Shown here: positions 1 through 64,000 of the stretch, one piece after another
Position numbering within the stretch: the first letter of the stretch is position 1
How the letters are laid out: every line of letters begins with the position of its first letter
Source: Candidatus Poribacteria bacterium
Lineage (GTDB): Bacteria; Poribacteria; WGA-4E; WGA-3G
Direction: 5' to 3'
NCBI GenBank assembly: GCA_009841255.1
Contig: VXMD01000048.1
Span: 1 to 64,000, forward strand
Length of the DNA stretch: 64,000 nucleotides
The notes under the pieces: generated by a model
What the model was told of the DNA's origin: nothing
Seen by the model: only the letters and a program-made list of their open reading frames with translations
Database searches by the model: none
Made by a program: the position numbers and the translations under genes

Positions 1-151
1 ATAGATTCGCATAAATCTGACAATATGTCAACTTATTTACGGGCTTTACTATAAACATAATTCCTCACTTCTGCTATCTTTAGCTAATGTGTCTAAGTAA
101 TGCTAAAATCTACCATAAAATCAGATTAAACGCAATTGGGATGGGAAATGG

Positions 152-184
152 AAAAAAGGCTTTAGGTTGCCGTAACCTAAAGCC
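152..184 (-). terminator. Rho-independent terminator of the sulfatase-like gene
   Basis: On the minus strand an 11-bp perfect stem (158-168 pairing with 174-184, 5-nt loop) is followed at once by six T residues (152-157 read as complement). It lies 28 bases beyond the stop codon of the hydrolase gene, the classical position for an intrinsic terminator. Confidence 0.9.
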
Positions 185-212
185 TCTATTTTAGTTTCAA
201 CCTTTGAAATTC

Positions 213-1661
213 CTATTCATCCGAGTCGTCGGGATAATCGATCGACCATTTGCCGCGTCCGTCGCCAGAGGGTTCCTCTTTCCAGAGATCAAGGAAGTGC
301 TCAGGGGCGTTATGCTCCGTGAGATGCACCATAAACATTTCATGCAACTCTTGGACGAGTTCCATGTTATCCGCCGCGATGTTGTTCTCGGCTATCGGGT
401 CTGCGGGTAGGTCGAACAGTTCCGGTCTGCCGTATTCACCGACGGGTGCGTATCCCCAGCGGTCAGTTACGAGGAACGGCACTGTCGCTCGACGTGGAAT
501 AGTTCCGTCCGGTGCACCGATATGGCAACCTGTTACGGCGTATTCCCTATGTTGTGCCTCGCCGTTAAGGAGCGCTTGTGCGAAGGAACGTCCCTCGAAC
601 GGTTTGGGTGGATCCAAGGTAACACCCGCCAATTCACAGAGGGTCGGCATAATATCCATCGGCTGTGCAATGAGATTGAGGCGTTGTCCGCTCGGGACAT
701 CTCCACCGGCGATCAGGAACATCTCATGATTGATTTCCGGATACGTCGGCCAATAGCGTTCATCCTCTGGATCGATATTGGATTTACCCGTTCTACTGTG
801 TTCGCCGATAGACATACCGTGATCGGACAGTACAACAACGAGGGTATCATCCCACAACTCCAAGTCTTCCACTTTCTGCAGCACCCGTCCGATGTGTCGG
901 TCAATGAGTTCGGCTTCACCTGCGTAGTGTGCCCAGAGATTGTGCAGTTCGGCATCCGTGAAGAGCGACGACAGACCGTAGTTCGGATGTATCATCGGTG
1001 GACCGGTGTAATCAGGATCGTATCGTTTGACGAGGTATTCGGGCGGATCCCACGGTTCGTGCGGATCGAAGAAGTCTACCCAGAGGAAGAAAGGACCTGA
1101 GCGGTGGTTCTCTTCCAGCCATCGAATTGTGGTTTCGGAGGTCCTGCCAGAGAATGTCTCCGATTCGTATTGGTAATAGCGATTCGTCCAACGGTGTGTG
1201 TTCGGCAGGGTGTGTCCGCGGTATGACGGATGCGGTCGCGTCTTCTCATTCGGCATGACGACTTTTATCTCGTCGTTATGATGGAGAAGCGGTTTGTCTC
1301 CTTCCTGTCCACGATGCTGGAAAGCGGCATCGAAACAGTGCTGGAACCGAACGTTGAACAGGTGCGGGGTGTCACAGATGAGCTGTGTTACGTATCCCTG
1401 CTCGCTCAGGAGTTGCGAGATGACACTCCGTCCGCTCAGATCGATTGGCTGCCACGGGTAGTGGGGCCAACCGACTGTTGCCGTCAGAATATCCGTGCGG
1501 TGTGGTACCGTCGGGAAGCTACTCATATAGAATTTGTCTACGGCAGTTGCGCGTTCTGCCTCAAATTTATCGAGCAGTGGCGTGCGAATCGGACGTCTCG
1601 CCCGTTCGCCAAGATTGTCATACCGAAAGGTATCGGTAATCAATAAAACAATATTCTTCAT
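213..1661 (-). CDS. Sulfatase / alkaline-phosphatase-superfamily hydrolase
   Basis: A 482-residue sulfatase-fold protein, predicted to hydrolyse sulfate or phosphate esters. Numbered from the ATG at 1661 it has the N-terminal metal aspartate (D10 in LLITDTFRYDN), a PHEPW motif with H201, LSDHG with D280 and H281, and K293 in GKSN. The nucleophile region reads FPTVPHR, so the C/S-x-P-x-R site of formylglycine sulfatases has Thr (T51) where Cys or Ser is expected. Thr nucleophiles are known in phosphodiesterases of the same superfamily, so phosphoester substrates are possible. No signal peptide is visible. An in-frame GTG at 1676 is an alternative start. The ATG was preferred because an AACGAGG-like site lies at a workable distance. 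A strong terminator follows. Confidence 0.85.
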   Translation of the reverse strand: MKNIVLLITDTFRYDNLGERARRPIRTPLLDKFEAERATAVDKFYMSSFPTVPHRTDILTATVGWPHYPWQPIDLSGRSVISQLLSEQGYVTQLICDTPHLFNVRFQHCFDAAFQHRGQEGDKPLLHHNDEIKVVMPNEKTRPHPSYRGHTLPNTHRWTNRYYQYESETFSGRTSETTIRWLEENHRSGPFFLWVDFFDPHEPWDPPEYLVKRYDPDYTGPPMIHPNYGLSSLFTDAELHNLWAHYAGEAELIDRHIGRVLQKVEDLELWDDTLVVVLSDHGMSIGEHSRTGKSNIDPEDERYWPTYPEINHEMFLIAGGDVPSGQRLNLIAQPMDIMPTLCELAGVTLDPPKPFEGRSFAQALLNGEAQHREYAVTGCHIGAPDGTIPRRATVPFLVTDRWGYAPVGEYGRPELFDLPADPIAENNIAADNMELVQELHEMFMVHLTEHNAPEHFLDLWKEEPSGDGRGKWSIDYPDDSDE

Positions 1662-1773
1662 TGTTTGATAATTCACCTCGTTACGATTGCATATTAGGCA
1701 ATCATCGGTTTCTAATTAGGTCTTTACCTTTTGGTGGTAAAGTTGTGTAAACTCTCGAACATAAAATTGCACT

Positions 1774-2697
1774 TTAGACTTCTTGGCGCGTTGTTCTTAG
1801 CAAAAATAGTGTCACCAACAGCAACGGCACAATGACTGCCGCAGAAACCGCAATCGGGACCAAGGCACCGATGAGATACGGAAAAAAGAGGATGGAGCCG
1901 ACCATTGAGCCCTTCAACGCCAGATAGCCATTTTTCTCGTTCGGTTGGAGATAGAGTGAAATACGTGTGCCAACGGTAGCGATGATGCCCAAGATCACCC
2001 AAACGATATAAGATTTGTGGAGATCGGGTTCCAACCAATACGGCAAAAAGGCGATGGCAAAAGCGAGAACCGTGGCAACCGCTGAGAGCAGGAGTGCCGG
2101 ACGGATGCCAATCTGGAGCGGCGTCGTTACAATGCCGAGCTCTTCATCACGCGAGAGGTCTTTGAAGGTGGTGGTAATATGCGTGCCTAAGTCGTAGAGC
2201 GTCGTGGCAGCAAAGGCATACCATACCAATCTTGGCACAGTTCCGCTCACCGCTAATGCGCCGAAGACGCTCAGTAGCCCGATTCCCAGAGGCAGTGTGA
2301 GGCTTCCTAAGATACCTTTTGCTTTGAAAATAGCGTTGTAGAGATGCGATATTGCGACTAAGCTCATCACCAAAAGCCCGGTTTTAATGTTGAGATAGAA
2401 ACCGCCAATCACACATAATCCATAGATAATACTCGCCGGGAGAATTGCCTGACGCCGTGTCAGTCGCTGTGAGGGGAGTGGTCGTTCTGGATTCGTGTGT
2501 TTATCCGTTTCATGGTGAAAGTAGTCGTTCTTTATCATGCCGGCGAAGTAGCCGCAGAGTGCGATCAACAGTGCTGCCGCGACGCGCCGTGTAAAGTGCC
2601 CCTCACTGGCGATGAGTGCACCGGGCAGTGTTGCGACAATCGGAATCGCGAAGAGCGGATAGCGGATGAGTTCGAGATAGGCTTTGAAACGGTTCAT
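1774..2697 (-). CDS. UbiA-family polytopic prenyltransferase
   Basis: A 307-residue, largely hydrophobic protein with about nine membrane segments. It has the two aspartate motifs of UbiA-family aromatic prenyltransferases: NDYFHHETD (residues 57-65) and KDLSRDEELG (D180 and D184), which in the family bind prenyl diphosphate through Mg2+. The acceptor cannot be told from sequence; quinone, sterol-like and chlorophyll-type enzymes share the fold. The upstream beta-helix lipoprotein gene ends 14 bp before this start, so the two are probably co-transcribed. A ubiX gene lies about 13 kb away, but no other quinone genes are in the window. Confidence 0.88.
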   Translation of the reverse strand: MNRFKAYLELIRYPLFAIPIVATLPGALIASEGHFTRRVAAALLIALCGYFAGMIKNDYFHHETDKHTNPERPLPSQRLTRRQAILPASIIYGLCVIGGFYLNIKTGLLVMSLVAISHLYNAIFKAKGILGSLTLPLGIGLLSVFGALAVSGTVPRLVWYAFAATTLYDLGTHITTTFKDLSRDEELGIVTTPLQIGIRPALLLSAVATVLAFAIAFLPYWLEPDLHKSYIVWVILGIIATVGTRISLYLQPNEKNGYLALKGSMVGSILFFPYLIGALVPIAVSAAVIVPLLLVTLFLLRTTRQEV

Positions 2698-2711
2698 GTA
2701 TCAACTTCCGA

Positions 2712-3800
2712 TTAGAAATTTTCGCGTGGCACACCTGCTTCTGTTACCGGGGAATTTCTGGGTTCGTACGCCTCATCTACACCGTAGAATTGATCGCTTT
2801 GTGTTCCTGTGCCGAGTTCAGTGATGTTAGGTCCCACCTGTTTATTTCCTTGGATGAAGTTGTCCCGGAGCCGACCGCCGTCGTAGACTGCCCAACCGAC
2901 GTTCAACGTTATGTTGTTAGAGACGATCTCTGGTGAAGCAGTGGAATAGCAGACAATAGCGTTTTCATAGTTGGCACGGAGGATGTTATACTGAATACGA
3001 GGTCGAGCGTCATCTTCGCATATAATTCCGTAATTGTTAGCTGTGAACTCATTGTATTCTACGTCCGGTGATGCGCTGCCGCGGAATTGGGTGCCTGTGC
3101 CGTTCCTATTAAACTCGTTGCTGGTAATCGTGGGACTGGTGCCCTCGGAAAGGATTCCTGTTTTGTTTTCACTGAGGAGACATCTCTCGATTTGGACGGC
3201 GTCTGTTCCGCATGTGATGCCGACGGTTGCATGTTGGATGCGGCAATACGTCAGCCTGCTGTTCGGGCTTTCTGCGTCAATCTGAATGCCTGCCCAATCT
3301 CCCGCTTTTGGCGGATCGGCGGTTAAAGTTATCTGGGTGTTGATACCGACGTTTTCTTCCATGCCCATCGTACCATAGTCTGTCGTCATTGGCGTGAAGG
3401 GTGTTTCTGTTTCAGGTGCTTGTTCCTGCTCACGCTGTCTGCCCAAGGAGCCGAAGACGATCATCCTGTCTGGCGATCCTTCCGCATAGAGTTCACCCCG
3501 CACGATGAGTTGGCTCGGCGTATCTATCGGTTCAAAACCGACGATGGTTCCGGATCGGATCGTCAATGTGACACCTGCTGGGACAACAAGGGTGTCGGTA
3601 ATATAGATGCGTCCGTCCCAGACTTCATTCTCTGTCAGTTCACCGGATTTCTCTATGATTTCCGAGGTGCCGCCTACGTCGAGGTTGAATGCTTCGCCTT
3701 GGCATCCGCAGAAGAAAGCGGTTAAAACGCAGACGAGAGGGATGAGGAGGTTGCAGAACGCTAATTTCTGATGTTGATGTGTAGGGGTTGTTATTTTCAT
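2712..3800 (-). CDS. Secreted right-handed beta-helix lipoprotein
   Basis: A 362-residue exported protein. Residues 12-33 form a signal sequence ending FFCGC, a weak lipobox with the acylated Cys probably C33. From about residue 60 there are short repeated turns of the parallel beta-helix type, such as GILSEGTSPTITSNEF, FRGSASPDVEYNEF and YSTASPEIVSNNI, like NosD and pectate-lyase-like PbH1 repeats. No catalytic pectate-lyase residues can be assigned, so a polysaccharide-binding or cell-surface structural role is as likely as enzyme activity. It is first in a probable two-gene operon with the UbiA-like gene. Confidence 0.8.
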   Translation of the reverse strand: MKITTPTHQHQKLAFCNLLIPLVCVLTAFFCGCQGEAFNLDVGGTSEIIEKSGELTENEVWDGRIYITDTLVVPAGVTLTIRSGTIVGFEPIDTPSQLIVRGELYAEGSPDRMIVFGSLGRQREQEQAPETETPFTPMTTDYGTMGMEENVGINTQITLTADPPKAGDWAGIQIDAESPNSRLTYCRIQHATVGITCGTDAVQIERCLLSENKTGILSEGTSPTITSNEFNRNGTGTQFRGSASPDVEYNEFTANNYGIICEDDARPRIQYNILRANYENAIVCYSTASPEIVSNNITLNVGWAVYDGGRLRDNFIQGNKQVGPNITELGTGTQSDQFYGVDEAYEPRNSPVTEAGVPRENF

Positions 3801-3849
3801 ACTATAGTTTTAGCATAGGTAGATGTTTATGTCAAGTGCGAAAAAAAGT

Positions 3850-3878
3850 TTGACATCAGGCATAAAGTTTGCTATAAT
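3850..3878 (+). promoter_or_regulatory. Consensus sigma70 promoter for the ffh-rpsP cluster
   Basis: Perfect TTGACA (3850-3855), a 17-base spacer and perfect TATAAT (3873-3878). It points at ffh, whose ATG is 162 bases downstream, leaving a leader of about 150 nt. The divergent lipoprotein gene begins at 3800, so its own promoter must also lie in or near this gap. Confidence 0.85.
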
Positions 3879-4039
3879 TGTATAATCAGGTGTTATTTTG
3901 TCGTTGCGTGAATTTACACGTCAGAACTTATATGGAATTGATGGGACATTTTGATCGTTTTAGATAGATGATTACACATTTTGGGGCTGGGCACGAGGCG
4001 CACGTACATCTCACGCCTACAAAAAGGGACACATAGACA

Positions 4040-5437
4040 ATGTTTGAAAGCTTGGGCGATCGGTTACAAAACACTTTCAAGAAACTCAAGGGACAGGGGA
4101 AACTCACAGAGAACAATATCTCTGATACGCTGCGTGAGGTGCGTCGTGCATTTCTGGAAGCCGATGTTAACTATAAAGTCACGCGTGAGTTCATAGAACG
4201 CATTAAAGTGCGTGCCTTGGGTCAGGAAGTCCTCGGCAGTCTGACACCAGAGTTACAAATTGCTCGAATCATTGGTGAGGAACTCACCCAATTGATGGGT
4301 GAAAAGGCGGAGAAGATTCGCATCGCATCGAGTGGTCCAACGGTAGTTATGCTGGCAGGGTTGCAAGGTGCAGGGAAAACGACTGTCGCAGCGAAGTTAG
4401 CACTTAGATTTCGCAAAGAGGGACGTAAACCCTTGCTTGTTGCCGCTGATGTGTATCGACCTGCTGCCATTAAGCAGTTGCAGGTGCTCGGTGAACAGAC
4501 GGAGACGCCGGTGTTTTCAATGGGCACAGAGGTCTCGCCCGTTGACATTGCGGAGTCATCTGTCAAGGAAGCGTTAGCACACGGACATAACTGTGTTATT
4601 ATTGACACGGCAGGGCGTTTGCACATTGATGAATCGTTAATGGGTGAACTTCGACAGATCAAAGAACGCGTTGAACCGACAGAAATCCTGCTTATCGTGG
4701 ATGCAATGACGGGACAGGATGCCGTGAATGTCGCTGAGAATTTCAACAATGATTTGGAGATTGATGGCGTTATCCTCACAAAAATGGATGGCGATGCACG
4801 AGGGGGGGCGGCCCTCTCTATCCGGCAGGTCACACAGAAACCGATTAAGTTCATCGGTGTCGGTGAAAAAATTGAAGCCGCAGCGTTAGAGGAATTCCAT
4901 CCCGAACGGATGTCTTCGCGTATCCTCGGACAAGGCGATTTCCAAACGTTGCTTGAAAAAGCGGAAGAGGTTTTCAGCGAAGATCAGGCAAAGGAACTTG
5001 AGCGTAAACTCACGGAGCAAAAAGGGTTAGATTTTGACGATTTTCTTACGCAACTGGAGCAGCTTAAGAATATGGGACCCTTGGATCAATTGATGGATCT
5101 GATGCCCTTTAAGAATCAGTTGCCGGTTCAAAACCTGACACCCGATGAAAGCCATTTGCGAACGGCGAAAGCGATCATCCATTCTATGACGCTTGAGGAG
5201 CGCAAGAATCCTCGGCTATTGGATAGGAGTCGAAAGCTACGCATTTCCAAAGGCAGTGGAACAACAGTCAATCAAATAAACATGCTGGTTTCGCAGTTGC
5301 AGATGATGAATCGTATGTTAAACCAGCAGGCGGCGATGGCGATGCCACAGATGGGTCGAAAAATGGGGGCGTTGCCGGGTTTGAAACGGCAGACATCGAG
5401 GAAGCCCCGAAAACGGAGACGCCGCAGATCACGATAG
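4040..5437 (+). CDS. ffh: Signal recognition particle GTPase Ffh
   Basis: A 465-residue SRP54 homologue that binds signal peptides on ribosomes and 4.5S RNA and delivers nascent chains to FtsY. The N domain covers residues 1-90. The G domain has the P-loop GLQGAGKTT (107-115), DVYRPAA, DTAGR (189-193) and TKMDGDARGG. The methionine-rich M domain (about 325-450) includes the run MLVSQLQMMNRMLNQQ. The C-terminus is strongly basic (RKPRKRRRRRSR), more so than usual. The ATG at 4040 follows AAAAAGGGAC. It heads the translation cluster; rpsP starts 58 bp beyond its stop. No SRP RNA gene was recognised nearby. Confidence 0.97.
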   Translation: MFESLGDRLQNTFKKLKGQGKLTENNISDTLREVRRAFLEADVNYKVTREFIERIKVRALGQEVLGSLTPELQIARIIGEELTQLMGEKAEKIRIASSGPTVVMLAGLQGAGKTTVAAKLALRFRKEGRKPLLVAADVYRPAAIKQLQVLGEQTETPVFSMGTEVSPVDIAESSVKEALAHGHNCVIIDTAGRLHIDESLMGELRQIKERVEPTEILLIVDAMTGQDAVNVAENFNNDLEIDGVILTKMDGDARGGAALSIRQVTQKPIKFIGVGEKIEAAALEEFHPERMSSRILGQGDFQTLLEKAEEVFSEDQAKELERKLTEQKGLDFDDFLTQLEQLKNMGPLDQLMDLMPFKNQLPVQNLTPDESHLRTAKAIIHSMTLEERKNPRLLDRSRKLRISKGSGTTVNQINMLVSQLQMMNRMLNQQAAMAMPQMGRKMGALPGLKRQTSRKPRKRRRRRSR

Positions 5438-5495
5438 GGCGACTCAGAGAGGGTTGCCTTCTGTGCAAGTAGTGTAAATACCAAGGAGGTATTTT

Positions 5496-5903
5496 TTGGC
5501 AGTTAGAATTAGATTACAACGACACGGTAGAAAGAAACGTCCTTTTTATCGACTTGTTGCGGCTGATGCACGCGCCCAAAGGGATGGGGTGTTTTTAGAA
5601 CGTCTCGGTCATTACAATCCTATGACAGATCCGGCAGATGTTTTCATTGACGAGGAGAAAGCCCTGAAGTGGTTAAGGCGGGGCGCACAACCTTCCGATA
5701 CAGCAAAACGACTGCTTACCCAGAACGGGATTCTAATGAAATTTGAATACGAGAAATTAGGGAAACCGATGCCGGGGACTGAAGTCGTCGAAGAAGTCGC
5801 AAAAACGGAGGATTCCGAACCTACTGAGACACAAGACCCAGGGTCTGAAACCGATACTGTGCCCACCAAAGCAACGTCTGAATCCGCTGAAGAGGAAGAA
5901 TAG
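5496..5903 (+). CDS. rpsP: 30S ribosomal protein S16
   Basis: Starts at a TTG with a near-perfect ribosome site (AAGGAGG, 5483-5489) six bases upstream, and its N-terminus [19 protein letters not shown] is typical of S16. The S16 core ends near residue 85 (ILMKFEYEK). It is followed by an acidic Thr/Ser/Glu-rich tail to residue 135, about 50 residues beyond the usual 80-90 residue protein. S16 is an early-binding protein of the 30S body. It sits between ffh and khpA, the common bacterial order. Confidence 0.96.
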
Positions 5904-5969
5904 CACCGGCTTCAACAGGTTCTGGAGACACCGGCGGCAAGCACATCTACTGTAATCCGAAAGTCAACT

Positions 5970-6233
5970 ATGTTCAAAGATTTAATTGAATACATCGTGA
6001 AATCTCTTGTTGATTACCCCGACCAGGTGGTGGTTCGTGAAGTAACTGGCGAAACGGTCGTTATCGTTGAGTTGACTGTTACGGAGGAAGATCTGGGGAA
6101 GATCATCGGTAGATATGGGCGAACGCTTAAAGCGATAAGAAGTGTTCTGTATACAGCGGGGTTGCAAGCAAAGAAAAAGGTTATTCTTGAACTGATTGAA
6201 CATCCGAGATCAGACGCGCAGACGGAAGAATAG
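5970..6233 (+). CDS. khpA: KH-domain RNA-binding protein KhpA
   Basis: An 87-residue single KH domain with the GKIIGRYGRT loop (GxxG) at about residues 43-52. It belongs to the small KhpA/YlqC family, which usually lies between rpsP and rimM and binds RNA, in some bacteria together with KhpB. The gene starts 66 bp after rpsP. The expected next gene, rimM, is missing; the 224-bp gap before trmD holds hairpins instead. Confidence 0.94.
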   Translation: MFKDLIEYIVKSLVDYPDQVVVREVTGETVVIVELTVTEEDLGKIIGRYGRTLKAIRSVLYTAGLQAKKKVILELIEHPRSDAQTEE

Positions 6234-6257
6234 CAGTCAGCAGAATGGTTTTAACTA

Positions 6258-6360
6258 TCTACGCGTGCCTTTGGATATTGTATCGCAGTGTTTTTGCTTG
6301 GGTGTTTCTTCGCGTAGAGAGTTAAGGTTGTCAGTCAGATTTTTTACTCCGTAAAAAATC
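6258..6360 (+). other. Structured gap at the rimM position with an AT-rich hairpin
   Basis: Between khpA and trmD lie two inverted repeats. An outer pair TCTACGCG/CGCGTAGA is at 6258-6265 and 6311-6318. A perfect 10-bp hairpin, GATTTTTTAC (6338-6347), TCC loop, GTAAAAAATC (6351-6360), follows. The second could act as a weak bidirectional terminator or attenuator inside the translation operon. No open frame of useful length is present. Confidence 0.55.
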
Positions 6361-6425
6361 CTTTCAGTTTTTAGTTAAAGAAGGGGCTGGTGGCAGTAAA
6401 GTCTACTGTAACGTCCATAGGTCTT

Positions 6426-6453
6426 AACCGATAACTGAAAACCGAAAACCAGT
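6426..6453 (+). repeat. Copy of the CTGATAACTGA-type dispersed repeat
   Basis: The segment just before trmD reads CCGATAACTGAAAACCGAAA and continues in the same style. The same heptamer-like units (GATAACT, CTGAAAAC, ACCGAAAACC) recur in at least eight other gaps of this window. Here they end a few bases before the trmD ATG. Confidence 0.6.
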
Positions 6454-6457
6454 AAAA

Positions 6458-7186
6458 ATGATAATCGATGTGCTTGCCCTGTTTCCAGAGATACTCGCGC
6501 CAGCGTTGAAGACTGGCATCCTCAAGCGCGTTCAGGACGCTGATAAACTCGTTGTCAACCTCCATGACCTACGAGAGTGGGCGACCGATAAACATAAGTC
6601 GGTTGATGATTATCCCTATGGCGGTGGCGCGGGAATGATTCTTAAACCGGAGCCTATTTTCGCAGCAATCGCGGCGTTGAACCCGGAAACTAAAGCACAC
6701 GTTGTCTATTTGACCCCGCAAGGGATACCCTTGACCCAAGCGGTTGTGGAATCGCTTTCCTTGGAAACACATCTCATCTTTTTGTGTGGGCGCTACAAAG
6801 GTGTTGATGAACGGGCGCGCCACCGATTGGTGACAACTGAGATTTCTATTGGAGACTATGTGCTGAGCGGTGGAGAGATCGCAGCGCTCGTTTTGATTGA
6901 CGCGATTGGGCGCGTCCTTCCCGGAGCCCTCGGTGATTACGAATCAGCACATGTCGATTCGTTCAGTCAAGAGTTACTGGACCATCCACACTACACGCGT
7001 CCTGCTGAGTTCGCGGGAATCACTGTCCCTGAAGTGCTTTTGAGCGGACATCATGAGAATATTGAGAAGTGGCGGTATGCGGAGGCACTCAAACGGACCG
7101 CAAAGTGCCGTCCAGATCTACTTCAGAAGTTGGAATTGAGCGAAGAGGATGTGGAAATTCTCAAGGCGGCAGGATTGGTGGAGTGA
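6458..7186 (+). CDS. trmD: tRNA (guanine37-N1)-methyltransferase TrmD
   Basis: A 242-residue SPOUT methyltransferase that makes m1G37 in tRNAs and so prevents frameshifting. It shows the family start MIIDVLALFPE, the YGGGAGMILKPEP segment, the trefoil-knot SAM site (LTPQGIPL, LCGRYKGVDER, EISIGDYVLSGGE) and the C-terminal HYTRPAEF with VLLSGHHENIEKWR. The length is normal. The ATG at 6458 directly follows a dispersed repeat and has no strong Shine-Dalgarno sequence. rplS follows after about 100 bp, as in most bacteria. Confidence 0.97.
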   Translation: MIIDVLALFPEILAPALKTGILKRVQDADKLVVNLHDLREWATDKHKSVDDYPYGGGAGMILKPEPIFAAIAALNPETKAHVVYLTPQGIPLTQAVVESLSLETHLIFLCGRYKGVDERARHRLVTTEISIGDYVLSGGEIAALVLIDAIGRVLPGALGDYESAHVDSFSQELLDHPHYTRPAEFAGITVPEVLLSGHHENIEKWRYAEALKRTAKCRPDLLQKLELSEEDVEILKAAGLVE

Positions 7187-7283
7187 ACCAAAGAATTGAT
7201 GGATCGGTCTTTCGGTGTCCTGTAAATCTGCATAAATATATAATATATATTCAGCACTTATATTTCCTAAGGGGGAATAAACC

Positions 7284-7628
7284 ATGAATTTAATTGAGTC
7301 TGTTGAAAATCAATACATGAAGAGCAATATCCCTGAATTTGGTTCTGGCGATGTTGTCAAGGTGAACACTCGTATCCGTGAAGGACAGAAGGAACGCATT
7401 CAGGCGTACGAAGGGACCGTGATCCGTCGCTCCCATGGTGGATTGAAAGAGACGTTTACGGTTCGGCGTGTTGCGTTCGGTGCTGGGAGTGAAAGGACTT
7501 TCCCGCTCCATTCACCCAATATTGAAAGCATTCAGGTGATTCGATACGGTGCTGTTCGCCGCGCGAAGTTGTATTACTTGCGCGATCGGACCGGAAGGGC
7601 TGCCCGTGTCAAAGAACGCAGAAGATAG
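7284..7628 (+). CDS. rplS: 50S ribosomal protein L19
   Basis: A 114-residue L19, which lies at the 30S-50S interface. The core is recognisable from [18 protein letters not shown], the [12 protein letters not shown] turn and the basic C-terminus [17 protein letters not shown]. The start is the ATG at 7284 behind a strong AAGGGGGAA site. Full length and intact; rnhB begins 4 bp after its stop. Confidence 0.97.
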
Positions 7629-7632
7629 CCTG

Positions 7633-8232
7633 ATGGAGATGAACGTTTTTGAACTCGCATGCCGGCAAAGTGGCTACAAACAGATTGCTGGCATTGACGA
7701 GGCGGGTCGAGGTGCTTTGGCAGGTCCCGTCATTGCCGCGGCAGTCATTTTACCGCCGCATTGCAGCATTAAGGGTTTGCGAGATTCAAAGCAGTTGTCT
7801 CCGAAGCAACGTGCCCACCTGTTTGACGAAATCCACGACGTTGCTGTGTCCGTTGGTATCGGTGCCGCCGATCATCGGGTTATTGATCGTTTGAATATTC
7901 TTCGGGCGACGCTGTTGGCGATGCAGGAAGCTGTTGAAAAGCTTACACCCTCCCCGGATTACTTGCTCGTCGACGGCTTGGATTTACCCGCAGTCGGAGT
8001 TGCCGGTGAAGCAATTCCGAAAGGTGATAGCAAAAGTTGTTCCATTGCAGCAGCCTCTATTATCGCTAAAATCACTCGAGACCGACTCATGGTTGCGTTG
8101 GATCGCGCCTACCCTAACTACGGATTCTCGCGGCATAAAGGGTATCCCACATCCCAACATCGACAAGCGATTGCCCAGTTTGGCGCGTCCGAGATCCATC
8201 GTCGTACCTTTAAACTCCTTCCGGATGCTTAA
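7633..8232 (+). CDS. rnhB: Ribonuclease HII
   Basis: A 199-residue RNase HII that nicks RNA-DNA hybrids and misincorporated ribonucleotides. Motifs are GIDEAGRGALAGPV (first catalytic Asp and Glu), LRDSKQLSPKQR, LLVDGL (Asp) and SIAAASIIAKITRDR, ending with the usual SRHKGYPTSQH segment. The frame stays open upstream into rplS to 7549, but the ATG at 7633, four bases after the rplS stop, gives the standard N-terminus; an ATG at 7639 is also possible. Close spacing indicates co-transcription with rplS. Confidence 0.95.
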   Translation: MEMNVFELACRQSGYKQIAGIDEAGRGALAGPVIAAAVILPPHCSIKGLRDSKQLSPKQRAHLFDEIHDVAVSVGIGAADHRVIDRLNILRATLLAMQEAVEKLTPSPDYLLVDGLDLPAVGVAGEAIPKGDSKSCSIAAASIIAKITRDRLMVALDRAYPNYGFSRHKGYPTSQHRQAIAQFGASEIHRRTFKLLPDA

Positions 8233-8620
8233 GCAGTTGATCGAACTCCATTATAGAACCGCCGATTTTCAATCAGAAATATAAGTCTTTCCTCAAATAG
8301 TTATGCAGTGAACGAGGAAAATCCGCAGAAATACCGGGTTTCGTCTGAGATAGACGGGATTTCGTCTGGGAATAGACTAAATCCGTTCCTTGTAGGGCAT
8401 TTCCATTCCTTGTATTACGTTTGCCAAAGCCTCCACACCTTCGCTGGCAAGGGGCAATATTGTATCCTCGCCTACCCGCAATGTCCAAGTAATTGTGAAT
8501 GTTACTATAACATGTAAACACTACTACTCTATACACCGTTTAAGTATTTGGTTAGATAGCCTGCCTTCGCTTAACTTGAGGTCTTGCTTGAAGAGGGATA
8601 GGTAACAAAGGAGCGGAACG
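8233..8620. other. 388-bp gap between rnhB and the first TolB-like gene
   Basis: No convincing gene. It contains an imperfect direct repeat of about 20 bases (8336-8355 and 8356-8377, both GGG-TTTCGTCTG-type followed by ATAGAC). The last 30 bases carry the ribosome site AAAGGAG of the next gene. No clean promoter or terminator was recognised, though the three propeller genes probably start their own transcript here. Confidence 0.4.
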
Positions 8621-9607
8621 ATGAAATCAGTCTTACCTAAACGAGTCATGCGGTGGTTTTTCATCGTGCTTATGGGGTTCCTCGTAACATTGGCAGGCCA
8701 CTTACCTGTCGATGCCGTGAAAATTGCCTTCCAATCAAATCGAGATTTCGCTGATTTTGAGTTTAAATATAATATCTATGTGATAGACACTAACGGGAAG
8801 CACCTCCTTAGACTCACACAGGGGCAGTCGTCAAATTTGAATCCAGCGTGGTCGCCGGACGGGACCAAAATAGCCTTTGCTTCAAGCCGCAAGGGCAATT
8901 TGGGCATTTATGTAATGGATGCCGACGGTAGCAATCCGATCAACCTCACGCAAAGTCCAAACGGAGGCGACTGGTCTCCTGACTGGGCACCGGACGGGAA
9001 TCGAATCGTCTTCAACTCAAGGCGGGATCGTAACGAGGAAATCTACGTGATAAATGCGAAGGGTGCGAATCTTATCAATCTGACGCAACATTTGAAGTCT
9101 GATCGCTCCCCGAGTTGGTCTCCAGACGGGAGTCGAATCGCCTTTTCTTCGGATCGTGATGGTGATTATGAGATCTATGTGATGAACGCCGATGGTACCA
9201 ATCCCATTCAACTGACCGAAGATCTATGGGCATCAGATGAAGGACCTGCGTGGTCTCCAGACGGGAGTCGAATCGCTTTTTCTTCAGATCGTGATGGGGA
9301 CAATGAGATCTATGTGATGAATGCTGATGGCAGTAATCCTGTTCAATTGACCCATAACTTATGGGAGATAGACTTTGCGCCGGCGTGGTCTTCAGGTGGG
9401 ACGAAAATTACCTTTAGTTCATTCAATCATGTCCGCTCCGCCGATATTTATGTGATGAATGCTGATGGTTCTGATCTCGTCAACCTCACTCAAAATCAAA
9501 GTGGAGACGATTTCGTGAGTTCTTGGCAGCCAACACCATTGGCGGTTTCCTCACAAGAGAAGTTGGGGACATTGTGGGGCAGAATCAAGCAGAAGCGGGT
9601 AAAATGA
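8621..9607 (+). CDS. Secreted TolB-like beta-propeller protein 1
   Basis: A 328-residue exported protein. After a signal sequence (residues 10-30) come six to seven WD40-like TolB repeats with a pattern such as WSPDGTKIAFASSR, then IYVMDADGSNPINLT. The repeats build a six-bladed propeller of the kind found in TolB and DPP-IV N-domains; no enzyme domain is attached. The C-terminus, TPLAVSSQEKLGTLWG plus a basic tail, is shared with the next two genes. The start ATG follows AAAGGAG. First of three tandem paralogues inserted between rnhB and yraN. A periplasmic binding or scaffold role is likely; the ligand is unknown. Confidence 0.85.
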   Translation: MKSVLPKRVMRWFFIVLMGFLVTLAGHLPVDAVKIAFQSNRDFADFEFKYNIYVIDTNGKHLLRLTQGQSSNLNPAWSPDGTKIAFASSRKGNLGIYVMDADGSNPINLTQSPNGGDWSPDWAPDGNRIVFNSRRDRNEEIYVINAKGANLINLTQHLKSDRSPSWSPDGSRIAFSSDRDGDYEIYVMNADGTNPIQLTEDLWASDEGPAWSPDGSRIAFSSDRDGDNEIYVMNADGSNPVQLTHNLWEIDFAPAWSSGGTKITFSSFNHVRSADIYVMNADGSDLVNLTQNQSGDDFVSSWQPTPLAVSSQEKLGTLWGRIKQKRVK

Positions 9608-9656
9608 CATTTCCAGTAGTAAAAAGGGTATTCTGACATGCTTAAGGGAGGAGAAA

Positions 9657-10631
9657 ATGAGAATTCGATTGGGACTATTGACGCCGCCAAACGATCAACG
9701 AAAAAACCTACTGTTCTTTTTCCTGTTAGGGATGTTGGCGGTGATAAGTACAACGCGGGTTGCTGGGGCTCAAATCGCTTTTACATCGGGGGATTGGATA
9801 CCCGGACCGAATATTTATATCGTGGATTCTGAGGGGAAGAAGGTGCGACAACTCACTGACCACGAACGAGGGGACTGGAGCCCAACTTGGTCCCCGGACG
9901 GAAGGTGGATCGCCTTTGAATCCGAGCGGGTTGGACATCCAGAAATCTATGTAATGGAAGCAAACGGACGTAACCCGATTAACCTGACTCAGCATCCTGC
10001 ACCGGATCGTAGCCCCGCGTGGTCTCCAGATGGTCGGCAGATCGCTTTTATATCATTGCGAGATGGTAGTTTCGATATCTATGTGATGAATGCTGACGGC
10101 ACGAACCCAATACAGCTCACCGACCATCCGCGTCCAGATATTGATCCGACCTGGTCTCCAGATGGCACACGGATTGCATTTGAATCCCCTCGTATTTCTG
10201 GTTCGGACATCTTTGTGATAAATGCTGACGGTACGGATCTCAAAAGGGTCACTGACGCTCGACAGTGGGACTCAGAACCGGCGTGGTCTCCGGATGGCAC
10301 ACAGATTGCCTTTGCATCTTGGCGCGGCAGTATCTGGGATGTCTACATCATAGATGTGGATGGCAAAGGCGAGACGAATCTGACCAACAGCAAATCCAAT
10401 GACAAACATCCGACCTGGTCTCCAGATGGTCAGCAGATCGCTTATTCATCACAGCGTGATGGTCTTTATGGTATCTACGTGATGAACGCCGATGGGAGCG
10501 ACAGTGTTGCGCTTGTTGAGAACTTAAAAGTCGCAATAGAACCGGCTTGGGCACCCACATCGTTGGCGGTTTCTCCACAGAATAGGGTGGTAACGTTGTG
10601 GGGATCGATTAAGAAGCATAAATCGAGATAA
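9657..10631 (+). CDS. Secreted TolB-like beta-propeller protein 2
   Basis: A 324-residue paralogue of the preceding protein. It has a signal sequence at residues 18-37 (LLFFFLLGMLAVISTTRVAG) and then repeats with the WSPDG-(8)-S-R-DG-IYVMNADG pattern. The second blade row is more diverged (EIYVMEANGRNPINLT). It ends SLAVSPQNRVVTLWG followed by lysines, the same tail as its neighbours. The ATG at 9657 has GGGAGGA seven bases upstream. It begins 49 bp after paralogue 1, so the two are probably co-transcribed. Confidence 0.84.
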   Translation: MRIRLGLLTPPNDQRKNLLFFFLLGMLAVISTTRVAGAQIAFTSGDWIPGPNIYIVDSEGKKVRQLTDHERGDWSPTWSPDGRWIAFESERVGHPEIYVMEANGRNPINLTQHPAPDRSPAWSPDGRQIAFISLRDGSFDIYVMNADGTNPIQLTDHPRPDIDPTWSPDGTRIAFESPRISGSDIFVINADGTDLKRVTDARQWDSEPAWSPDGTQIAFASWRGSIWDVYIIDVDGKGETNLTNSKSNDKHPTWSPDGQQIAYSSQRDGLYGIYVMNADGSDSVALVENLKVAIEPAWAPTSLAVSPQNRVVTLWGSIKKHKSR

Positions 10632-10721
10632 GGTTTTCGCTACTGAAACAGGTTCCTATAGAATTTCCTCCACATTTGCACAGAACGCGAGAACCATAAA
10701 GTTGACATTGGGTGGAAAATT

Positions 10722-11693
10722 ATGAAAATCCTGTATTTACAGAAATGTTTTTGGGGACTGTTGATAGGTTTTTTCATTGTATTGGCGACTCAGGCACCGG
10801 TCGTGGCGATAAAGATCGCCTTTGAATCGAGTCGAGATTTTGGTGAGTTTGAGTTTAGATATAATATCTATGTGATGGATGCCGATGGGAAGAACCTTGT
10901 CAGACTCACACAAGGTCCAGCATCGGACACTTATCCAACGTGGTTTCCAGACGGGACGCAAATCGCGTTTGTGTCAAACCGCAATAACGGCATTGATATC
11001 TATGTAATAGATGTGGATGGTGGCAACCCCACTAATCTTACACAAACTCCAAAGAAAAACGAACGGTCCCCTGCTTGGTCTCCGGATGGGAGTCAAATCG
11101 TCTTCAACTCAAGGCGAGATGGTAACGAGGAAATCTATGTGATGAATGCCAATGGTGCCAATCCTATTAACCTCACTCAAGATGTGAATATGGACTTTCA
11201 TCCGACGTGGTCTCCAGATGGGGAGCAAATCGCCTTCAGCTCAAATCGAGATGGCGACTTTGAAATCTATGTGATGGATGCCAATGGCACCAACCCCGTC
11301 CAACTGACCGAAGATCCATGGGCATCGGACTTTCGTCCTGCTTGGTCTCCGGATGGGACGAAAATCGCCTTTGCTTCAGACCGGGATGGGGACATGGAAA
11401 TCTATGTGATGGATGCTGACGGTACCAATCTCATTCAACTCACGCATAACTTGTGGGAAGTAGATGGAGGTCCCTCATGGTCTCCGGATGGAAAGAAAAT
11501 TGCCTTTAGTTCATATAGTCATGTTCTCCGCGCCGATATTTATATCATGAACACCGATGGTTCCAACATTGTCAATCTCACTCAAAATCAAGACAGAGAC
11601 GAGTTCATGGCTTCTTGGCATCCAACGCCATTGGCAGTTTCTTCCAAAGGAAAATTGCCAACCTTATGGGGAACTCTCAAACGGAAGCAATAG
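10722..11693 (+). CDS. Secreted TolB-like beta-propeller protein 3
   Basis: A 323-residue paralogue, clearly closest to copy 1. Both start with a signal peptide followed by IKIAFESSRDFGEFEFRYN-like sequence, and the blades line up residue for residue. Copies 1 and 3 probably arose by duplication after copy 2 diverged. The C-terminal tail is TPLAVSSKGKLPTLWG then basic residues. A 90-bp spacer separates it from copy 2. As with the others, only propeller blades are present and no catalytic triad follows. Confidence 0.84.
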   Translation: MKILYLQKCFWGLLIGFFIVLATQAPVVAIKIAFESSRDFGEFEFRYNIYVMDADGKNLVRLTQGPASDTYPTWFPDGTQIAFVSNRNNGIDIYVIDVDGGNPTNLTQTPKKNERSPAWSPDGSQIVFNSRRDGNEEIYVMNANGANPINLTQDVNMDFHPTWSPDGEQIAFSSNRDGDFEIYVMDANGTNPVQLTEDPWASDFRPAWSPDGTKIAFASDRDGDMEIYVMDADGTNLIQLTHNLWEVDGGPSWSPDGKKIAFSSYSHVLRADIYIMNTDGSNIVNLTQNQDRDEFMASWHPTPLAVSSKGKLPTLWGTLKRKQ

Positions 11694-11723
11694 TTGTGTT
11701 TCATAGAAAATTGTAGCCTGCAA

Positions 11724-11794
11724 CAATACGCAGAAACACCCAAGCAATACGCAGAAATACCCAAGCAAAAACACCCCAAGCAAAAACACGCAGG
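11724..11794 (+). repeat. Short tandem repeat before yraN
   Basis: Two 21-base units (11724-11744 and 11745-11765, CAATACGCAGAAAYACCCAAG) are followed by two 15-base shortened units (CAAAAACACCCCAAG, the last diverging). It lies in the noncoding gap between the third propeller gene and yraN and is not a multiple-spacer CRISPR-like array. Confidence 0.75.
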
Positions 11795-11839
11795 CGGATA
11801 TGAGAAACGCACTTCAAAGATATAACAACCGCTATTTCT

Positions 11840-11859
11840 CCGCAAGGTAAAATTAAAAA
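11840..11859 (+). repeat. Start-site repeat (AAGGNATAATTAAAA family) before yraN
   Basis: CCGCAAGGTAAAATTAAAAA ends immediately before the yraN ATG. The same core lies directly before start codons at 34174, 42396, 45130 and 50299. AAGG, 12 bases from the ATG, may serve as the ribosome site. Confidence 0.7.
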
Positions 11860-12234
11860 ATGGATCGTTCACGCTTGAACATCGCGAAAATTGGTGAATC
11901 GTTGGCAGTGAAGCATCTCAAGGCGCGTGGATATCGCATCCTTGCACAGAATTATCGCGCACGACGCGGCGAAATTGATCTCATAGCACGAGATGGTGAA
12001 TTTGTTGTCTTTGTGGAAGTGAAAACGCGACGAAGCCTCAAATTTGGATTACCGCAAGCGGCTGTAACTTGGCAGAAACAACGACAGATTTCCAAAGTCG
12101 CTTTGGCATACCTGCAAGCCCACAATCTCTTGGACGCGCCCTGCCGTTTTGATGTTATCGCAATCCACTTGTCCCCGCAACTTGAATTGTTAAACCTTGA
12201 GCAAATTGAGAGCGCGTTTGAATTTCAAGCCTAA
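11860..12234 (+). CDS. yraN: YraN family (UPF0102) nuclease-like protein
   Basis: A 124-residue protein with the PD-(D/E)xK-type core of the YraN family: GEIDLIARDGEFVVFVEVKT (about residues 36-57), then RRS and a Q-containing helix. The family resembles Holliday-junction resolvase-like nucleases; its cellular role is unsettled. In many genomes yraN directly follows rnhB; here the three propeller genes intervene. The ATG is provided at the end of a dispersed repeat. Confidence 0.92.
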   Translation: MDRSRLNIAKIGESLAVKHLKARGYRILAQNYRARRGEIDLIARDGEFVVFVEVKTRRSLKFGLPQAAVTWQKQRQISKVALAYLQAHNLLDAPCRFDVIAIHLSPQLELLNLEQIESAFEFQA

Positions 12235-12271
12235 ACGCAACGCTGAATGACTTCTTGTTAACGTTGATACT

Positions 12272-13165
12272 TCACAGGTCAGGAAACCTTAAAATCCGTT
12301 TCGCATTTCCGCCCATGATGTCTGCCATTTCCGCTTCAGATAAATCTGGTAGTAATTTTTCTATAACTGTGGTTAGTTTCCCATAACCCGGTTCCTCCAA
12401 AATCCATGGAAAATCGGTTGCCCACATTAATCGTTTTGCCCCAAAGCCTGTCAAAAGACCCCGGTGCCAGCCAGCCAAATCTTTATAGGGGAATTCTTCG
12501 CTGCTAAAGGCGTATTGACCCGAGAGATGCACATTGACATTTTCAAAGCGCGCGAGGCGATAAGTGGTATGCATAGTGAGGTTGTAACCTGTCACCTGTA
12601 TCTGGGGTCTCCCGAATTCGTCCCAACTGAATTTGCCTTTTCCTGGGCACACGGCGAGATGATTTAGCACAACACGAACTTGTGGGAATGCCTGTACCAG
12701 ATAGGGTAGGAGATGGGCGTTGATGGCGTTCGGATAGAGCCATAGCACATAGTCGCGTTCGGCGGCACACTCCCAGATGGAATAGGCATCAAATTCTCGA
12801 ACATCCATTTTCGCAAAAATATCGCGCGGTCCGCCAAATGTAGAGAGTCGGAACCCAATAATCCCAGTCCCATCTGTTAATTTCTGCATGTGTTCAGCGG
12901 GGTTTGGGTGTCCCTCTGGGATCAGTCCGATGCCTAAAAACCGATTCGGATACGCTTTGAGGCACTGGAGCAAATAACGATGCTGTTCTATACTCGTGCC
13001 AGCCATCTGGACGAGCACTGCTTGGTCGATCTGGTGTTTTTCCATTTCGCCTAACAGTTTTTCGACAGGTTCTTCCCGTTCGGCGGGCCAGATATCTGAC
13101 GTCTCCCTCGGAAACTCAGCGGAGGCTTTTGTGAATACATGCAGATGGGCATCAATTCGTGGCAT
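12272..13165 (-). CDS. Amidohydrolase-family TIM-barrel metal hydrolase
   Basis: A 297-residue member of the amidohydrolase 2 group. It starts MPRIDAHLHVF with the metal-binding HxH (H7, H9). Further ligands are suggested by the VVLNHLAVCPG histidine and the late MWATDFPW aspartate. Relatives hydrolyse lactones or decarboxylate aromatic acids; the substrate here is unknown. The upstream PhyH-family gene on the same strand ends 18 bp before its start, so they are likely an operon. A ribosome site (AAGGAGTG) precedes the ATG. It converges with yraN across a 37-bp gap. Confidence 0.86.
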   Translation of the reverse strand: MPRIDAHLHVFTKASAEFPRETSDIWPAEREEPVEKLLGEMEKHQIDQAVLVQMAGTSIEQHRYLLQCLKAYPNRFLGIGLIPEGHPNPAEHMQKLTDGTGIIGFRLSTFGGPRDIFAKMDVREFDAYSIWECAAERDYVLWLYPNAINAHLLPYLVQAFPQVRVVLNHLAVCPGKGKFSWDEFGRPQIQVTGYNLTMHTTYRLARFENVNVHLSGQYAFSSEEFPYKDLAGWHRGLLTGFGAKRLMWATDFPWILEEPGYGKLTTVIEKLLPDLSEAEMADIMGGNAKRILRFPDL

Positions 13166-13183
13166 AGCATAACACTCCTTTGA

Positions 13184-13900
13184 TTAGCCGTCCAAACTAA
13201 ACAGTTTGCGACGTTCCGGGGTTTGGCAGTACGCCGAGATGGAGGCATACTGTTCCGGTCCAATGCGTCCCGGTGTTCGCTTTTCGTAAATCAGGATAAT
13301 GGATTTACGCGACACATCGGAGTGATTGTCCATTGAAACGTGCCATCCGCACGAATTGAACATAATCGCTGTACCGGCTTTACCGGGGAAAGTTTTGTGT
13401 CCCGGCATACTCTCTTGCCGCATCGGACGCGTGTACGGACCCGCATCGGGTTTATGACTGCCCGGCACAAAGCCGAATTCTCCACCGCCGGGTTCGACAT
13501 CGTTGACGTAGATTTGCACCTTGATGTGGAGTGGATTGTCCTGTCCCACATCAGGGTGCCATCCCGTATAGCTCACGGGCCACGGTGCCACCGTCCGAAC
13601 CTGAGGTCCCAATAGGATGAGATCGTGATCTGTGAACGCCATCAACGCGCCGTAGTAGCTTGGATAATCAATAATATCGATGAAAATCGGATCTTTTTCA
13701 AGCGGATTTGGGATGTCATAGAAGGTAGCAACGGATTCCCCCGCTTCGACTCTGTCCAGCCAGTCTGCCTTGCATGTGTCTGCCCAGTAATCGAAAGCGG
13801 TTTGGAGCCGCTTGAGGTCCTCGCCTTGGATTGCGTTTTCAAAGACGAGATATCCTTCTTCTTCCCACTGTGCTTTCTGTTCGGGTGTCGGTAGAATCAT
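13184..13900 (-). CDS. Phytanoyl-CoA-dioxygenase-family oxygenase
   Basis: A 238-residue Fe(II)/2-oxoglutarate oxygenase of the PhyH type. Numbered from the ATG at 13900, the facial triad is H115-x-D117 (GWHPDVG) and H187 (CGWHVSMDNH), with SRK downstream as the probable 2-oxoglutarate arginine. The frame continues upstream to 13945, but only the ATG at 13900 has a good ribosome site (GGGAGG). Family members hydroxylate a wide range of small molecules; the true substrate is unknown. It precedes the amidohydrolase gene by 18 bp, which suggests a joint catabolic step. Confidence 0.87.
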   Translation of the reverse strand: MILPTPEQKAQWEEEGYLVFENAIQGEDLKRLQTAFDYWADTCKADWLDRVEAGESVATFYDIPNPLEKDPIFIDIIDYPSYYGALMAFTDHDLILLGPQVRTVAPWPVSYTGWHPDVGQDNPLHIKVQIYVNDVEPGGGEFGFVPGSHKPDAGPYTRPMRQESMPGHKTFPGKAGTAIMFNSCGWHVSMDNHSDVSRKSIILIYEKRTPGRIGPEQYASISAYCQTPERRKLFSLDG

Positions 13901-14090
13901 GGTTTGCCTCCCTTGACATATTCGCGTGATACGAGCAGGCGACAAGGATAGCCTGCGGTGCTTGAGAGAACACTGTTAGTGGACCAAAAACTGTCTTTAC
14001 ACGCTTGCGTCAAATTAAAATAACCCAAGTTTCTATCTAGTAGGTTTTGGGTGTTTAGACACAAATTTTTTACGGAAAAGCGTATCTTCA

Positions 14091-14155
14091 CACTCCGTAG
14101 GAGTGTTATGTCTATAGAAAATCGGACATTCAAGGAGTTGCACCCCGTAGGGGTG
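14091..14155. repeat. Pair of CCGTAGG hairpin repeats
   Basis: Two perfect 6-bp hairpins, CACTCCGTAGGAGTG (14091-14105) and CACCCCGTAGGGGTG (14141-14155), are 50 bases apart. Each is followed by a similar stretch (TTATGTCTATAGAAAA and CTATGTGAATAAAAAA), so the pair is a direct repeat of about 30 bases. It fills the 284-bp gap between two minus-strand genes. Compensatory changes between the copies (CTCC/GGAG versus CCCC/GGGG) indicate the hairpin itself is selected or copied. Confidence 0.7.
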
Positions 14156-14184
14156 CTATGTGAATAAAAAAGTGGCAACTTAGG

Positions 14185-15228
14185 TTAAAAAACTTTACCT
14201 CTACCAGCAATGCACCAAGTTGTTTCAACTGCATCGCCTCGTATACCTACCAGTTCATCGTGAAGGTTGCTCGTCATCCCCTGATGCAACGGGATAACGG
14301 AGAGTTGTTCACCGACCTTAAATCGGTGGGAGCATTCACTGACATCGACATGCCCATGTTCAACGGACATACCGTAAATCTTCGCCTCGGGATGTTCAAT
14401 GATGTGTCCATAAGGTGTTGGAGGATAACTGGCAAAAGTCTTCATCCCACCGTCGATGATAATACGTTCTGGTGTGGGTGTGCTGACAACGGTTACGATG
14501 ACCCGCAGGACACACCTATCAGGTGCGAGCATCTTCGAATTGCCGATCCGAGTTATCCCTTCGTAAACGTAAGAGCCGCTTCGGGTTTCCGTGCAACCGA
14601 GTTCTGTCGATGCGGCTTCCGAGCCTGTACCGCCCCCACTAATGATGTTCACAGGGATGCCATCATGCTTTAGAAGATCGAGGGTTTCCGTGATGAACGG
14701 TTTGGCTCGGACGTTGCTTGGATACGTCATCACGCCTTGGAAGTCGATGCCAGGCATTTTCATAATCTGTTGTGTGAGGCGTTGTGCGGCTTGAGGGGAC
14801 TGCACACCACAGCGTCCACTTCCGGTATCGAGTTCCACGATAACAGGCACTGCACAATTATCGGCACTTGCTTGTTGAGAGATGCCGGTTGCAGTCTCTT
14901 CCGAATCAAGCGCGACGATGATCTTGGCACGTTGGACGAGTGCCGTCAATCGCTTCAGTTTCGGTTTTCCGACGATATTATACGGAATCAGGATATTATC
15001 GATTCCAGCGTCCACCATGACCTCTGCTTCCCCTAATTTCTGACAAGTAATGCCTTCGGAACCGGCAGCGATTTGTAATTTAGCGATCTCTGGCACCTTA
15101 TGCGTTTTGGTGTGAACGCGTAGAGGGATACCGAGTTGGTCGCAGTGCGTTGCCATTCCGTCGATGTTTCGTTCAAGCACGTCCAGATCCGCGGCAAGTG
15201 CGGGTGTGTCTAAGGCAGCGATGTTCAT
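14185..15228 (-). CDS. D-threonine aldolase / D-serine dehydratase-like PLP enzyme
   Basis: A 347-residue fold-type III PLP enzyme (alanine-racemase-like barrel). The PLP lysine lies in RVHTKTHKVPEIAKLQ near the N-terminus, with GSGRCGV and IISGGGTGSEAAS as the phosphate-binding part. In characterised relatives a C-terminal H-x-C or H-x-D pair binds the catalytic metal. Here the equivalent reads PLHQGMTSNLHDELVG, so the second ligand appears to be Gly. The start was set at the ATG at 15228 (preceded by CACGAGG) rather than the upstream in-frame 15255. Likely acts on a D-hydroxy amino acid, but the metal site leaves doubt. Confidence 0.8.
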   Translation of the reverse strand: MNIAALDTPALAADLDVLERNIDGMATHCDQLGIPLRVHTKTHKVPEIAKLQIAAGSEGITCQKLGEAEVMVDAGIDNILIPYNIVGKPKLKRLTALVQRAKIIVALDSEETATGISQQASADNCAVPVIVELDTGSGRCGVQSPQAAQRLTQQIMKMPGIDFQGVMTYPSNVRAKPFITETLDLLKHDGIPVNIISGGGTGSEAASTELGCTETRSGSYVYEGITRIGNSKMLAPDRCVLRVIVTVVSTPTPERIIIDGGMKTFASYPPTPYGHIIEHPEAKIYGMSVEHGHVDVSECSHRFKVGEQLSVIPLHQGMTSNLHDELVGIRGDAVETTWCIAGRGKVF

Positions 15229-15342
15229 AGTTTTCCTCGTGGTGTGGGCTGACAAGCAACGTCTTACGTCAAATAGGTTTCTGCGCTTAGTTTACCTGTT
15301 ATACACTTTTCTGTCAAGCGATTGGATTATGATAGTTTGTCC

Positions 15343-15370
15343 TTGAAATTTCCACAGAAATAGATATAAT
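15343..15370 (+). promoter_or_regulatory. Probable sigma70 promoter of ubiX
   Basis: TTGAAA (15343-15348), 16-base spacer, TATAAT (15365-15370). It points toward ubiX 177 bases downstream. The leader contains the long dispersed-repeat block at 15413-15530. Confidence 0.65.
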
Positions 15371-15412
15371 AGGTAGACTTTACAAGCACACACACTGTTT
15401 GGAGGAATGGTT

Positions 15413-15530
15413 GTTAGTTGTCGGAAGATTGGTTATCGGTTATCGGCTGTCGGTTGTCGGTCACAAGAGCGATTCGTTAAACGATGTTCTCTTAACCGAA
15501 AACCCGAACCGATAACTGATAACTACTAAA
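15413..15530 (+). repeat. Inverted block of CTGATAACTGA-type repeats before ubiX
   Basis: The first half reads as repeated GGTTATCGGTTATCGGCTGTC units. The second half reads as the complement (AACCGAAAACCCGAACCGATAACTGATAAC split across the block). The two halves could pair into a long stem in the ubiX leader, ending just before its ribosome site AAAAGGAG. Confidence 0.65.
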
Positions 15531-15546
15531 AGGAGACTTTGGTAAA

Positions 15547-16140
15547 TTGAAACGATTGATTGTAGGAATCACCGGCGCGAGCGCAGGTATATATGGAGTC
15601 CGTCTGCTGCAAGTGCTCACGGAGCAGGAGGATATAGAAATCCATCTAACAATTTCTTCATCTGGAGCGCGTGCCTTGTCAGAGGAACTTCAGATTGAAG
15701 TTGATCTTGACAATTTCAAATTGGAGTCACTCATTGGTGTTTCCTCGCTGCGTGTTGTTTACCATCATGAATCGGACATCGCGGCACCGATTGCCAGTGG
15801 TTCTTTCCGGACGGAGGGGATGGTCGTTGTGCCTTGTAGTATGGGGAGCATTGCGTCTATTGCCGGGGGAATTTCCCGCAATCTTATCCAACGTGCCGCG
15901 GATGTGTGTATCAAGGAGAATCGTAAACTCGTGGTTGTTCCGCGCGAAACGCCCTTAAGTCCCATCCATCTGGAGAACATGCTGAAATTGTCGCGCCTAG
16001 GGGTTTGCGTGTTACCTGCGATGCCGGGGTTTTATCACTACCCAAAAAACGTGGACGATCTGCTCAACTTCGTTGTTACAAAAATCTTGGATCAGTTTGG
16101 GATAGATACAAAGCTCATCCAACGATGGAAGGAATTTTAA
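15547..16140 (+). CDS. ubiX: Flavin prenyltransferase UbiX
   Basis: A 197-residue UbiX/Pad1-like enzyme that makes prenylated FMN, the cofactor of UbiD-type decarboxylases. It shows the N-terminal GITGASAGIYGVRLLQVL, the central PIASGSFRTEGMVVVPCSMG and the late LVVVPRETPLSPIHLENMLKL, all standard. The start is a TTG at 15547 behind AAAAGGAG (15527-15534). No ubiD partner is in the window. A UbiA-family gene is present 13 kb away, so a quinone pathway is possible but not shown. Confidence 0.95.
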   Translation: MKRLIVGITGASAGIYGVRLLQVLTEQEDIEIHLTISSSGARALSEELQIEVDLDNFKLESLIGVSSLRVVYHHESDIAAPIASGSFRTEGMVVVPCSMGSIASIAGGISRNLIQRAADVCIKENRKLVVVPRETPLSPIHLENMLKLSRLGVCVLPAMPGFYHYPKNVDDLLNFVVTKILDQFGIDTKLIQRWKEF

Positions 16141-16163
16141 TTTTTCCTTACGGAGGAACACAG
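16139..16163 (-). repeat. Orphan copy of the start-site repeat between convergent genes
   Basis: On the minus strand GTTCCTCCGTAAGGAAAAATTAAAA matches the AAGGNATAATTAAAA family but points into the ubiX 3' end, so no start codon follows. It overlaps the ubiX stop by two bases. This shows the element can move independently of gene starts. Confidence 0.55.
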
Positions 16164-16198
16164 ACTTTACAACTTTAGCACACTCGCAAACTTCCTTT

Positions 16199-17482
16199 TT
16201 ACTTTTCTTTCCGGTTGTGATGTCTATACCATAACCCCCAGAGAAGTGCTGGAATCAGGTTGAGTGCTGCCATTCCCCACAAGATCATCTGTATCTGAAA
16301 CTGATCTAACAACATCCCAATGATGAGTGAACTGGCACCGCCCATGAGTGTGAAAAGGGCGAACTCCGTGCCGAAGATACGTCCTCGAATTTCGTTCGGG
16401 GCACTTTGAAGTAGCAATTGTGTTGAAAATACCCATACAATCCCGCCACCGATGCTCCTGACAAGTCCACCCAAAAGCACAGTTTCAAAATTAAATAGCG
16501 GTGCCTTGATGGCTATCCCGATCACCGCAATTAAGTAGCCGAGGGTGATGCTGGCTCGGAGCGGTTTGTCCCGATCGCCGGTCCAACGCCGCGCCAGAAT
16601 CGGTCCGATACCGCTTCCGATGCCGTTGACGCAGTATATCATCCCTAAACTCAATGCCCCCCCAACCCCGATAACGAAATAAGTATTGGAGATTTCAACC
16701 AATACGACCTGAACGCCGGTAGACATTAAAAGGGATATCGCTGCCTTATGCATGGCGATGATGAGGATGTCGGGATGCTGGAGCATGTAGCGGAGTGCCG
16801 TTAATTTTGCACGCGCCGGAGCCGCTCCAGCGGTAGAGGGTGAACCCGGGAGTCTAATCTTAAGCAGGAGCCCTGCTGAAATAGCAAAGGTGAATCCGTC
16901 AATGATGAAAGCCGTCTGGCTGCCAAAGAGTCCGGTTGTTAAACCGCCGATAGCGGCACCGACGGCAAGCATCACCGACCAGGTGGCTGCGCCAAGCGTA
17001 TTGGCGGTACCGAGCTCTTGCGGAGAGGTAATATCAGGTAGGATAGCACTCCGTGCGGGACTGAAGAAACCGCTGACGCCAAACAGAAGTGTCGTGAGGG
17101 CGTAAAGCAACCAGATATCGTTTGCATCTCGGACGAAAAGAAAACCGAGAACGACGACGGCGCGCACGAGATCGGTGATAATTAACAGATGCTTCCGGTT
17201 GTATCTGTCAGCGAATATCCCCGCAATCGGGGCAACGGCAAATGGCGCCAACATTCGGATTGTAAACAGAATGCCTAACGCGAGACCAGAGTCGGTGAGT
17301 TCAGCAATGAGGATTGCAGAGGCGATGAGATTAAACCAATCCCCGAGCAGACTGACAATCTGCCCGCCCCAGAGCCAGCGGAAGTTAGCATTCTGTAGAA
17401 TCAGTTCAAAATAGCCGACCGGTTTTCCGATGTCCCGTTGTTCATCCGCGGGCTTTGTTGGGGCACGTTTCTGTTCAGACAA
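16199..17482 (-). CDS. Major facilitator superfamily transporter
   Basis: A 427-residue permease with about 12 membrane helices, of the MFS_3 group that contains EntS-like and macrolide exporters. The A-motif-like loop GIFADRYNRKHLLII sits between helices 2 and 3, and the second half has GRIFGTEFALF. It starts with a TTG directly after the stop codon of the oxidoreductase gene (TAA-TTG), which implies translational coupling. The substrate cannot be assigned; linkage to a Gfo/Idh/MocA enzyme suggests a sugar-like or small organic compound. Confidence 0.85.
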   Translation of the reverse strand: MSEQKRAPTKPADEQRDIGKPVGYFELILQNANFRWLWGGQIVSLLGDWFNLIASAILIAELTDSGLALGILFTIRMLAPFAVAPIAGIFADRYNRKHLLIITDLVRAVVVLGFLFVRDANDIWLLYALTTLLFGVSGFFSPARSAILPDITSPQELGTANTLGAATWSVMLAVGAAIGGLTTGLFGSQTAFIIDGFTFAISAGLLLKIRLPGSPSTAGAAPARAKLTALRYMLQHPDILIIAMHKAAISLLMSTGVQVVLVEISNTYFVIGVGGALSLGMIYCVNGIGSGIGPILARRWTGDRDKPLRASITLGYLIAVIGIAIKAPLFNFETVLLGGLVRSIGGGIVWVFSTQLLLQSAPNEIRGRIFGTEFALFTLMGGASSLIIGMLLDQFQIQMILWGMAALNLIPALLWGLWYRHHNRKEK

Positions 17483-18670
17483 TTAGAGATTCCACCGTTC
17501 GTTAATCGGTTTCTGGTAGACTTCAATATTGCCTGCGACCACCTCTTCATAGTCAACTGCCTGTCTACAGGCATTAGACTCGTAAATCGCTTCACAGATA
17601 GATTTTGCCCGTAGCCCTACTTCTGCATCAAGTTCGGGGGGACGGTTATTTTCTATTGCATCCGCAAAATCGTAGCATTCAAGGACGACGCCATCGGTGA
17701 AGTTGTGTGGAAAGAGCCGCGCGTCTTCTTCCTCGGAAAGGCTTGACCTATATTCGGTGATAAGGCTTTCCATACTATAGCGTGAGCCATCTTTAAGAAT
17801 CACTTCCGCACCATCGAACGGACCGTGGAATATGTCGCCATCATCGAGCAGGCATCCTTCGCTGCCGTAGTAGACAACGTGATGGTAGTCGTGTCCGACT
17901 GCTGCCCATGTACACGTCCAGAGTCCGATGACGCCATTTTTGAAGTTAATGGTTGCGACCCAGGTGTCCTCTTGTTCGTTCTGGACGAGTTGCCCGGCTT
18001 TGGTAACTCGCAAATCCTCAAATTGACAAACACGTCCGTACACGGTGTCTGGGTCGCCGAAAAGATAGCGTAACGTATCGCAATAATGTGCCCCAGAATC
18101 CATCACCATGCCACCGCCGCCGAGCGTTAGGTCGAGTCGCCAGTGCCAGTCACTTTGCGGATCCGGTTCCCGAAAAGAGGCGTGTTGGGCGGAAAACATC
18201 CGTAGATCTCCGAGCATCTGTTTCTCGTTCATTAACCATTCCGCAGTGCGCCGACTCGGCATTCGACGGATGTTCTCAGCAGTCGCAGCGATTTTATTGT
18301 TCGCTTTCGCTGCCGCAATAATCGCATGGCTTGCTTTAACGGTTACGCCCATCGGTTTCTCCACCATGACGTTGACCCCACTATTGAGGCATTTTATGGC
18401 GTTGATATGGTGGTGGGCATGCGACGTGCAAATATCTGCACCGTCTAAATCCGCTGTTGCGAGCATTGTGTCGGTGTCATCAAAGACTGCAGGCTTTTTA
18501 CCCGTTACCTCTTTAACCCTATCTGCGAACTGATCCGCTCGTTCTTTGACCTCATCGCACATCGCGACGAGTTCTACTTTACCCGGTGCCGTTTGGTGTA
18601 TTGTGAGATAAGCGTTGAGATGACCGTTTGCCATGCCACCACATCCGATGATTGCAATTTGGACCGCCAT
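17483..18670 (-). CDS. Gfo/Idh/MocA-family NAD(P)-dependent oxidoreductase
   Basis: A 395-residue oxidoreductase. The Rossmann motif is at the N-terminus (VQIAIIGCGGMANGH), followed by the family sequence VMVEKPMGV (EKP) at about residue 97. The C-terminal alpha/beta domain carries GGGGMVMDSGAHYCDTLRYL with the likely catalytic Asp/His. The frame opens at 18748, but the ATG at 18670 with GAGGAG upstream gives the normal start. Family members oxidise or reduce sugars, inositols or related compounds. The gene is coupled to a downstream MFS transporter. Confidence 0.9.
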   Translation of the reverse strand: MAVQIAIIGCGGMANGHLNAYLTIHQTAPGKVELVAMCDEVKERADQFADRVKEVTGKKPAVFDDTDTMLATADLDGADICTSHAHHHINAIKCLNSGVNVMVEKPMGVTVKASHAIIAAAKANNKIAATAENIRRMPSRRTAEWLMNEKQMLGDLRMFSAQHASFREPDPQSDWHWRLDLTLGGGGMVMDSGAHYCDTLRYLFGDPDTVYGRVCQFEDLRVTKAGQLVQNEQEDTWVATINFKNGVIGLWTCTWAAVGHDYHHVVYYGSEGCLLDDGDIFHGPFDGAEVILKDGSRYSMESLITEYRSSLSEEEDARLFPHNFTDGVVLECYDFADAIENNRPPELDAEVGLRAKSICEAIYESNACRQAVDYEEVVAGNIEVYQKPINERWNL

Positions 18671-18832
18671 AATTTTCTCCTCTTCTACCAAAAATATCTG
18701 ATACGTTATCGTATCATGGATACGCTTTTTCGGCAAATTGAAAACCATTCATTTCTTGGTAGAGACGACCTTTGAATCACTATTTCTCCGTATGATGTGT
18801 AGGAAAAAGATCTGAATGCTTCTCAGTTTTGT

Positions 18833-18861
18833 TTGACAAATAGGCTCTTAGTGGATATGAT
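18833..18861 (+). promoter_or_regulatory. Sigma70 promoter before the barrel protein
   Basis: Perfect TTGACA (18833-18838), 17-base spacer, TATGAT (18856-18861). The barrel gene ATG is 82 bases downstream; the SLC12-like gene follows closely and is probably on the same transcript. Confidence 0.75.
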
Positions 18862-18943
18862 TACTATATGTTTCAGCCGCTGGGGTGGAAGGTCTTTCTG
18901 TTTTGGAAATGGCTCTGAGTTTTTGAGAGAATAAAAGCGCGTT

Positions 18944-19696
18944 ATGAAAAGTCTAATGGAAGAGTTGGCATTGCATGTCGAGTATGGGCGAATCCGTAAA
19001 AGGCGTATATTCTCAGTTGTGGTCCTTCTCTTAATAGTTTGGACGGTGCCAGCGTATTGCCAGTTTGCCGATTTGCCACATGATGCAAAAATAGTGGATA
19101 TTGGTGTAAATGGCAGTGGAACTTCGCAGACGCTCAGTTTAACCGCTGTTGTACCGCTCCGTCGGCTGAATGGCTGGGCGGGGGTCTTTGGTTCGCGCGC
19201 TTCTGGTGAAGAGACGCTCCTTTCTGAGATCGTCAAAGCACACGTCCAAGGTGGCTTTCGCATAGGAACATTCGGCATTGAGGCGTTTACGGATTTAGAG
19301 CGGAATATTACCAAGGGCAGCGCGTTGACCTCCCAAATTGGCAGTTATATCCGTCCGGCAATTTATGAAAGCGGCGCGCTCCGCATATCTGGCGGTATTG
19401 GTGCTTTCCTTGAGAATATACGACCCCGCGCAGACCTTGTGTTCAAAAAATTCAACCCTACGACCATCCGGTGGTTGGCGTTTTCGTCTGTCGGATGGCG
19501 AAGACTCAATACGGTGTTAAAATTCGCGCCAGAGGTGGGTTTCAAAAACTTCACATTTTCAGCAGAGCCTGCTATCACATTGAGTTTATCCACTCGATTA
19601 AGGTTGCGCTTAAGTGGCTCTATGACTTATAATAGTGAACCGTTAACAGAAACATGGCACTACACATATTTATCTGTGTTGCGCGTTACATTGTAA
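18944..19696 (+). CDS. Putative outer-membrane beta-barrel protein
   Basis: A 250-residue exported protein with an N-terminal basic stretch, a hydrophobic signal (residues 25-43, ending AYCQFADL) and then alternating hydrophobic beta strands rich in Thr, Arg and Gly. It ends LSGSMTYNSEPLTETWHYTY and then a Leu-terminated last strand, a layout resembling the DUF481-type barrel at 39631. I do not recognise a specific family. It begins downstream of a consensus promoter and 35 bp before the SLC12-like transporter, suggesting a shared osmotic or ion role. Confidence 0.65.
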   Translation: MKSLMEELALHVEYGRIRKRRIFSVVVLLLIVWTVPAYCQFADLPHDAKIVDIGVNGSGTSQTLSLTAVVPLRRLNGWAGVFGSRASGEETLLSEIVKAHVQGGFRIGTFGIEAFTDLERNITKGSALTSQIGSYIRPAIYESGALRISGGIGAFLENIRPRADLVFKKFNPTTIRWLAFSSVGWRRLNTVLKFAPEVGFKNFTFSAEPAITLSLSTRLRLRLSGSMTYNSEPLTETWHYTYLSVLRVTL

Positions 19697-19731
19697 TTAA
19701 TGGAGGACCTTGAACGAAAGGAAAATTGACG

Positions 19732-22005
19732 ATGTTTTCAAACCTTGGACAGCAATCCGAATCTCCACTCGGCGGTAATGTCCCAAGTTCCCAACAGGGA
19801 CACGGTTTCGGGACCGCCCCTGTATTTCTTGCTTCAGTGAGTACGATCCTCGGTGCTATTCTCTTCTTACGGTTCGGTTACGCCGTCGCGCACGTCGGGC
19901 TCTGGGGAAGTCTCATGATTATAGCCCTGGGGCATCTTGTGACGGTTCCGACGGTTCTGGCGGTGTCTGAGATCGCGACGAACCGGCGCGTGGCGGGCGG
20001 TGGCGCATACTATATTGTGAGTCGATCCTTCGGAGAGAGTATCGGAGGCTCTATTGGAATCGCGTTGTATATCTCCCAAGCGATCTCGGTTGCATTTTAT
20101 ATCGTAGCGTTCGCGCAATCTTTTCAACCTGTCTATGACTGGGTTGCGACGACGTATGGATTGATTCCTGACCCTCGCTGGGTGAGTCTTCCTTTCACTG
20201 TTCTAATGCTTGTGCTTATGTTGACGAAGGGCGCAGGTAGTGGGGTTCGAATCCTGTGGGGAGTGTGTGCTATTTTGGCAGTCTCAATAATTTCATTCCT
20301 TGTGGGACGAGGACCTGAATCCATTCGGCCCGAGGGATTGAATCTTACAGCCCGTATTGAGAATCCCGATAGTTTTGGCATCGTTTTCGCCACATGCTTT
20401 CCGGCATTCACGGGTATGATCGCAGGTTTGGGGTTATCTGGTGATCTGAAAAACCCTCAAAGAAGTATACCGCTCGGTACGATCGGGGCGACATTCGCAG
20501 GTATGGTCATATATGTACTTGTCGCGATTAAGCTCGGACAGAGTGCAACACCTGAAGCACTCAATGCAGATGAATTTATCATGGCAAAGGTTTCGCTATG
20601 GGGCCCTGCTATCTACATCGGATTGGGGGCAGCAGCACTCTCCTCCGCGCTCGGGTCGCTTATGGTCGCACCCCGGACATTGCAAATGCTTGCCCGAGAC
20701 AGTGTGCTACCTATCCCGAGACTCAACCGTCTCATGGAAAAAGGGGTCGGCGAGTCACAGGAACCTGTATATGCGACCTCTGTATCAGGCATAATCGCGA
20801 TCGTTTTCGTGGCGATTGGCGAATTGGACTTTATCGCACAGATTCTAACGATGTTCTTCATGGTAACATACGGTGCGCTCTGTGCGGTGTCGTTCCTGGA
20901 ACACTTTGCGAGTAATCCATCTTATCGTCCTACCTTCCATTCTCGCTGGTACTTATCCCTGTTAGGAACTGTCATGTGCGGTTTGATGATGTTCCAAATC
21001 AGCGTGCTCTACGCCTTCATCTCGATTGGACTCATGGCGGTGACCTACCTCGGACTTCGCAGGAGCCATAAGGGGCAACGCGACTTGACGGCAATCTTTC
21101 AAGGAACAATGTTTCAGTTAACCCGATGGCTTCAGATCACTTTACAGAAAAGTCGGGTCAATTCGTCTGAAGGTGGGTGGCGCCCGTCGATTGTCGCAAT
21201 GACCCGATTCGGAGAAGGACGGCTCGGCCATTTCGATCTACTCCGCTGGATTTGCCACAGGCACGGGTTTGGACACTTCATCCGTCTATTCCCCGGGGAC
21301 TACTCGTTTTCCAGTGAACTCCAAGCACGTATCCATGTGGATGAATTGATTAAAAAGAGCGAGGTCAGCAGAGCCGGTATCTTCGTTGATTCCCTAATTT
21401 GCCCGACCTTTAAACTCGCCCTGACACAGATATTGCAGATGCCAGGAATTTCGGGCTTGCCAAACAATTGTGTGCTCCTTGAGTTCGATCGGGACACCCC
21501 TGACGAGATTGAAGAGGTCGAAGAAGGAATACGTCTTGTTGCGAATTCGTTGTTCAATGTCTTGGTTCTGCGATCGACGGGATACCGCTTTGGGTATCGC
21601 TCCTCAATTGATGTGTGGGTGACGGAGGACAACTTGAAAAACGCCCCAATGATGCTGTTGCTTGCGTTTATCATTGTGGGACATCCAGATTGGAGACGTG
21701 CTGAAATTCGGCTTTTTGCTTGTTCCGAGGCGACGGACGCTGAGCGTGAAGCGAACAGACTCTCGACGCTAATGAAGGAAGGACGACTGCCGATTTCAAT
21801 GCATAACGTGACTTCCGTATCTTACAGCAGCCAGAAAGCATTAGAGCAGGAGATAGAGCATCGGTCCGCTCAGAGCGATTTGGTTATCGCAGGATTAACA
21901 GGAGAAGAGCTCTACTCTGAAAAATTGGCACAAGCACTACGGTCCTACGAGGCTGCCAATGACGTGTTGTTTGTTCATGCAATTGAACAGATTTCAATCG
22001 ATTAA
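19732..22005 (+). CDS. SLC12-like cation-chloride cotransporter / APC permease
   Basis: A 757-residue transporter. The N-terminal half has about 12 helices of the APC fold with the CCC-like opening STILGAILFLRFGYAVAHVG. Residues from about 460 to the end form a long soluble domain, as in eukaryotic SLC12 cotransporters and their bacterial relatives; few amino-acid permeases have such a domain. The start is the ATG at 19732 behind AAAGGAAA; an in-frame TTG six bases earlier is less likely. It probably moves Cl- with Na+ or K+, or amino acids. An MscS channel follows. Confidence 0.83.
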   Translation: MFSNLGQQSESPLGGNVPSSQQGHGFGTAPVFLASVSTILGAILFLRFGYAVAHVGLWGSLMIIALGHLVTVPTVLAVSEIATNRRVAGGGAYYIVSRSFGESIGGSIGIALYISQAISVAFYIVAFAQSFQPVYDWVATTYGLIPDPRWVSLPFTVLMLVLMLTKGAGSGVRILWGVCAILAVSIISFLVGRGPESIRPEGLNLTARIENPDSFGIVFATCFPAFTGMIAGLGLSGDLKNPQRSIPLGTIGATFAGMVIYVLVAIKLGQSATPEALNADEFIMAKVSLWGPAIYIGLGAAALSSALGSLMVAPRTLQMLARDSVLPIPRLNRLMEKGVGESQEPVYATSVSGIIAIVFVAIGELDFIAQILTMFFMVTYGALCAVSFLEHFASNPSYRPTFHSRWYLSLLGTVMCGLMMFQISVLYAFISIGLMAVTYLGLRRSHKGQRDLTAIFQGTMFQLTRWLQITLQKSRVNSSEGGWRPSIVAMTRFGEGRLGHFDLLRWICHRHGFGHFIRLFPGDYSFSSELQARIHVDELIKKSEVSRAGIFVDSLICPTFKLALTQILQMPGISGLPNNCVLLEFDRDTPDEIEEVEEGIRLVANSLFNVLVLRSTGYRFGYRSSIDVWVTEDNLKNAPMMLLLAFIIVGHPDWRRAEIRLFACSEATDAEREANRLSTLMKEGRLPISMHNVTSVSYSSQKALEQEIEHRSAQSDLVIAGLTGEELYSEKLAQALRSYEAANDVLFVHAIEQISID

Positions 22006-22171
22006 GAGGGCGATATCTTGATTTTACCGTGTAACACGAAGTTAAGAGGGCGAAATGTTTCTGGAAGTCATAGAGCGTTTAAGCGTTCTCATAGATGCTG
22101 TTATCAATTGTCACCATATCTCTATTCCGAGCGTTTTCGTGAAGACCCGATAGCAAGTAGGGTGGCATCAG

Positions 22172-23371
22172 ATGAATGAGTTGATTCGACAATTTCTTGA
22201 TTTACTTCAAACGCGGGTAATCACTTTAGGTGAGGAGCCTGTAAAAGTCATCCAAGTTGTTTGGTTAATTGCAACTTTGGCAGTCACATTAACGATCGCG
22301 GGTTTTTTGCGCCGATGGTTCCGACGTCTTTTCGGTAAGCTCGGCATGCCACAAAACCTCAAAGATCGGTTGCTGGCACTGCTGTTCTTGGTCACCCTGA
22401 TTTTTGGAGTCGGTTTGGCATTCCGGTTCGCAGGGATTAGCACTGGGTTCTTTGGTAAGCTTTTTGATTATCCGCTTACCGACCTTTTTCAACCTCCTCG
22501 GAAATCTGAAGAGACCGAAGCCGCTGGAGATGTCGCGAAATTAACGTTGGCGAGGCTTTTTTATGGGTTTGTGATTGTCTTTGGCATGTTTATTCTCTCA
22601 AAATATGTCCAATGGGTGCTGCGGCGACAGGTGTTACAGGCTTTTCACATTGCGGAGCATACCCAGTTTATTTTACTCCGCTTCCTTCACTTTAGCCTTA
22701 TTATTGTCGGAGTCATTATCAGCCTCAGCACCGTCGGGGTGAGTTTCACAAGTTTAGCCTTAATTTTCGGTGGGCTGAGTATCGGCGTCGGTTTCGGTTT
22801 ACAAAATATTGCCTCGAACCTAATTGCGGGGTTTATCCTTATTTTTGAACGCCCTATCAAAATTGGGGATCTCGTGGAGATTATGGACGTTAACATATTT
22901 GGCAGGGTCGGTAGCATCAATCTTCGTTCAACAGTCATTATCGCACTTGATGAGAAGGAGATTATTGTCCCCAATTCTCAGTTAATTACGGAATCCGTTC
23001 ATAATCTCACACACGATAACCTTTGGTTCCGACTTCGTATTCAGGTAGGCGTATCGTACAGTTCAGACGTAGAAACCGTCAAGAAAGCACTCCTCGAAGT
23101 AGCACACGCGCATCCAGACATAATTAAGGAGCCCAATCCTGAGATACCCAATATTACTGCACCTTTCATCCGTTTTACTGATTTCGGGAACTCATCCTTA
23201 AATTTTGAATTGTTGGCGTGGATTCCGGATTGTTTTCAACGTTTTGATATCGCGAGCGATCTCCATTTTATGATTTGGGAAAAATTTAAAGAATACAATA
23301 TAAAAATTCCCTTCCCGCAACGAGATGTCCATTTTTATCCAACGGACACCGAGCGGCAATCAGGAGGATAA
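22172..23371 (+). CDS. MscS-type mechanosensitive ion channel
   Basis: A 399-residue small-conductance mechanosensitive channel. The pore helix TM3 and following segment read FGGLSIGVGFGLQNIASNL, with the Gly/Ala pattern of MscS, then FERPIKIGDLVEI, the start of the cytoplasmic beta domain. Four or five helices precede TM3, more than the three of E. coli MscS. It releases solutes on hypo-osmotic shock. The neighbouring CCC-like transporter supports an osmoregulation group. A 166-bp gap without recognisable signals lies before it. Confidence 0.9.
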   Translation: MNELIRQFLDLLQTRVITLGEEPVKVIQVVWLIATLAVTLTIAGFLRRWFRRLFGKLGMPQNLKDRLLALLFLVTLIFGVGLAFRFAGISTGFFGKLFDYPLTDLFQPPRKSEETEAAGDVAKLTLARLFYGFVIVFGMFILSKYVQWVLRRQVLQAFHIAEHTQFILLRFLHFSLIIVGVIISLSTVGVSFTSLALIFGGLSIGVGFGLQNIASNLIAGFILIFERPIKIGDLVEIMDVNIFGRVGSINLRSTVIIALDEKEIIVPNSQLITESVHNLTHDNLWFRLRIQVGVSYSSDVETVKKALLEVAHAHPDIIKEPNPEIPNITAPFIRFTDFGNSSLNFELLAWIPDCFQRFDIASDLHFMIWEKFKEYNIKIPFPQRDVHFYPTDTERQSGG

Positions 23372-23516
23372 CCGTCAGCAGTCAGCTATCAGAAAATTAT
23401 CAAGTGTACTAAAGTTAGGAAGTTGGTAAGTTACAACTGCACAACTTCGCAATTTCTAATGGTTTCCGATATTCACTTCTCTGAAAACTGAAAACTGGTG
23501 ACTGACAACTCTTTAA
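23372..23516. repeat. Dispersed CTGATAACTGA-type repeat between mscS and phoU
   Basis: The gap between convergent genes starts CCGTCAGCAGTCAGCTATCA and ends with CTGAAAACTGAAAACTGGTG followed by ACTGACAACT. Both are units of the window-wide family. The two ends are separated by about 90 bases of unrelated sequence. Confidence 0.6.
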
Positions 23517-24158
23517 TTAGGTGTGTCGAATTACATCGCCTTTGACGAGGTAATAAACCTCTTCGCTGATGTTTGCCGCGAGGTCACCTATCCGTTCCAA
23601 GTGTCGGAAAAGGAGTAGGAGGCTGATGCCGGGTTGGATGAGTTTGGGGTGTTCGCTTAAAATCGTCAGGAGTTCGTGGAGCATCTTTTCATAAATCGCG
23701 TCTACCTCATTGTCCCGTTCTCGGATTTCTAAGGCATGTTCAGCATTCCGATTAACGAAGGCATCTATAGCCTCTTTCACCATTCCTTGAATCACTTGTG
23801 CGACATAGGGTAAATCTACGAACGGTTTAACCGGCGGATGTTCCGACAACTCAATACTCCGTTTGGCGATTGCAACGCTTTTATCTCCGATCCGTTCAAT
23901 GTTGTGGTTAACCTTCATCGCTGTTGTGAGAAATCGGAGTTCTATTGCCACGGGTTGGTGGAGTGCGATCAGTTGGATGCATAAGGATTCGATCTCGTTT
24001 TCAAACAGATCAATCTTATCGTCTGTAGCAACGACGAGCTGTGCTAACGCGCTATCTCGTGTTAAGACGGATTCAATAGCTTGCCGCAGCATCTGTTCCG
24101 CAAGCCCCGCCATTTCCAATATTTTGTGCTGAAGTCCCTTGATTTCGTGTTCTAACAT
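23517..24158 (-). CDS. phoU: Phosphate regulator PhoU
   Basis: A 213-residue all-helical PhoU with two three-helix bundles. The metal-binding motifs are E/D-rich: DDKIDLFENEIE in the first repeat and ERDNEVDAIYEKM in the second, each followed by HNIERIGD and HLERIGDLAANISEE. PhoU restrains the Pst transporter and PhoR-type signalling when phosphate is sufficient. It is the last gene of the minus-strand pst operon, the usual place. No PhoB/PhoR genes are in the window. Confidence 0.95.
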   Translation of the reverse strand: MLEHEIKGLQHKILEMAGLAEQMLRQAIESVLTRDSALAQLVVATDDKIDLFENEIESLCIQLIALHQPVAIELRFLTTAMKVNHNIERIGDKSVAIAKRSIELSEHPPVKPFVDLPYVAQVIQGMVKEAIDAFVNRNAEHALEIRERDNEVDAIYEKMLHELLTILSEHPKLIQPGISLLLLFRHLERIGDLAANISEEVYYLVKGDVIRHT

Positions 24159-24169
24159 GTTTTTTGATG

Positions 24170-24240
24170 GATTGTCAGTTGCCAGTTCGGAAATCTGCCA
24201 GACAGATTTCCTTTCGGTTATCAGTTAAGAGCGGAGGTTT
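24170..24240 (-). repeat. Dispersed repeat between pstB1 and phoU
   Basis: Contains TTGTCAGTTGCCAGTT and CGGTTATCAGTTAAGAGCGG, plus a local inverted repeat AAATCTG/CAGATTT around 24190-24211. Same family as the copies at 26025, 26909, 28570 and 29676 in this operon. Confidence 0.6.
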
Positions 24241-24302
24241 GTTAAATCAGAGTATGCCTCTTTAACCGACAAATATTCGGCTGTTGGTTTCCCATGCCTG
24301 TC

Positions 24303-25073
24303 TCAACCTAATCTTCCTGTCACATATTGTTCTGTTCTTGTGTCTTGTGGATTTGTGAAAATCTTTTCCGTTGTTCCGAATTCGATCAATTCGCCGCAGT
24401 AGAGAAATCCCGCGACATCGGAGACACGAGCGGCCTGCCTCCTTTTATTCGTGACGAAGATAAGCGTGCAATCGCTTGTGAGATCTCGGATGAGTGTCTC
24501 GATTTTAACGGTTTCAATCGGATCCAGTTCGCCACACGGCTCATCGAATATCAGGATTTCCGGTTCAATAGCCAAGGCACGCGCGATACAGAGGAGTTGT
24601 TGCTGTCCTATAGAGAGGTGTTCAGGGGTTCCGTGCAAAATAGGTTCTACTTCATTCCAGAGTCCAGATCTTTGCAGACTTTTCTGAACGATATTATCCA
24701 GTTGTGAGGATTCGCTTATGCCTGATATCCGCGCCCCGTATGCTACATTCTCATAGATAGAACAATGAAATAATTCAGGTTTTCGGAACACCATTCCAAT
24801 CTTTTTCCGAATGGCGGTGACATCTGTCTTTTTCGCATACATGTTACTGCCCTTAAAAAGGATTTCGCCGCTGAACCTGAAATTCGGTGTAAAGTCATTT
24901 AAACGATTGAAGCACCGGACGAGCGCGCTTTTACCACAATTAGCAGGACCGATGAGGGCTGTTACCTGTCTCGGTTGTACCTCAAATGAGAGGGAGTTCA
25001 GAATCTGATTGTTGCCATACCATACACTTAGGTTATGAATGCTTAGGATGGGTTCTTTATCTTCGGTTTGCAT
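24303..25073 (-). CDS. PstB-like ABC ATPase 1 (degenerate motifs)
   Basis: A 256-residue protein with the PstB layout, but most catalytic motifs are altered. Walker A is GPANCGKS (42-49), with Lys kept. The Q-loop Gln is Arg (MVFRKP, R97). The signature is LSIGQ (153-157) instead of LSGGQ. Walker B keeps D177 and E178 (LIFDEPCGELD). The H-loop His is Asn (VTNKRRQA, N209). It may bind ATP but is unlikely to hydrolyse it alone. It lies between the PstA-like permease and phoU and may be a regulatory or partner subunit. Confidence 0.85.
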   Translation of the reverse strand: MQTEDKEPILSIHNLSVWYGNNQILNSLSFEVQPRQVTALIGPANCGKSALVRCFNRLNDFTPNFRFSGEILFKGSNMYAKKTDVTAIRKKIGMVFRKPELFHCSIYENVAYGARISGISESSQLDNIVQKSLQRSGLWNEVEPILHGTPEHLSIGQQQLLCIARALAIEPEILIFDEPCGELDPIETVKIETLIRDLTSDCTLIFVTNKRRQAARVSDVAGFLYCGELIEFGTTEKIFTNPQDTRTEQYVTGRLG

Positions 25074-25169
25074 CGCTGGTATCGCGAGAAATTTAGTCGG
25101 AGGTCACGCGATCACAATCATCGTGATGGCGTATCTCCGCAGATTCGCGCCTCCGTTTATTCGTGAAAG

Positions 25170-26021
25170 TTAATCGTGTCGTGCCGTAGCAGTAGGAGGG
25201 GTTTCCAACCCCGATTCCTTTAGGAAACTGGAAATAGTACTCAATAGCAGTGCCCCGACTAAGAATAGCATGAATCTGTCCGGTATTCCTCTGCTCCCGG
25301 TTGTATTGCCCGGTATATGAATACCGATAAGTAATGCGGCTGCGGCGAGTGCCCGAGACATTGCACGGCATCCGCCTGCGAGCACCCTTGGAAAGGCAAG
25401 TGGTACAACCTGTTTTGCTAATACTTGCCAGTGATTGGCACCCAACACGTAAGCGGATTCACGGATGGGCGTCGCAACAGATCGAAGTGCCTCTTGGGTT
25501 GTTTTAATGGCTATTGGCATTACCATCAAAATGAAGATAAAAGTCTCTGCGTAAAACACCATAGTGTTACGCTGAAAGGAGGCGGCTTCCAATCCGGATT
25601 GATTCGCATTCTGGACAGACAGAGGTGCTCCAATTTCCCTGAAAACGCCAGCGTAATTAAAGAGGATCGCGATTGCTAATAGTCCGTACAGGAGTGAAGG
25701 AATTTCAGTCAAAAAAGCGACATGGTTTTCCATGAAACGCCGAACCCAACTTGTTGCTGAAAGCCATTCTTGTAAATAAAAAGCACAGGCTATCCCGAAC
25801 AAAATTGCCAAAAGGCTGATAAATAGAATTAGATTGAGATCGCTAAGTAGGCTGGGCAGTGTACCGGATATACGAGATACTGATGACACTTGAATGTTCG
25901 CGGCGCCTATTTTTTTAAGGTCATTCCAGAGGAAAATGAACACTGCGCCTACTATAATGAAGGCGATACCCTGCAAAGCGATTTTTTTTCTCAGTTCTGA
26001 ACGAATCATTGAGGAATTCAT
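25170..26021 (-). CDS. Divergent PstA-like membrane permease
   Basis: A 283-residue MetI-type permease with six helices. Pst-like features are TEIPSLLYGLLAIA (compare GVPSIVHALFGVGA in the main PstA of this locus) and the cytoplasmic EAA-type loop TTQEALRSVATPIRESAYVL that docks the ATPase. The RAAGETAP segment found in typical PstA is changed to RALAAAALLIG. It is the third permease gene of the operon and sits between two PstB-like genes. It is likely part of a second or modified translocator with the degenerate PstB-like proteins. Confidence 0.8.
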   Translation of the reverse strand: MNSSMIRSELRKKIALQGIAFIIVGAVFIFLWNDLKKIGAANIQVSSVSRISGTLPSLLSDLNLILFISLLAILFGIACAFYLQEWLSATSWVRRFMENHVAFLTEIPSLLYGLLAIAILFNYAGVFREIGAPLSVQNANQSGLEAASFQRNTMVFYAETFIFILMVMPIAIKTTQEALRSVATPIRESAYVLGANHWQVLAKQVVPLAFPRVLAGGCRAMSRALAAAALLIGIHIPGNTTGSRGIPDRFMLFLVGALLLSTISSFLKESGLETPPTATARHD

Positions 26022-26024
26022 AGT

Positions 26025-26142
26025 ATTGACTATCAGTGATTAGGTCGCTGCGCTTTCAGGTGTCAGTAACTTGTTGTAGTGGACAGACGTTTCTAGCTGC
26101 CACAATGATCTGTAGGCTGATGACTGACGGCTGACGCTATCC
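26025..26142 (-). repeat. Dispersed repeat between pstB2 and pstA-like gene
   Basis: Includes GACTATCAGTGATTAGG, TCAGGTGTCAGTAAC and GGCTGATGACTGACGGCTG. The middle part TTGTTGTAGTGGACAGACG followed by TTTCTAGCTGCCACAA matches the copy at 28570-28615 (TTGTTGTAGTGCTGAGAGACG, TTTCTCCTGCCACAA). Confidence 0.65.
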
Positions 26143-26907
26143 TTATCCGTACCGCATTTGCACGTAATCCATAGTCTTAGGGTGTTCAGGGGTTTCAAAG
26201 AGTGCTTGCGTTTCTCTGTGCTCAATAAGTTCTCCGAGAAGCATAAAGATACACTCTTTGCTGACTCGGCGCGCTTGTGCCATGTTGTGCGTCACAATGA
26301 GGAATGTATATGTTCCGGCGAGGGCTTCCATTAATTCTTCAACAGCAAGTGTGCCTTCTGCATCTAACGCAGAGCACGGTTCATCCATCAGAATGATTTT
26401 CGGTTTCAGCGGCAGCAGCCGCGCGATACAAAGTTTTTGCTGCTGTTCAAGTTGAAGTGATGTTGCCCTCGTTTTTAATTTGTCCCTCAGATCCTCCCAA
26501 AGGAAAACCGATTTGAGTGATTCTTCAACAATTTGATCTGATTCCGTTCGTGTTATACTCCGTACCGGCGAGTGAATACGCAGGCCGAACAATATGTTTT
26601 CGTAGACTGAAATCGGTAAAGGGTTAGGTCTTTGGAACACCATACCGACAGCTTTTCGGAGTTCCGGCAAAGAGACATCGGCATCGTAGATGTTTTTTCC
26701 CAAAACCTCGATTTTCCCTTTTGTCGTAACGTTGCCGTAGCGTTCGTTGACGCGGTTGAAACATCGCAATAACGTTGATTTTCCGCATCCAGAAGGACCG
26801 ATGAGCGAGGTTATTTGCCCGTCCGGTATTCTTACGTTCACATCAATGAGTGCCTGGAAATCGCCATACCAGAGGTTGAGATTTTCAGTTTCAATGCTAT
26901 AATTCAT
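26143..26907 (-). CDS. pstB: PstB-like ABC ATPase 2 (signature motif degraded)
   Basis: A 254-residue phosphate-type ATPase. Walker A GPSGCGKST (37-45), Q-loop Q92 (MVFQRPNP), Walker B LMDEPCSALD (D175, E176) and the H-loop VTHNMAQA (H207) are all canonical. The signature is LQLEQ (151-155) where PstB has LSGGQ. In an ABC dimer the signature of one subunit completes the ATP site of the other, so this protein would need a partner with an intact signature, as PstB-like 3 has. It lies directly downstream of that gene. Confidence 0.88.
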   Translation of the reverse strand: MNYSIETENLNLWYGDFQALIDVNVRIPDGQITSLIGPSGCGKSTLLRCFNRVNERYGNVTTKGKIEVLGKNIYDADVSLPELRKAVGMVFQRPNPLPISVYENILFGLRIHSPVRSITRTESDQIVEESLKSVFLWEDLRDKLKTRATSLQLEQQQKLCIARLLPLKPKIILMDEPCSALDAEGTLAVEELMEALAGTYTFLIVTHNMAQARRVSKECIFMLLGELIEHRETQALFETPEHPKTMDYVQMRYG

Positions 26908-26908
26908 T

Positions 26909-27025
26909 TTTTATGAGTTGTCAGTTGTCAGTGCGGGTTGCTACGCAATCCTTTCAGTTATCAGGAACACAACTTGTCGCAGTAGTGTTTCGCTTCTGCT
27001 ATAGGCACTTGACTGCTGATAGCCG
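26909..27025 (-). repeat. Dispersed repeat between pstB3 and pstB2
   Basis: Contains GAGTTGTCAGTTGTCAGTGC, CAGTTATCAGGAAC, the CTTGTCGCAGTAGTGTTTCG segment related to the 26074 and 28572 copies, and GACTGCTGATAGCCG. Spans the whole gap between the two ATPase genes. Confidence 0.65.
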
Positions 27026-27027
27026 AT

Positions 27028-27843
27028 TTAGCCAAAAGTCCCGTTCACATAGTCATAAGTGGCTTGATTTGACGGATTTTCAGAGAAAATTATATCTGTT
27101 GTATCAATCTCAATGAGGTCGCCATTGAGAAAAAAGGCGGTGCGGTTTGCCAACCGCTTTGCTTGTTGCACCAAATTCGTGACGAGCAAAATCGTCATTT
27201 CTGTCCGTAAAGATTTGAGGACTTCTTCAATACGCATTGTTGTAACAGGATCAATAGCAATTGAGAATTCGTCGAGGCAGAGAATCTCCGGTTGATGCGA
27301 AAGGGCACGAGCGATCGTCAAGCGTTGTTGTTGTCCACCTGATAATTTAGTGCCGAGTGTGTTCAACCTGTCCTTTACCTCCTCCCACAGGGCTGCTTGT
27401 TGTAAGCACCGTTCAACAATTTCGTCTAATTCCGATTTCGCACGGACGCCTGCTGTGCGGGGCGCAAAAGCGACGTTATCGTATATGGAAAGTGGCAGAC
27501 CAACGGGTAAAGGCTGAACCATGCCGATGCGCCGACGTAGGCCGTATACATCGCCAATTGTGCTAATATCTTCGCCATCCAGTTTCACGGATCCTTCTAC
27601 GGTTATGTCCGGTGTAAATTCCAGCGTTCGGTTGATAACTTTCAAGAGCGTTGTTTTACCGGATTGTGCAGGACCGATGATACCGAGGATCTCGTTCTGG
27701 TAGACATCGAAGGAGACACCCTTCAGGGCGGGTGTGTTCCCATAGTGCACCTTCAGATCGGTAACCTCAATTACGGCGGTGTTTTGGGATCCGTTATGGC
27801 TATTTGATTTCATGTCTATTGTCAATGCCTTCCGTGGATTCAT
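27028..27843 (-). CDS. pstB: PstB-like ABC ATPase 3 (intact signature, no H-loop His)
   Basis: A 271-residue PstB-type ATPase. It has Walker A GPAQSGKTT (57-65), a perfect signature LSGGQQQRLTIARA (167 on), and Walker B LCLDEFSIAID with D191 and E192. The Q-loop is shifted (GMVQPLP instead of GMVFQRP) and the switch His is Asn (VTNLVQQA, N223). It is thus complementary to PstB-like 2, which has His but no signature. The start is either the first ATG (27843) or the second in-frame ATG at 27813, and both overlap the K+ channel gene, which implies coupled translation. Confidence 0.88.
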   Translation of the reverse strand: MNPRKALTIDMKSNSHNGSQNTAVIEVTDLKVHYGNTPALKGVSFDVYQNEILGIIGPAQSGKTTLLKVINRTLEFTPDITVEGSVKLDGEDISTIGDVYGLRRRIGMVQPLPVGLPLSIYDNVAFAPRTAGVRAKSELDEIVERCLQQAALWEEVKDRLNTLGTKLSGGQQQRLTIARALSHQPEILCLDEFSIAIDPVTTMRIEEVLKSLRTEMTILLVTNLVQQAKRLANRTAFFLNGDLIEIDTTDIIFSENPSNQATYDYVNGTFG

Positions 27844-28552
27844 TTTCTACGTTTTGTTCACTCTCTTCTTCTGTTTTGCGTTCCACCCGTGCTTCCGTTA
27901 AAACCGAGGCTAACAATCCGGATGGAATCGCAACCAGTCCTACTCCAATAAGGGTGACAAGCGCAGTGAAAAATTTCCCACCTGGCGTCTCAGGATAGAC
28001 ATCTCCATAACCGACTGTTGTGAGTGTCACGATAGCCCACCACATGGAATCGAGAATAGTTCCGAATTGTTCGGGTTGCTCTACTCTTTCAAAGTAATGG
28101 ATACCACACGCCGCGAGATAGACTAACATCAATGACAGGATAACGAGTGCCAAGAGTTCCCGTCGGATCTCATTCAATGCCTCAGTGAGCCGATCTACCG
28201 CCAAAATAAACCGGGTTGCTTTGAATATTCTGAAAATTCGCAGAAACCGTAGTATTCGAAGAACGCGGAACCCCGGCAAAAGGAACAGAGACGGTAAAAT
28301 AGCAAGTAAATCTATTATGCCATAAAAACTGAAAATGAAATCCCGTTTTCTGGGTTCAATATAAACACGTAGGATATATTCGATCGAAAATAGTCCAAAA
28401 AATACCGAGTCTAATAAAATGAAGTGTGGGGCATGTGGGTCCTCGCTATCAGATTCAATCACAAAGACGACAGCGGAAGCAAGGATTAAGAATTGGATGA
28501 TTCCACTGACGATGTTTCCTTCGATGATGGCTCGTAGTCTGTCTTTATTCAT
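27800..28552 (-). CDS. Voltage-gated-type potassium channel
   Basis: A 250-residue six-helix channel. The S4 voltage sensor is RVLRILRFLRIFRIFKATR (regular Arg spacing), and the pore loop carries the K+ filter TLTTVGYGDVYPETPGG, followed by the S6 inner helix and an acidic C-terminus. It is therefore Kv-like, not a simple two-helix channel. The frame extends upstream to 28666, but that part is translated dispersed repeat. The ATG at 28552 gives a proper N-terminus. It lies inside the pst operon between pstA and the first ATPase gene, whose start it overlaps, an unusual setting. Confidence 0.9.
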   Translation of the reverse strand: MNKDRLRAIIEGNIVSGIIQFLILASAVVFVIESDSEDPHAPHFILLDSVFFGLFSIEYILRVYIEPRKRDFIFSFYGIIDLLAILPSLFLLPGFRVLRILRFLRIFRIFKATRFILAVDRLTEALNEIRRELLALVILSLMLVYLAACGIHYFERVEQPEQFGTILDSMWWAIVTLTTVGYGDVYPETPGGKFFTALVTLIGVGLVAIPSGLLASVLTEARVERKTEEESEQNVENESTEGIDNRHEIK

Positions 28553-28569
28553 CTTTTTCTTTTTCGTTC

Positions 28570-28658
28570 TTGATAGATTGTTGTAGTGCTGAGAGACGTT
28601 TCTCCTGCCACAACGCGCGTCCGTTGCTGACTGCTGACCGCCGATGGCTGATTGCCAT
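28570..28658 (-). repeat. Dispersed repeat between pstA and the K+ channel gene
   Basis: Reads TTGTTGTAGTGCTGAGAGACG, TTTCTCCTGCCACAACGCGCG and GTTGCTGACTGCTGACCGCC in succession. It shares its first 45 bases with the copy at 26074. It produces a spurious N-terminal extension of the channel frame. Confidence 0.65.
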
Positions 28659-28659
28659 C

Positions 28660-29544
28660 CTACCATTTTTTCCGGGTTCGGAAGTAGACCCTGAATACAA
28701 TTGATATGGCATTGACGAGTAAGACGCTACCTACAAGGACAACTGCAGTCCCATACGGAATGCCTTCCGTAACGTCCGGGACCTGTGTTGAAATCGTAAA
28801 GAGGTGTAGCGAGAGTGCCATACACTGTTCTGTGATATTATACGCAAAAAGGTTTCCTTCTGCAATAGCTTTATAAAAAACCGCACCCGTGAACATAATG
28901 GGTGCCGTTTCACCTGCGGCTCGCGATACCTGTAAGATAACCCCCGTCAAAATGCCGCTGATGGAATTAGGAATAACGATGCGGCGAATCGTTTGCCAGC
29001 GCGTCGCGCCAAGATTCCAACACGCCTCTCGGAAGGACATCGGGACGGCTTTGAGAGCTTCCGTCGTGCTAGCAATAATAACCGGGAGCGTCATGATTGC
29101 TAACGTGAGCGAAGCCGCTAAGATGGATTCGCCTAAACCCGCGAAAAGCACAAATGCCCCAACGCCGAACAGGGCGTGGACGATGCTCGGCACACCGGCA
29201 AGATTCACAACCGCTAAATTCGTGATACGCGTGAACCAACTCTCACGAGCATACTCGTTGAGATACACGGCGGCGAATACGCCAATGGGTGCCGACACTA
29301 ATAGTGAGACCACCACCAAATAGATGGTGCCTAAGAAGGGTGCCCAGAGTCCTCCCGCACGCATGTTGTCCTTCGGGTTCGTGAATAGGAACTCCGGAGA
29401 GAGGACCGGTAGTGCCTTGTAAAGAAGGTAACCAATGATGAGAAGTAATGGGATAATCATCAGGCTCGTCATCACAAGGAAGAAGATTCGCATCACATTC
29501 TCTGTCCACCGCTTTTGTTTGCTGATTTCTGTTTCTGTAAACAT
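28660..29544 (-). CDS. pstA: Phosphate ABC transporter permease PstA
   Basis: A 294-residue permease with six helices and the typical PstA segments GVPSIVHALFGVGAFVLF, the EAA loop TEALKAVPMSFREACWNLG with ATRWQTI, and VSRAAGETAPIMFTGAVF. It forms the phosphate channel with PstC. The frame is open to 29604, but that stretch translates a start-site repeat (29557-29595). The ATG at 29544 (MFTETEISKQ) is preceded by AAGGAAC and is the better start. Follows pstC after a 164-bp gap. Confidence 0.94.
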   Translation of the reverse strand: MFTETEISKQKRWTENVMRIFFLVMTSLMIIPLLLIIGYLLYKALPVLSPEFLFTNPKDNMRAGGLWAPFLGTIYLVVVSLLVSAPIGVFAAVYLNEYARESWFTRITNLAVVNLAGVPSIVHALFGVGAFVLFAGLGESILAASLTLAIMTLPVIIASTTEALKAVPMSFREACWNLGATRWQTIRRIVIPNSISGILTGVILQVSRAAGETAPIMFTGAVFYKAIAEGNLFAYNITEQCMALSLHLFTISTQVPDVTEGIPYGTAVVLVGSVLLVNAISIVFRVYFRTRKKW

Positions 29545-29556
29545 TCTTAAGTGTTC

Positions 29557-29595
29557 CTTGCGGATTTTTAATTTTACCTTGCGGAGGAACAACCG
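29557..29595 (-). repeat. Start-site repeat copy upstream of pstA
   Basis: On the minus strand GTTCCTCCGCAAGGTAAAAT and TAAAAATCCGCAAGGAAC follow each other. The second AAGGAAC is the probable pstA ribosome site, 9 bases from the ATG. A member of the AAGGNATAATTAAAA family. Confidence 0.6.
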
Positions 29596-29675
29596 GCGTT
29601 TCAATTCTGACGTGCGTCACTCAAACCCGCCTGCGCCGATGTTGCAGGCTAAGGGCTTCGGAGTAACGAACACCT

Positions 29676-29708
29676 CTTAACTGACAACTGATAACTGATA
29701 ACTGAAAA
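29676..29708 (-). repeat. Dispersed repeat between pstC and pstA
   Basis: Clean tandem of CTGACAACTGATAACTGA units continuing TAACTGAAAACT, ending right at the pstC stop. The purest example of the CTGATAACTGA family in the window. Confidence 0.7.
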
Positions 29709-30614
29709 CTATTCTGCGCGGATACCTTTAATCACTAAGTCGGCGATGAGGTTCACCACAAAGGTAATGGTGAACAGCAGGATACCAATGATAAAGAGGA
29801 CTTGATAGTGCTCATCACCTCTTGCCACTTCGCCCAATTCAGCGGCAATTGTTGCCGTCAGCGTGCGAATCCAAGAGAGTGGACCTGAAGGAATGTTAAC
29901 AGAATGTCCAGTTGCCATAAGCACAGCCATCGTTTCACCGATAGAGCGTGCCGCACCGAGTAGCACTGCTGCCAGCAATCCGTTTTTTGCGGCGGGGAGA
30001 AGCACACGATAAACTACTTGCCACCGAGTCGCACCGAGTGCCTCTGCTGCTTCTCGATAGGAATCCGGTACGGCTTTTAGGGCGTCTTCGGCAATAGAGA
30101 CAATAATGGGTACACTCATCAGTGCCAGCATGATGCTACCGTTGAGCATCGTTAAACCGATCGGGGCGTTGAACACGGTGATAATCAACTGATTCATCAG
30201 TGTCAATCCGATGAACCCCCACACAACGGAAGGGATGGCGGCGAGCAGTTCAATGATGATCTTAAATGCTTCTCTGAGTTTCGGGCTACAGAACTCCGAT
30301 ACAAAGATCGCCGCGCCGAGTCCAAACGGAACAGCGATACACATCGCTAAGAGGGTAACGCTGAAAGTGCCGACGATCAGCGCAAAGGCACCATATCTTT
30401 TATTCTTTAATGAGGTCGGTTGCCACTCTACACTGGTCAGAAATTGTCCCACATCTAAACCGTTGAAAAGGAAACCCGCACCCTCCCGAAATACAAAGAA
30501 AAAGATACCGAATACAAAGATAATCGAGCTAATGCCGCAGAGGCGGATAAACAGTTCAATCGCGGTTTCGGAAAATGGCAAATTCGTCGCGCTTTTTTTA
30601 CGTAGAATGTTCAT
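29709..30614 (-). CDS. pstC: Phosphate ABC transporter permease PstC
   Basis: A 301-residue six-helix permease. It has the PstC segments ELLAAIPSVVWGFIGLTL, SIAEDALKAVPDSYREAAEA with LGATRWQVV (EAA loop), and ARSIGETMAVLMATGHS. It pairs with PstA to form the translocation path. The N-terminal region IELFIRLCGISSIIFVFGIF is the first helix. It starts 8 bp beyond the pstS stop, so it is tightly linked to the binding protein gene. Confidence 0.96.
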   Translation of the reverse strand: MNILRKKSATNLPFSETAIELFIRLCGISSIIFVFGIFFFVFREGAGFLFNGLDVGQFLTSVEWQPTSLKNKRYGAFALIVGTFSVTLLAMCIAVPFGLGAAIFVSEFCSPKLREAFKIIIELLAAIPSVVWGFIGLTLMNQLIITVFNAPIGLTMLNGSIMLALMSVPIIVSIAEDALKAVPDSYREAAEALGATRWQVVYRVLLPAAKNGLLAAVLLGAARSIGETMAVLMATGHSVNIPSGPLSWIRTLTATIAAELGEVARGDEHYQVLFIIGILLFTITFVVNLIADLVIKGIRAE

Positions 30615-30622
30615 ATGTGTTT

Positions 30623-31546
30623 TTAATTGTTTTCTAAGGGAACGAAGCCGAGTTTCTCAACGATCTTTTGTCCCTCTTCTGACAAGATCCAATCGAGGTA
30701 GATTTTCACTTCTCCTGTCGGTTCACCCAGAGAATACATGTACAATGGACGCGCGATAGGATAGGTTTTGGCAAGGACATTTTCAAGGTTTGGGGGATAG
30801 TAAGGCGAATCGGAATCGGCTGCAACTTCTAACATTTTCACATGTGAGGTTGCGTAACCCATTCCGCTGTAACCGATGGCACACGGGGTCCTACCGACAA
30901 CTTCTACGACGTCTTTGGATCCGTGGAGATCCAACGAACCTATGCGGAAATCACGGCTTGTGCCAAGAAGGGCTTCTCGAAAATAGAAATAAGTGCCGGA
31001 ATTCGATTGACGACTGATACGGATAATTTTGTCGCTTGGACAGTCACTATGCGATATACCCAGATCGCTCCACTTGGTGATTGTGCCGTTCTCGCCATAA
31101 ATTTCTCCAAGTTGTGTAATTGTAATTTTGTCAAGGGGCGTGTCCTGATGCACGTAGACGGCGAGGGCATCGTAGCCGACGATAAATTCCTGCGGGGCTT
31201 TACCTGTGTTTTGGGTAGCAAGTTCCAGCTCTGTCGGTCTAATTTGGCGACTACAGTTCGCAATATCTACGGTGCCATTGATGAGTGCGGCGACACCTGT
31301 CCCGGATCCACCACCTGACACCTCCACCGACGCTGTGGTACTGACATCTGTGTACTTTTCAGCCCATGCCTGTGCTAGATTCACCATCGTGTCTGAACCT
31401 TTATTTTTGATGGTAAATTGTGGCCCTTCTGTCTTGGCAGCACTTGTCTCGTCTTTTGGTGAACAACCGTTCACGACGAAGCCGCATACGAATAAAGCGA
31501 TAAGAAGACACGTTGTCGTGAAACCGATCCGGCCGTTTGTTCGCAT
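30623..31546 (-). CDS. pstS: Phosphate-binding lipoprotein PstS
   Basis: A 307-residue periplasmic phosphate receptor. The signal sequence ends VVNGCSP, a lipobox, so the mature protein is membrane-anchored. Phosphate-site motifs are KGSDTMVNLAQAW at the N-terminus, EVSGGGSGTGVAALINGTVD and ISRQSNSGTYFYFREALLG. The last part, SEEGQKIVEKLGFVPL, is typical of the family. The ATG at 31546 was chosen; a TTG directly before it is in frame. First gene of the pst operon, with a TATAAT upstream but a poor -35 box, as expected for an activated promoter. Confidence 0.95.
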   Translation of the reverse strand: MRTNGRIGFTTTCLLIALFVCGFVVNGCSPKDETSAAKTEGPQFTIKNKGSDTMVNLAQAWAEKYTDVSTTASVEVSGGGSGTGVAALINGTVDIANCSRQIRPTELELATQNTGKAPQEFIVGYDALAVYVHQDTPLDKITITQLGEIYGENGTITKWSDLGISHSDCPSDKIIRISRQSNSGTYFYFREALLGTSRDFRIGSLDLHGSKDVVEVVGRTPCAIGYSGMGYATSHVKMLEVAADSDSPYYPPNLENVLAKTYPIARPLYMYSLGEPTGEVKIYLDWILSEEGQKIVEKLGFVPLENN

Positions 31547-31578
31547 CAATCTACCCTTCGCGCGAAATTCTAACCTAA

Positions 31579-31601
31579 ATTATAACATCCAATTGTTACG
31601 A
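31579..31601 (-). promoter_or_regulatory. Probable pst operon promoter, likely activator-dependent
   Basis: On the minus strand TATAAT lies at 31584-31579, 33 bases before the pstS ATG. No TTGACA-like box stands 16-18 bases upstream; the sequence there is TTATTTTCGTAAC. In known systems PhoB replaces the -35 box at such promoters. A Pho-box-like direct repeat could not be assigned with certainty. Confidence 0.4.
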
Positions 31602-31696
31602 AAATAAGACAAAATTCGGATTTGTTATTAAATTGGCTATAACGGCATAGTGTTTTTTTCTGCAAGCGAATACGTGTTTTATTCTTGCGAAATTGA

Positions 31697-31725
31697 TTGA
31701 TTTTAGAACCTAACTGTGGTAGAAT
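31697..31725 (+). promoter_or_regulatory. Sigma70 promoter of the M32 carboxypeptidase
   Basis: TTGATT (31697-31702), 17-base spacer, TAGAAT (31720-31725), pointing right. The GTG start is 115 bases downstream. It is divergent to the pst promoter. Confidence 0.6.
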
Positions 31726-31839
31726 AGTGAAGATAGAATTATAAAGAAATGTGCCTACGCAACATGTTGCAACGCAATAACCTTTGCACAGTGGCAGGGA
31801 AAATAATAGCGATACGAAATTGTAAAACAGGAGCGTATT

Positions 31840-33351
31840 GTGCAATCTAAATTCCAAGAACTCAAAACCCGTTTGCTTGAGGCGAACGATATATCGTCCG
31901 CCGCTGGACTCCTTTACTGGGATCAATCCACGTACATGCCGCCCGGTGGTGCCCCTGCTCGGGCACGCCAAAGTGCGACACTTAGCCGATTGGCACACGA
32001 AAAGTTTACCGATCCGGAAATAGGTAGGTTGCTTGACACCCTTGAGCCTTATGAGAAAAGTCTCGCTTACGATTCCGATGAAGCGAGTCTTCTCCGGGTT
32101 ACGCGCAGAGACTATGAACGGGCTACGAAAATTCCAGCTGAATTCATGGCGGAGGTGACAAACCACACCTCGGAATCTTATCAGGTGTGGACGGAAGCAC
32201 GTCCAGCGAATGAGTTTGCGCGAGTTCATCCCTATCTCGAAAAAACGCTGGAGTACAGCCGGCAGGCGGCAGACTTCTTTCCAGGGTATGATCACATCGC
32301 AGATCCGCTCATTGAGTCCAGCGATTATGGGATGAAGGCGACCGATGTCAGTCGCGTCTTTGCGGAATTACGCCAAGAACTCGTGCCGATTGCTTCTGCG
32401 ATTACATCGCAAACCCTCGCCGACGATTCGTGCCTGCACCAACATTTCCCCGAGGGGAAACAACTCGCGTTTGGCTTAGAGGTCGCACAGAAGTTCGGTT
32501 ACGATTTGAATCGTGGACGGCAGGATAAAACGCATCATCCCTTTATGACGAAGTTTTCACTCGGTGATGTGAGGATTACGACCCGTACAAAGGAGAATTT
32601 TCTTGGGGATGCCCTCTTCAGCACGCTACATGAAACCGGGCATGCACTGTATGAGCAGGGGATTCGTATGGATTTGGAAGGCACTCCACTTGCGGGAGGG
32701 ACTTCATCGGGTGTGCATGAGAGTCAGTCGCGGCTTTGGGAAAATATTGTGGGGCGTAGTCGAGGCTTTTGGCAACACTTCTATCCGCAACTTCAAAGCG
32801 TTTTTCCGGAGCAGTTGGGTTCCGTTCCGTTAGATACGTTTCACCGCGCGATTAATAAGGTGGAACGTTCCCTCATTCGTACAAATGCCGATGAGGTTAC
32901 CTACAACCTACACGTCATGTTGCGTTTCGATTTCGAGTTGGCACTCTTGGAAGGCAATTTGGAGATTCGAGATTTACCGGATGCATGGCATGAACGATTT
33001 GAAGCCGATTTCGGCATCGCCCCGCCTGATGATAAAGACGGTGTTTTGCAAGATGTTCATTGGTATTTTGGGTTGATTGGCGGTTCATTTCAGGGCTATA
33101 CGTTGGGCAATATCTTGGGTGCCCAATTTTTCTCAGCCGCTCGCGAAGCACACGCTGAAATTCCATCTGAAATTGAAAAGGGTGAGTTCGCGACGCTCCA
33201 CGATTGGTTAAAGGAGCATCTGTACCAACACGGATCGAAATATACGGCACCGGAAATTATCCAGCGCGCAACTGGTGGGCCTCTATCCATTGAACCTTAT
33301 ATAGCCTACCTCCGGACGAAATATGGTGAATTATATGACTTAGGAAGTTAA
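31840..33351 (+). CDS. M32-family metallocarboxypeptidase
   Basis: A 503-residue thermostable-carboxypeptidase-1-like enzyme that removes C-terminal residues in the cytoplasm. The zinc site is HETGH (264-268) with the third ligand E294 in GVHESQSRLWEN. Other family marks are the N-terminal WDQSTYMPPGG and the late RTNADEVTYNLHVMLRFDFE. The length is normal for M32. It starts at a GTG behind ACAGGAG. No signal peptide. Single gene under its own promoter. Confidence 0.95.
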   Translation: MQSKFQELKTRLLEANDISSAAGLLYWDQSTYMPPGGAPARARQSATLSRLAHEKFTDPEIGRLLDTLEPYEKSLAYDSDEASLLRVTRRDYERATKIPAEFMAEVTNHTSESYQVWTEARPANEFARVHPYLEKTLEYSRQAADFFPGYDHIADPLIESSDYGMKATDVSRVFAELRQELVPIASAITSQTLADDSCLHQHFPEGKQLAFGLEVAQKFGYDLNRGRQDKTHHPFMTKFSLGDVRITTRTKENFLGDALFSTLHETGHALYEQGIRMDLEGTPLAGGTSSGVHESQSRLWENIVGRSRGFWQHFYPQLQSVFPEQLGSVPLDTFHRAINKVERSLIRTNADEVTYNLHVMLRFDFELALLEGNLEIRDLPDAWHERFEADFGIAPPDDKDGVLQDVHWYFGLIGGSFQGYTLGNILGAQFFSAAREAHAEIPSEIEKGEFATLHDWLKEHLYQHGSKYTAPEIIQRATGGPLSIEPYIAYLRTKYGELYDLGS

Positions 33352-33487
33352 GTTTTTAATTTATGTCTGCCTGGGCCGCTGCGTCCGTTGTCCTTGCGGG
33401 TTTTGGGTCAATCCGCCGCTGAAATAAGGATATGGACGGTGTAGCATTGAAACCTAAGCCCGTAACGAAGTGGAGGGCGACTTGAAC

Positions 33488-34039
33488 ATGCAAACCGTTA
33501 AGTTCCTAAATACTGCTGCTTATCCGCAAGGTATAATTAAAATTTTACTCCTCTGTTGCTTTTTGCCAGCGTGTGGCGGACTCAAGTTGGTTGATATATC
33601 CAAGAGTTCAACGGCATTAAAACTCACAACCGCACAGCAGCAAACAATTCACCCCAAACTGAAACTTATTCGTGATATTGTTGAGGATTACGACTTCGAG
33701 AAGAAACAGTTAGAGGTGGATTATCAGATATTTCGGGCGGGTATGACGCAACGATACTACGATCGCTACGAAAGCGGGTTCATGGATGCGCGTTCTCGAC
33801 GGGAGTTAAACGCATTCAGGGACGAGGCACGGAAGTTCCTAAAGCAACGCGAGATTTATCTCGATGAGATTAAAGACATCGTTGAGGAAGTCGTGGCGGA
33901 GCTTACCCCTGAGCAACGCGTTAAATTGACTGAACTGAAACTTCCGAAGTTGGAGGTGCCAGTGATGCTCCAGCGTGATCCATACAACGATCTCCGTTAT
34001 ATCCCGAGCCATCCACTTGGTGGCGTGAACATATTTTAA
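33488..34039 (+). CDS. Small lipoprotein with helical charged domain
   Basis: A 183-residue protein. The signal KILLLCCFLPACGG has a lipobox with Cys29. The rest is charged and helical (DEARKFLKQREIYLDEIKDI, then VEEVVAELTPEQRVKL), reminiscent of the Spy/CpxP LTxxQ type (LTTAQQQTI and LTPEQR), though a Spy fold is not certain. The ATG at 33488 with GGAGGG upstream is preferred to the GTG at 33470. Codons 13-18 are encoded by a copy of the start-site repeat, so the repeat has become part of the signal peptide. Confidence 0.7.
   Translation: MQTVKFLNTAAYPQGIIKILLLCCFLPACGGLKLVDISKSSTALKLTTAQQQTIHPKLKLIRDIVEDYDFEKKQLEVDYQIFRAGMTQRYYDRYESGFMDARSRRELNAFRDEARKFLKQREIYLDEIKDIVEEVVAELTPEQRVKLTELKLPKLEVPVMLQRDPYNDLRYIPSHPLGGVNIF
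33524..33542 (+). repeat. Start-site repeat inside a coding region
   Basis: CCGCAAGGTATAATTAAAA lies within the signal-peptide codons of the lipoprotein gene and is read as residues PQGIIK. It is an exact match to the GGTATAATTAAAA form of the family. Confidence 0.7.
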
Positions 34040-34049
34040 CGTGTCTCCT

Positions 34050-34173
34050 TATCGCAAGGCATAATTAGAAGAACCCAAAATTGCGTAGTCCGTAACGAAG
34101 TGGAGGACGAATATACGGGAAGGCACGTCAAAATCGAAACCCATCTCACCGAACCGCAAGGAAACATTAAAAA
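34050..34173 (+). repeat. Long start-site repeat element before the beta-helix gene
   Basis: About 125 bases bounded by two copies of the core (CGCAAGGCATAATTAGAA at the left, CCGCAAGGAAACATTAAAAA at the right). Between them is CGTAGTCCGTAACGAAGTGG followed by AGGACGAATATACGG, partly shared with 33455-33481. The right end touches the GTG start at 34174. Confidence 0.65.
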
Positions 34174-35520
34174 GTGGATTATTATGTGAGTCTGCTCGGT
34201 GACGATTCAAACCCTGGTACGTCCGAAACATGTCCGTGGCAAAGTATTGAACGGGTAAATGCTGCCCAGTTGTTGCCCGGGGATGCTGTTCTGTTTCACG
34301 CCAACCAAACCTTCCCCGGAAATCTCCGTTTACACGGGAGTAGACACGCGCCATGTCCCGTAACAATAAGCTCCTACGGATCCGGTAGAGCCACTATCGA
34401 CGCGGGGAATGGTGCCGGTATTGTAGCGAAGAATATGGGGGGCATTCACCTAAGCAAACTCAACTTTGTCGGGACTGGCGCGTCTGAGAACGCCCATTCT
34501 GGCATCCTGTTCATGAATACGCTACCCGATGGGATTAGGTTGGGAGATATTCAGATTCATCGCGTCGATGTCAGCGGTTTCAAACATTCTGGGATCTGCT
34601 TCATGGCAGAACCACCAGATCGGAGTTGGAGCGGTTTCTGTGATGTCCGAATTACGTCCGTTACGAGCCATGACAACGGTGACGCAGGTATCAGCTGTAT
34701 CGGTATTTGGAATCCAGAGCGAGAGGGGTATGCACATCGAGACTTTTATGTGGGTAACTGCAGCGTTTATAGGAATGCGGGCATCCCCGGTAAGGGAAGT
34801 CATTCAGGGAACGGTATTGTCCTCGCGCAGATAGATGGGGCATTGATTGAGTGTTGCCGTGCTTACGAAAATGGCGGCTTAAACGATTACGAAGGCGGGG
34901 GTCCCGTTGGGATCTGGGCATGGGACGCGAACCGTGTTGTCATTCAGTTCAATGAATCGCATCACAACCGTACTGGCAGTAGTAAAGATGGTGGCGGATT
35001 CGATCTGGACGGCGGCGTACGGAATTCGACGGTTCAGTACAACTATTCCCACGATAACGATGGACCCGGGTATCTGCTGGCACAGTTCAGCGGTGCTCGT
35101 GCGTTTTATGGAAACGTCCTTCGCCACAACGTGAGCGTAAACGATAGTAGGAAGAATCGTTACGGAGGCATTCACCTCTGGTCTACGGGGGCAAGCGGTG
35201 GTATCGCCGACACGACCTTTTACGCCAACACAGTTTTCACAACACAATCGGCTGACGGAAACCCTGCCGCCGTTGACTGTGTGAGCGCGGGTATTCGCAA
35301 CATTCGTTTCTATAACAATCGCTTTCAAACCGATGGGGAAGCGGTGTTCGTCCGTGGAAAAACGAGTCCAAATGTTCTATTTAGAGGCAACACTTTCGAC
35401 ACGGATTGCCGGTTTCCGAGATTTTCTGTTGATGATGTAGTTAGTTATCGTGCAGCGTCGTCCTCTTTCACCGGAGTCGCTCGAAAAAATGATCCAGAAA
35501 CGCCTCGGCAGCCACTTTAA
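34174..35520 (+). CDS. Right-handed parallel beta-helix protein
   Basis: A 448-residue protein starting at a GTG directly after a start-site repeat. The N-terminus DYYVSLLGDDSNPGTSETCPWQSI is typical of pectate-lyase-like polysaccharide lyases and glycosidases, followed by PbH1 coils such as HSGICFMAEPPD, NGDAGISCIGIW, HSGNGIVLAQIDGALIECC and DGGGFDLDGGVRNSTVQYNY. No signal peptide is seen, odd for this family. Asp/His-rich turns (SHDNGD, YSHDND) could bind calcium or be catalytic. Its last 53 bases overlap the convergent nucleoside hydrolase gene. Confidence 0.8.
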   Translation: MDYYVSLLGDDSNPGTSETCPWQSIERVNAAQLLPGDAVLFHANQTFPGNLRLHGSRHAPCPVTISSYGSGRATIDAGNGAGIVAKNMGGIHLSKLNFVGTGASENAHSGILFMNTLPDGIRLGDIQIHRVDVSGFKHSGICFMAEPPDRSWSGFCDVRITSVTSHDNGDAGISCIGIWNPEREGYAHRDFYVGNCSVYRNAGIPGKGSHSGNGIVLAQIDGALIECCRAYENGGLNDYEGGGPVGIWAWDANRVVIQFNESHHNRTGSSKDGGGFDLDGGVRNSTVQYNYSHDNDGPGYLLAQFSGARAFYGNVLRHNVSVNDSRKNRYGGIHLWSTGASGGIADTTFYANTVFTTQSADGNPAAVDCVSAGIRNIRFYNNRFQTDGEAVFVRGKTSPNVLFRGNTFDTDCRFPRFSVDDVVSYRAASSSFTGVARKNDPETPRQPL

Positions 35521-36430
35521 CGCAGACGTGTGCGTTCGGACTGGAGGGTCGGCGTTCAGGACGCAAATCAGACACTGTCATGCCGTTTGTTAAAGTGCCT
35601 TCGGTTTCCACTTGCACATCCGCTGCAACGCTTTCAAAATAATCTGGGTGTGTGAGCATACCGATCGGGAGTGCGTCATGGATATGAAATCCCCAGAATC
35701 CAACGTATTGTCGGTAAAATTCCATACAGGATTCTGTCGCGTCCTTAATGAATTGGGAAATTCTGTCAGATCGATTATCGATTTCCGCGTGCAATCGTTC
35801 ACCGGTTAAAACGACTTGATGTGTTGCATCGAGCGGGGCGATATGAATAGGCACATCGAATTGGAAAACTTCGTGTGCTGCGTGTGGATCGACGAAAATG
35901 TTGAACTCTGCCGTAGTCGTAACGTTTCCGTATACCTCAAACGCTCCGCCCATCACAACGATCTTCTGCAGTCGTTGCATCTTTGCCGCATCTTTACGAA
36001 TTGCCTTGGCGACGTTTGTTAGCGGACCGAGTGCCACGAGTGTGAGGGCATCTGGATAGCGTGTTACCATCTCAAGGATGAGATCGACCCCTGAAGTGGA
36101 TAAGATGTCTGTGTCAGCGGGCGGGTACAGCGGACTCCCATCAGCGTTTCGCAGTTGACTCACATTTCCTAAGCCGTCATCACCGTGGACATGAGCGGCT
36201 GTTACGAGAGGCTTGACGAGCGGTTGTGCTGCTCCTTGGGCAATAAGGGGGAATTCCTCCAAATCGAGCACCTTAAGAATTCTAAGCAGGTTCTCTGTTC
36301 CCTGTGTAACAGGAACATTTCCGCAGACGGTTGTTATTGCCTCTATCTGCAATTCGGGTGAGAGCATTCCGAGGAGAATGGCGAGGGCATCGTCTACTCC
36401 TGGATCTGTGTCTATAAGGATGCGTTGCAT
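35468..36430 (-). CDS. Inosine-uridine-preferring nucleoside hydrolase
   Basis: A 320-residue nucleoside hydrolase that splits the N-glycosidic bond of ribonucleosides. The calcium and ribose site DTDPGVDDA is at residues 7-15, with later motifs LVALGPLTNVAKAI, VVMGGAFEVYGNVTTTAEFN and the C-terminal HIHDALPIG. The start was placed at the ATG at 36430, not the open frame from 36487. The 3' end overlaps the beta-helix gene on the other strand. thiO lies upstream on the same strand, 59 bp away. Confidence 0.92.
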   Translation of the reverse strand: MQRILIDTDPGVDDALAILLGMLSPELQIEAITTVCGNVPVTQGTENLLRILKVLDLEEFPLIAQGAAQPLVKPLVTAAHVHGDDGLGNVSQLRNADGSPLYPPADTDILSTSGVDLILEMVTRYPDALTLVALGPLTNVAKAIRKDAAKMQRLQKIVVMGGAFEVYGNVTTTAEFNIFVDPHAAHEVFQFDVPIHIAPLDATHQVVLTGERLHAEIDNRSDRISQFIKDATESCMEFYRQYVGFWGFHIHDALPIGMLTHPDYFESVAADVQVETEGTLTNGMTVSDLRPERRPSSPNAHVCVKVAAEAFLDHFFERLR

Positions 36431-36489
36431 GTTTGTCTCTTTACAAAATCTCGGTATTTCTACAAATTTGTAGATGCAGTTATCCAACC

Positions 36490-37668
36490 CTACGCTTCTG
36501 AAAACCTGTCCAATTGGAACGGAGCGATTGTCTCCGAGGTCTCACCCGTCAGAATCAGTTTGGAGATCTCGTAAGCTGTGATGGGTGTGAGTAAGATGCC
36601 GTTGCGATAGTGGCCTGTTGCATATATAAGATTCTCGACAGGTGTTTTACCGAGTATGGGAGCATTGTCGCTGCTGCCGGGACGTAAACCCGTCCAAGTT
36701 TCGATTAGTGGGAGTTCATAAAAACCCGGCACCGCTTCACACGCCCCGCGCATAAGTTCATATATACCACCAACGGTCAGATGCGGATCAAACCCCAGTT
36801 CCTCGGTTGTCGCACCGACGACAAGTCTACCATCGGTTCTCGGCACTAAATATACCGGTATCGGATACCGCGTCTTGACGGTGCGAATGACGTTTTCGAT
36901 CCGAATACCCTCCTGCATTTGCAATGCCAACATCTGTCCCTTCACAGGGCGCACGGGCGGGGCAATCGTATCCGGTAACCCCCGGATCTGACCAGACCAG
37001 CATCCTGCGGCGAGAATACATACATCTGCGCCTTGAAAACCGTCTTGTGTTTGAACACCCGTTGCGGTTCCGTTTTCTATGACAATTCTTTCAACAGCAC
37101 TATTTTGATGCAACACGCCGCCACGCTTCTGATAGGGATACTGGAGTGCCTGAGCCATCAGACGGTTATCAACTTGATGATCAGTTTCACAACGAATCGC
37201 TGCAGTCACGTATGGCGAGAGCGCACCTTCAATTTCACGGGCTTCGCGTCCGCTCAACCACTCGACATTCAACCCTAACTCTTGTTGGAAGGCATACGTA
37301 TGTCGGAGTTGATCTGTCTCATCAGATCCAATTCCGATAATGAGCGTGCCTTCTGATCGGTAACCGATCGACATTTCTGTTTCCGTCTCTAACTCATCAA
37401 CCCATTCCGGGTAGCGTGCCAAACTTTGATTGCTGAGTTCGAGGAGAGTGAGTTCGTCGCTATGGGCTTCCGCAATTGGACCGAGCATCCCCCCGGCTGC
37501 CCAAGAGGCACCGCGTCCGGCGTGTCCGCTTTCATAAATGGTGACGGCGGCACCCTTTTTCGCCAACTGCCATCCGATACCCAGTCCAATCACACCTCCA
37601 CCAATGATGAGAATCTTCTGATTTTTGACACTCCCACACCTAAAGTCGTGGGATTCTTGCTTCTGCAT
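36490..37668 (-). CDS. thiO: Glycine oxidase ThiO-type FAD enzyme
   Basis: A 392-residue FAD-dependent amine oxidase. The dinucleotide fold is KILIIGGGVIGLGIGWQLAK, then GASWAAGGMLGP, and the end TGHYRNGILLTPITA is diagnostic for ThiO, which makes iminoglycine for thiazole synthesis. No other thiamine genes are adjacent. The N-terminus is odd: the first 14 residues (MQKQESHDFRCGSV) come from the right end of the adjacent IS605-group element, which also supplies the ribosome site GGGAGG six bases before the ATG at 37668. The native start codon was probably lost on insertion. Confidence 0.9.
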   Translation of the reverse strand: MQKQESHDFRCGSVKNQKILIIGGGVIGLGIGWQLAKKGAAVTIYESGHAGRGASWAAGGMLGPIAEAHSDELTLLELSNQSLARYPEWVDELETETEMSIGYRSEGTLIIGIGSDETDQLRHTYAFQQELGLNVEWLSGREAREIEGALSPYVTAAIRCETDHQVDNRLMAQALQYPYQKRGGVLHQNSAVERIVIENGTATGVQTQDGFQGADVCILAAGCWSGQIRGLPDTIAPPVRPVKGQMLALQMQEGIRIENVIRTVKTRYPIPVYLVPRTDGRLVVGATTEELGFDPHLTVGGIYELMRGACEAVPGFYELPLIETWTGLRPGSSDNAPILGKTPVENLIYATGHYRNGILLTPITAYEISKLILTGETSETIAPFQLDRFSEA

Positions 37669-37720
37669 TTGTAACCTCCCGCAAGTGGAGGGATTACACA
37701 AACTCCACAAGCGTTTTAAC
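37625..37720 (-). ncRNA. Predicted omega RNA (reRNA) scaffold at the tnpB 3' end
   Basis: In characterised TnpB systems the guide RNA is made from the 3' end of tnpB through the right end into flanking DNA. Here that region has two hairpin candidates (CTCCACTTGCGGGAG-like near 37675-37692 and the CCCAC/GTGGG end hairpin). The guide would be the thiO sequence from 37624 downward. The assignment rests on family knowledge and position only. Confidence 0.5.
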
Positions 37721-38915
37721 TCTCCGCGTGTCCCGCGGCGAGGGTGAGCGGAAGTGTCCCATCACGATGATCGCGATCGGACGCCTTCCGCCTTAAATTG
37801 ATTGCGGCGTTAACATCTCGGTCTATGGACGCGCCACAATTGCGACACTGATACTGCCGATCTGATAGTGTTAAGTCGTCTTTCTTATGTCCGCAGGTGC
37901 TACAGTTTCTCGAACTGGCGAAAAAGCGATCCGCCTGCACAATCGGGATACTTAGTGCTTTCGCTTTCGCCTTGAGCTTCTCAAAGAAACCGCCAAGCGC
38001 AGCGTCTGATAAAGCTTTTGCCAGTTTTCTATTCTTGAGCAGGTTCGTAACCTGTAGCGTTTCTATACCGATTTTGGATACACACTTAAGAATATCGGTT
38101 GTTGCCTGATGGTGTGCGTCGCGACGGATACAAGCAATCCGATAGTGGAGTCGCTCCACAATCCGCTTTTGCTTATACCAATTGGCACTTAAGAAAACTT
38201 TACGACTTAACTTGCGTTGCTCGCGTGCTAACTTGCGCTCGTAGCGTTTGAGAGGTTGCGGGTTCTCATACTTCGTTCCATCGTCAAGCGTTGCTAATGT
38301 CGAAATGCCAACGTCTATACCGATAGTGGGGTAGATTGATCTTTCAATCTTATCAGGTGTTCCAATATCGGTATGAGATACATACCCATTAACAAACTCG
38401 GTCGGTGCTGGACAGCGACGGATAGGTTCTTCAACTTCTACGGATACAGACGCAAACCAACGATGTGCTGTCCTTGAGATCGTGACGGATACGATTTTAC
38501 CTGCAAAACGCAATTCTTGAAATGTCTTTACCCAGCCGATTTTGGGTAACTTGATGCGCTTGCCTTCTATGCGGACAGCTTGTTCGTCGGTGGTGTAGGT
38601 GTGTTTGCAACCTCGTTTTTTGAGTCTTGGAAACTTTGTCCGCTTTGCTTTCCAATTGTCTATGGCAGAACCGAGATGATGGACGGCATACATCGCAGCA
38701 CGTTGATCTTGTGCTTGCGTCCAATCGTATTCCTTCTTTTTTTCATTAAAGCGTTTGTTAAGGTCATACATGGATAAGAAATTATCCGCTGAGAGTTCCG
38801 CCTTAAAATCAGACAACGCAGAATTGTAAGCAAACTTCGCATAACCACATTGCTGGTAAAACCACGCAATCTGATCGCGATTCGGGCGTAATGCAATTTT
38901 ATGTGTCTTTATCAT
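37716..38915 (-). CDS. tnpB: TnpB RNA-guided nuclease, IS605 group
   Basis: A 399-residue TnpB with an apparently intact nuclease. The RuvC residues are D201 (GIDVGISTLATL), E285 (IGIETLQV) and the Asp pair in IDRDVNAA (D365/D367). The zinc finger cysteines are C338, C341, C357 and C360 (CSTCGHKK and CRNCGA). The N-terminal MIKTHKIALRPN and the LPKIGWVKTFQ segment are family-typical. Homologues cut DNA next to a short TAM under omega-RNA guidance, which helps the element to persist. No frameshift is present, so activity is plausible. Confidence 0.95.
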   Translation of the reverse strand: MIKTHKIALRPNRDQIAWFYQQCGYAKFAYNSALSDFKAELSADNFLSMYDLNKRFNEKKKEYDWTQAQDQRAAMYAVHHLGSAIDNWKAKRTKFPRLKKRGCKHTYTTDEQAVRIEGKRIKLPKIGWVKTFQELRFAGKIVSVTISRTAHRWFASVSVEVEEPIRRCPAPTEFVNGYVSHTDIGTPDKIERSIYPTIGIDVGISTLATLDDGTKYENPQPLKRYERKLAREQRKLSRKVFLSANWYKQKRIVERLHYRIACIRRDAHHQATTDILKCVSKIGIETLQVTNLLKNRKLAKALSDAALGGFFEKLKAKAKALSIPIVQADRFFASSRNCSTCGHKKDDLTLSDRQYQCRNCGASIDRDVNAAINLRRKASDRDHRDGTLPLTLAAGHAES

Positions 38916-38956
38916 GGACTATCAGGTATCAGGCTTTTATCCCCCGTAACGTAGGA

Positions 38957-38997
38957 GGCAGACACATTACCAAGCGGTAATGCGTTACATGTCTGCC
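38957..38997. repeat. Nested hairpin at the tnpB element left end
   Basis: Outer arms GGCAGACA (38957-38964) and TGTCTGCC (38990-38997) enclose an inner 6-bp hairpin ATTACC-AAGC-GGTAAT (38966-38981). Such subterminal hairpins are what single-strand TnpA transposases recognise. Confidence 0.75.
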
Positions 38998-39002
38998 AAC
39001 CT

Positions 39003-39422
39003 GATATTTTAATTATACCACTTATGACGCTGTTTTTCACGGATCCTAAAGTGTGGGCAGTACTTTGTATCAATTTTAGCATGACGAGGTAATTTTGTCC
39101 AATTACAGAACGATTTTGGATGTGTAAAGTTTTTGACATCAAGCGTTCCCTTCGTCTCCCCAAGCCCGGTAGGTGCGGTTTCCTAACCGCACCGGAGATT
39201 CTGATACGCAACAGTATTTCCTAAAACCCGCGAAATCTGCCTCATCAAAGGCGTGGTTCGTAGTAGTGCAATTCATTGTGCCTTGCGTAAGTCCTGATTA
39301 ACCTAAGTTGCGACGTTCAGTGCCTTGCAATTTGCGGGTTTATGTGCTATGCTGTTAAATGTCCATTTTAGCGAGGCACCTCGCTATCAAAACATTCAAC
39401 CCTCAAAATAGAGCGACATGCT
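39003..39422. other. Gap between the IS element and the small open frame
   Basis: Starts with a minus-strand core of the start-site repeat (GGTATAATTAAAA, 39006-39018). Further right there is a possible promoter, TTGCAA (39325-39330), 17-base spacer, TATGCT (39348-39353), aimed at the small frame at 39423. The GCGAGGCACCTCGC inverted repeat (39371-39384) follows. No other gene was seen. Confidence 0.45.
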
Positions 39423-39569
39423 ATGCCAATATTTTCTAAGTTATTCGAGATACTTCCAGATGCAGAGCATTTACTAATTCTTGAACCAGAAGAACTTGCC
39501 GACCATGACATCCCTATCTTCTACACAATTCGCTCAATCCACGATGCATCCGAATGTAGAAGGAGTTAG
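39423..39569 (+). pseudogene. Small frame resembling the start of a TIGR02391-type protein
   Basis: A 48-residue frame from ATG 39423 to TAG. It begins MPIFSKLFEILPDAEHLLIL and continues EPEELADHD. The sequence 'D-(1-3)-LL-LEPEELA' resembles the N-terminus of TIGR02391/Abi-like proteins as I recall them, but the frame ends soon after. It may be the truncated remnant of such a gene, or a short independent gene. A promoter-like sequence lies 70 bases upstream. The family link is a recollection, not a search result. Confidence 0.35.
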
Positions 39570-39630
39570 AAACTGTTCTTACTGAGTCCAATGCCCGAGA
39601 ATCGCATCCAAAGATGAAAACTCAATATTC

Positions 39631-40434
39631 ATGGCTAAAAATAGTTCCAGTCCGAGTAAGAACAACCGACGTGTCGGTATTTGCCTAATACTTTTCCTTG
39701 TGTGCTGCCCCCCACTGATAGCACAGGTGAATATTTTTACGGGTGAAACGATGAAACAGATGCGGTTAAAATCCGGTTTGTATAACAGTATCGCACTGGA
39801 TTTAACCTATCGTTCCGGCAACACAAATTTCCTTACAACTCGGACTCGATTTCGCTCAGATTATCTTACAGAAGTGTATCACGCCTTCATTTTCGGAAGT
39901 CTTCAACAGGGCAGAAAGGATGATGTGTTTTTTATTAATAAGGGTATGGCACACGCTCGAATTATCCGAAGTGTGACGCAGCACGTCCTTTTTGAATCCT
40001 TTGTTCAGAAGCAATTCAACGAATCTATTCTATTGAGCGACCGGAATTTGGTAGGCGGTGGTGTTCGGTTTGCCTCGCATCCTCGTAAGTCCAAATTTAA
40101 CCTCTATCTCGGCATCGGTGCGATGTGGGAACACGAACGGATTAATGACAAAAAGAGTGGCGCGATGACAACCCGTGTCGTTCGATCAACGAATTATATC
40201 AATTGGACTGGGCAACTCGATGAACGCGTCACGACGAGTGCGACTGGATACTATCAGGTGTATGTCCGACGTTTTCAGGATTATCGCATCCTGTTTGAAG
40301 GTAGCATTACGTTCCAATTGACGACCAAATTATCCTTTCCGCTCCGAGTGAATTTCCGATATGATAGTGAACCCCCTACCGGTATCCGAAAACATGATGT
40401 GGAAATATTTAACGGATTGCGGTATACTTTTTAA
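39631..40434 (+). CDS. DUF481-like outer-membrane barrel protein
   Basis: A 267-residue exported protein. The signal sequence covers residues 14-32 (VGICLILFLVCCPPLIAQ). Then come amphipathic beta strands and the characteristic end LRVNFRYDSEPPTGIRKHDV with GLRYTF, the DUF481 (YdiY-like) pattern, which also ends in Phe as outer-membrane barrels do. DUF481 members respond to acid or salt stress in enterobacteria; the role here is unknown. It resembles the barrel at 18944 in its last strands. Confidence 0.75.
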   Translation: MAKNSSSPSKNNRRVGICLILFLVCCPPLIAQVNIFTGETMKQMRLKSGLYNSIALDLTYRSGNTNFLTTRTRFRSDYLTEVYHAFIFGSLQQGRKDDVFFINKGMAHARIIRSVTQHVLFESFVQKQFNESILLSDRNLVGGGVRFASHPRKSKFNLYLGIGAMWEHERINDKKSGAMTTRVVRSTNYINWTGQLDERVTTSATGYYQVYVRRFQDYRILFEGSITFQLTTKLSFPLRVNFRYDSEPPTGIRKHDVEIFNGLRYTF

Positions 40435-40435
40435 G

Positions 40436-40475
40436 AGCCATCAGCGGTCAGCGGTCAGCAATCGGCAAAGAGCGT
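40436..40475 (+). repeat. Short copy of the CTGATAACTGA-type repeat
   Basis: GCCATCAGCGGTCAGCGGTC followed by AGCAATCGGC lies directly after the DUF481 gene stop, in the gap before the fusion gene. Related to the GTCAGCAGTCAG variant at 23374. Confidence 0.5.
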
Positions 40476-40546
40476 ATTGTGGGGTTTGAGTGAAACATGT
40501 TCGCTACATACCAAGAGCCGACAGCCATTAAGAAAGGAGTCGTTTT

Positions 40547-41518
40547 ATGAAGTGGGCGAGGACCTACACTTGGAAAATGGGAATGATAATCTGTATCGGT
40601 GTGTGGTTTATTGTTCTGGGCACTCATATCGGGTGGACGGATGGACATTTCCAGATCATTGAAAAGGAGAAGAAGCTTGTCTTGAAGGGTAAAATTTCTG
40701 AGGCACTTGGTGAATACGATTCACATTTAAAGGGAGCGGTTGAATACCTTGTTTGTGGACACAATGGCAAGGAATATGAGAGTATTGTCGTTGTCGATGC
40801 AACGGCAAAGGAAGTTCATGACGCACTTGAAAAACTCGGTGTTGCGATCGGGGCACCTCCCGGCTATGACGAAGAAAAAGATGAACCGACACCTCCAAAG
40901 GGAACCGAGTTTCTCATGTATGTTGAATGGAAGGATGGCGATACGAAGAAAAAGGTTCGTGCCGAAGAACTCATTTTCAACGTGAAGACGCAAAAGCCGA
41001 TGCAACATGTCGCCTGGATCTATTCGGGATCGCGTGTGGTGCCAGATTTGGACAGCGATGATGAGGATGCGATGATCCCGCAGGCATTTATGAGCAACGA
41101 CCTTGTCGCCTTAAGGCTCTTTGATGCGAGCGCGCTCTTCCAGAATCCGCTTCCCGAATCCTCGGAGGAGAATATTTATAAAAAGAACGATGCCTTACTG
41201 CCAAAACTTGGGACACCTGTCATGCTCACGATTGCGGTCAACCGGAAAGTGCAACTGTATGTGATAATTACTGGAAAAGTGCAAGGCGTGGGATTCCGCA
41301 ATTTCACACAACTTAACGCTACGCCGCTTGGTATCAATGGCTATGCCAAGAATCTACCGAACGGCACTGTCGAAGTCGTCGCCGAGGGCGATAAGTCGCA
41401 GTTAGATGCGTTAGTCGCTTTGTTAAAGAAGGGACCGCGCTATGCGAGAGTGGATTCGCTTGAAATTGATGAACGCCCGTTCACTGGGGAATATAAGACT
41501 TTCGGCATTCGGTATTAA
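40547..41518 (+). CDS. YdjY-like domain fused to acylphosphatase
   Basis: A 323-residue two-part protein. An N-terminal hydrophobic anchor (residues 12-28) is followed by a YdjY-type domain (about 35-230: KGAVEYLVCGHNGKEYESIV, ALEKLGVAIGAPPG), common in planctomycete and related secreted proteins. Residues 236-323 form a complete acylphosphatase: GKVQGVGFR (catalytic R251), then GYAKNLPNGTVEV (N269). Acylphosphatases hydrolyse carboxyl-phosphate bonds and are normally free cytoplasmic proteins of about 95 residues, so an exported fusion is unusual. The MocA-like gene starts 3 bp after the stop. Confidence 0.82.
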   Translation: MKWARTYTWKMGMIICIGVWFIVLGTHIGWTDGHFQIIEKEKKLVLKGKISEALGEYDSHLKGAVEYLVCGHNGKEYESIVVVDATAKEVHDALEKLGVAIGAPPGYDEEKDEPTPPKGTEFLMYVEWKDGDTKKKVRAEELIFNVKTQKPMQHVAWIYSGSRVVPDLDSDDEDAMIPQAFMSNDLVALRLFDASALFQNPLPESSEENIYKKNDALLPKLGTPVMLTIAVNRKVQLYVIITGKVQGVGFRNFTQLNATPLGINGYAKNLPNGTVEVVAEGDKSQLDALVALLKKGPRYARVDSLEIDERPFTGEYKTFGIRY

Positions 41519-41521
41519 GTT

Positions 41522-42127
41522 ATGACGCATACGTCCTCCACTCTCATTTCGGGAATTCTCCTCGCCGCAGGGCTTTCTACCCGGATGGGGGAGCCGAAGC
41601 AGCTGCTCCCTTTTGGCGAAAGCACTATTGTTGAAACTGTGGTGGACAGTATGCTTGGTGCCAAGTTTGATGAGGTTATCGTTGTTGTCGGACATTACGC
41701 GGCGCAGATTCAAGAACAACTATCGGGGCGTCCTGTTAAAATCGTTTTTAATCCTGACTATCACGAGGGGATGCTGACCTCCGCACAGGCGGGTATACGT
41801 GCCTTGAAAGAAGATGATGCGTTTGCGCTTATGCTGGTCGATCAACCGTTTATCACCTCTGCGTTAATCGATGGGGTTATTGATGCCTACGTTCAAACAA
41901 ACAAAGGGATTGCCTTACCGAGTTATAATTATAAACGGGGGCATCCAGTGATCTTCCATCGGCGGTATGCCGACGATATTCTTGACTTGAGGGCGGAGGG
42001 TGGCGGTGTGCGGACGCTCTTCAAGACGCATGGCGACGATATTCATTACCTTACAGTCGATACGGACCGGGTGCTTCGGGATATAGACTATCGCGAAGAC
42101 TATGAACGCGCCCTGAAGGAAAATTGA
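41522..42127 (+). CDS. MocA/MobA-like nucleotidyltransferase
   Basis: A 201-residue Rossmann-like transferase with the N-terminal nucleotide loop LLAAGLSTRMGEPKQLLPFG, the LVDQPF metal motif and HPVIFHRRYADDILDL. This is the pattern of molybdenum-cofactor cytidylyl- or guanylyltransferases (MocA, MobA); other NTP transferases share it. No molybdoenzyme is in the window, so the cofactor role is inferred from family only. It is separated from the upstream fusion gene by 3 bp. Confidence 0.85.
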   Translation: MTHTSSTLISGILLAAGLSTRMGEPKQLLPFGESTIVETVVDSMLGAKFDEVIVVVGHYAAQIQEQLSGRPVKIVFNPDYHEGMLTSAQAGIRALKEDDAFALMLVDQPFITSALIDGVIDAYVQTNKGIALPSYNYKRGHPVIFHRRYADDILDLRAEGGGVRTLFKTHGDDIHYLTVDTDRVLRDIDYREDYERALKEN

Positions 42128-42251
42128 AACTGTGCCAAAGCGGGGACGGTGTATCGTTCTAAAAGCCACATTGACAGGTGAGGATGTCGTGCCGGGGTTT
42201 ACCTGTCCCGTGGAAAACCTCTTTGAATAACCTGAGTGTCACTTATACAAA

Positions 42252-42395
42252 AAATAATTAAAAATCCGTAGAATCCAGTGCGTAGTTCGTATTGTCCCGC
42301 AAGCCCACACGCGGCTTGCGTATGGAGAGCGGATGGGCGGAAAGGGACTTCAGATCTCAAACCTATCTGACCGCACCGTAAGGAATAATTAAAAA
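42252..42395 (+). repeat. Long start-site repeat element, copy before moxR
   Basis: About 144 bases starting with a TAATTAAAA core and ending CCGTAAGGAATAATTAAAAA just before the moxR GTG. It contains the perfect hairpin GCAAGCC-CACACGC-GGCTTGC (42299-42319). It is closely similar throughout to 44987-45129. Confidence 0.8.
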
Positions 42396-43268
42396 GTGTT
42401 CACATCCATCGAAAACGTTCAAGCCGCATGTGAAAAACATGCGTATATCGCAGATACGGGGTTGGCGACAACCCTCTATCTCGCCCATCATCTCAAAAAA
42501 CCCATCTTTCTCGAAGGCGAACCCGGTGTCGGCAAGACGGAAGTCGCTAAGGTCCTCGCTGATTCAACGAGCGCGAAACTCATCCGATTGCAGTGTTATG
42601 AAGGTTTGGATGCAAACAGCGCGTTGTATGAATGGAACTACACGCGGCAAATTTTGCAACTGCGCATTGATGAGGCACGCGGACGAGAGAAAGAAAACAT
42701 CGGGACGGATCTGTTTAGCGAAGCGTTTCTGCTGAAACGTCCGTTGCTCGAGGCTATCCAGAGCGATGGTGAGGTGCCGCCTGTCTTACTCATCGACGAG
42801 GTAGATCGGAGCGACAGCGAATTTGAGGCGTTTCTACTCGAGATCTTGTCCGATTTCCAGATTACTATCCCCGAAATCGGGACAATTCAGGCGAAGCATA
42901 TCCCTTACGTTGTGCTGACTTCAAACCGGACGCGGGAGGTTCATGAAGCCCTCAAACGCCGGTGTCTCTATCAGTGGATCGATTATCCGACTGTGGAGAA
43001 GGAGTTAGCGATTATACAGACGAAGTTACCACAGATTGATGAACACCTTGCGCAGCAATTGTGTGGGATGATGCAGCTTTGGCGACAAGGGGATTACTAT
43101 AAGAAACCGGGTGTTGCGGAAACTTTAGATTGGGCATTGGCACTCGTGGCACTGGGTAAAGCGCAACTGGATGCGGATGTCGTTGCGGAGACGCTTGGCT
43201 GTGTTTTCAAATATCAGGACGATATCCAGCGCGCACGCACGATGGAATTATCCGAATTGGGATTTTAG
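42396..43268 (+). CDS. MoxR-family AAA+ ATPase
   Basis: A 290-residue MoxR-type AAA+ protein. Walker A is GEPGVGKTEV (41-50), Walker B is PVLLIDEVDRSD, sensor 1 is VVLTSNRTREV, and an arginine finger lies in LKRRCLYQWIDYP. MoxR proteins remodel partners, usually VWA-domain proteins, but no VWA gene follows here. The start is a GTG supplied at the end of the long repeat element. The permease gene begins one base after its stop, which suggests coupled expression. Confidence 0.92.
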   Translation: MFTSIENVQAACEKHAYIADTGLATTLYLAHHLKKPIFLEGEPGVGKTEVAKVLADSTSAKLIRLQCYEGLDANSALYEWNYTRQILQLRIDEARGREKENIGTDLFSEAFLLKRPLLEAIQSDGEVPPVLLIDEVDRSDSEFEAFLLEILSDFQITIPEIGTIQAKHIPYVVLTSNRTREVHEALKRRCLYQWIDYPTVEKELAIIQTKLPQIDEHLAQQLCGMMQLWRQGDYYKKPGVAETLDWALALVALGKAQLDADVVAETLGCVFKYQDDIQRARTMELSELGF

Positions 43269-43269
43269 G

Positions 43270-44991
43270 ATGAACTTTAAGAAAAAAACGCAACAGGTTG
43301 AAATAAAAATTTTCAGAGGAGTCGGTTATCTCCTGTTAGTAGCAGCCGCGTTTTGTACGATGATACCGATGTTGTGGCTATTGACCTCCTCTTTTAAAAC
43401 CGCCAACGAAATTTTCGCTGTCCCTATTCAGTGGTTCCCGCATCTACCCCCGCGCGTCGCAGCATCGCCATATATTGTCGAAGATGCCTATCCTGAAATT
43501 GAAAAACCGATGGCTGTGGATGAAGCGGCGTGGAAGACCCTGCAGCCCCAACTCACACAAGTAATTTGGGCTGAGGCACAGACGCACATCGCGGCAAATG
43601 CGAAGCTTGCCAACTATGTCCCGTCCGAAGAATTGCAAATCGAAATCGTAGAGGGGTTATGGGAACAACTGATCGCAGGGTTACCGGACGAGGTCTGGAA
43701 CGGCACAACGGAGTCGGTCACCACAACTGTGAGAGACGCTATTATTCCTGAGACGGTTGGTACGATCTGGGGATCGGTGTATCGCGAAGTTGCGGTTGGG
43801 ACCCTCCAAATAGAAGACCTTGACTTCAATCGCACACCAGTTAAAGTTGTGAACTGGAAGGCGGAGACAGGCACGCGCATACGCACGTCAGACGATACCC
43901 AGACGGCGGCAAGTCTATCCTACAATTTCCAAAACAGTAACACTGTGCGTATGACAGCGACGGTTTCCTCCGCTATTCCGATTGAGCGGATTCGGCGTAT
44001 TACGCTTCCCGTGCGTGGAGACGCCTCGTATCACCGTCTCTCTTTAACCGTGTCTGTCCCGGAGCCTGGAAATGCCAGCGACACTTACAATGGCGTTACA
44101 TATCAACCGACGCGTTCTTTCGTTTTAGGGAGTGCCTTGTGGACAGATTCCGTCTGGCGACTGCACGGCATTCCTGGTGAGTTAGAGTCGTCGCACATCA
44201 CGATGGAGAAAGTCGAAGCCAACCTTGCATCTCAACCCACAGTGGAAACAGGAAATGGGAGTCAATTGTTCCTGCACTTAACGATTCATCAACCGGCTTA
44301 CCTCTCAATTGTATGGGATAAATTCACGTCAAACTATCGGAATTTATGGAAGACGGTGCCGTATAATCGGTATTTTGTCAATAGTGTTTTCATTGCGACC
44401 GCGTCAACACTGCTCACGCTGTTTTTCTGCTCGCTCGGTGGATATGCGTTTGCCAAGTATCAATTCCGCGGTCAAAAGATTCTGTTCGGTATTCTCCTCG
44501 CTTCTATGATGGTACCTTTTCAAGTCCTGCTCGTTCCGTTGTTTGGATTGATGTATGATATCGGCTGGCTCAATAGTTACAAAGCGATTATCATCCCGTT
44601 TTCGGTCGGCGCGTTCGGCGTATTTCTGATGCGTCAATTCATTGTCACGATTCCGTCTGAACTCCTGGATGCGGCACGGATTGATGGCTGTTCCGAGTTC
44701 GGTATCTATTACCGGATTGTGCTACCCATTATCAAGCCTGCGCTCGGGGCGTTGACGATCTATTCGTTTTTGGGTTCATGGAACGGTTATCTCTGGCCCC
44801 TCATCATTTTACGGGATGAGGTGAAGTATACGCTACCGATCGGTTTAGCAAATCTCGTGGGTATCTATCGTCAAGATTACGGCATGTTGATGGCGGGAAC
44901 GTTGCTGTCGCTCATGCCGATTGTTATTCTGTTTTTAGCGATGCAACGTGAATTTGTACAGGGTATTACTTTAGGAAGTGTGAAGGAATAA
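43270..44991 (+). CDS. MalG-type sugar ABC permease with a large insert
   Basis: A 573-residue carbohydrate ABC permease. The first helix (residues 17-40) and FKTANEIFAVPIQWFP are normal for MalG-like permeases. Instead of the usual short loop there are about 290 residues (roughly 58-350) of predicted soluble periplasmic sequence, then NYRNLWKTVPYNRYFVNS and the standard five-helix core with the EAA loop DAARIDGCSEFGIYYRIVLP and SWNGYLWPL. The frame is open further upstream, but the ATG at 43270 lies one base after the moxR stop. No ABC ATPase, partner permease or binding protein is adjacent. Confidence 0.88.
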   Translation: MNFKKKTQQVEIKIFRGVGYLLLVAAAFCTMIPMLWLLTSSFKTANEIFAVPIQWFPHLPPRVAASPYIVEDAYPEIEKPMAVDEAAWKTLQPQLTQVIWAEAQTHIAANAKLANYVPSEELQIEIVEGLWEQLIAGLPDEVWNGTTESVTTTVRDAIIPETVGTIWGSVYREVAVGTLQIEDLDFNRTPVKVVNWKAETGTRIRTSDDTQTAASLSYNFQNSNTVRMTATVSSAIPIERIRRITLPVRGDASYHRLSLTVSVPEPGNASDTYNGVTYQPTRSFVLGSALWTDSVWRLHGIPGELESSHITMEKVEANLASQPTVETGNGSQLFLHLTIHQPAYLSIVWDKFTSNYRNLWKTVPYNRYFVNSVFIATASTLLTLFFCSLGGYAFAKYQFRGQKILFGILLASMMVPFQVLLVPLFGLMYDIGWLNSYKAIIIPFSVGAFGVFLMRQFIVTIPSELLDAARIDGCSEFGIYYRIVLPIIKPALGALTIYSFLGSWNGYLWPLIILRDEVKYTLPIGLANLVGIYRQDYGMLMAGTLLSLMPIVILFLAMQREFVQGITLGSVKE

Positions 44992-45129
44992 TTAAAATTC
45001 TGTAGGACCCAGTGCGTAGCTCGTATTGTCCCGCAAGCCCACACGCGGCTTGCGCATGGAGAGCGGATATACGGAAAGGACCTTCATTCATCAGACCTAC
45101 CTAACCGAACCGCAAGGAATAATTAAAAA
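44987..45129 (+). repeat. Long start-site repeat element, copy before the Rieske gene
   Basis: About 143 bases. It starts in the last codons of the permease gene (AAGGAATAATTAAAA), contains the same hairpin GCAAGCC-CACACGC-GGCTTGC, and ends CCGCAAGGAATAATTAAAAA directly before the ATG at 45130. A near-duplicate of 42252-42395. Confidence 0.8.
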
Positions 45130-45438
45130 ATGTCAGATTATACAACGGTCACGAAAACGTCAGCCATCCGAGAAGGACGCGGTAAAGCATTCACTGTCAA
45201 CGGGAAGCGGGTCGCTATTTTCAATGAAGGTGGCGAGTTCTGTGCTGTGGACAATACCTGCCCGCATGCGATGGGATCCCTCGGTAGGGGTAGAATCCGA
45301 AACGGTATCGCTGTGTGTCCTGTTCACGGCTACGCTTACGATACAAAAACCGGCGAATGCCAAACCGACCCGCGCCTGCGCATCAGAACGTATCCAGTAG
45401 TTGTCGAAGATGAGGAGATCAAAATTGAGGTGGAATAG
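45130..45438 (+). CDS. Rieske [2Fe-2S] ferredoxin-like protein
   Basis: A 102-residue soluble Rieske domain. The cluster ligands are C44-P-H46 (NTCPHAMGSL) and C63-P-V-H66 (VCPVHGYAYD), as in NirD and dioxygenase ferredoxin subunits. It transfers electrons to an oxygenase or reductase that is not in the neighbourhood. The stop codon overlaps the next gene start by one base (TAGTG). Its own ATG is at the right edge of the long repeat. Confidence 0.93.
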   Translation: MSDYTTVTKTSAIREGRGKAFTVNGKRVAIFNEGGEFCAVDNTCPHAMGSLGRGRIRNGIAVCPVHGYAYDTKTGECQTDPRLRIRTYPVVVEDEEIKIEVE

Positions 45439-46865
45439 TGAAGCAAATAGGTACACATTTCACGGTTTTGGTAGTTGTGTTCTGTTTAACGGCGATTGCC
45501 CTGAATGGGAGGGCTGATGTGGACACGGATTTTGGTAAATCTTTGAAACAGGATTCCGTGGATGTGTGGGCTGCTTTCCTCAATACACTTGAAAGCCGTG
45601 GGCTCGCAAGTCGAGATTGGGAGATTGAACCGGAGGTCCAAGAGAAGTTAATTGATTACTTCAAAGCGAAAATTGATGCCGGCGTTTCTGACGGAAAAAC
45701 TGTGCTTCCACTCGATTTGATGGAATACGTTGATCGTTTTCCTGAAAAAATGCGTCAAGAGTTGCGAGAGTATGCTGTGCACGTTTTGGAGATCCATCCT
45801 GAGAATGGGGCAGCGGCAAAGTTTTTGGCAGTAGGGCTAACGGGTCTGCCAGGGGACTGGGTCGTACCGCCTGATGAATTCTGGACATTTGCTGAGAAAG
45901 CCATGACGTTGCTGTCAAACGATGTTGAAGTCTGCTATTTGGCAATCGAAAAGGCTGCAATGGATTATTTCTTCTACAGTGAGAAAGCAGTCCTTGCGTT
46001 TGAAAGGCTATTTGCGCGGCATCGCGAAGGTGAAGGACCGACTTTGTACGAATGGATATTTCGTCTCTGTTATGATCACCTCTATGTTCCAACAAGACCT
46101 AATGAATTTTATGAGCAGTTGGCAAGCAACGACCCTTTAATTGAACGATGGACAGCTGTGCTTAGAAAGATTCAAGCCGTTTTTGAAGAACGGTTAAAGC
46201 AAAAACCCGACGATTGGGATGCCGTCCGGATGTTGTCTGAAATCCATGAAGCCTTAGGCGATTCTAAAGCGGTTCAAACACTTTTTAAGAAGGCGCAACT
46301 ACTTTTTGAAAAGCGATTGGAGCAAGATCCAAACAATCGGACAGCTTTAAACGGATTAGCCACCATCCACGAAAAATTAGGGAATGCTGAACTCGCCTAC
46401 GAATATAAAGTGAGGAAAGATCCCAGTTTGGCATGGGTGGGTCAAGTCCTGCCCGATTTCTCACCTGCTGTTGACTTGGATGGCAAACCGATTTCACTTG
46501 CCGACTACCGTGGTAAAGTGCTTTTGCTTGATTTCTGGGCGGTGTGGTGCGGACCGTGTATTGGAGAGATTCCGGATGTCAAGGCAGTCTATGAGAAATA
46601 TCGCGACGAAGGATTTGACGTTATTGGAATAAGTCTTGACGAGGATGAGACGGTGTTGCGTGCGTTTATCAAGGAGCATCAGTTACCGTGGCGACACATC
46701 TTTGATGGCGGAGGTTTTCGTGGTACCCTCGCGGAGCAGTACGGTGTTCGCAGCATTCCAGCACCGTTTCTATTGGATCGGGACGGTAAGGTTATCTCGG
46801 TTAACGCAAGGGGCTATCTCCTTGGTGAACTTGTTGAAGCGGAAATAGGACGTAAGATAGATTGA
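45438..46865 (+). CDS. TlpA-like thioredoxin-fold protein with helical repeats
   Basis: A 475-residue exported protein. A signal sequence (residues 8-27) is followed by about 300 residues of helical, TPR-like repeats (RLEQDPNNRTALNGLATIHE, KLGNAELAYEYK). A C-terminal thioredoxin/AhpC-TSA domain has the active site WCGPC (C371, C374), VIGISLDEDE and the cis-Pro segment RSIPAPFLLD. It likely reduces or exchanges disulfides in the periplasm. It starts at a GTG overlapping the Rieske stop, so the two are translationally coupled. Confidence 0.9.
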   Translation: MKQIGTHFTVLVVVFCLTAIALNGRADVDTDFGKSLKQDSVDVWAAFLNTLESRGLASRDWEIEPEVQEKLIDYFKAKIDAGVSDGKTVLPLDLMEYVDRFPEKMRQELREYAVHVLEIHPENGAAAKFLAVGLTGLPGDWVVPPDEFWTFAEKAMTLLSNDVEVCYLAIEKAAMDYFFYSEKAVLAFERLFARHREGEGPTLYEWIFRLCYDHLYVPTRPNEFYEQLASNDPLIERWTAVLRKIQAVFEERLKQKPDDWDAVRMLSEIHEALGDSKAVQTLFKKAQLLFEKRLEQDPNNRTALNGLATIHEKLGNAELAYEYKVRKDPSLAWVGQVLPDFSPAVDLDGKPISLADYRGKVLLLDFWAVWCGPCIGEIPDVKAVYEKYRDEGFDVIGISLDEDETVLRAFIKEHQLPWRHIFDGGGFRGTLAEQYGVRSIPAPFLLDRDGKVISVNARGYLLGELVEAEIGRKID

Positions 46866-46892
46866 TGTGTTTCCTTTTTCCTGGAGATGATA

Positions 46893-48302
46893 CTAAAAAT
46901 CTGTACTCACCCCGACCATGAAGGATGTTTTGTGAATCGGCTCGAATTGAGAAATCCCTTCCACTGTCTCAGTACGCCGAAACGTGTATTCACGGGTGAC
47001 AATCGTTACAACCGGCGGAAAGACCTCGTAGCGGACCTCTACACTGAATGCCGATTTTTCATCTAAGTCGAACAGATCCCCAAAGAAGTTCGTTTCCCCA
47101 CCCTCACCGATCTCACGTTTTGTGTAGAATGCCCGCAGCGAGAAACGTGGCACTAACCCCGACTCTGACACCGCCATGTAGAGTTTCGGTTCGCTATTCG
47201 TATAATCCTCAAATGTTCCCATGAAGTGAATTTGTGGCAGTGGATGCCAGATAAGTTGAGAAAAAAATCCGCGTCTCGGTTCCGTGCTTGCTTCCAATCC
47301 CAAGAATTGAGGCATGTCAGGTTCTGCGGATAACGATTTCGCGGATTCATAGGTGTAATCGAACACGGAAGGGATATAACCCTCTCCGAACGTGCGATAC
47401 TCTATTTTGAAGAGGGTTTGGGTGAAAGAGAACCCAACACCAACGGCGTTCCCCCAGGCGAGATTCGTTGTTACTTGATTTTCTTCTGTAAGCGCAATTT
47501 TTGGCTGTGTGTTTTCTTCGGGTAATGTATTCAGAAAAGCGATGTCGTCATAGAGATCAAGTCGAAACGCACTTGTTTCAAAAATTGGGAATCCCACATC
47601 GAGCCCAACGGCGGTCAACGGGTCTTCTCCAGTTTCTTGTAAGTTCGGGTTGATGTCTGTGAGATAGGTTGCGCCGAGTTCAAACCGCGTCAGTAAGTTG
47701 TTATTTTCTTCTCGTTGAAACGGACGGTAAAATCCGCGCCCCCCGAAAATTGTAGGATGACCGATGTCGTTTACCATTGTTTCAATGCCGTAACGGTTTT
47801 CAGAATTTCTGAGGTTCAGGCGTAACCCGCGCCGATCGTAGTTGGAATAACCGGACATGATTGAACCGTGCCCAATGGTTAGGTAGTCCAACTCCCCGAA
47901 CCGGAGATAGAAGGGATCGTAAGGGCGACCGTAACGAACATAACGGACGAGTCTTAACCATGTGCTTGGACTGTTCCATGTTTCGCCGTCCTCAGCGAGG
48001 ATTTCGGGTTCATCTCCCTCTGCATACGGGTTATAAAGCAGAATCAAATCTAACCCGATACCGACTTTTCCGAGCGGTATATCGGGTTGAAGTTGAAGTC
48101 GGACGTAAGCATCACCGTTAATGAAGGTGAGACCCCCGCCGTACAATCCGCTCGTTAGGAAGTCGGGTTGCTCCAGTTTGGTTAGGGCTTGGTCTTCTTG
48201 GGCGAGAGTAGAAGTCGGTAAGATGAGCAGAAAAGTTAAAATTCCGATTATCCAGGCGATAATGTCTGTTCCGGAAGAAGAAAAAACCTTATTTCTGTTC
48301 AT
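46893..48302 (-). CDS. Putative outer-membrane beta-barrel protein
   Basis: A 469-residue protein with a signal peptide ending TSTLAQED near residue 36. The rest is rich in aromatic residues and alternating strands, such as RRGLRLNLRNSENRYGIETM and RFELGATYLTDINPNL, and it ends MVGVSTDF with a C-terminal Phe, as outer-membrane barrels do. I do not recognise a named family. It overlaps the upstream ABC ATPase gene by four bases (ATGA), so its synthesis is coupled to an ABC system, possibly as its outer-membrane partner. Confidence 0.7.
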   Translation of the reverse strand: MNRNKVFSSSGTDIIAWIIGILTFLLILPTSTLAQEDQALTKLEQPDFLTSGLYGGGLTFINGDAYVRLQLQPDIPLGKVGIGLDLILLYNPYAEGDEPEILAEDGETWNSPSTWLRLVRYVRYGRPYDPFYLRFGELDYLTIGHGSIMSGYSNYDRRGLRLNLRNSENRYGIETMVNDIGHPTIFGGRGFYRPFQREENNNLLTRFELGATYLTDINPNLQETGEDPLTAVGLDVGFPIFETSAFRLDLYDDIAFLNTLPEENTQPKIALTEENQVTTNLAWGNAVGVGFSFTQTLFKIEYRTFGEGYIPSVFDYTYESAKSLSAEPDMPQFLGLEASTEPRRGFFSQLIWHPLPQIHFMGTFEDYTNSEPKLYMAVSESGLVPRFSLRAFYTKREIGEGGETNFFGDLFDLDEKSAFSVEVRYEVFPPVVTIVTREYTFRRTETVEGISQFEPIHKTSFMVGVSTDF

Positions 48303-48973
48303 ATACCGAGAATCCTTCCATCTTTCATCTGGATAACACGATCGGCGTTCTCTTTGAGTCCTTCGTGGTGCGTCACAATGGCGATAGTGGTTTGGTGCTC
48401 TTGGCGCAGTTCTTGAATAAGGTTCATCAGGTTGTCACTCTGGCGACTGTCCAGGTTGGCAGTAGGTTCATCGGCGAAGATGATTTTCGGGCGGTTGGCG
48501 AGTGCGCGCGCAAAGGAGACGCGTTGTTTTTCGCCCCCCGAGAGTTGGGCAGGACGATGATGAAATCGCTCGCGCAAACCGACTTGTGTGAGGAGTTCTA
48601 TGGCGCGGCTTTCTGCTTCAGTGGTCTTTGTTCGGGCAAGATCCATAGCAACCATGACGTTTTCCAGGGCAGTGAGATAGGGCAGTAGATGGAACAGTTG
48701 AAAGACGAATCCGATCTTTTCACGACGAATGACGCTTAAGTCTTGCACTTCAGGATGAATCGGTTCACCGTCGATGTGAAGTTCCCCTGCATCCGGTGTT
48801 AAAATACAACCGAGGAGACTAATAAGCGTTGTCTTTCCACAACCGCTGTCTCCCATCAGCATCACCAATTCACCCGCTTCAATTCGGATATCGATCGCGT
48901 CAACCGCAACAACGGTGGCATCGCCGCTGCCAAAACGTTTCGTTAAACCTGTGCCTTCTACGACTATCGCCAT
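48299..48973 (-). CDS. LolD/MacB-type ABC transporter ATPase
   Basis: A 224-residue ATPase: Walker [11 protein letters not shown]-loop [18 protein letters not shown], signature [15 protein letters not shown], Walker [13 protein letters not shown] and H-loop VTHHE, all intact. The [10 protein letters not shown] stretch places it with LolD and MacB ATPases, which pair with FtsX-like permeases for lipoprotein release or export. The FtsX-like gene lies upstream on the same strand across a 195-bp gap, and the barrel gene overlaps downstream. Confidence 0.94.
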
Positions 48974-49092
48974 TCTGAATATACCTCTTGGATCGGCGCT
49001 GAGGCCGTTTCTCCGGTTCAGATATTTCTCTTCTTAACTACGGACAGATTCCCAAACCCGGTTGCGAATTAACCAGACCCCTGCCTGAAATG

Positions 49093-49118
49093 AAATTATG
49101 CCTTAAATGGCATAATTT
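49093..49118. repeat. Palindrome between the FtsX-like and ATPase genes
   Basis: A perfect 10-bp inverted repeat AAATTATGCC-TTAAAT-GGCATAATTT. There is no adjacent T-run in either direction, so an operator or mRNA hairpin is as likely as a terminator. Confidence 0.55.
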
Positions 49119-49168
49119 GTCCTTGCTTTACATTTGGAAGGCAGCCCAAGACTTAATAGCTTAAAAAA

Positions 49169-50299
49169 TTAAATCTCACCGCGGAATGCAATCATCGGAT
49201 CGACTGCGATTGCTTTACGCGCTGCTAGATACCCGCTACCGCAACACACAATGAAACTGATGCACGCAACGATGATGGATTCGACGAAGTGAATCGCAAC
49301 GAAAATCGGTGCCGCCGCCGCGAACACATACGATAGGATAAGACCGAATAGCACACCGACAATCGAGATGAGGACAACCTGTTTGAGGAGGAGTCCCATC
49401 ACATAACGGTTTGAACCCCCGATAGCCTTTAGGACCCCGATTTCTTGTGTCTTTTCGAGCATCGTCACGTATGTAATCATTCCGACGAGGATGCCCGCGG
49501 CTAACCATAACATCACCCGTAGGAATTGCACTGCTTTCATCGGCTCGTCAACGTAGTACGCAATGATGTCCGTGAGCGTCTGTTTTAAGGTGCGTACTTC
49601 AATGGTTTCTAAGGCATCTAAATCGGCAGCGATCTGTACGGGGTGTGCGCTTTTGTTTGTTTTAGCGATCATCATGTTGACATGTGGCGTATTCCCGAGT
49701 AGAAGTTTCTGTGCAATACGGACATCCATAAAGAGCAACGGTGTATCTAAGACAAACATTAGGCTTTTCGCCTTTCCGACAACTCGCACTTTTTCGTTGC
49801 TGAGGGTGATCTGTTCTCCGATTTCCAGTCCCATTTTCTCGTCAACGACCACCTCGTAGGGGACTGGGTCTTCAGGTCTATAGTCTTCAAAATTACTCCG
49901 AGTGAACATTCTGCCTTCAATTGCGGTCTTGGGTCCGCCGAGTTGTCCCAACTTATAGCCGACAACGATTGCCTTGGTGGATTTACCACGGACGGTGGGA
50001 CGCGCTTGCGCGAAAACCAATGGGGACGCGGAATCCGGCACTAAGCCTGGTCCTGCATTCAGGAATGCCATGTATTCTTCAACGACCATAGAAAATCCAA
50101 TAAATGCGCCACCGGAGCCTTCAGCAGAGATCCAGACATCCGCACCGGTGGACTCGACGTATTGTCGCGCTTGGATGCGCATGCCGTTCATGATGCCGCC
50201 TAACAGCAATATCAATGAGATGAGGACAGTGATGCCAAGTGTTGTGAGCACAACTCTTGCTTGGCGATACCGCATGTCCTTGAGGAAGAGGGTCTTCAT
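49169..50299 (-). CDS. FtsX-like / MacB-type ABC permease
   Basis: A 376-residue permease with the four-helix FtsX layout: one N-terminal helix (VVLTTLGITVLISLILLLGG), a MacB-type periplasmic domain (about 45-250) and three C-terminal helices starting LRVMLWLAAGILVGMITYVT and including EKTQEIGVLKAIGGSNRYVM, the conserved cytoplasmic coupling segment. It works with the ATPase next downstream in lipoprotein or substrate release. The ATG is preceded by a start-site repeat. Confidence 0.9.
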   Translation of the reverse strand: MKTLFLKDMRYRQARVVLTTLGITVLISLILLLGGIMNGMRIQARQYVESTGADVWISAEGSGGAFIGFSMVVEEYMAFLNAGPGLVPDSASPLVFAQARPTVRGKSTKAIVVGYKLGQLGGPKTAIEGRMFTRSNFEDYRPEDPVPYEVVVDEKMGLEIGEQITLSNEKVRVVGKAKSLMFVLDTPLLFMDVRIAQKLLLGNTPHVNMMIAKTNKSAHPVQIAADLDALETIEVRTLKQTLTDIIAYYVDEPMKAVQFLRVMLWLAAGILVGMITYVTMLEKTQEIGVLKAIGGSNRYVMGLLLKQVVLISIVGVLFGLILSYVFAAAAPIFVAIHFVESIIVACISFIVCCGSGYLAARKAIAVDPMIAFRGEI

Positions 50300-50325
50300 C
50301 TTTTAATTATACCTTACGGGAGAAC
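50300..50325 (-). repeat. Start-site repeat before the FtsX-like gene
   Basis: On the minus strand GTTCTCCCGTAAGGTATAAT continues TAAAAG and then the ATG at 50299. Same core as at 33524 and 39006. Confidence 0.7.
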
Positions 50326-50430
50326 AACGTGGGTTTGGACTTTGAAGTGCTTTCCCTAAATCCGCCTTCCATTTCATTACAGGCTACGTTTTTGAACTAT
50401 CTGGAAAAGAATGCAAACCTTTCGTGTGTA

Positions 50431-50724
50431 TCAGTCCGATTCGGTTTCGCGTGAGTATTTGATCGCTGAGGACATGAACTTCCGCACCGCGATCATTAAC
50501 ACCAACGTGAAAATGTTTTCCCAAAACGTTTCACGAAACGTCTGATTCAAACGTTCTATAGTAGGGAGCATTGGGTCTGTTGTCTGCCAGACCGTGAGAT
50601 TGAAATAGATGAAAAATCCTATCGGAATCAAGCAGACGCAGACACCACATATAAACTCTACTATAATTAGTATTATACCTGATGTGTGTGACATCAGTCT
50701 CAGCAGTTTATTAAATTTATTCAC
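50431..50724 (-). CDS. Small two-helix membrane protein
   Basis: A 97-residue protein of unknown function. The first helix is long (GIILIIVEFICGVCVCLIP then IGFFIYF), followed by a soluble loop (QTTDPMLPTIERLNQTF) and a second helix (WENIFTLVLMIAV). The C-terminus is charged. It lies 8 bp after the PhyH-like gene on the same strand, so it is probably read from the same transcript. No family was recognised. Confidence 0.5.
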   Translation of the reverse strand: MNKFNKLLRLMSHTSGIILIIVEFICGVCVCLIPIGFFIYFNLTVWQTTDPMLPTIERLNQTFRETFWENIFTLVLMIAVRKFMSSAIKYSRETESD

Positions 50725-50732
50725 GTCAATCC

Positions 50733-51659
50733 CTAAATAACAGTTTGTCCTTGAGAGTTTTCTTCCAAAAGGGTAAGCCGCTCGGGCATTGTCTGTCGTT
50801 TACGGCGGTGCAATTGGACGTGCTCCTGATACGTACCTACATCCGCTTCAACACCTGTGTCGCGTTCGAGGAAAAGTGGGAATTCAGACGCAGGCGGTTT
50901 GGCATTGTGATACGCATGGCTGTAACTCCGCATGATGATCCGCTGTTCACGATTCAATGTCTCCAACCATTCGGGTGAAGAGTGGAACCGGTCGGCAGGT
51001 GTGAGCCAAGACGGACAATAAGCCACAAAGATGTTATAGCGCACGACATCGCTCTCGTTCGGTTCCACACGATGCCAGATGCTGGAGTGCATCACCGTCA
51101 TTGTGCCTTTACGAGGGCAAACAACCAGTTCTCCCGGTATACTTTTGTGTGTATCGTAGCCATCCATATATTGATGCCGGTGACTGCCCGGTAACACAAC
51201 AAGGTTCCCCATCTTCTCTCTCGGTAGGTCGGTCAACCAATACCCGATCTTGATTTGCAACGGCAGTTTCGGTGAAAATACACCGTAGGGAAGTGCCCGG
51301 GCGCCGTCTGGATGCCACTGGTTGTATTGTTTACCGCCGGGCGGACGCAGGAAAAATTGGCTCTGATGGAGCTTGAGGAGTTCCCCGAACAGGTCATACG
51401 CATAACCAACGTGCCGTTCGTTATCAATAAGGTTTGTAAACACGGGGTCACGTTCGACAATATTCTCCATGTGGAGATGGCCACCTGGGGTATATTTCGG
51501 ATTAGTGACAGCGACGCGGTCTATCACGTCAACGTAGGTTTGGATGTCCGCGTCAGAGATCGCGTCTTCAATGAAGATAATGCCGTCTTCGTTAAATGTC
51601 TTCCACTGTTCTGCTGTGAATCCGGATGGTGCAACACGATATTTTTGTTTGTTTTCCAT
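50733..51659 (-). CDS. Phytanoyl-CoA-dioxygenase-family oxygenase
   Basis: A 308-residue PhyH-type Fe(II)/2-oxoglutarate oxygenase. The metal site is H116-x-D118 (NQWHPDGARALP) and H196 (SSIWHRVEPNESD), with R207 (VVRYN) a likely 2-oxoglutarate contact. It is only distantly related to the other PhyH protein at 13184, which is 70 residues shorter. The ATG is preceded by AAAGGAGTACTCCA. The C-terminal 80 residues are hydrophilic and may form a lid. Substrate unknown. Confidence 0.88.
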   Translation of the reverse strand: MENKQKYRVAPSGFTAEQWKTFNEDGIIFIEDAISDADIQTYVDVIDRVAVTNPKYTPGGHLHMENIVERDPVFTNLIDNERHVGYAYDLFGELLKLHQSQFFLRPPGGKQYNQWHPDGARALPYGVFSPKLPLQIKIGYWLTDLPREKMGNLVVLPGSHRHQYMDGYDTHKSIPGELVVCPRKGTMTVMHSSIWHRVEPNESDVVRYNIFVAYCPSWLTPADRFHSSPEWLETLNREQRIIMRSYSHAYHNAKPPASEFPLFLERDTGVEADVGTYQEHVQLHRRKRQTMPERLTLLEENSQGQTVI

Positions 51660-51998
51660 TGGAGTACTCCTTTCATTTGATTTTGCAGCAAATCCTGTGC
51701 CAGTTAGGGCAATACTGCCCAGATTAGATGCTTTGTGCTATGTTCAGAAGGAACTGCACAGAATCGGGCAGATTTTATTTCAGATAGCCCGAAATGAGAC
51801 AGATGCAATCAACCTTTGTGACTTCTGGCTGAACGCTTTAAAATCAATGCCTGTTCAAATTAAGAATATCATATTTTTCCAAAACCGTCAACGGTAATAA
51901 CAAAATACCCCAAACCCAAAATATTATCATTAGATTTGGGGCAACAGGATTTCTATAGTTTAGGTGGCAGAACTCTAAGTGTTACTTCTTCAACCTAT
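51660..51998. other. 339-bp gap with a terminator-like hairpin
   Basis: No gene longer than 60 codons has coding character here. It holds the ribosome site of the PhyH gene at the left, and a CCCCAAA/TTTGGGG hairpin (51908-51941) near the right, described separately. The rest is featureless. Confidence 0.4.
51908..51941 (-). terminator. Hairpin terminator after the 153-residue protein gene
   Basis: Stem CCCCAAA (51908-51914) with TTTGGGG (51935-51941). On the minus strand the stem is followed by the T-rich stretch TATTTTGTTATT. It lies 58 bases past the stop codon at 51999. A nearly identical hairpin with similar flanks is at 55405-55441, also downstream of a minus-strand gene. Confidence 0.6.
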
Positions 51999-52460
51999 CT
52001 AAAATTCAAGCTCAACGCCTATCATGAAACCGTTTTCATCAACGATGAGATTTGAGAGACCCATTTCGTTCGTTAAGTCAACCTGGGCTCGCATGAACGC
52101 TTCAGACATATCTCCGTGTGCAAATTCACCTATGTGAGTGGGGTTTTCTCGATGCGATTCAACGTGCTCAGGACGGAGCATTGATACGTTTAATCCGAGA
52201 TTTACGAATAGTTCAACAACATCATTGAACGTCGGAGCAGCGCCCTGTACGCGAAATTCTACATCGTCTACGATTACTTCTGGAAGTTCGGCTATCTCCG
52301 CCAATCTTGCTTTGAGATTTAATCCTAGCTGCCGTGTACGCGCCAAGTCCATTTCATCTTGCCGGGTTAGAGGACGTTTCCGAATTCTTTCAAGCAGGGC
52401 TTCATTAAGCGCAGCGATTCTATTTTTCTTTCGCTTTCTCGACTTTTTTCCTCTTTTCAT
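51999..52460 (-). CDS. Small basic-N-terminal protein of unknown function
   Basis: A 153-residue protein. The first 14 residues are nearly all Lys and Arg (MKRGKKSRKRKKNR), followed by a helical region with RQDEMDLARTRQLGLNLKAR. The C-terminal half is mixed alpha/beta and acidic (VIVDDVEFRVQG, NENGF-like turns). I do not recognise a family. The basic start suggests nucleic-acid or membrane contact, but this is a guess. It has its own downstream hairpin terminator. Confidence 0.5.
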   Translation of the reverse strand: MKRGKKSRKRKKNRIAALNEALLERIRKRPLTRQDEMDLARTRQLGLNLKARLAEIAELPEVIVDDVEFRVQGAAPTFNDVVELFVNLGLNVSMLRPEHVESHRENPTHIGEFAHGDMSEAFMRAQVDLTNEMGLSNLIVDENGFMIGVELEF

Positions 52461-52568
52461 AAGACCTCCATGTCTCGTATCAAGAATGGATGCGGTTAGG
52501 AAATCAATTCTAAGAGTTCGGTATATTTATTATAAAAATCGCTCTCGCTATAAATTATCAGATATAGA

Positions 52569-55247
52569 TTACTTCAGGATAACCATTTTGCGTATGGGAG
52601 AAATTTCGCCTGTTTTTAGTTGATAAAAATAAACGCCACTCGCAATCCGTTCCCCGAAACCGTTGCGACCATCCCAATACGCCGCGCTGCTTCTGTCGGT
52701 GTAATAGCCTGCTGACTGATGTCCAAGCCCAAGTGTCCGCACGACAGTACCTCTCGTATCGTAAATCGTAATCTGGACATCACTGGCATCTGCCAATTGG
52801 TAGGGTATCCATGTCTCTGGGTTAAATGGATTAGGAAAGTTCGGGTAAAGTTGTGTATTATCAGGCAGTGAAGCGATTATAGGTGCGGCAGGAGCACCTT
52901 CTTCTACCTCAAAGCGAACAATTTCCGTGAAGTCTGCGCGAAGAGTATTCCCGGCTTTATCAAATACAGTCATCTCAGCGAGTCCCCATATACCTGGAGC
53001 ACTACCCACAGGTAAAACTATTCTCTGGTGATATTCCTTGAAAAGAGCAGGGTTACCGGTAAAGTATAGCCCACCGTATCCGTCCGGATAGTGATAAAAA
53101 TGGTGCATAACTCCCTGTGGATCCCTTAAATTCATACTGCTTATTTCATAACCGCTTATATTATCTTTGATCCTAAAGGAAATATTAACTATTGTTTCGC
53201 CGTTGGGAGCTTCTGGTATGGTAGGTTCGGCTTTAATAGTAATACGATTAACATCTAAAACGGGCGGTTCAAGGTCTGGCGTCTCTGTTTTTATTTCAAT
53301 AGTTTTTGGAGGTTCGTCTGTGGTGTCATCTGTGAAATAAACACTTGATTCATTCAAGGCAGTATCTGACATACGAATATGGTTAAGATGATAAGTCCCA
53401 CTTGGCATATATTCAGGAAATTCAAACTTTACAACGGCTCTATCTGATTCGGAATTATAGCCTCCATATTGATATTGTCTATATATTGAATGAGTTTCTC
53501 GCAAATTGTCATTCAGAGCCGCAGCAACAAATTCTATGCCTGATTTTTCTATCACTTTCCAACTTGCAGTAACAATTTGATAAGGTCTTCCCTCTGTAGT
53601 CGTTGCTGTTGACAAAGAGAGTTGCATTGAGTTTTTTACATACTCCGGAGGCTCACAGTCAGCAAGCGGATTGTCAATATAGAGTTTCCACCCAAAATCG
53701 GTTTGTCCACCGTGTCGTTCATTACCATTAGCATCCCAGATTTGAATTGCGTCAGGACCCCAGTAGCCATTCGCGGCGTACTTTGATAACGTCGCCTGTC
53801 CACGTAAAATGTGTCCAGAAGCTACGTGCATTCCATTGGTATCAACCGGAGACATCCACGCAAGGTCAAAAAAAGTGCCTTTTTCACTGAAAACTCTGAT
53901 GTATGCAGATTGTGCGGCATCCAGGGCACTCTCTCCCTGAATCTCAATCTCTACTGTTATCTGTTTGTCTTCTTCGGGTTCACCTTCAACCTGTATATCT
54001 ATCCGAATTATTCGTCCCGGATAGACATAATCTGGATACAGGTTGTAGACCTCGAAGGTTAAATCCTCACGAATCTTGGAGATATACCGAGTGCCGTGCA
54101 TAATCCTATTTTGAATGAACTCGTATTTGGCAGGTGAGCGAGAGCGTAACTTGTCGGGATTCACGATGTAGTAACTGATACTTTCCGCCATATCCTCATT
54201 TGGATTTACGCCGTGTGCATAAGCGGAGACAAACTCTACTTGCTTTGTTGTTGACCAGCCATCTTTATCGTTGGGATTTTCAAACCAACCGCCAAGTTCA
54301 ATCCAATCCTGTTTGAGTTGTTCGTTAAAGAGATGTGCCCACAAAAAATGTGCCTTTTCATGGAGAATCAAACGGTGAATATAGTCGGTTCCCTGCCCCT
54401 TAAAAGCAGATTCCATAAATTCAATGTAACCGGCACTTGGCCACGCAACCGCAGGGGCAGTTGGATAAAGTGGATGTGGGGTTCCATCCAAACGTCGAAC
54501 CAAATAGTTGAGGCCTGGCGTTTTAAGCATACCTTGTGGAAATTCTTCAAGCATAGAGACCAGTGCTATCAATTCTTCGTTTTTAAATTCAGAGAAACGT
54601 CCAGCGTGTTCACCCGTTGTATGCCGTGTGAGTTCGCTATAATCTGGGATATTGATGCTGACGGCGTAGCGTTCTTGCAATATCCACTCAAGTGCGTATC
54701 TGTCCGAACCACTGTCGGTTACGAACCGAACCACGGCGTGATGGAGCCGTTTAGAGAAATACCGACCCCGAACGCCTTCAATTTCCGCTAACAGCGGTGT
54801 AGCATGCACAAACGCTTCTTCAGCAATGGTGGCTGTCCGCTGACCGTCTCGGTATTCCACCGATATGTCATCTTGAATATGACGGGTGCTTAGCCTCCAA
54901 ATAGAGGATGGGACTCCGGGACTTTCCGCGTAAGGGTTGTTCGTTTCTTGTGGTATGGACTCAAAAGTTCGGAGCAACCTGTAAGCATGTCCGGGGCTCC
55001 ATTCAGGTCCCAGGTACACAGAATACTTTCGCATCAACGCTAAAGATGCGCTGTGTGAGGCAATTTCTATCGGTTCATCTAACAGCGTCACTTGCACAGG
55101 TTCAACGATGGTCGCACTTTCACTGCCTTCTGGGGTTTCATCTATTTCCCAGTGGTAGGTAAAAGGCGCACCTTGGATGTCGGGATTACAAATCCCTCCT
55201 ACAAGAAAGATCGCTAAGATTATGGTGAATTTGGCGGTTTTCATCAT
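52569..55247 (-). CDS. Large secreted HExxH protein with an FlgD-like C-terminal domain
   Basis: An 892-residue exported protein. The signal sequence covers residues 1-27. A zinc-protease motif HEKAHFLWAH (H296, E297, H300) is followed by NEDMAES (E351, E355) as the likely third ligand. Residues 400-740 contain beta-sandwich, cadherin- or Ig-like modules (VNISFRIKDNISGYEISSMN). The last 95 residues match the FlgD Ig-like or sorting-type domain: LYPNFPNPFNPETWIPYQL, VQITIYDTRG, GVYFYQLKTG, ending KMVILK. It may be a cell-surface or released metallopeptidase; activity is unproven. Confidence 0.8.
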   Translation of the reverse strand: MMKTAKFTIILAIFLVGGICNPDIQGAPFTYHWEIDETPEGSESATIVEPVQVTLLDEPIEIASHSASLALMRKYSVYLGPEWSPGHAYRLLRTFESIPQETNNPYAESPGVPSSIWRLSTRHIQDDISVEYRDGQRTATIAEEAFVHATPLLAEIEGVRGRYFSKRLHHAVVRFVTDSGSDRYALEWILQERYAVSINIPDYSELTRHTTGEHAGRFSEFKNEELIALVSMLEEFPQGMLKTPGLNYLVRRLDGTPHPLYPTAPAVAWPSAGYIEFMESAFKGQGTDYIHRLILHEKAHFLWAHLFNEQLKQDWIELGGWFENPNDKDGWSTTKQVEFVSAYAHGVNPNEDMAESISYYIVNPDKLRSRSPAKYEFIQNRIMHGTRYISKIREDLTFEVYNLYPDYVYPGRIIRIDIQVEGEPEEDKQITVEIEIQGESALDAAQSAYIRVFSEKGTFFDLAWMSPVDTNGMHVASGHILRGQATLSKYAANGYWGPDAIQIWDANGNERHGGQTDFGWKLYIDNPLADCEPPEYVKNSMQLSLSTATTTEGRPYQIVTASWKVIEKSGIEFVAAALNDNLRETHSIYRQYQYGGYNSESDRAVVKFEFPEYMPSGTYHLNHIRMSDTALNESSVYFTDDTTDEPPKTIEIKTETPDLEPPVLDVNRITIKAEPTIPEAPNGETIVNISFRIKDNISGYEISSMNLRDPQGVMHHFYHYPDGYGGLYFTGNPALFKEYHQRIVLPVGSAPGIWGLAEMTVFDKAGNTLRADFTEIVRFEVEEGAPAAPIIASLPDNTQLYPNFPNPFNPETWIPYQLADASDVQITIYDTRGTVVRTLGLGHQSAGYYTDRSSAAYWDGRNGFGERIASGVYFYQLKTGEISPIRKMVILK

Positions 55248-55551
55248 TTTTTCAAGAGCAGGATGGATTTGTGTAAGCGACGACTGCCTTCAATAACAGA
55301 TTGCATCAGTGGTTTTTCTTGAATGAGGTGTTGGCTTTAAGGATATCACATTGCATCAAAAGAATCAATATTTCTTATTTTTTTGTTGGAATAATTAATA
55401 AAATGCCCCAAACCCTAAAGTATAACCATTGAGTTTGGGGCAACAGAATTCCAAATTCCAATTCATGATGATGGGCGGTCTTTTGCCCGAAGTAGCGATA
55501 GGATAGAGTTGGGTTTCACTTTTCGTTCAACCCAACCTACGTCAACGTTTA
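55248..55551. other. 304-bp gap with a terminator-like hairpin
   Basis: Holds no gene with coding character. The hairpin at 55405-55441 ends the desaturase transcript. Toward 55260 lies the promoter region of the large secreted protein, where only AT-rich sequence and no clear boxes are seen. Confidence 0.4.
55405..55441 (-). terminator. Hairpin terminator after the desaturase gene
   Basis: Stem GCCCCAAA (55405-55412) with TTTGGGGC (55434-55441). Toward lower coordinates the minus strand continues ATTTTATTAATTATT, T-rich. It shares its stem and flanks (AAAATGCCCCAAACCC, GGGGCAACAGAATT) with the hairpin at 51908. Confidence 0.65.
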
Positions 55552-56736
55552 CTACACTGCCACCCCTGTTTCGTAAGCATCGTTCTGGACTAACCATACC
55601 GAAACTGCGTGAACGAGAATCTGATTTGCTCGTTCAACGATCGGATTTAGCGATGGGATGTGGGAAAACATATTTTGTGCTCGATGTTTCAGGTTTGCAA
55701 TTGGTGGCAACTCAAGAATTTTCATCTCTTTGAGGAATGCTTCAACCTCTGATTGACTGATGTGAGCCCGTTTACGAAGTTCTTCTAACTTTGGCGTATG
55801 TGCCCACGCTTTCAAGACCGTTTTACCGATGTGTTCAATCGAAAAACTCGCAGCGAGTTGTTGGGCAGCATTTTCGATGGTTGTTAGAGAGAGTCTACGT
55901 TTACCTTCAACGACATGTGCTGGTGGCAACCGTAGATCCCATACGATTTTAAAGAAGGACAAGGTTTTCAGAATATAGTACGTGACATCAATTTGCCACC
56001 AATGAAATCCTTGAGGTGCAGCACTCGGGAAGTGGTGATGATTGTTATGCCATCCCTCCCCCAACGTGATAATAGCGAGAAATAGGTTGTTGCGTGAATG
56101 GTCCCCCGTGACATACGGCTGTTTACCGATCACGTGTGCAAGCGAATTAATCGTAAATGTCCCGTGAAAAAGGATCACCGTGCTCACGAAGAATCCTACG
56201 ACGAGTCCTGACCAACCCGCAATCGCCCAAACCAGAACACCTAATAGGAAGGGGGGCAATCTATCCCATTTATTGAGCCAAACCAGTTCTGGATATTTCT
56301 GGAAATCCTTAATTATACTGTAATCTGCGGTCTGCCCGCGTTTCGAGAAAATCCACAGCACGTGAGAATACAAGAGTCCGTGTTGTATTGGGGAATGTAT
56401 ATCTTGCTCTGTATCGGAGTACTTATGGTGTTCGCGATGCTTCGCTGCCCACCAAAGCGCGCCGCGTTGTGCTGAACTTTGACCGAGAAATGCGAGAAAA
56501 AATTGGAATCCGCGGCTCGTTTTGAAGGAGCGATGCGAAAAATAACGATGATATCCAGCCGTGATACCGAACATGCGGATAACGTACAAAGCACCACATA
56601 TAATCCAGTCGGTAGGTTGAACGTCCACCCAGAAAATTGCCAGACAGGCAAGGTGAACCATTATGAAAGGCAGGACGCGTGGGTGAATAATGTCCTCCGC
56701 ATGGGAAGGACCTGTAGGGCATGGTTCAGTTGACAA
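55552..56736 (-). CDS. Acyl-lipid / acyl-CoA delta-9 fatty-acid desaturase
   Basis: A 394-residue membrane desaturase with the three histidine boxes of the stearoyl-CoA type: HRYFSH, KHREHHKYSD and GEGWHNNHHHFP. These bind the di-iron centre that introduces the cis double bond. Four helices bracket the boxes. The start is a TTG at 56736 with TAAGGAGAAC upstream. The 100 residues after the last box form a charged helical tail, longer than in minimal bacterial enzymes. It follows the PEPCK gene on the same strand, across a strong hairpin. Confidence 0.93.
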   Translation of the reverse strand: MSTEPCPTGPSHAEDIIHPRVLPFIMVHLACLAIFWVDVQPTDWIICGALYVIRMFGITAGYHRYFSHRSFKTSRGFQFFLAFLGQSSAQRGALWWAAKHREHHKYSDTEQDIHSPIQHGLLYSHVLWIFSKRGQTADYSIIKDFQKYPELVWLNKWDRLPPFLLGVLVWAIAGWSGLVVGFFVSTVILFHGTFTINSLAHVIGKQPYVTGDHSRNNLFLAIITLGEGWHNNHHHFPSAAPQGFHWWQIDVTYYILKTLSFFKIVWDLRLPPAHVVEGKRRLSLTTIENAAQQLAASFSIEHIGKTVLKAWAHTPKLEELRKRAHISQSEVEAFLKEMKILELPPIANLKHRAQNMFSHIPSLNPIVERANQILVHAVSVWLVQNDAYETGVAV

Positions 56737-56767
56737 TATAGTTCTCCTTATCGCTGTAGCAGACAGA

Positions 56768-56795
56768 ATAGGGGAGGCACAGCGGCCTCCCCTAT
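56768..56795 (-). terminator. Strong hairpin between PEPCK and desaturase genes
   Basis: Perfect 11-bp stem ATAGGGGAGGC (56768-56778) and GCCTCCCCTAT (56785-56795) with a 6-base loop. It lies 18 bases past the PEPCK stop. No T-run follows, so it may stabilise the mRNA end or terminate only weakly before the desaturase gene. Confidence 0.6.
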
Positions 56796-56813
56796 AACAC
56801 TTATTCCACTATA

Positions 56814-58607
56814 CTATTGCTTTTCACGCAGACGCGCTTCTAACGCTGCCAATTCGTCGGATAACGCTTCGGGCAGTGTTTCCTCAAAGCGTGCGTAATG
56901 TTCTCGAATAGATTCAATTTCGTTGAGCCATTCTTCGACTTCGACGTTCAGGAGTTCTTCCATCTGCGCGTCTGTTACGTCCAAGCCGCTGGTATCGATG
57001 GCATCGGTTGCCGGTAGATAACCGATCGGTGTTTCAACTGCTTCGCCTTTGCCTAAGACACGTTCCACAATCCATTTGAGGACACGACTATTTTCGCCGA
57101 ATCCGGGCCAGAGCCATCCGCCATCGGCGTCTTTACGAAACCAATTGACATAGAAAATCTTTGGCAATTTGCTGGCGTCGGTGTTTTTACCCATCTCCAA
57201 CCAGTGTGCGAAGTAGTCGCCCATGTTGTAGCCGCAGAACGGAAGCATCGCCATCGGATCGCGTCGGAGTTCACCAACTGTGCCGGCGGCAGCTGCTGTG
57301 CGTTCAGAGGAAGCGATGGAGCCGATGAAAGTGCCGTGTTGCCAGTCAAACGCTTCAAATGCGAGCGGAACGGTCGTGGCACGTCGGCCACCGAAGAGGA
57401 TCGCGGAGATTGGGACGCCATTCGGGTTTTCCCAATTCGGATCGATGATCGGACATTGTGCCGCGGGGGTTGTATAACGTGAATTTGGATGTGCGGCTGT
57501 CTTTTCAGCACCGGGATGCCACTCTTCACCGAGCCAACTTGTGAGTGTTTCAGGAGCTTCTTCACTCATCTCTTCCCACCAGACATCTCCATCTTCTGTG
57601 AGGGCGGCGTTTGTGAAAATAGAATTGGACGCCAGCGTATGCATCGCATTTGGGTTGGTGTCCATTGATGTGCCAGGGGCAACACCGAAGAAACCTGCTT
57701 CAGGATTGATGGCGTAGAGTCTTCCATCTTCACCGAATTTCATCCATGCGATGTCATCGCCGATGGTCTCCGCTTTCCAGCCGGGGATGGTTGGCGTGAG
57801 CATTGCAAGGTTCGTCTTACCACAGGCACTTGGAAACGCTGCAGCGATGTAGGTCTTCTCACCTTCCGGACTCGTTAATCCCAAAATGAGCATGTGTTCT
57901 GCCATCCATCCATCGTTTTTCGCCATGATGGAGGCGATACGGAGGGCATAGCATTTTTTACCGAGCAGCGCGTTCCCACCATAGCCACTACCGTAGGACC
58001 AGATAGAACGCTCTTCGGGAAAATGTACGATGTATTTGTTATCCGCATCGCAGGGCCAGACAACATCCGCTTGTCCGGGTTCAAGAGGCATACCGACGGA
58101 GTGTAGACACGGTACAAAGTCGCCGTCTTCGCCTAAAATATCTAACACGGCACTGCCCATACGCGTCATAATCCGCATGTTGACAACCACGTAAGGTGAA
58201 TCGCTGATTTCAACGCCGATGTGTGAAATAGGTGAACCGAGCGGTCCCATACTGAACGGCACAACATACATTGTCCTGCCTTTCATGCACCCCTTGAAAA
58301 GTCCTTTGAGGGTATCTTTCATCTCGACTGGGTCGTGCCAGTTGTTCGTGGGTCCTGCTTCGAGCGGCGTTTTCGCGCAAATGAACGTTCGATCTTCAAC
58401 ACGTGCGACGTCGGCAGGGTCGGAACGCGCCAGGTAACTCCCTGGACGTTTTTCGGGATCCAAGCGAACAAATGTCCCATTCTGGACTAATTCTTCGCAC
58501 AGTCGATCGTTTTCTTCCTGAGAACCATTACACCAGTAGATAGAATCAGGTTGGCAAAGCGCGGCGGCTTCTTCGACCCAATTCTGTAATTTCTTGTTTT
58601 TGGTCAT
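56814..58607 (-). CDS. pckG: Phosphoenolpyruvate carboxykinase (GTP)
   Basis: A 597-residue GTP-type PEPCK that converts oxaloacetate and GTP to phosphoenolpyruvate, the entry to gluconeogenesis. It has the P-loop FPSACGKTN, the GDDIAWM metal motif, the oxaloacetate-site segment [15 protein letters not shown] and [21 protein letters not shown]. The length and order match the GTP family, not the ATP family. The ATG follows TGGAGGTTTAA. A sigma70 promoter lies upstream. Confidence 0.97.
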
Positions 58608-58653
58608 TTAAACCTCCAGTTATTGAATATACTTGTTATGACTTTCATCTATA

Positions 58654-58682
58654 ATTTTATAACATATTTTCGCACTTGGCAA
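58654..58682 (-). promoter_or_regulatory. Sigma70 promoter of pckG
   Basis: On the minus strand TTGCCA (58682-58677), 17-base spacer, TAAAAT (58659-58654). The pckG ATG is 47 bases downstream. Confidence 0.6.
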
Positions 58683-58697
58683 ATTAAAAGGTAGACG

Positions 58698-60635
58698 CTA
58701 AAACGCCGCGCCGAGGTTAACGTGGATTTTCCCCCGGAATAGGGAATCTCCTGCCGCGAGTCCATAATTGATCCGTAAGATACCAGCCCTTGATTCAAGG
58801 CGCGCTCCAAACCCGTAACCAACTCGGAGTGTATCAAAGACAGATGGGGTTTCAATCAAGGTTACAGCACCGAGATCGGTGAAAACGAAAATTTGCGAGT
58901 CGGGTCCGACAAGAAATCGATATTCAAGGTTGGCATACACACGGCGCGGTCCAGAGAACCAATCTTCATCATACCCGCGTAAACTGGTCGCACCCCCGAG
59001 GTAAAAGAGTTCAGTCGGAGGAATGTTAACACCCCATGCAGCGGCACCGTGGAGCTCAACGGCGACAGTCTGTTTTCGCCATGTTGGGAAGTATTGTTGT
59101 AGCGAAAGCCACGCTTTTCGGAGACGGAAATCGCTCCGTGACACTTCAAAGGCGATACTATCACGCCGTCCGCGTGTCGGATTCAGAAAATAGTCACGGG
59201 TATCCCGTGTCAACCGGAATGTCACACTATATTTCGTACCGATGTACGGCGTAGGCTCGATGGGCGACATAGTGCCTAGATCGGAGAAGTTCGGCGTTTG
59301 GAAATCAAGCGTGGGAGTCGCTGCTGAAGGGAAACCCACATTTGGCACGTTAATCCGTTTATAGCCCAACGTCATAATCCCTTCAAAGACACGTCCGAAG
59401 TTGGTTGTCGCACTTATGTTACCTGACTGCTCTTCGGAAACGGTTTCTGAGGTGTTATCAGAAAAGTCTTGGAGTTGTCCCCTATTGGGATTGCGTTGTT
59501 GGAGTTGCCCGTATTCTATGCCGAGGGTTAGCGGTTTGCCAAATATCCACGGCTCCGCGTAGCCGAATCGTAAAATCTTCAGCAGACCGGACTTCCAATA
59601 GAAGTTAACCTGTCTGCCCGTTCCTAAGAGGTTGGTTTCTCGGGCTTCAAACACGCCAGTGAGTTGTGGTGCTGCATCAGCGTCTGAATCCGGTGGTGCA
59701 TATCCAACGACGCCGCTCAGTTGCCCTGTTCGTGCTTCGGTGACTCGCGCGTGGAAATTGATCTTATCTTCTGTTTCGCCTACTTCCAACACATTTGGAT
59801 TCACTTGATAGAAATACCCCAAATTTCGCAGGCGGCGGTAGCTGGTGTCGATGTCCCACTGTTTGAAGTTATCGTTCGGTTTTACGTGAATTTCCCGGAG
59901 GACTACCTGAGTTTTCGTTTTTTTGAGTCCGCTGACTTTCACTTCACCAATCCTGACCTGCGCCCCTTCCCGAATATTCAACTCGAAATTGATGGTACCT
60001 GCTTCTGGCAGAAGTTGGATATTCTTAGGCGCAATCTCGACTTTGGGATATCCGTGTTCACTGTACAAAGTTTGGAGGCGTTCAATCCCCCGTTCCAGCA
60101 CGACTTGCGTAAAAAGCTTGCCCTTTTTTAAACCGAGTTGATCCCGAATTTCGGCTTCCGAAAAGCGTTGATTTCCCGAGAATGTTAACGTCCCAGTGCG
60201 GAGTGGTTTGCCTTCAACGATTTCTACCCTGATAGACACAGGAGGCTCGCTGTTGATCTGTCCAGCTCCAGAAATTATTGTGATGTGCGGCGATGTTTCT
60301 GCGAATATAAAACCTTCGTCCCGATAACCTGCTACGATGCGTTCAAACCCTTCTATAATTTCTTCACGGGAATAGAGTTTGTCTTTTTTCCACCCGAATA
60401 GGGTGATCAGTTCTTTCTCATTTAAATGTGCATTCCCATTAAAACGGGGTCGATGGATACGGTAGCGCGGTTGTGTCGTCTCCTCTGAGTCGTCGTCTTG
60501 TATTATTGCATTTTCCAGGGGGGCGTTCTGTTCAGGGTTATCTGCGCCATACAACAGTATTTGCGGATGACTTGCCAGACAAAAGAGTACACCACTGAAA
60601 ATCAGTAGGAACTGTGGCAGTTGGGATCTATACAT
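58698..60635 (-). CDS. BamA/TamA-like Omp85 outer-membrane protein
   Basis: A 645-residue Omp85 protein. After the signal (residues 1-29) come POTRA domains with repeated sense, for example GTLTFSGNQRFSEAEIRDQL and VRIGEVKVSGLKKTKTQVVL. The C-terminal 300 residues form a 16-strand barrel with the lid-loop region FYLGGATSLRGYDED (RGY of the family VRGF/Y motif) and end LGAAF. It folds or inserts outer-membrane proteins. Only three to four POTRA domains are visible, fewer than the five of BamA, so TamA-like is possible. Confidence 0.92.
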   Translation of the reverse strand: MYRSQLPQFLLIFSGVLFCLASHPQILLYGADNPEQNAPLENAIIQDDDSEETTQPRYRIHRPRFNGNAHLNEKELITLFGWKKDKLYSREEIIEGFERIVAGYRDEGFIFAETSPHITIISGAGQINSEPPVSIRVEIVEGKPLRTGTLTFSGNQRFSEAEIRDQLGLKKGKLFTQVVLERGIERLQTLYSEHGYPKVEIAPKNIQLLPEAGTINFELNIREGAQVRIGEVKVSGLKKTKTQVVLREIHVKPNDNFKQWDIDTSYRRLRNLGYFYQVNPNVLEVGETEDKINFHARVTEARTGQLSGVVGYAPPDSDADAAPQLTGVFEARETNLLGTGRQVNFYWKSGLLKILRFGYAEPWIFGKPLTLGIEYGQLQQRNPNRGQLQDFSDNTSETVSEEQSGNISATTNFGRVFEGIMTLGYKRINVPNVGFPSAATPTLDFQTPNFSDLGTMSPIEPTPYIGTKYSVTFRLTRDTRDYFLNPTRGRRDSIAFEVSRSDFRLRKAWLSLQQYFPTWRKQTVAVELHGAAAWGVNIPPTELFYLGGATSLRGYDEDWFSGPRRVYANLEYRFLVGPDSQIFVFTDLGAVTLIETPSVFDTLRVGYGFGARLESRAGILRINYGLAAGDSLFRGKIHVNLGAAF

Positions 60636-60797
60636 CTATTCTCTCCATTGGGTCAGCACCTATGCCTTCGGAAATAATTTTAACATACACGCTACGCTGA
60701 TGGCAAATCGGTGTTTCAATAGAGGTGGTTTCCTGATTATAAACTTATGAGAAATCAATCGTCAGTTAAAGTGATATCTGGGTGAACAAGAAAAAAT

Positions 60798-60826
60798 TTG
60801 ATAAAAATTTGAAATTGTGGTATCAT
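60798..60826 (+). promoter_or_regulatory. Sigma70 promoter of the radical SAM gene
   Basis: TTGATA (60798-60803), 17-base spacer, TATCAT (60821-60826), 93 bases before the ATG. The leader has a GGGC/GCCC pairing near the ribosome site AAGGAG but no cobalamin-riboswitch features. Confidence 0.6.
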
Positions 60827-60918
60827 AATTAGTAGGAGTTATCAAATTTATAAAATATTCAGAAAATTTTGGCAATATGGGCATGAAAGTTACGCCCGCA
60901 AGGAGATAGGTATATATT

Positions 60919-62922
60919 ATGCCAAATGCCTTATTTGTTTATCCTAAATTTCCGCCATCCTATTGGGGTTTTAAGTACGCATTAGAATTTCTTGGTAAAG
61001 AATCATCGATGCCCCCACTTGGACTGTTGACGATCGCTGGCATGTTCCCCGAGAATTATAACTTAAAAGTCGTTGATATGAACATTGAACCGTTGACAGA
61101 TGCGCATCTCGAGTGGGCGGATGTAACACTGACGTCGACAATGATTGTTCAAAAAGACTCTTTTTATGAGGTTGCCGAACGCTGTAATCGTGCATCGGTG
61201 CCTATCATCGCGGGCGGGCCACACCCGACTTCTTACTATGATAATATCAAAGAGGAAACGGATGCCGTGATTGACCATTTTCTCTTTGGTGAAGTTGAGG
61301 AAATCTTTGAAGAGTTTTTGACCGATTTTGAGAGTGGCTGTGCGGGGGAAATCTATCGCGAGAAGCGGAAACCTGATATCACACAGACCCCCCCGCCGCG
61401 CTACGACCTTATTAATATTAATGCTTACGGATCAATGGCACTCCAGTTTTCACGCGGATGCCCTTTCAATTGCGAGTTTTGCGACATCACGAAACTATTC
61501 GGGCGCGTGCCACGCACGAAAACCAATGAGCAGATGCTCGCTGAGTTTGAGATGCTCTATAAACTCGGTTGGGATGGTGCGATGTTTGTTGTTGATGACA
61601 ATTTTATCGGAAACAAACGCGACGCAATGCGCTTGCTACCCGCTGTCAAGGAATGGCAGGAAGAACGACAATTCCCCTTTTCACTCTTCACTGAAGCCAG
61701 CGTAAACCTCGTCGAGATCCCTGAAATGCTTGACGCAATGAGTGAATCAGGATTTAACATGGTATTCCTCGGCATTGAAAGTCCTAATGATGAAGCACTC
61801 CTCAGCACCTCCAAAGGACAGAACACCAGTAAAGAGGAGGAGGCGGGTAGTTACCTTTTGCGTGCAATTAGGAAGATACAAAGCAAGGGCATGGAAGTCA
61901 CAGGTGGATTTATTATCGGGCTTGACGGCGATACCGAGTTTGATTCTCACATCAATTTTATTCAGGAAGCCGGTATTCCAATGGCAATGGCGGGGCTGCT
62001 GACGGCTTTGAAGGAGACAGACCTTTGGCACCGATTGAAGCAGGAAGATCGATTGCTTGGGGAGTCCAGCGGAAATCAGACCGACATGACCCTTAATTTT
62101 GTGCCGGAAATACCGCGCGAGGAGCTCATGTCAGAATATCGGCGGGTTGTTTCGACGCTTTATGATCCAACCCTAAAGAACTATTTTGCACGATGTTTGA
62201 CATTGCTTGAGCACATGCCTTACACCCCTCGCAATGTGAGATCGATTCGAATGGACGAAGTGCGCGCATTTGCCCGATCCATTCAGCGACAACTTTTCTC
62301 TAAGCAGGGATTGGAGTACGCCCGGTATTTGGTGAAGTCACTCAGAGACTATCCAAATATGTTCCCCGAAGCCGTGCGATTGGCGGTCATGGGTTACCAC
62401 TTGGAGAAGACGACACGTCATACGATCGCTGTTGAGGATTTCAGAAGTTTCTTAAATCACGAGATGGACACGTTCAAGGAGAAGATTCCACAGTTTGTGG
62501 ACGTTCAAGGCGATCCGATGCGTGAGTTTCAGAACTATTCGAGACGACTTTTTGCCCGCATTAAGACGCAGTACAATACAATTCACAAGGACTTTCAATA
62601 TGCCGCACACAGTGCACTTGAAGGGTTTCAGCAATCGATGTTCAAGGAGTACTTAGAGGCTGAATTCGCTGCTTTCAAAGCCGCAGTCGGGACCTTCGCA
62701 AAAGCGCAAACTGAACGTCTCGGTGAATTACAAGCGTATGTTCACAGTCTTTTTACCCGTGTTCGTGCGCAGCACGCGCAACTCCAAGGTAATTTCAAGT
62801 ATCATACCGACGATTTCAAACAGAACGCCCAAGAATCTTTTGACGCTTTCCGTGACTCCATCCAACGGCATTTAGAGCAACTCTTCGGTTCTGTCCCTGT
62901 ACAGATTGAAGAACTCAGTTAG
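60919..62922 (+). CDS. B12-binding radical SAM enzyme with a helical C-terminal extension
   Basis: A 667-residue protein. An N-terminal cobalamin-binding-like domain (1-140, LGLLTIAGMFPENYNLKVVD, PIIAGGPHPTSYY) is followed by the radical SAM core with the [4Fe-4S] motif C181-x3-C185-x2-C188 (RGCPFNCEFCDI). The post-core DUF4070-like region follows. Residues 490-667 are a long charged helical extension (FLNHEMDTFKEKIPQF, then repeated YxxxxFxxFKxxVG units), unusual for the family. Members methylate or rearrange unactivated carbons; the substrate is unknown. Confidence 0.88.
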   Translation: MPNALFVYPKFPPSYWGFKYALEFLGKESSMPPLGLLTIAGMFPENYNLKVVDMNIEPLTDAHLEWADVTLTSTMIVQKDSFYEVAERCNRASVPIIAGGPHPTSYYDNIKEETDAVIDHFLFGEVEEIFEEFLTDFESGCAGEIYREKRKPDITQTPPPRYDLININAYGSMALQFSRGCPFNCEFCDITKLFGRVPRTKTNEQMLAEFEMLYKLGWDGAMFVVDDNFIGNKRDAMRLLPAVKEWQEERQFPFSLFTEASVNLVEIPEMLDAMSESGFNMVFLGIESPNDEALLSTSKGQNTSKEEEAGSYLLRAIRKIQSKGMEVTGGFIIGLDGDTEFDSHINFIQEAGIPMAMAGLLTALKETDLWHRLKQEDRLLGESSGNQTDMTLNFVPEIPREELMSEYRRVVSTLYDPTLKNYFARCLTLLEHMPYTPRNVRSIRMDEVRAFARSIQRQLFSKQGLEYARYLVKSLRDYPNMFPEAVRLAVMGYHLEKTTRHTIAVEDFRSFLNHEMDTFKEKIPQFVDVQGDPMREFQNYSRRLFARIKTQYNTIHKDFQYAAHSALEGFQQSMFKEYLEAEFAAFKAAVGTFAKAQTERLGELQAYVHSLFTRVRAQHAQLQGNFKYHTDDFKQNAQESFDAFRDSIQRHLEQLFGSVPVQIEELS

Positions 62923-62929
62923 TCAGACT

Positions 62930-64000
62930 ATGGCGTCTATTGAGATAGAGAATCTCGGTTTTACCTATCCGAGTCGTGAAGCCCCGACACTGCGTGGTAT
63001 TACAACGCGCGTGCCTACCGGGGCATTTGTGTTACTGACGGGTCCAACAGGCTGCGGTAAGTCCACTTTACTGCGGACACTCAACGGTTTGATTCCGCAT
63101 GCTTCGGCGGGAACGCTCACCGGGACGGTCCGTGTTAACGGTCAAGACATCGCCGCCCAATCTCTGGCGATCACGTGTCAACAGGTCGCTCTCCTCTTCC
63201 AAAATCCCGACGACCAACTCTTTTGCACGCGCGTCGAAGACGAAATCGCCTTTGGACTCGAAAATCTCGGTTTCCCTCCCGAAAAAATTAAGGAACGGAT
63301 TGTTGTTGCCTTAAAACAGGTCGGACTCCCCGACTTTGCGTCACGGGAGATCTCATCACTTTCTGGGGGACAAAAACAGCGCGTGGCGCTTGCCGCTGTC
63401 TGTGCGATGCAACCACGAGTCTTACTATTAGATGAACCGACGAGCCATCTGGATCCGCGTGGCGCGCACGATATCCTCACTATCGTCACGCAGTTGAATA
63501 GGGAGTTAGGGATAACGGTGATTTTGGCAACGCATCGAACGAAGGAAGTTGCTCCGCTGTGTGATCGTGTATGGCTCATGGATGAAGGACGGCTCTATCT
63601 GGATCTGCCCGAAGTGGAGGCGTTTCAAGATCTTACCCCATATCAGCGTTTGGGTGTGCAGATTCCGAAAGAAGATGCATCGCGCTCGGATCCCGCAACT
63701 GTATCCCAAAAAAGTGCTGACCGGACGACCTCCCAGAACCTGCTCCTCAGTATCCGCGAACTCCAATTCAGTTATCCGAAAACCGATGAAGATGCAGTGC
63801 ATTCAATTTCATGTGAAGTGCCTCGTGGGGAAGTGCTTGCTATCATGGGCGCGAACGGCTCTGGTAAGACAACCTTGATTCATCTCATCGCCGGATTGTT
63901 GCGTCCGGCGGCAGGGGAGGTTGTCATTGCTGGAAAGTCGTCCACTCGTCAGAAACTTCATCAATTGGCGGGTAAAGTCGGTATCGTTTTTCAGGATCCG
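62930..64000 (+). CDS. Two-domain ECF/CbiO-type ABC ATPase, truncated by the window end
   Basis: An open frame of 357 codons without stop at the window edge. It starts at an ATG seven bases after the radical SAM stop. Domain 1 has GPTGCGKST, FQNPDDQLFCTRVEDEIAFG (typical of ECF ATPases), LSGGQKQRVALAAV, LLLDEPTSHLD and ATHR. A linker of about 40 residues leads to domain 2, which begins GANGSGKTT. It is thus an EcfA1-EcfA2 fusion of the CbiO or YkoD kind, powering vitamin or metal uptake. Co-transcription with a B12 enzyme makes cobalt or cobalamin a possible substrate, unproven. Confidence 0.9.
   Translation, partial: MASIEIENLGFTYPSREAPTLRGITTRVPTGAFVLLTGPTGCGKSTLLRTLNGLIPHASAGTLTGTVRVNGQDIAAQSLAITCQQVALLFQNPDDQLFCTRVEDEIAFGLENLGFPPEKIKERIVVALKQVGLPDFASREISSLSGGQKQRVALAAVCAMQPRVLLLDEPTSHLDPRGAHDILTIVTQLNRELGITVILATHRTKEVAPLCDRVWLMDEGRLYLDLPEVEAFQDLTPYQRLGVQIPKEDASRSDPATVSQKSADRTTSQNLLLSIRELQFSYPKTDEDAVHSISCEVPRGEVLAIMGANGSGKTTLIHLIAGLLRPAAGEVVIAGKSSTRQKLHQLAGKVGIVFQDP

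Follow-up and report, generated by a model that had tools for sequence, protein, structure and literature searches.

Elements that carry tnpB alone are common and are moved in trans, and the attachment sites of phages and integrative elements restore the end of the gene that they interrupt, usually at one fixed site per element. It is documented for TnpB that the guide is the DNA lying just 3' of the element's right end (PMC8612924), and that TnpB cuts the omegaRNA from its own mRNA (PMC10278001). IStrons, in which a group I intron is joined to an IS200/IS605 or IS607 element, self-splice from RNA (PMC4227781). In this study, we present evidence that a tnpB-only lineage of IS200/IS605 type in Candidatus Poribacteria very probably inserts 3' of host start codons and restarts the interrupted genes from its own Shine-Dalgarno (SD) sequence and ATG, as a 14-residue fusion. 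The locus at which this was noticed lies in the first 64,000 nucleotides of contig VXMD01000048.1 (the window), where the order on the minus strand is tnpB, right end and thiO, with the following features:

36490..37625, minus strand: what remains of host thiO (glycine oxidase ThiO), native codon 2 through to the stop codon; the native ATG is missing
37606..37625, minus strand: predicted guide segment, the first 20 nt past the right end, which are thiO codons 2-8, placed by TnpB reRNA geometry (PMC8612924)
37626..37668, minus strand: element-encoded leader ATG CAG AAG CAA GAA TCC CAC GAC TTT AGG TGT GGG AGT GTC A (43 nt), leading in phase into thiO codon 2
37675..37680, minus strand: SD sequence GGGAGG, 6 nt (TTACAA) before the ATG at 37668-37666, and 3' strand of the omegaRNA hairpin CCCUCC(37692-37687)-ACUUGC-GGGAGG
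37626..37737, minus strand: predicted omegaRNA scaffold and element right end, overlapping the 3' end of tnpB (covariance model R1, 130.7 bits)
37716..38915, minus strand: tnpB, 399 aa, with OrfB_IS605 and Cas12f1-like_TNB domains
39012..39040, minus strand: promoter-like sequence GTGAAA-17-TATAAT upstream of tnpB in the remaining left end; the promoter scan was not above chance

The host gene belongs to the TIGR02352 equivalog family (369 bits against a curated cutoff of 250.8), and its frame, which ends at the stop codon 36490-36492 on the minus strand, runs without a stop up into the right end of the TnpB element. In 27 of 27 thiO orthologues (83-89% identical) the native ATG directly precedes the codons aligned with AAA-AAT of the window; the orthologue starts read MKNKKILIIGGG and variants of it, and the start at locus L044, ATG AAA AAT CAG AAG ATT CTC, has the same codons as the window. 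The position of the native ATG is occupied in the window by GTC of the element, whose 14 residues are present in none of the 27 orthologues shown. By this alignment the element sits exactly at the native thiO start codon, and ATGA/AAAATCAG as the empty site (the slash marks the insertion point here and below) fits the TAM (target-adjacent motif) of other copies. Two extra rows of the alignment are a thiO paralogue of 75% identity, likewise with ATG at that position. The window genome has a second thiO-like gene (75% identity) at G000:C33:38204-39322 (L066), and such a pair is present in most family genomes. Other starts in this frame are, upstream, the TTGs at 37710 and 37701, neither with an SD, and, downstream, GTG 37593 and TTG 37566, both within or beyond the GGGVIG motif that binds FAD. 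GGGAGG-TTACAA-ATG of the element is the sole plausible start.

These results bear out most of the sequence-only reading, which had the thiO frame entering the right end of the insertion sequence, the sole good start (ATG 37668 after GGGAGG) inside the element and residues 1-14 encoded by it. It had proposed that N-termini shared with relatives lacking the insertion, or an internal start, would speak against this; no relative shares the 14 residues, and the sequence offers no usable internal start. That the native start is not visible was also correct, the left end of the window copy having been lost upstream of ~39040. When the thiO-upstream genes of five relatives were compared with the window, no match adjoined the element and one fragment matched elsewhere (52572-52865).

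Two further copies in the window genome, 83% identical, together with the alignment of the family, define the element boundary. From the first base of the ATG to the insertion point (between 37626 and 37625) there are 43 nt, that is, 14 codons and one base, and the right end of the window reads CCCUCC-ACUUGC-GGGAGG-UUACAA-AUG-CAG-AAG-CAA-GAA-UCCCAC-loop-GUGGGAGUGUCA, followed by thiO sequence. The consensus fold of the right end is conserved, with five pairs changed on both sides and kept, as in a structured scaffold. In the consensus fold and in that of the window, the SD is the 3' strand of a CCUCC:GGAGG hairpin, so that the predicted fold sequesters it, and the A and U of the AUG are paired in the adjacent helix. 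Among 20 aligned right ends no indels fall between the ATG and the insertion point, all of them lying upstream of the ATG. The distance from start codon to junction is 43 nt in 42 copies and 49 nt in 9; a single apparent length of 40 reflects a model match that ends 9 nt early and is really 49, and the difference between the two lengths is made up of several indels, together +6, which leaves the phase unchanged. The sequence-only reading had also pointed to the thiO codons as the guide of an omegaRNA; the geometry is right, but it is general to every TnpB insertion and is a sign of nothing special. What is special here is the start signal inside the omegaRNA scaffold, rather than the position of the guide.

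The protein itself is a TnpB by its profile match (guided_TnpB, 242.8 bits against a cutoff of 100), its D/E/D catalytic motifs in IGIDVG (198), IGIETL (282) and IDRDVNAA (364), and its two CxxC pairs. Between the element ends there is tnpB alone, with no tnpA-like ORF (Y1 transposase), and no group I intron was matched in Rfam up to E=1 across window positions 36400-39400. The window copy has lost its outer left end, including the AACAATCCCA hairpin and the flanking native ATGA, and no left-end remnant was found upstream of ~39040 in the window. The promoter scan gave 4 sequences against 3.6 expected and did no better than shuffles. An inverted repeat, GGTAGGTGCGGTTTCC..AACCGCACCGG, lies at ~39150-39210 just upstream of the truncated left end, and similar ones lie upstream of L138 and L143. 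All but one of the named TnpB relatives are labelled Poribacteria, like the host; an 88%-identical TnpB at L162 (VXNY01000010.1) comes from a metagenome-assembled genome (MAG) labelled Gammaproteobacteria, by misbinning or transfer.

Copies were gathered across 59 family genomes by TnpB similarity and the right-end covariance model, blind to downstream content, and copies with the same flanks were removed before distinct right ends were counted; the genomes are mostly MAGs, with G055 and G057 near-complete in few contigs. An SD-ATG (or GTG) leader is present in 52 distinct right ends, and its frame stays open for at least 100 codons in 40 of the 52 and for at least 42 codons in 44 (12 stay below 100 codons and 8 below 42). 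By comparison, a frame open for at least 100 codons follows 18% of ATGA sites in the window (binomial p 6e-20 for 40/52 against 0.18, a value that overstates the strength as the copies are homologous and non-independent), and leaderless right ends reach 100 codons in 3 of 12 cases (Fisher p 0.0012, a guide only among related copies). Two other copies in the window genome likewise continue in frame into different genes, and one of these genes, for a Gfo/Idh/MocA oxidoreductase, is entered at its first residues. Pfam matches in the fused frames often begin a few residues past the leader, near model positions 1-4: at residue 18 and model position 2 for Gfo/Idh/MocA, 15 and 2 for UDP-glucose dehydrogenase, 16 and 1 for an epimerase, 15 and 2 for a sulfatase, and 20 and 1 for aconitase/LeuC. 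Five fused frames (L073, L080, L104, L264, L292) read by eye as signal peptides. At eight loci (L270, L302, L304, L279, L311, L265, L298, L294) tnpB is absent or fragmentary and the leader still opens a gene, and we regard this persistence as the best sequence evidence that the start may be in use. As a separate observation, the leader at L279 (1573-2829) is fused to a GIY-YIG and phage-integrase protein, a case in which a mobile gene takes its start from a second one.

Empty sites in relatives place the insertions directly after ATGA, and some of the filled genes occur in single copy. A single leuC gene was found in 56 of 59 genomes, and that of G053 starts inside an element right end. Its 99%-identical relative in G049 is empty, reading AGGTAAAAGAAAACC-ATGA/AAAAAACGATG; the filled site of G053 has AGGTAAAAGAAAGAT-ATGA/AGGG on the left and GTGTCA/AAAAAACGATG on the right, both flanks closely matching G049. 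This exact empty site displays a fixed motif 5' of the left end without target-site duplication (ATGA/left end...TCA/). For pyrE, 57 genomes have one match each, with filled sites in G029 and G030, and the junction codon in the 28 listed relatives is ATG in 26 and GTG in one more. The gene tsaD occurs once in each of eight genomes tested and is filled in the one-contig G057, where it starts in the right end; the native ATG stands at the junction in 7 of 7 relatives. Start re-supply would explain how insertions come to stand at codon 1 of single-copy core genes such as these three. Intact left ends follow directly after the native start, as at L008 (...GGAGATACAA-ATGA/AGGAAATC), L086 (...GGAGGTTTCACCA-ATGA/AGGGCATT) and L080 (...GAGGAGAATTGAAAT-ATGA/AGGGCATA); some copies have TTGA, GTGA, CTGA or TGGA at the left, so that the strict motif is about TGA. 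In many copies, L008, L070 and L080 among them, the stranded native start begins a short reading frame whose stop codon lies in the left end (ATG AAG GGC ATT GTC TAA, MKGIV).

The insertion point, the in-frame leader, its recurrence at ~40 genes, the empty sites, the single-copy core genes and the leaders kept without tnpB can all be read directly in the DNA, and they suggest the following mechanism. The element would insert directly 3' of a host start codon, at a TAM (A)TGA within ATGA, so that the native ribosome-binding site and ATG are cut off from the remaining codons. The element's right end, at once the 3' part of the omegaRNA scaffold, would then bring in a strong SD (GGAGG), a start codon and another 13 sense codons, and a leader length of 1 modulo 3 would put the host gene in phase, to be re-started as an N-terminal fusion. 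Transcription would come by read-through from tnpB or upstream promoters, and ribosomes would use the element start, as the conservation suggests. At thiO, where the outer left end has since been lost, the element start would now be the only one. Because SD and AUG are base-paired in the predicted fold, a folded scaffold and an open ribosome site would be mutually exclusive for any one segment, and translation can be expected to come into conflict with TnpB, which makes omegaRNA by cutting the mRNA that encodes it. We infer that guide-RNA formation, through omegaRNA folding and TnpB binding, should compete with translation. The bias toward start sites probably comes both from the ATGA-containing TAM and from the survival of gene-sparing insertions.

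A sister clade, whose TnpBs branch outside the ATGA-type lineage in a midpoint-rooted tree, has GGAG as its left flank (...AAAGGAG/TAGTTCC) and right ends reading GAAGGAACAG/ or GAAAGGATAACAG/, with ATG or GTG 4-10 nt past the right end in 10 of 11 copies. It inserts after the SD GGAG, splitting the SD from the ATG and re-supplying an SD-like GAAGGA; at larA, an empty site reads for instance GGAAGGAG/CAAATACGTA-ATG. At L336 (G039:C55 ~54895-55039) an SD-type right end GAAGGAACAG stands 5 nt before MPKIKTHKGAAKRFKFTAKGKIRRK, which by eye resembles ribosomal protein L35 (rpmI); if it is rpmI, this looks like an essential gene with an SD supplied by an insertion sequence. A second covariance model for this clade, R2, found few new members. 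Copies of clade B (L076, L077, L106, L125, L130, L140) are also at ATGA gene starts, of genes that by eye are methyltransferase-like, amidohydrolase-like and anti-sigma-like, with only GTG AGT ATC A in frame before the junction. We do not propose start re-supply for clade B, whose right end offers just a GTG without SD, 10 nt from the junction, or weaker GTG or TTG codons upstream, not consistently in phase. No start-codon pattern was seen by eye in type O (~50% TnpB identity, right end ...CACAACGG).

It is conceivable, though unlikely, that selection alone acts as a filter: the element would insert at any TGA, in-frame copies at ATGA starts would survive, and the SD-ATG that makes them harmless would be an accident of an omegaRNA structure that needs its CCUCC:GGAGG hairpin anyway. 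Non-leader type O right ends do carry ACG where the leader type has ATG (GAAACGACGAAGCAGG vs GAAATGACGAAACAAG), and in G055 near-identical young copies with the 49-nt leader occupy five NTGA sites (CTGA, TTGA or GTGA), of which only one or two are gene starts (L136, perhaps L133; not L082, L109 or L110). Older copies are almost all at gene starts, yet intergenic TGA sites should have survived at least equally well and are rare among them, and the GGAG targeting of the sister clade, with its re-supplied SD-like sequence, suggests that aiming at start signals is a habit of the lineage. Either targeting alone is weak or the G055 sample is young, and we read the pattern as probably TAM preference combined with survival of harmless copies.

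That the insertions inactivate genes whose open frames have merely not yet decayed is very improbable. Some leader copies do lack a downstream gene (L071/L072, L271, L273), and the window genome has a 75% thiO paralogue; against this, leuC, pyrE and tsaD each occur in single copy and keep long, intact frames, dN/dS is 0.02 for leuC and, against relatives, ~0.16 for thiO (the pairs include time before insertion), and leaders persist where tnpB is gone. The sequence-only reading had described thiO as a captured gene expressed from mobile DNA, and at the thiO locus alone a one-off capture would be true of the sequence. The arrangement recurs at about 40 genes across many genomes, with exact empty sites in relatives, which refutes a one-off capture as a sufficient account and leaves it scarcely credible; thiO did not move, the element landed at its start codon, and this is a recurrent property of the lineage at dozens of genes.

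Beyond start re-supply itself, we tentatively suggest a wider possibility, to which we give somewhat less than even weight, that the lineage practises translation-start mimicry. It would use start signals as its TAM (the SD GGAG first, later ATGA) and its own omegaRNA as a portable ribosome site and start codon, each RNA segment becoming either a guide or the 5' end of a gene, so that TnpB activity and host gene expression would be mutually exclusive per transcript. The guide would be aimed at the first codons of the same gene, keeping every uninterrupted allele a target, and a copy without its left end could not be removed without loss of the gene start. Such loci would be natural test cases of how guide-RNA formation and translation conflict when a single RNA serves both, and TAM evolution would be testable in nature by comparing GGAG with ATGA in sister clades. 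For annotation, gene callers may take the leader for a native N-terminus, or miss it.

We found no earlier report of such start-signal insertion by TnpB elements in the open PMC literature, and know of no other TnpB strategy at the level of translation initiation. If true, TnpB elements would have a third means of residing in genes without killing them, beside clean excision and IStron splicing. The element shares with ISDra2-type IS200/IS605 elements (PMC8612924) its TnpB domains, catalytic motifs and right-end RNA scaffold overlapping the tnpB 3' end, as well as a TAM 5' of the left end, a guide from the 3' flank and, in the leuC case, the lack of target duplication. It differs from them in that the TAM is (A)TGA, or GGAG in the sister clade, which places copies in translation start sites, in its in-frame SD-ATG leader, and in the lack of tnpA; its mobility and nuclease activity are putative. 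Attachment sites of phages and integrative elements are alike in that DNA of the element completes the split gene, but the Poribacteria element does so with a generic start signal, at dozens of genes unrelated to one another. IStrons have the same effect, a TnpB-type element residing in genes that it does not destroy (PMC4227781); they leave the RNA by splicing, whereas the Poribacteria element would remain part of the mRNA and put its own translation start in place of the native one.
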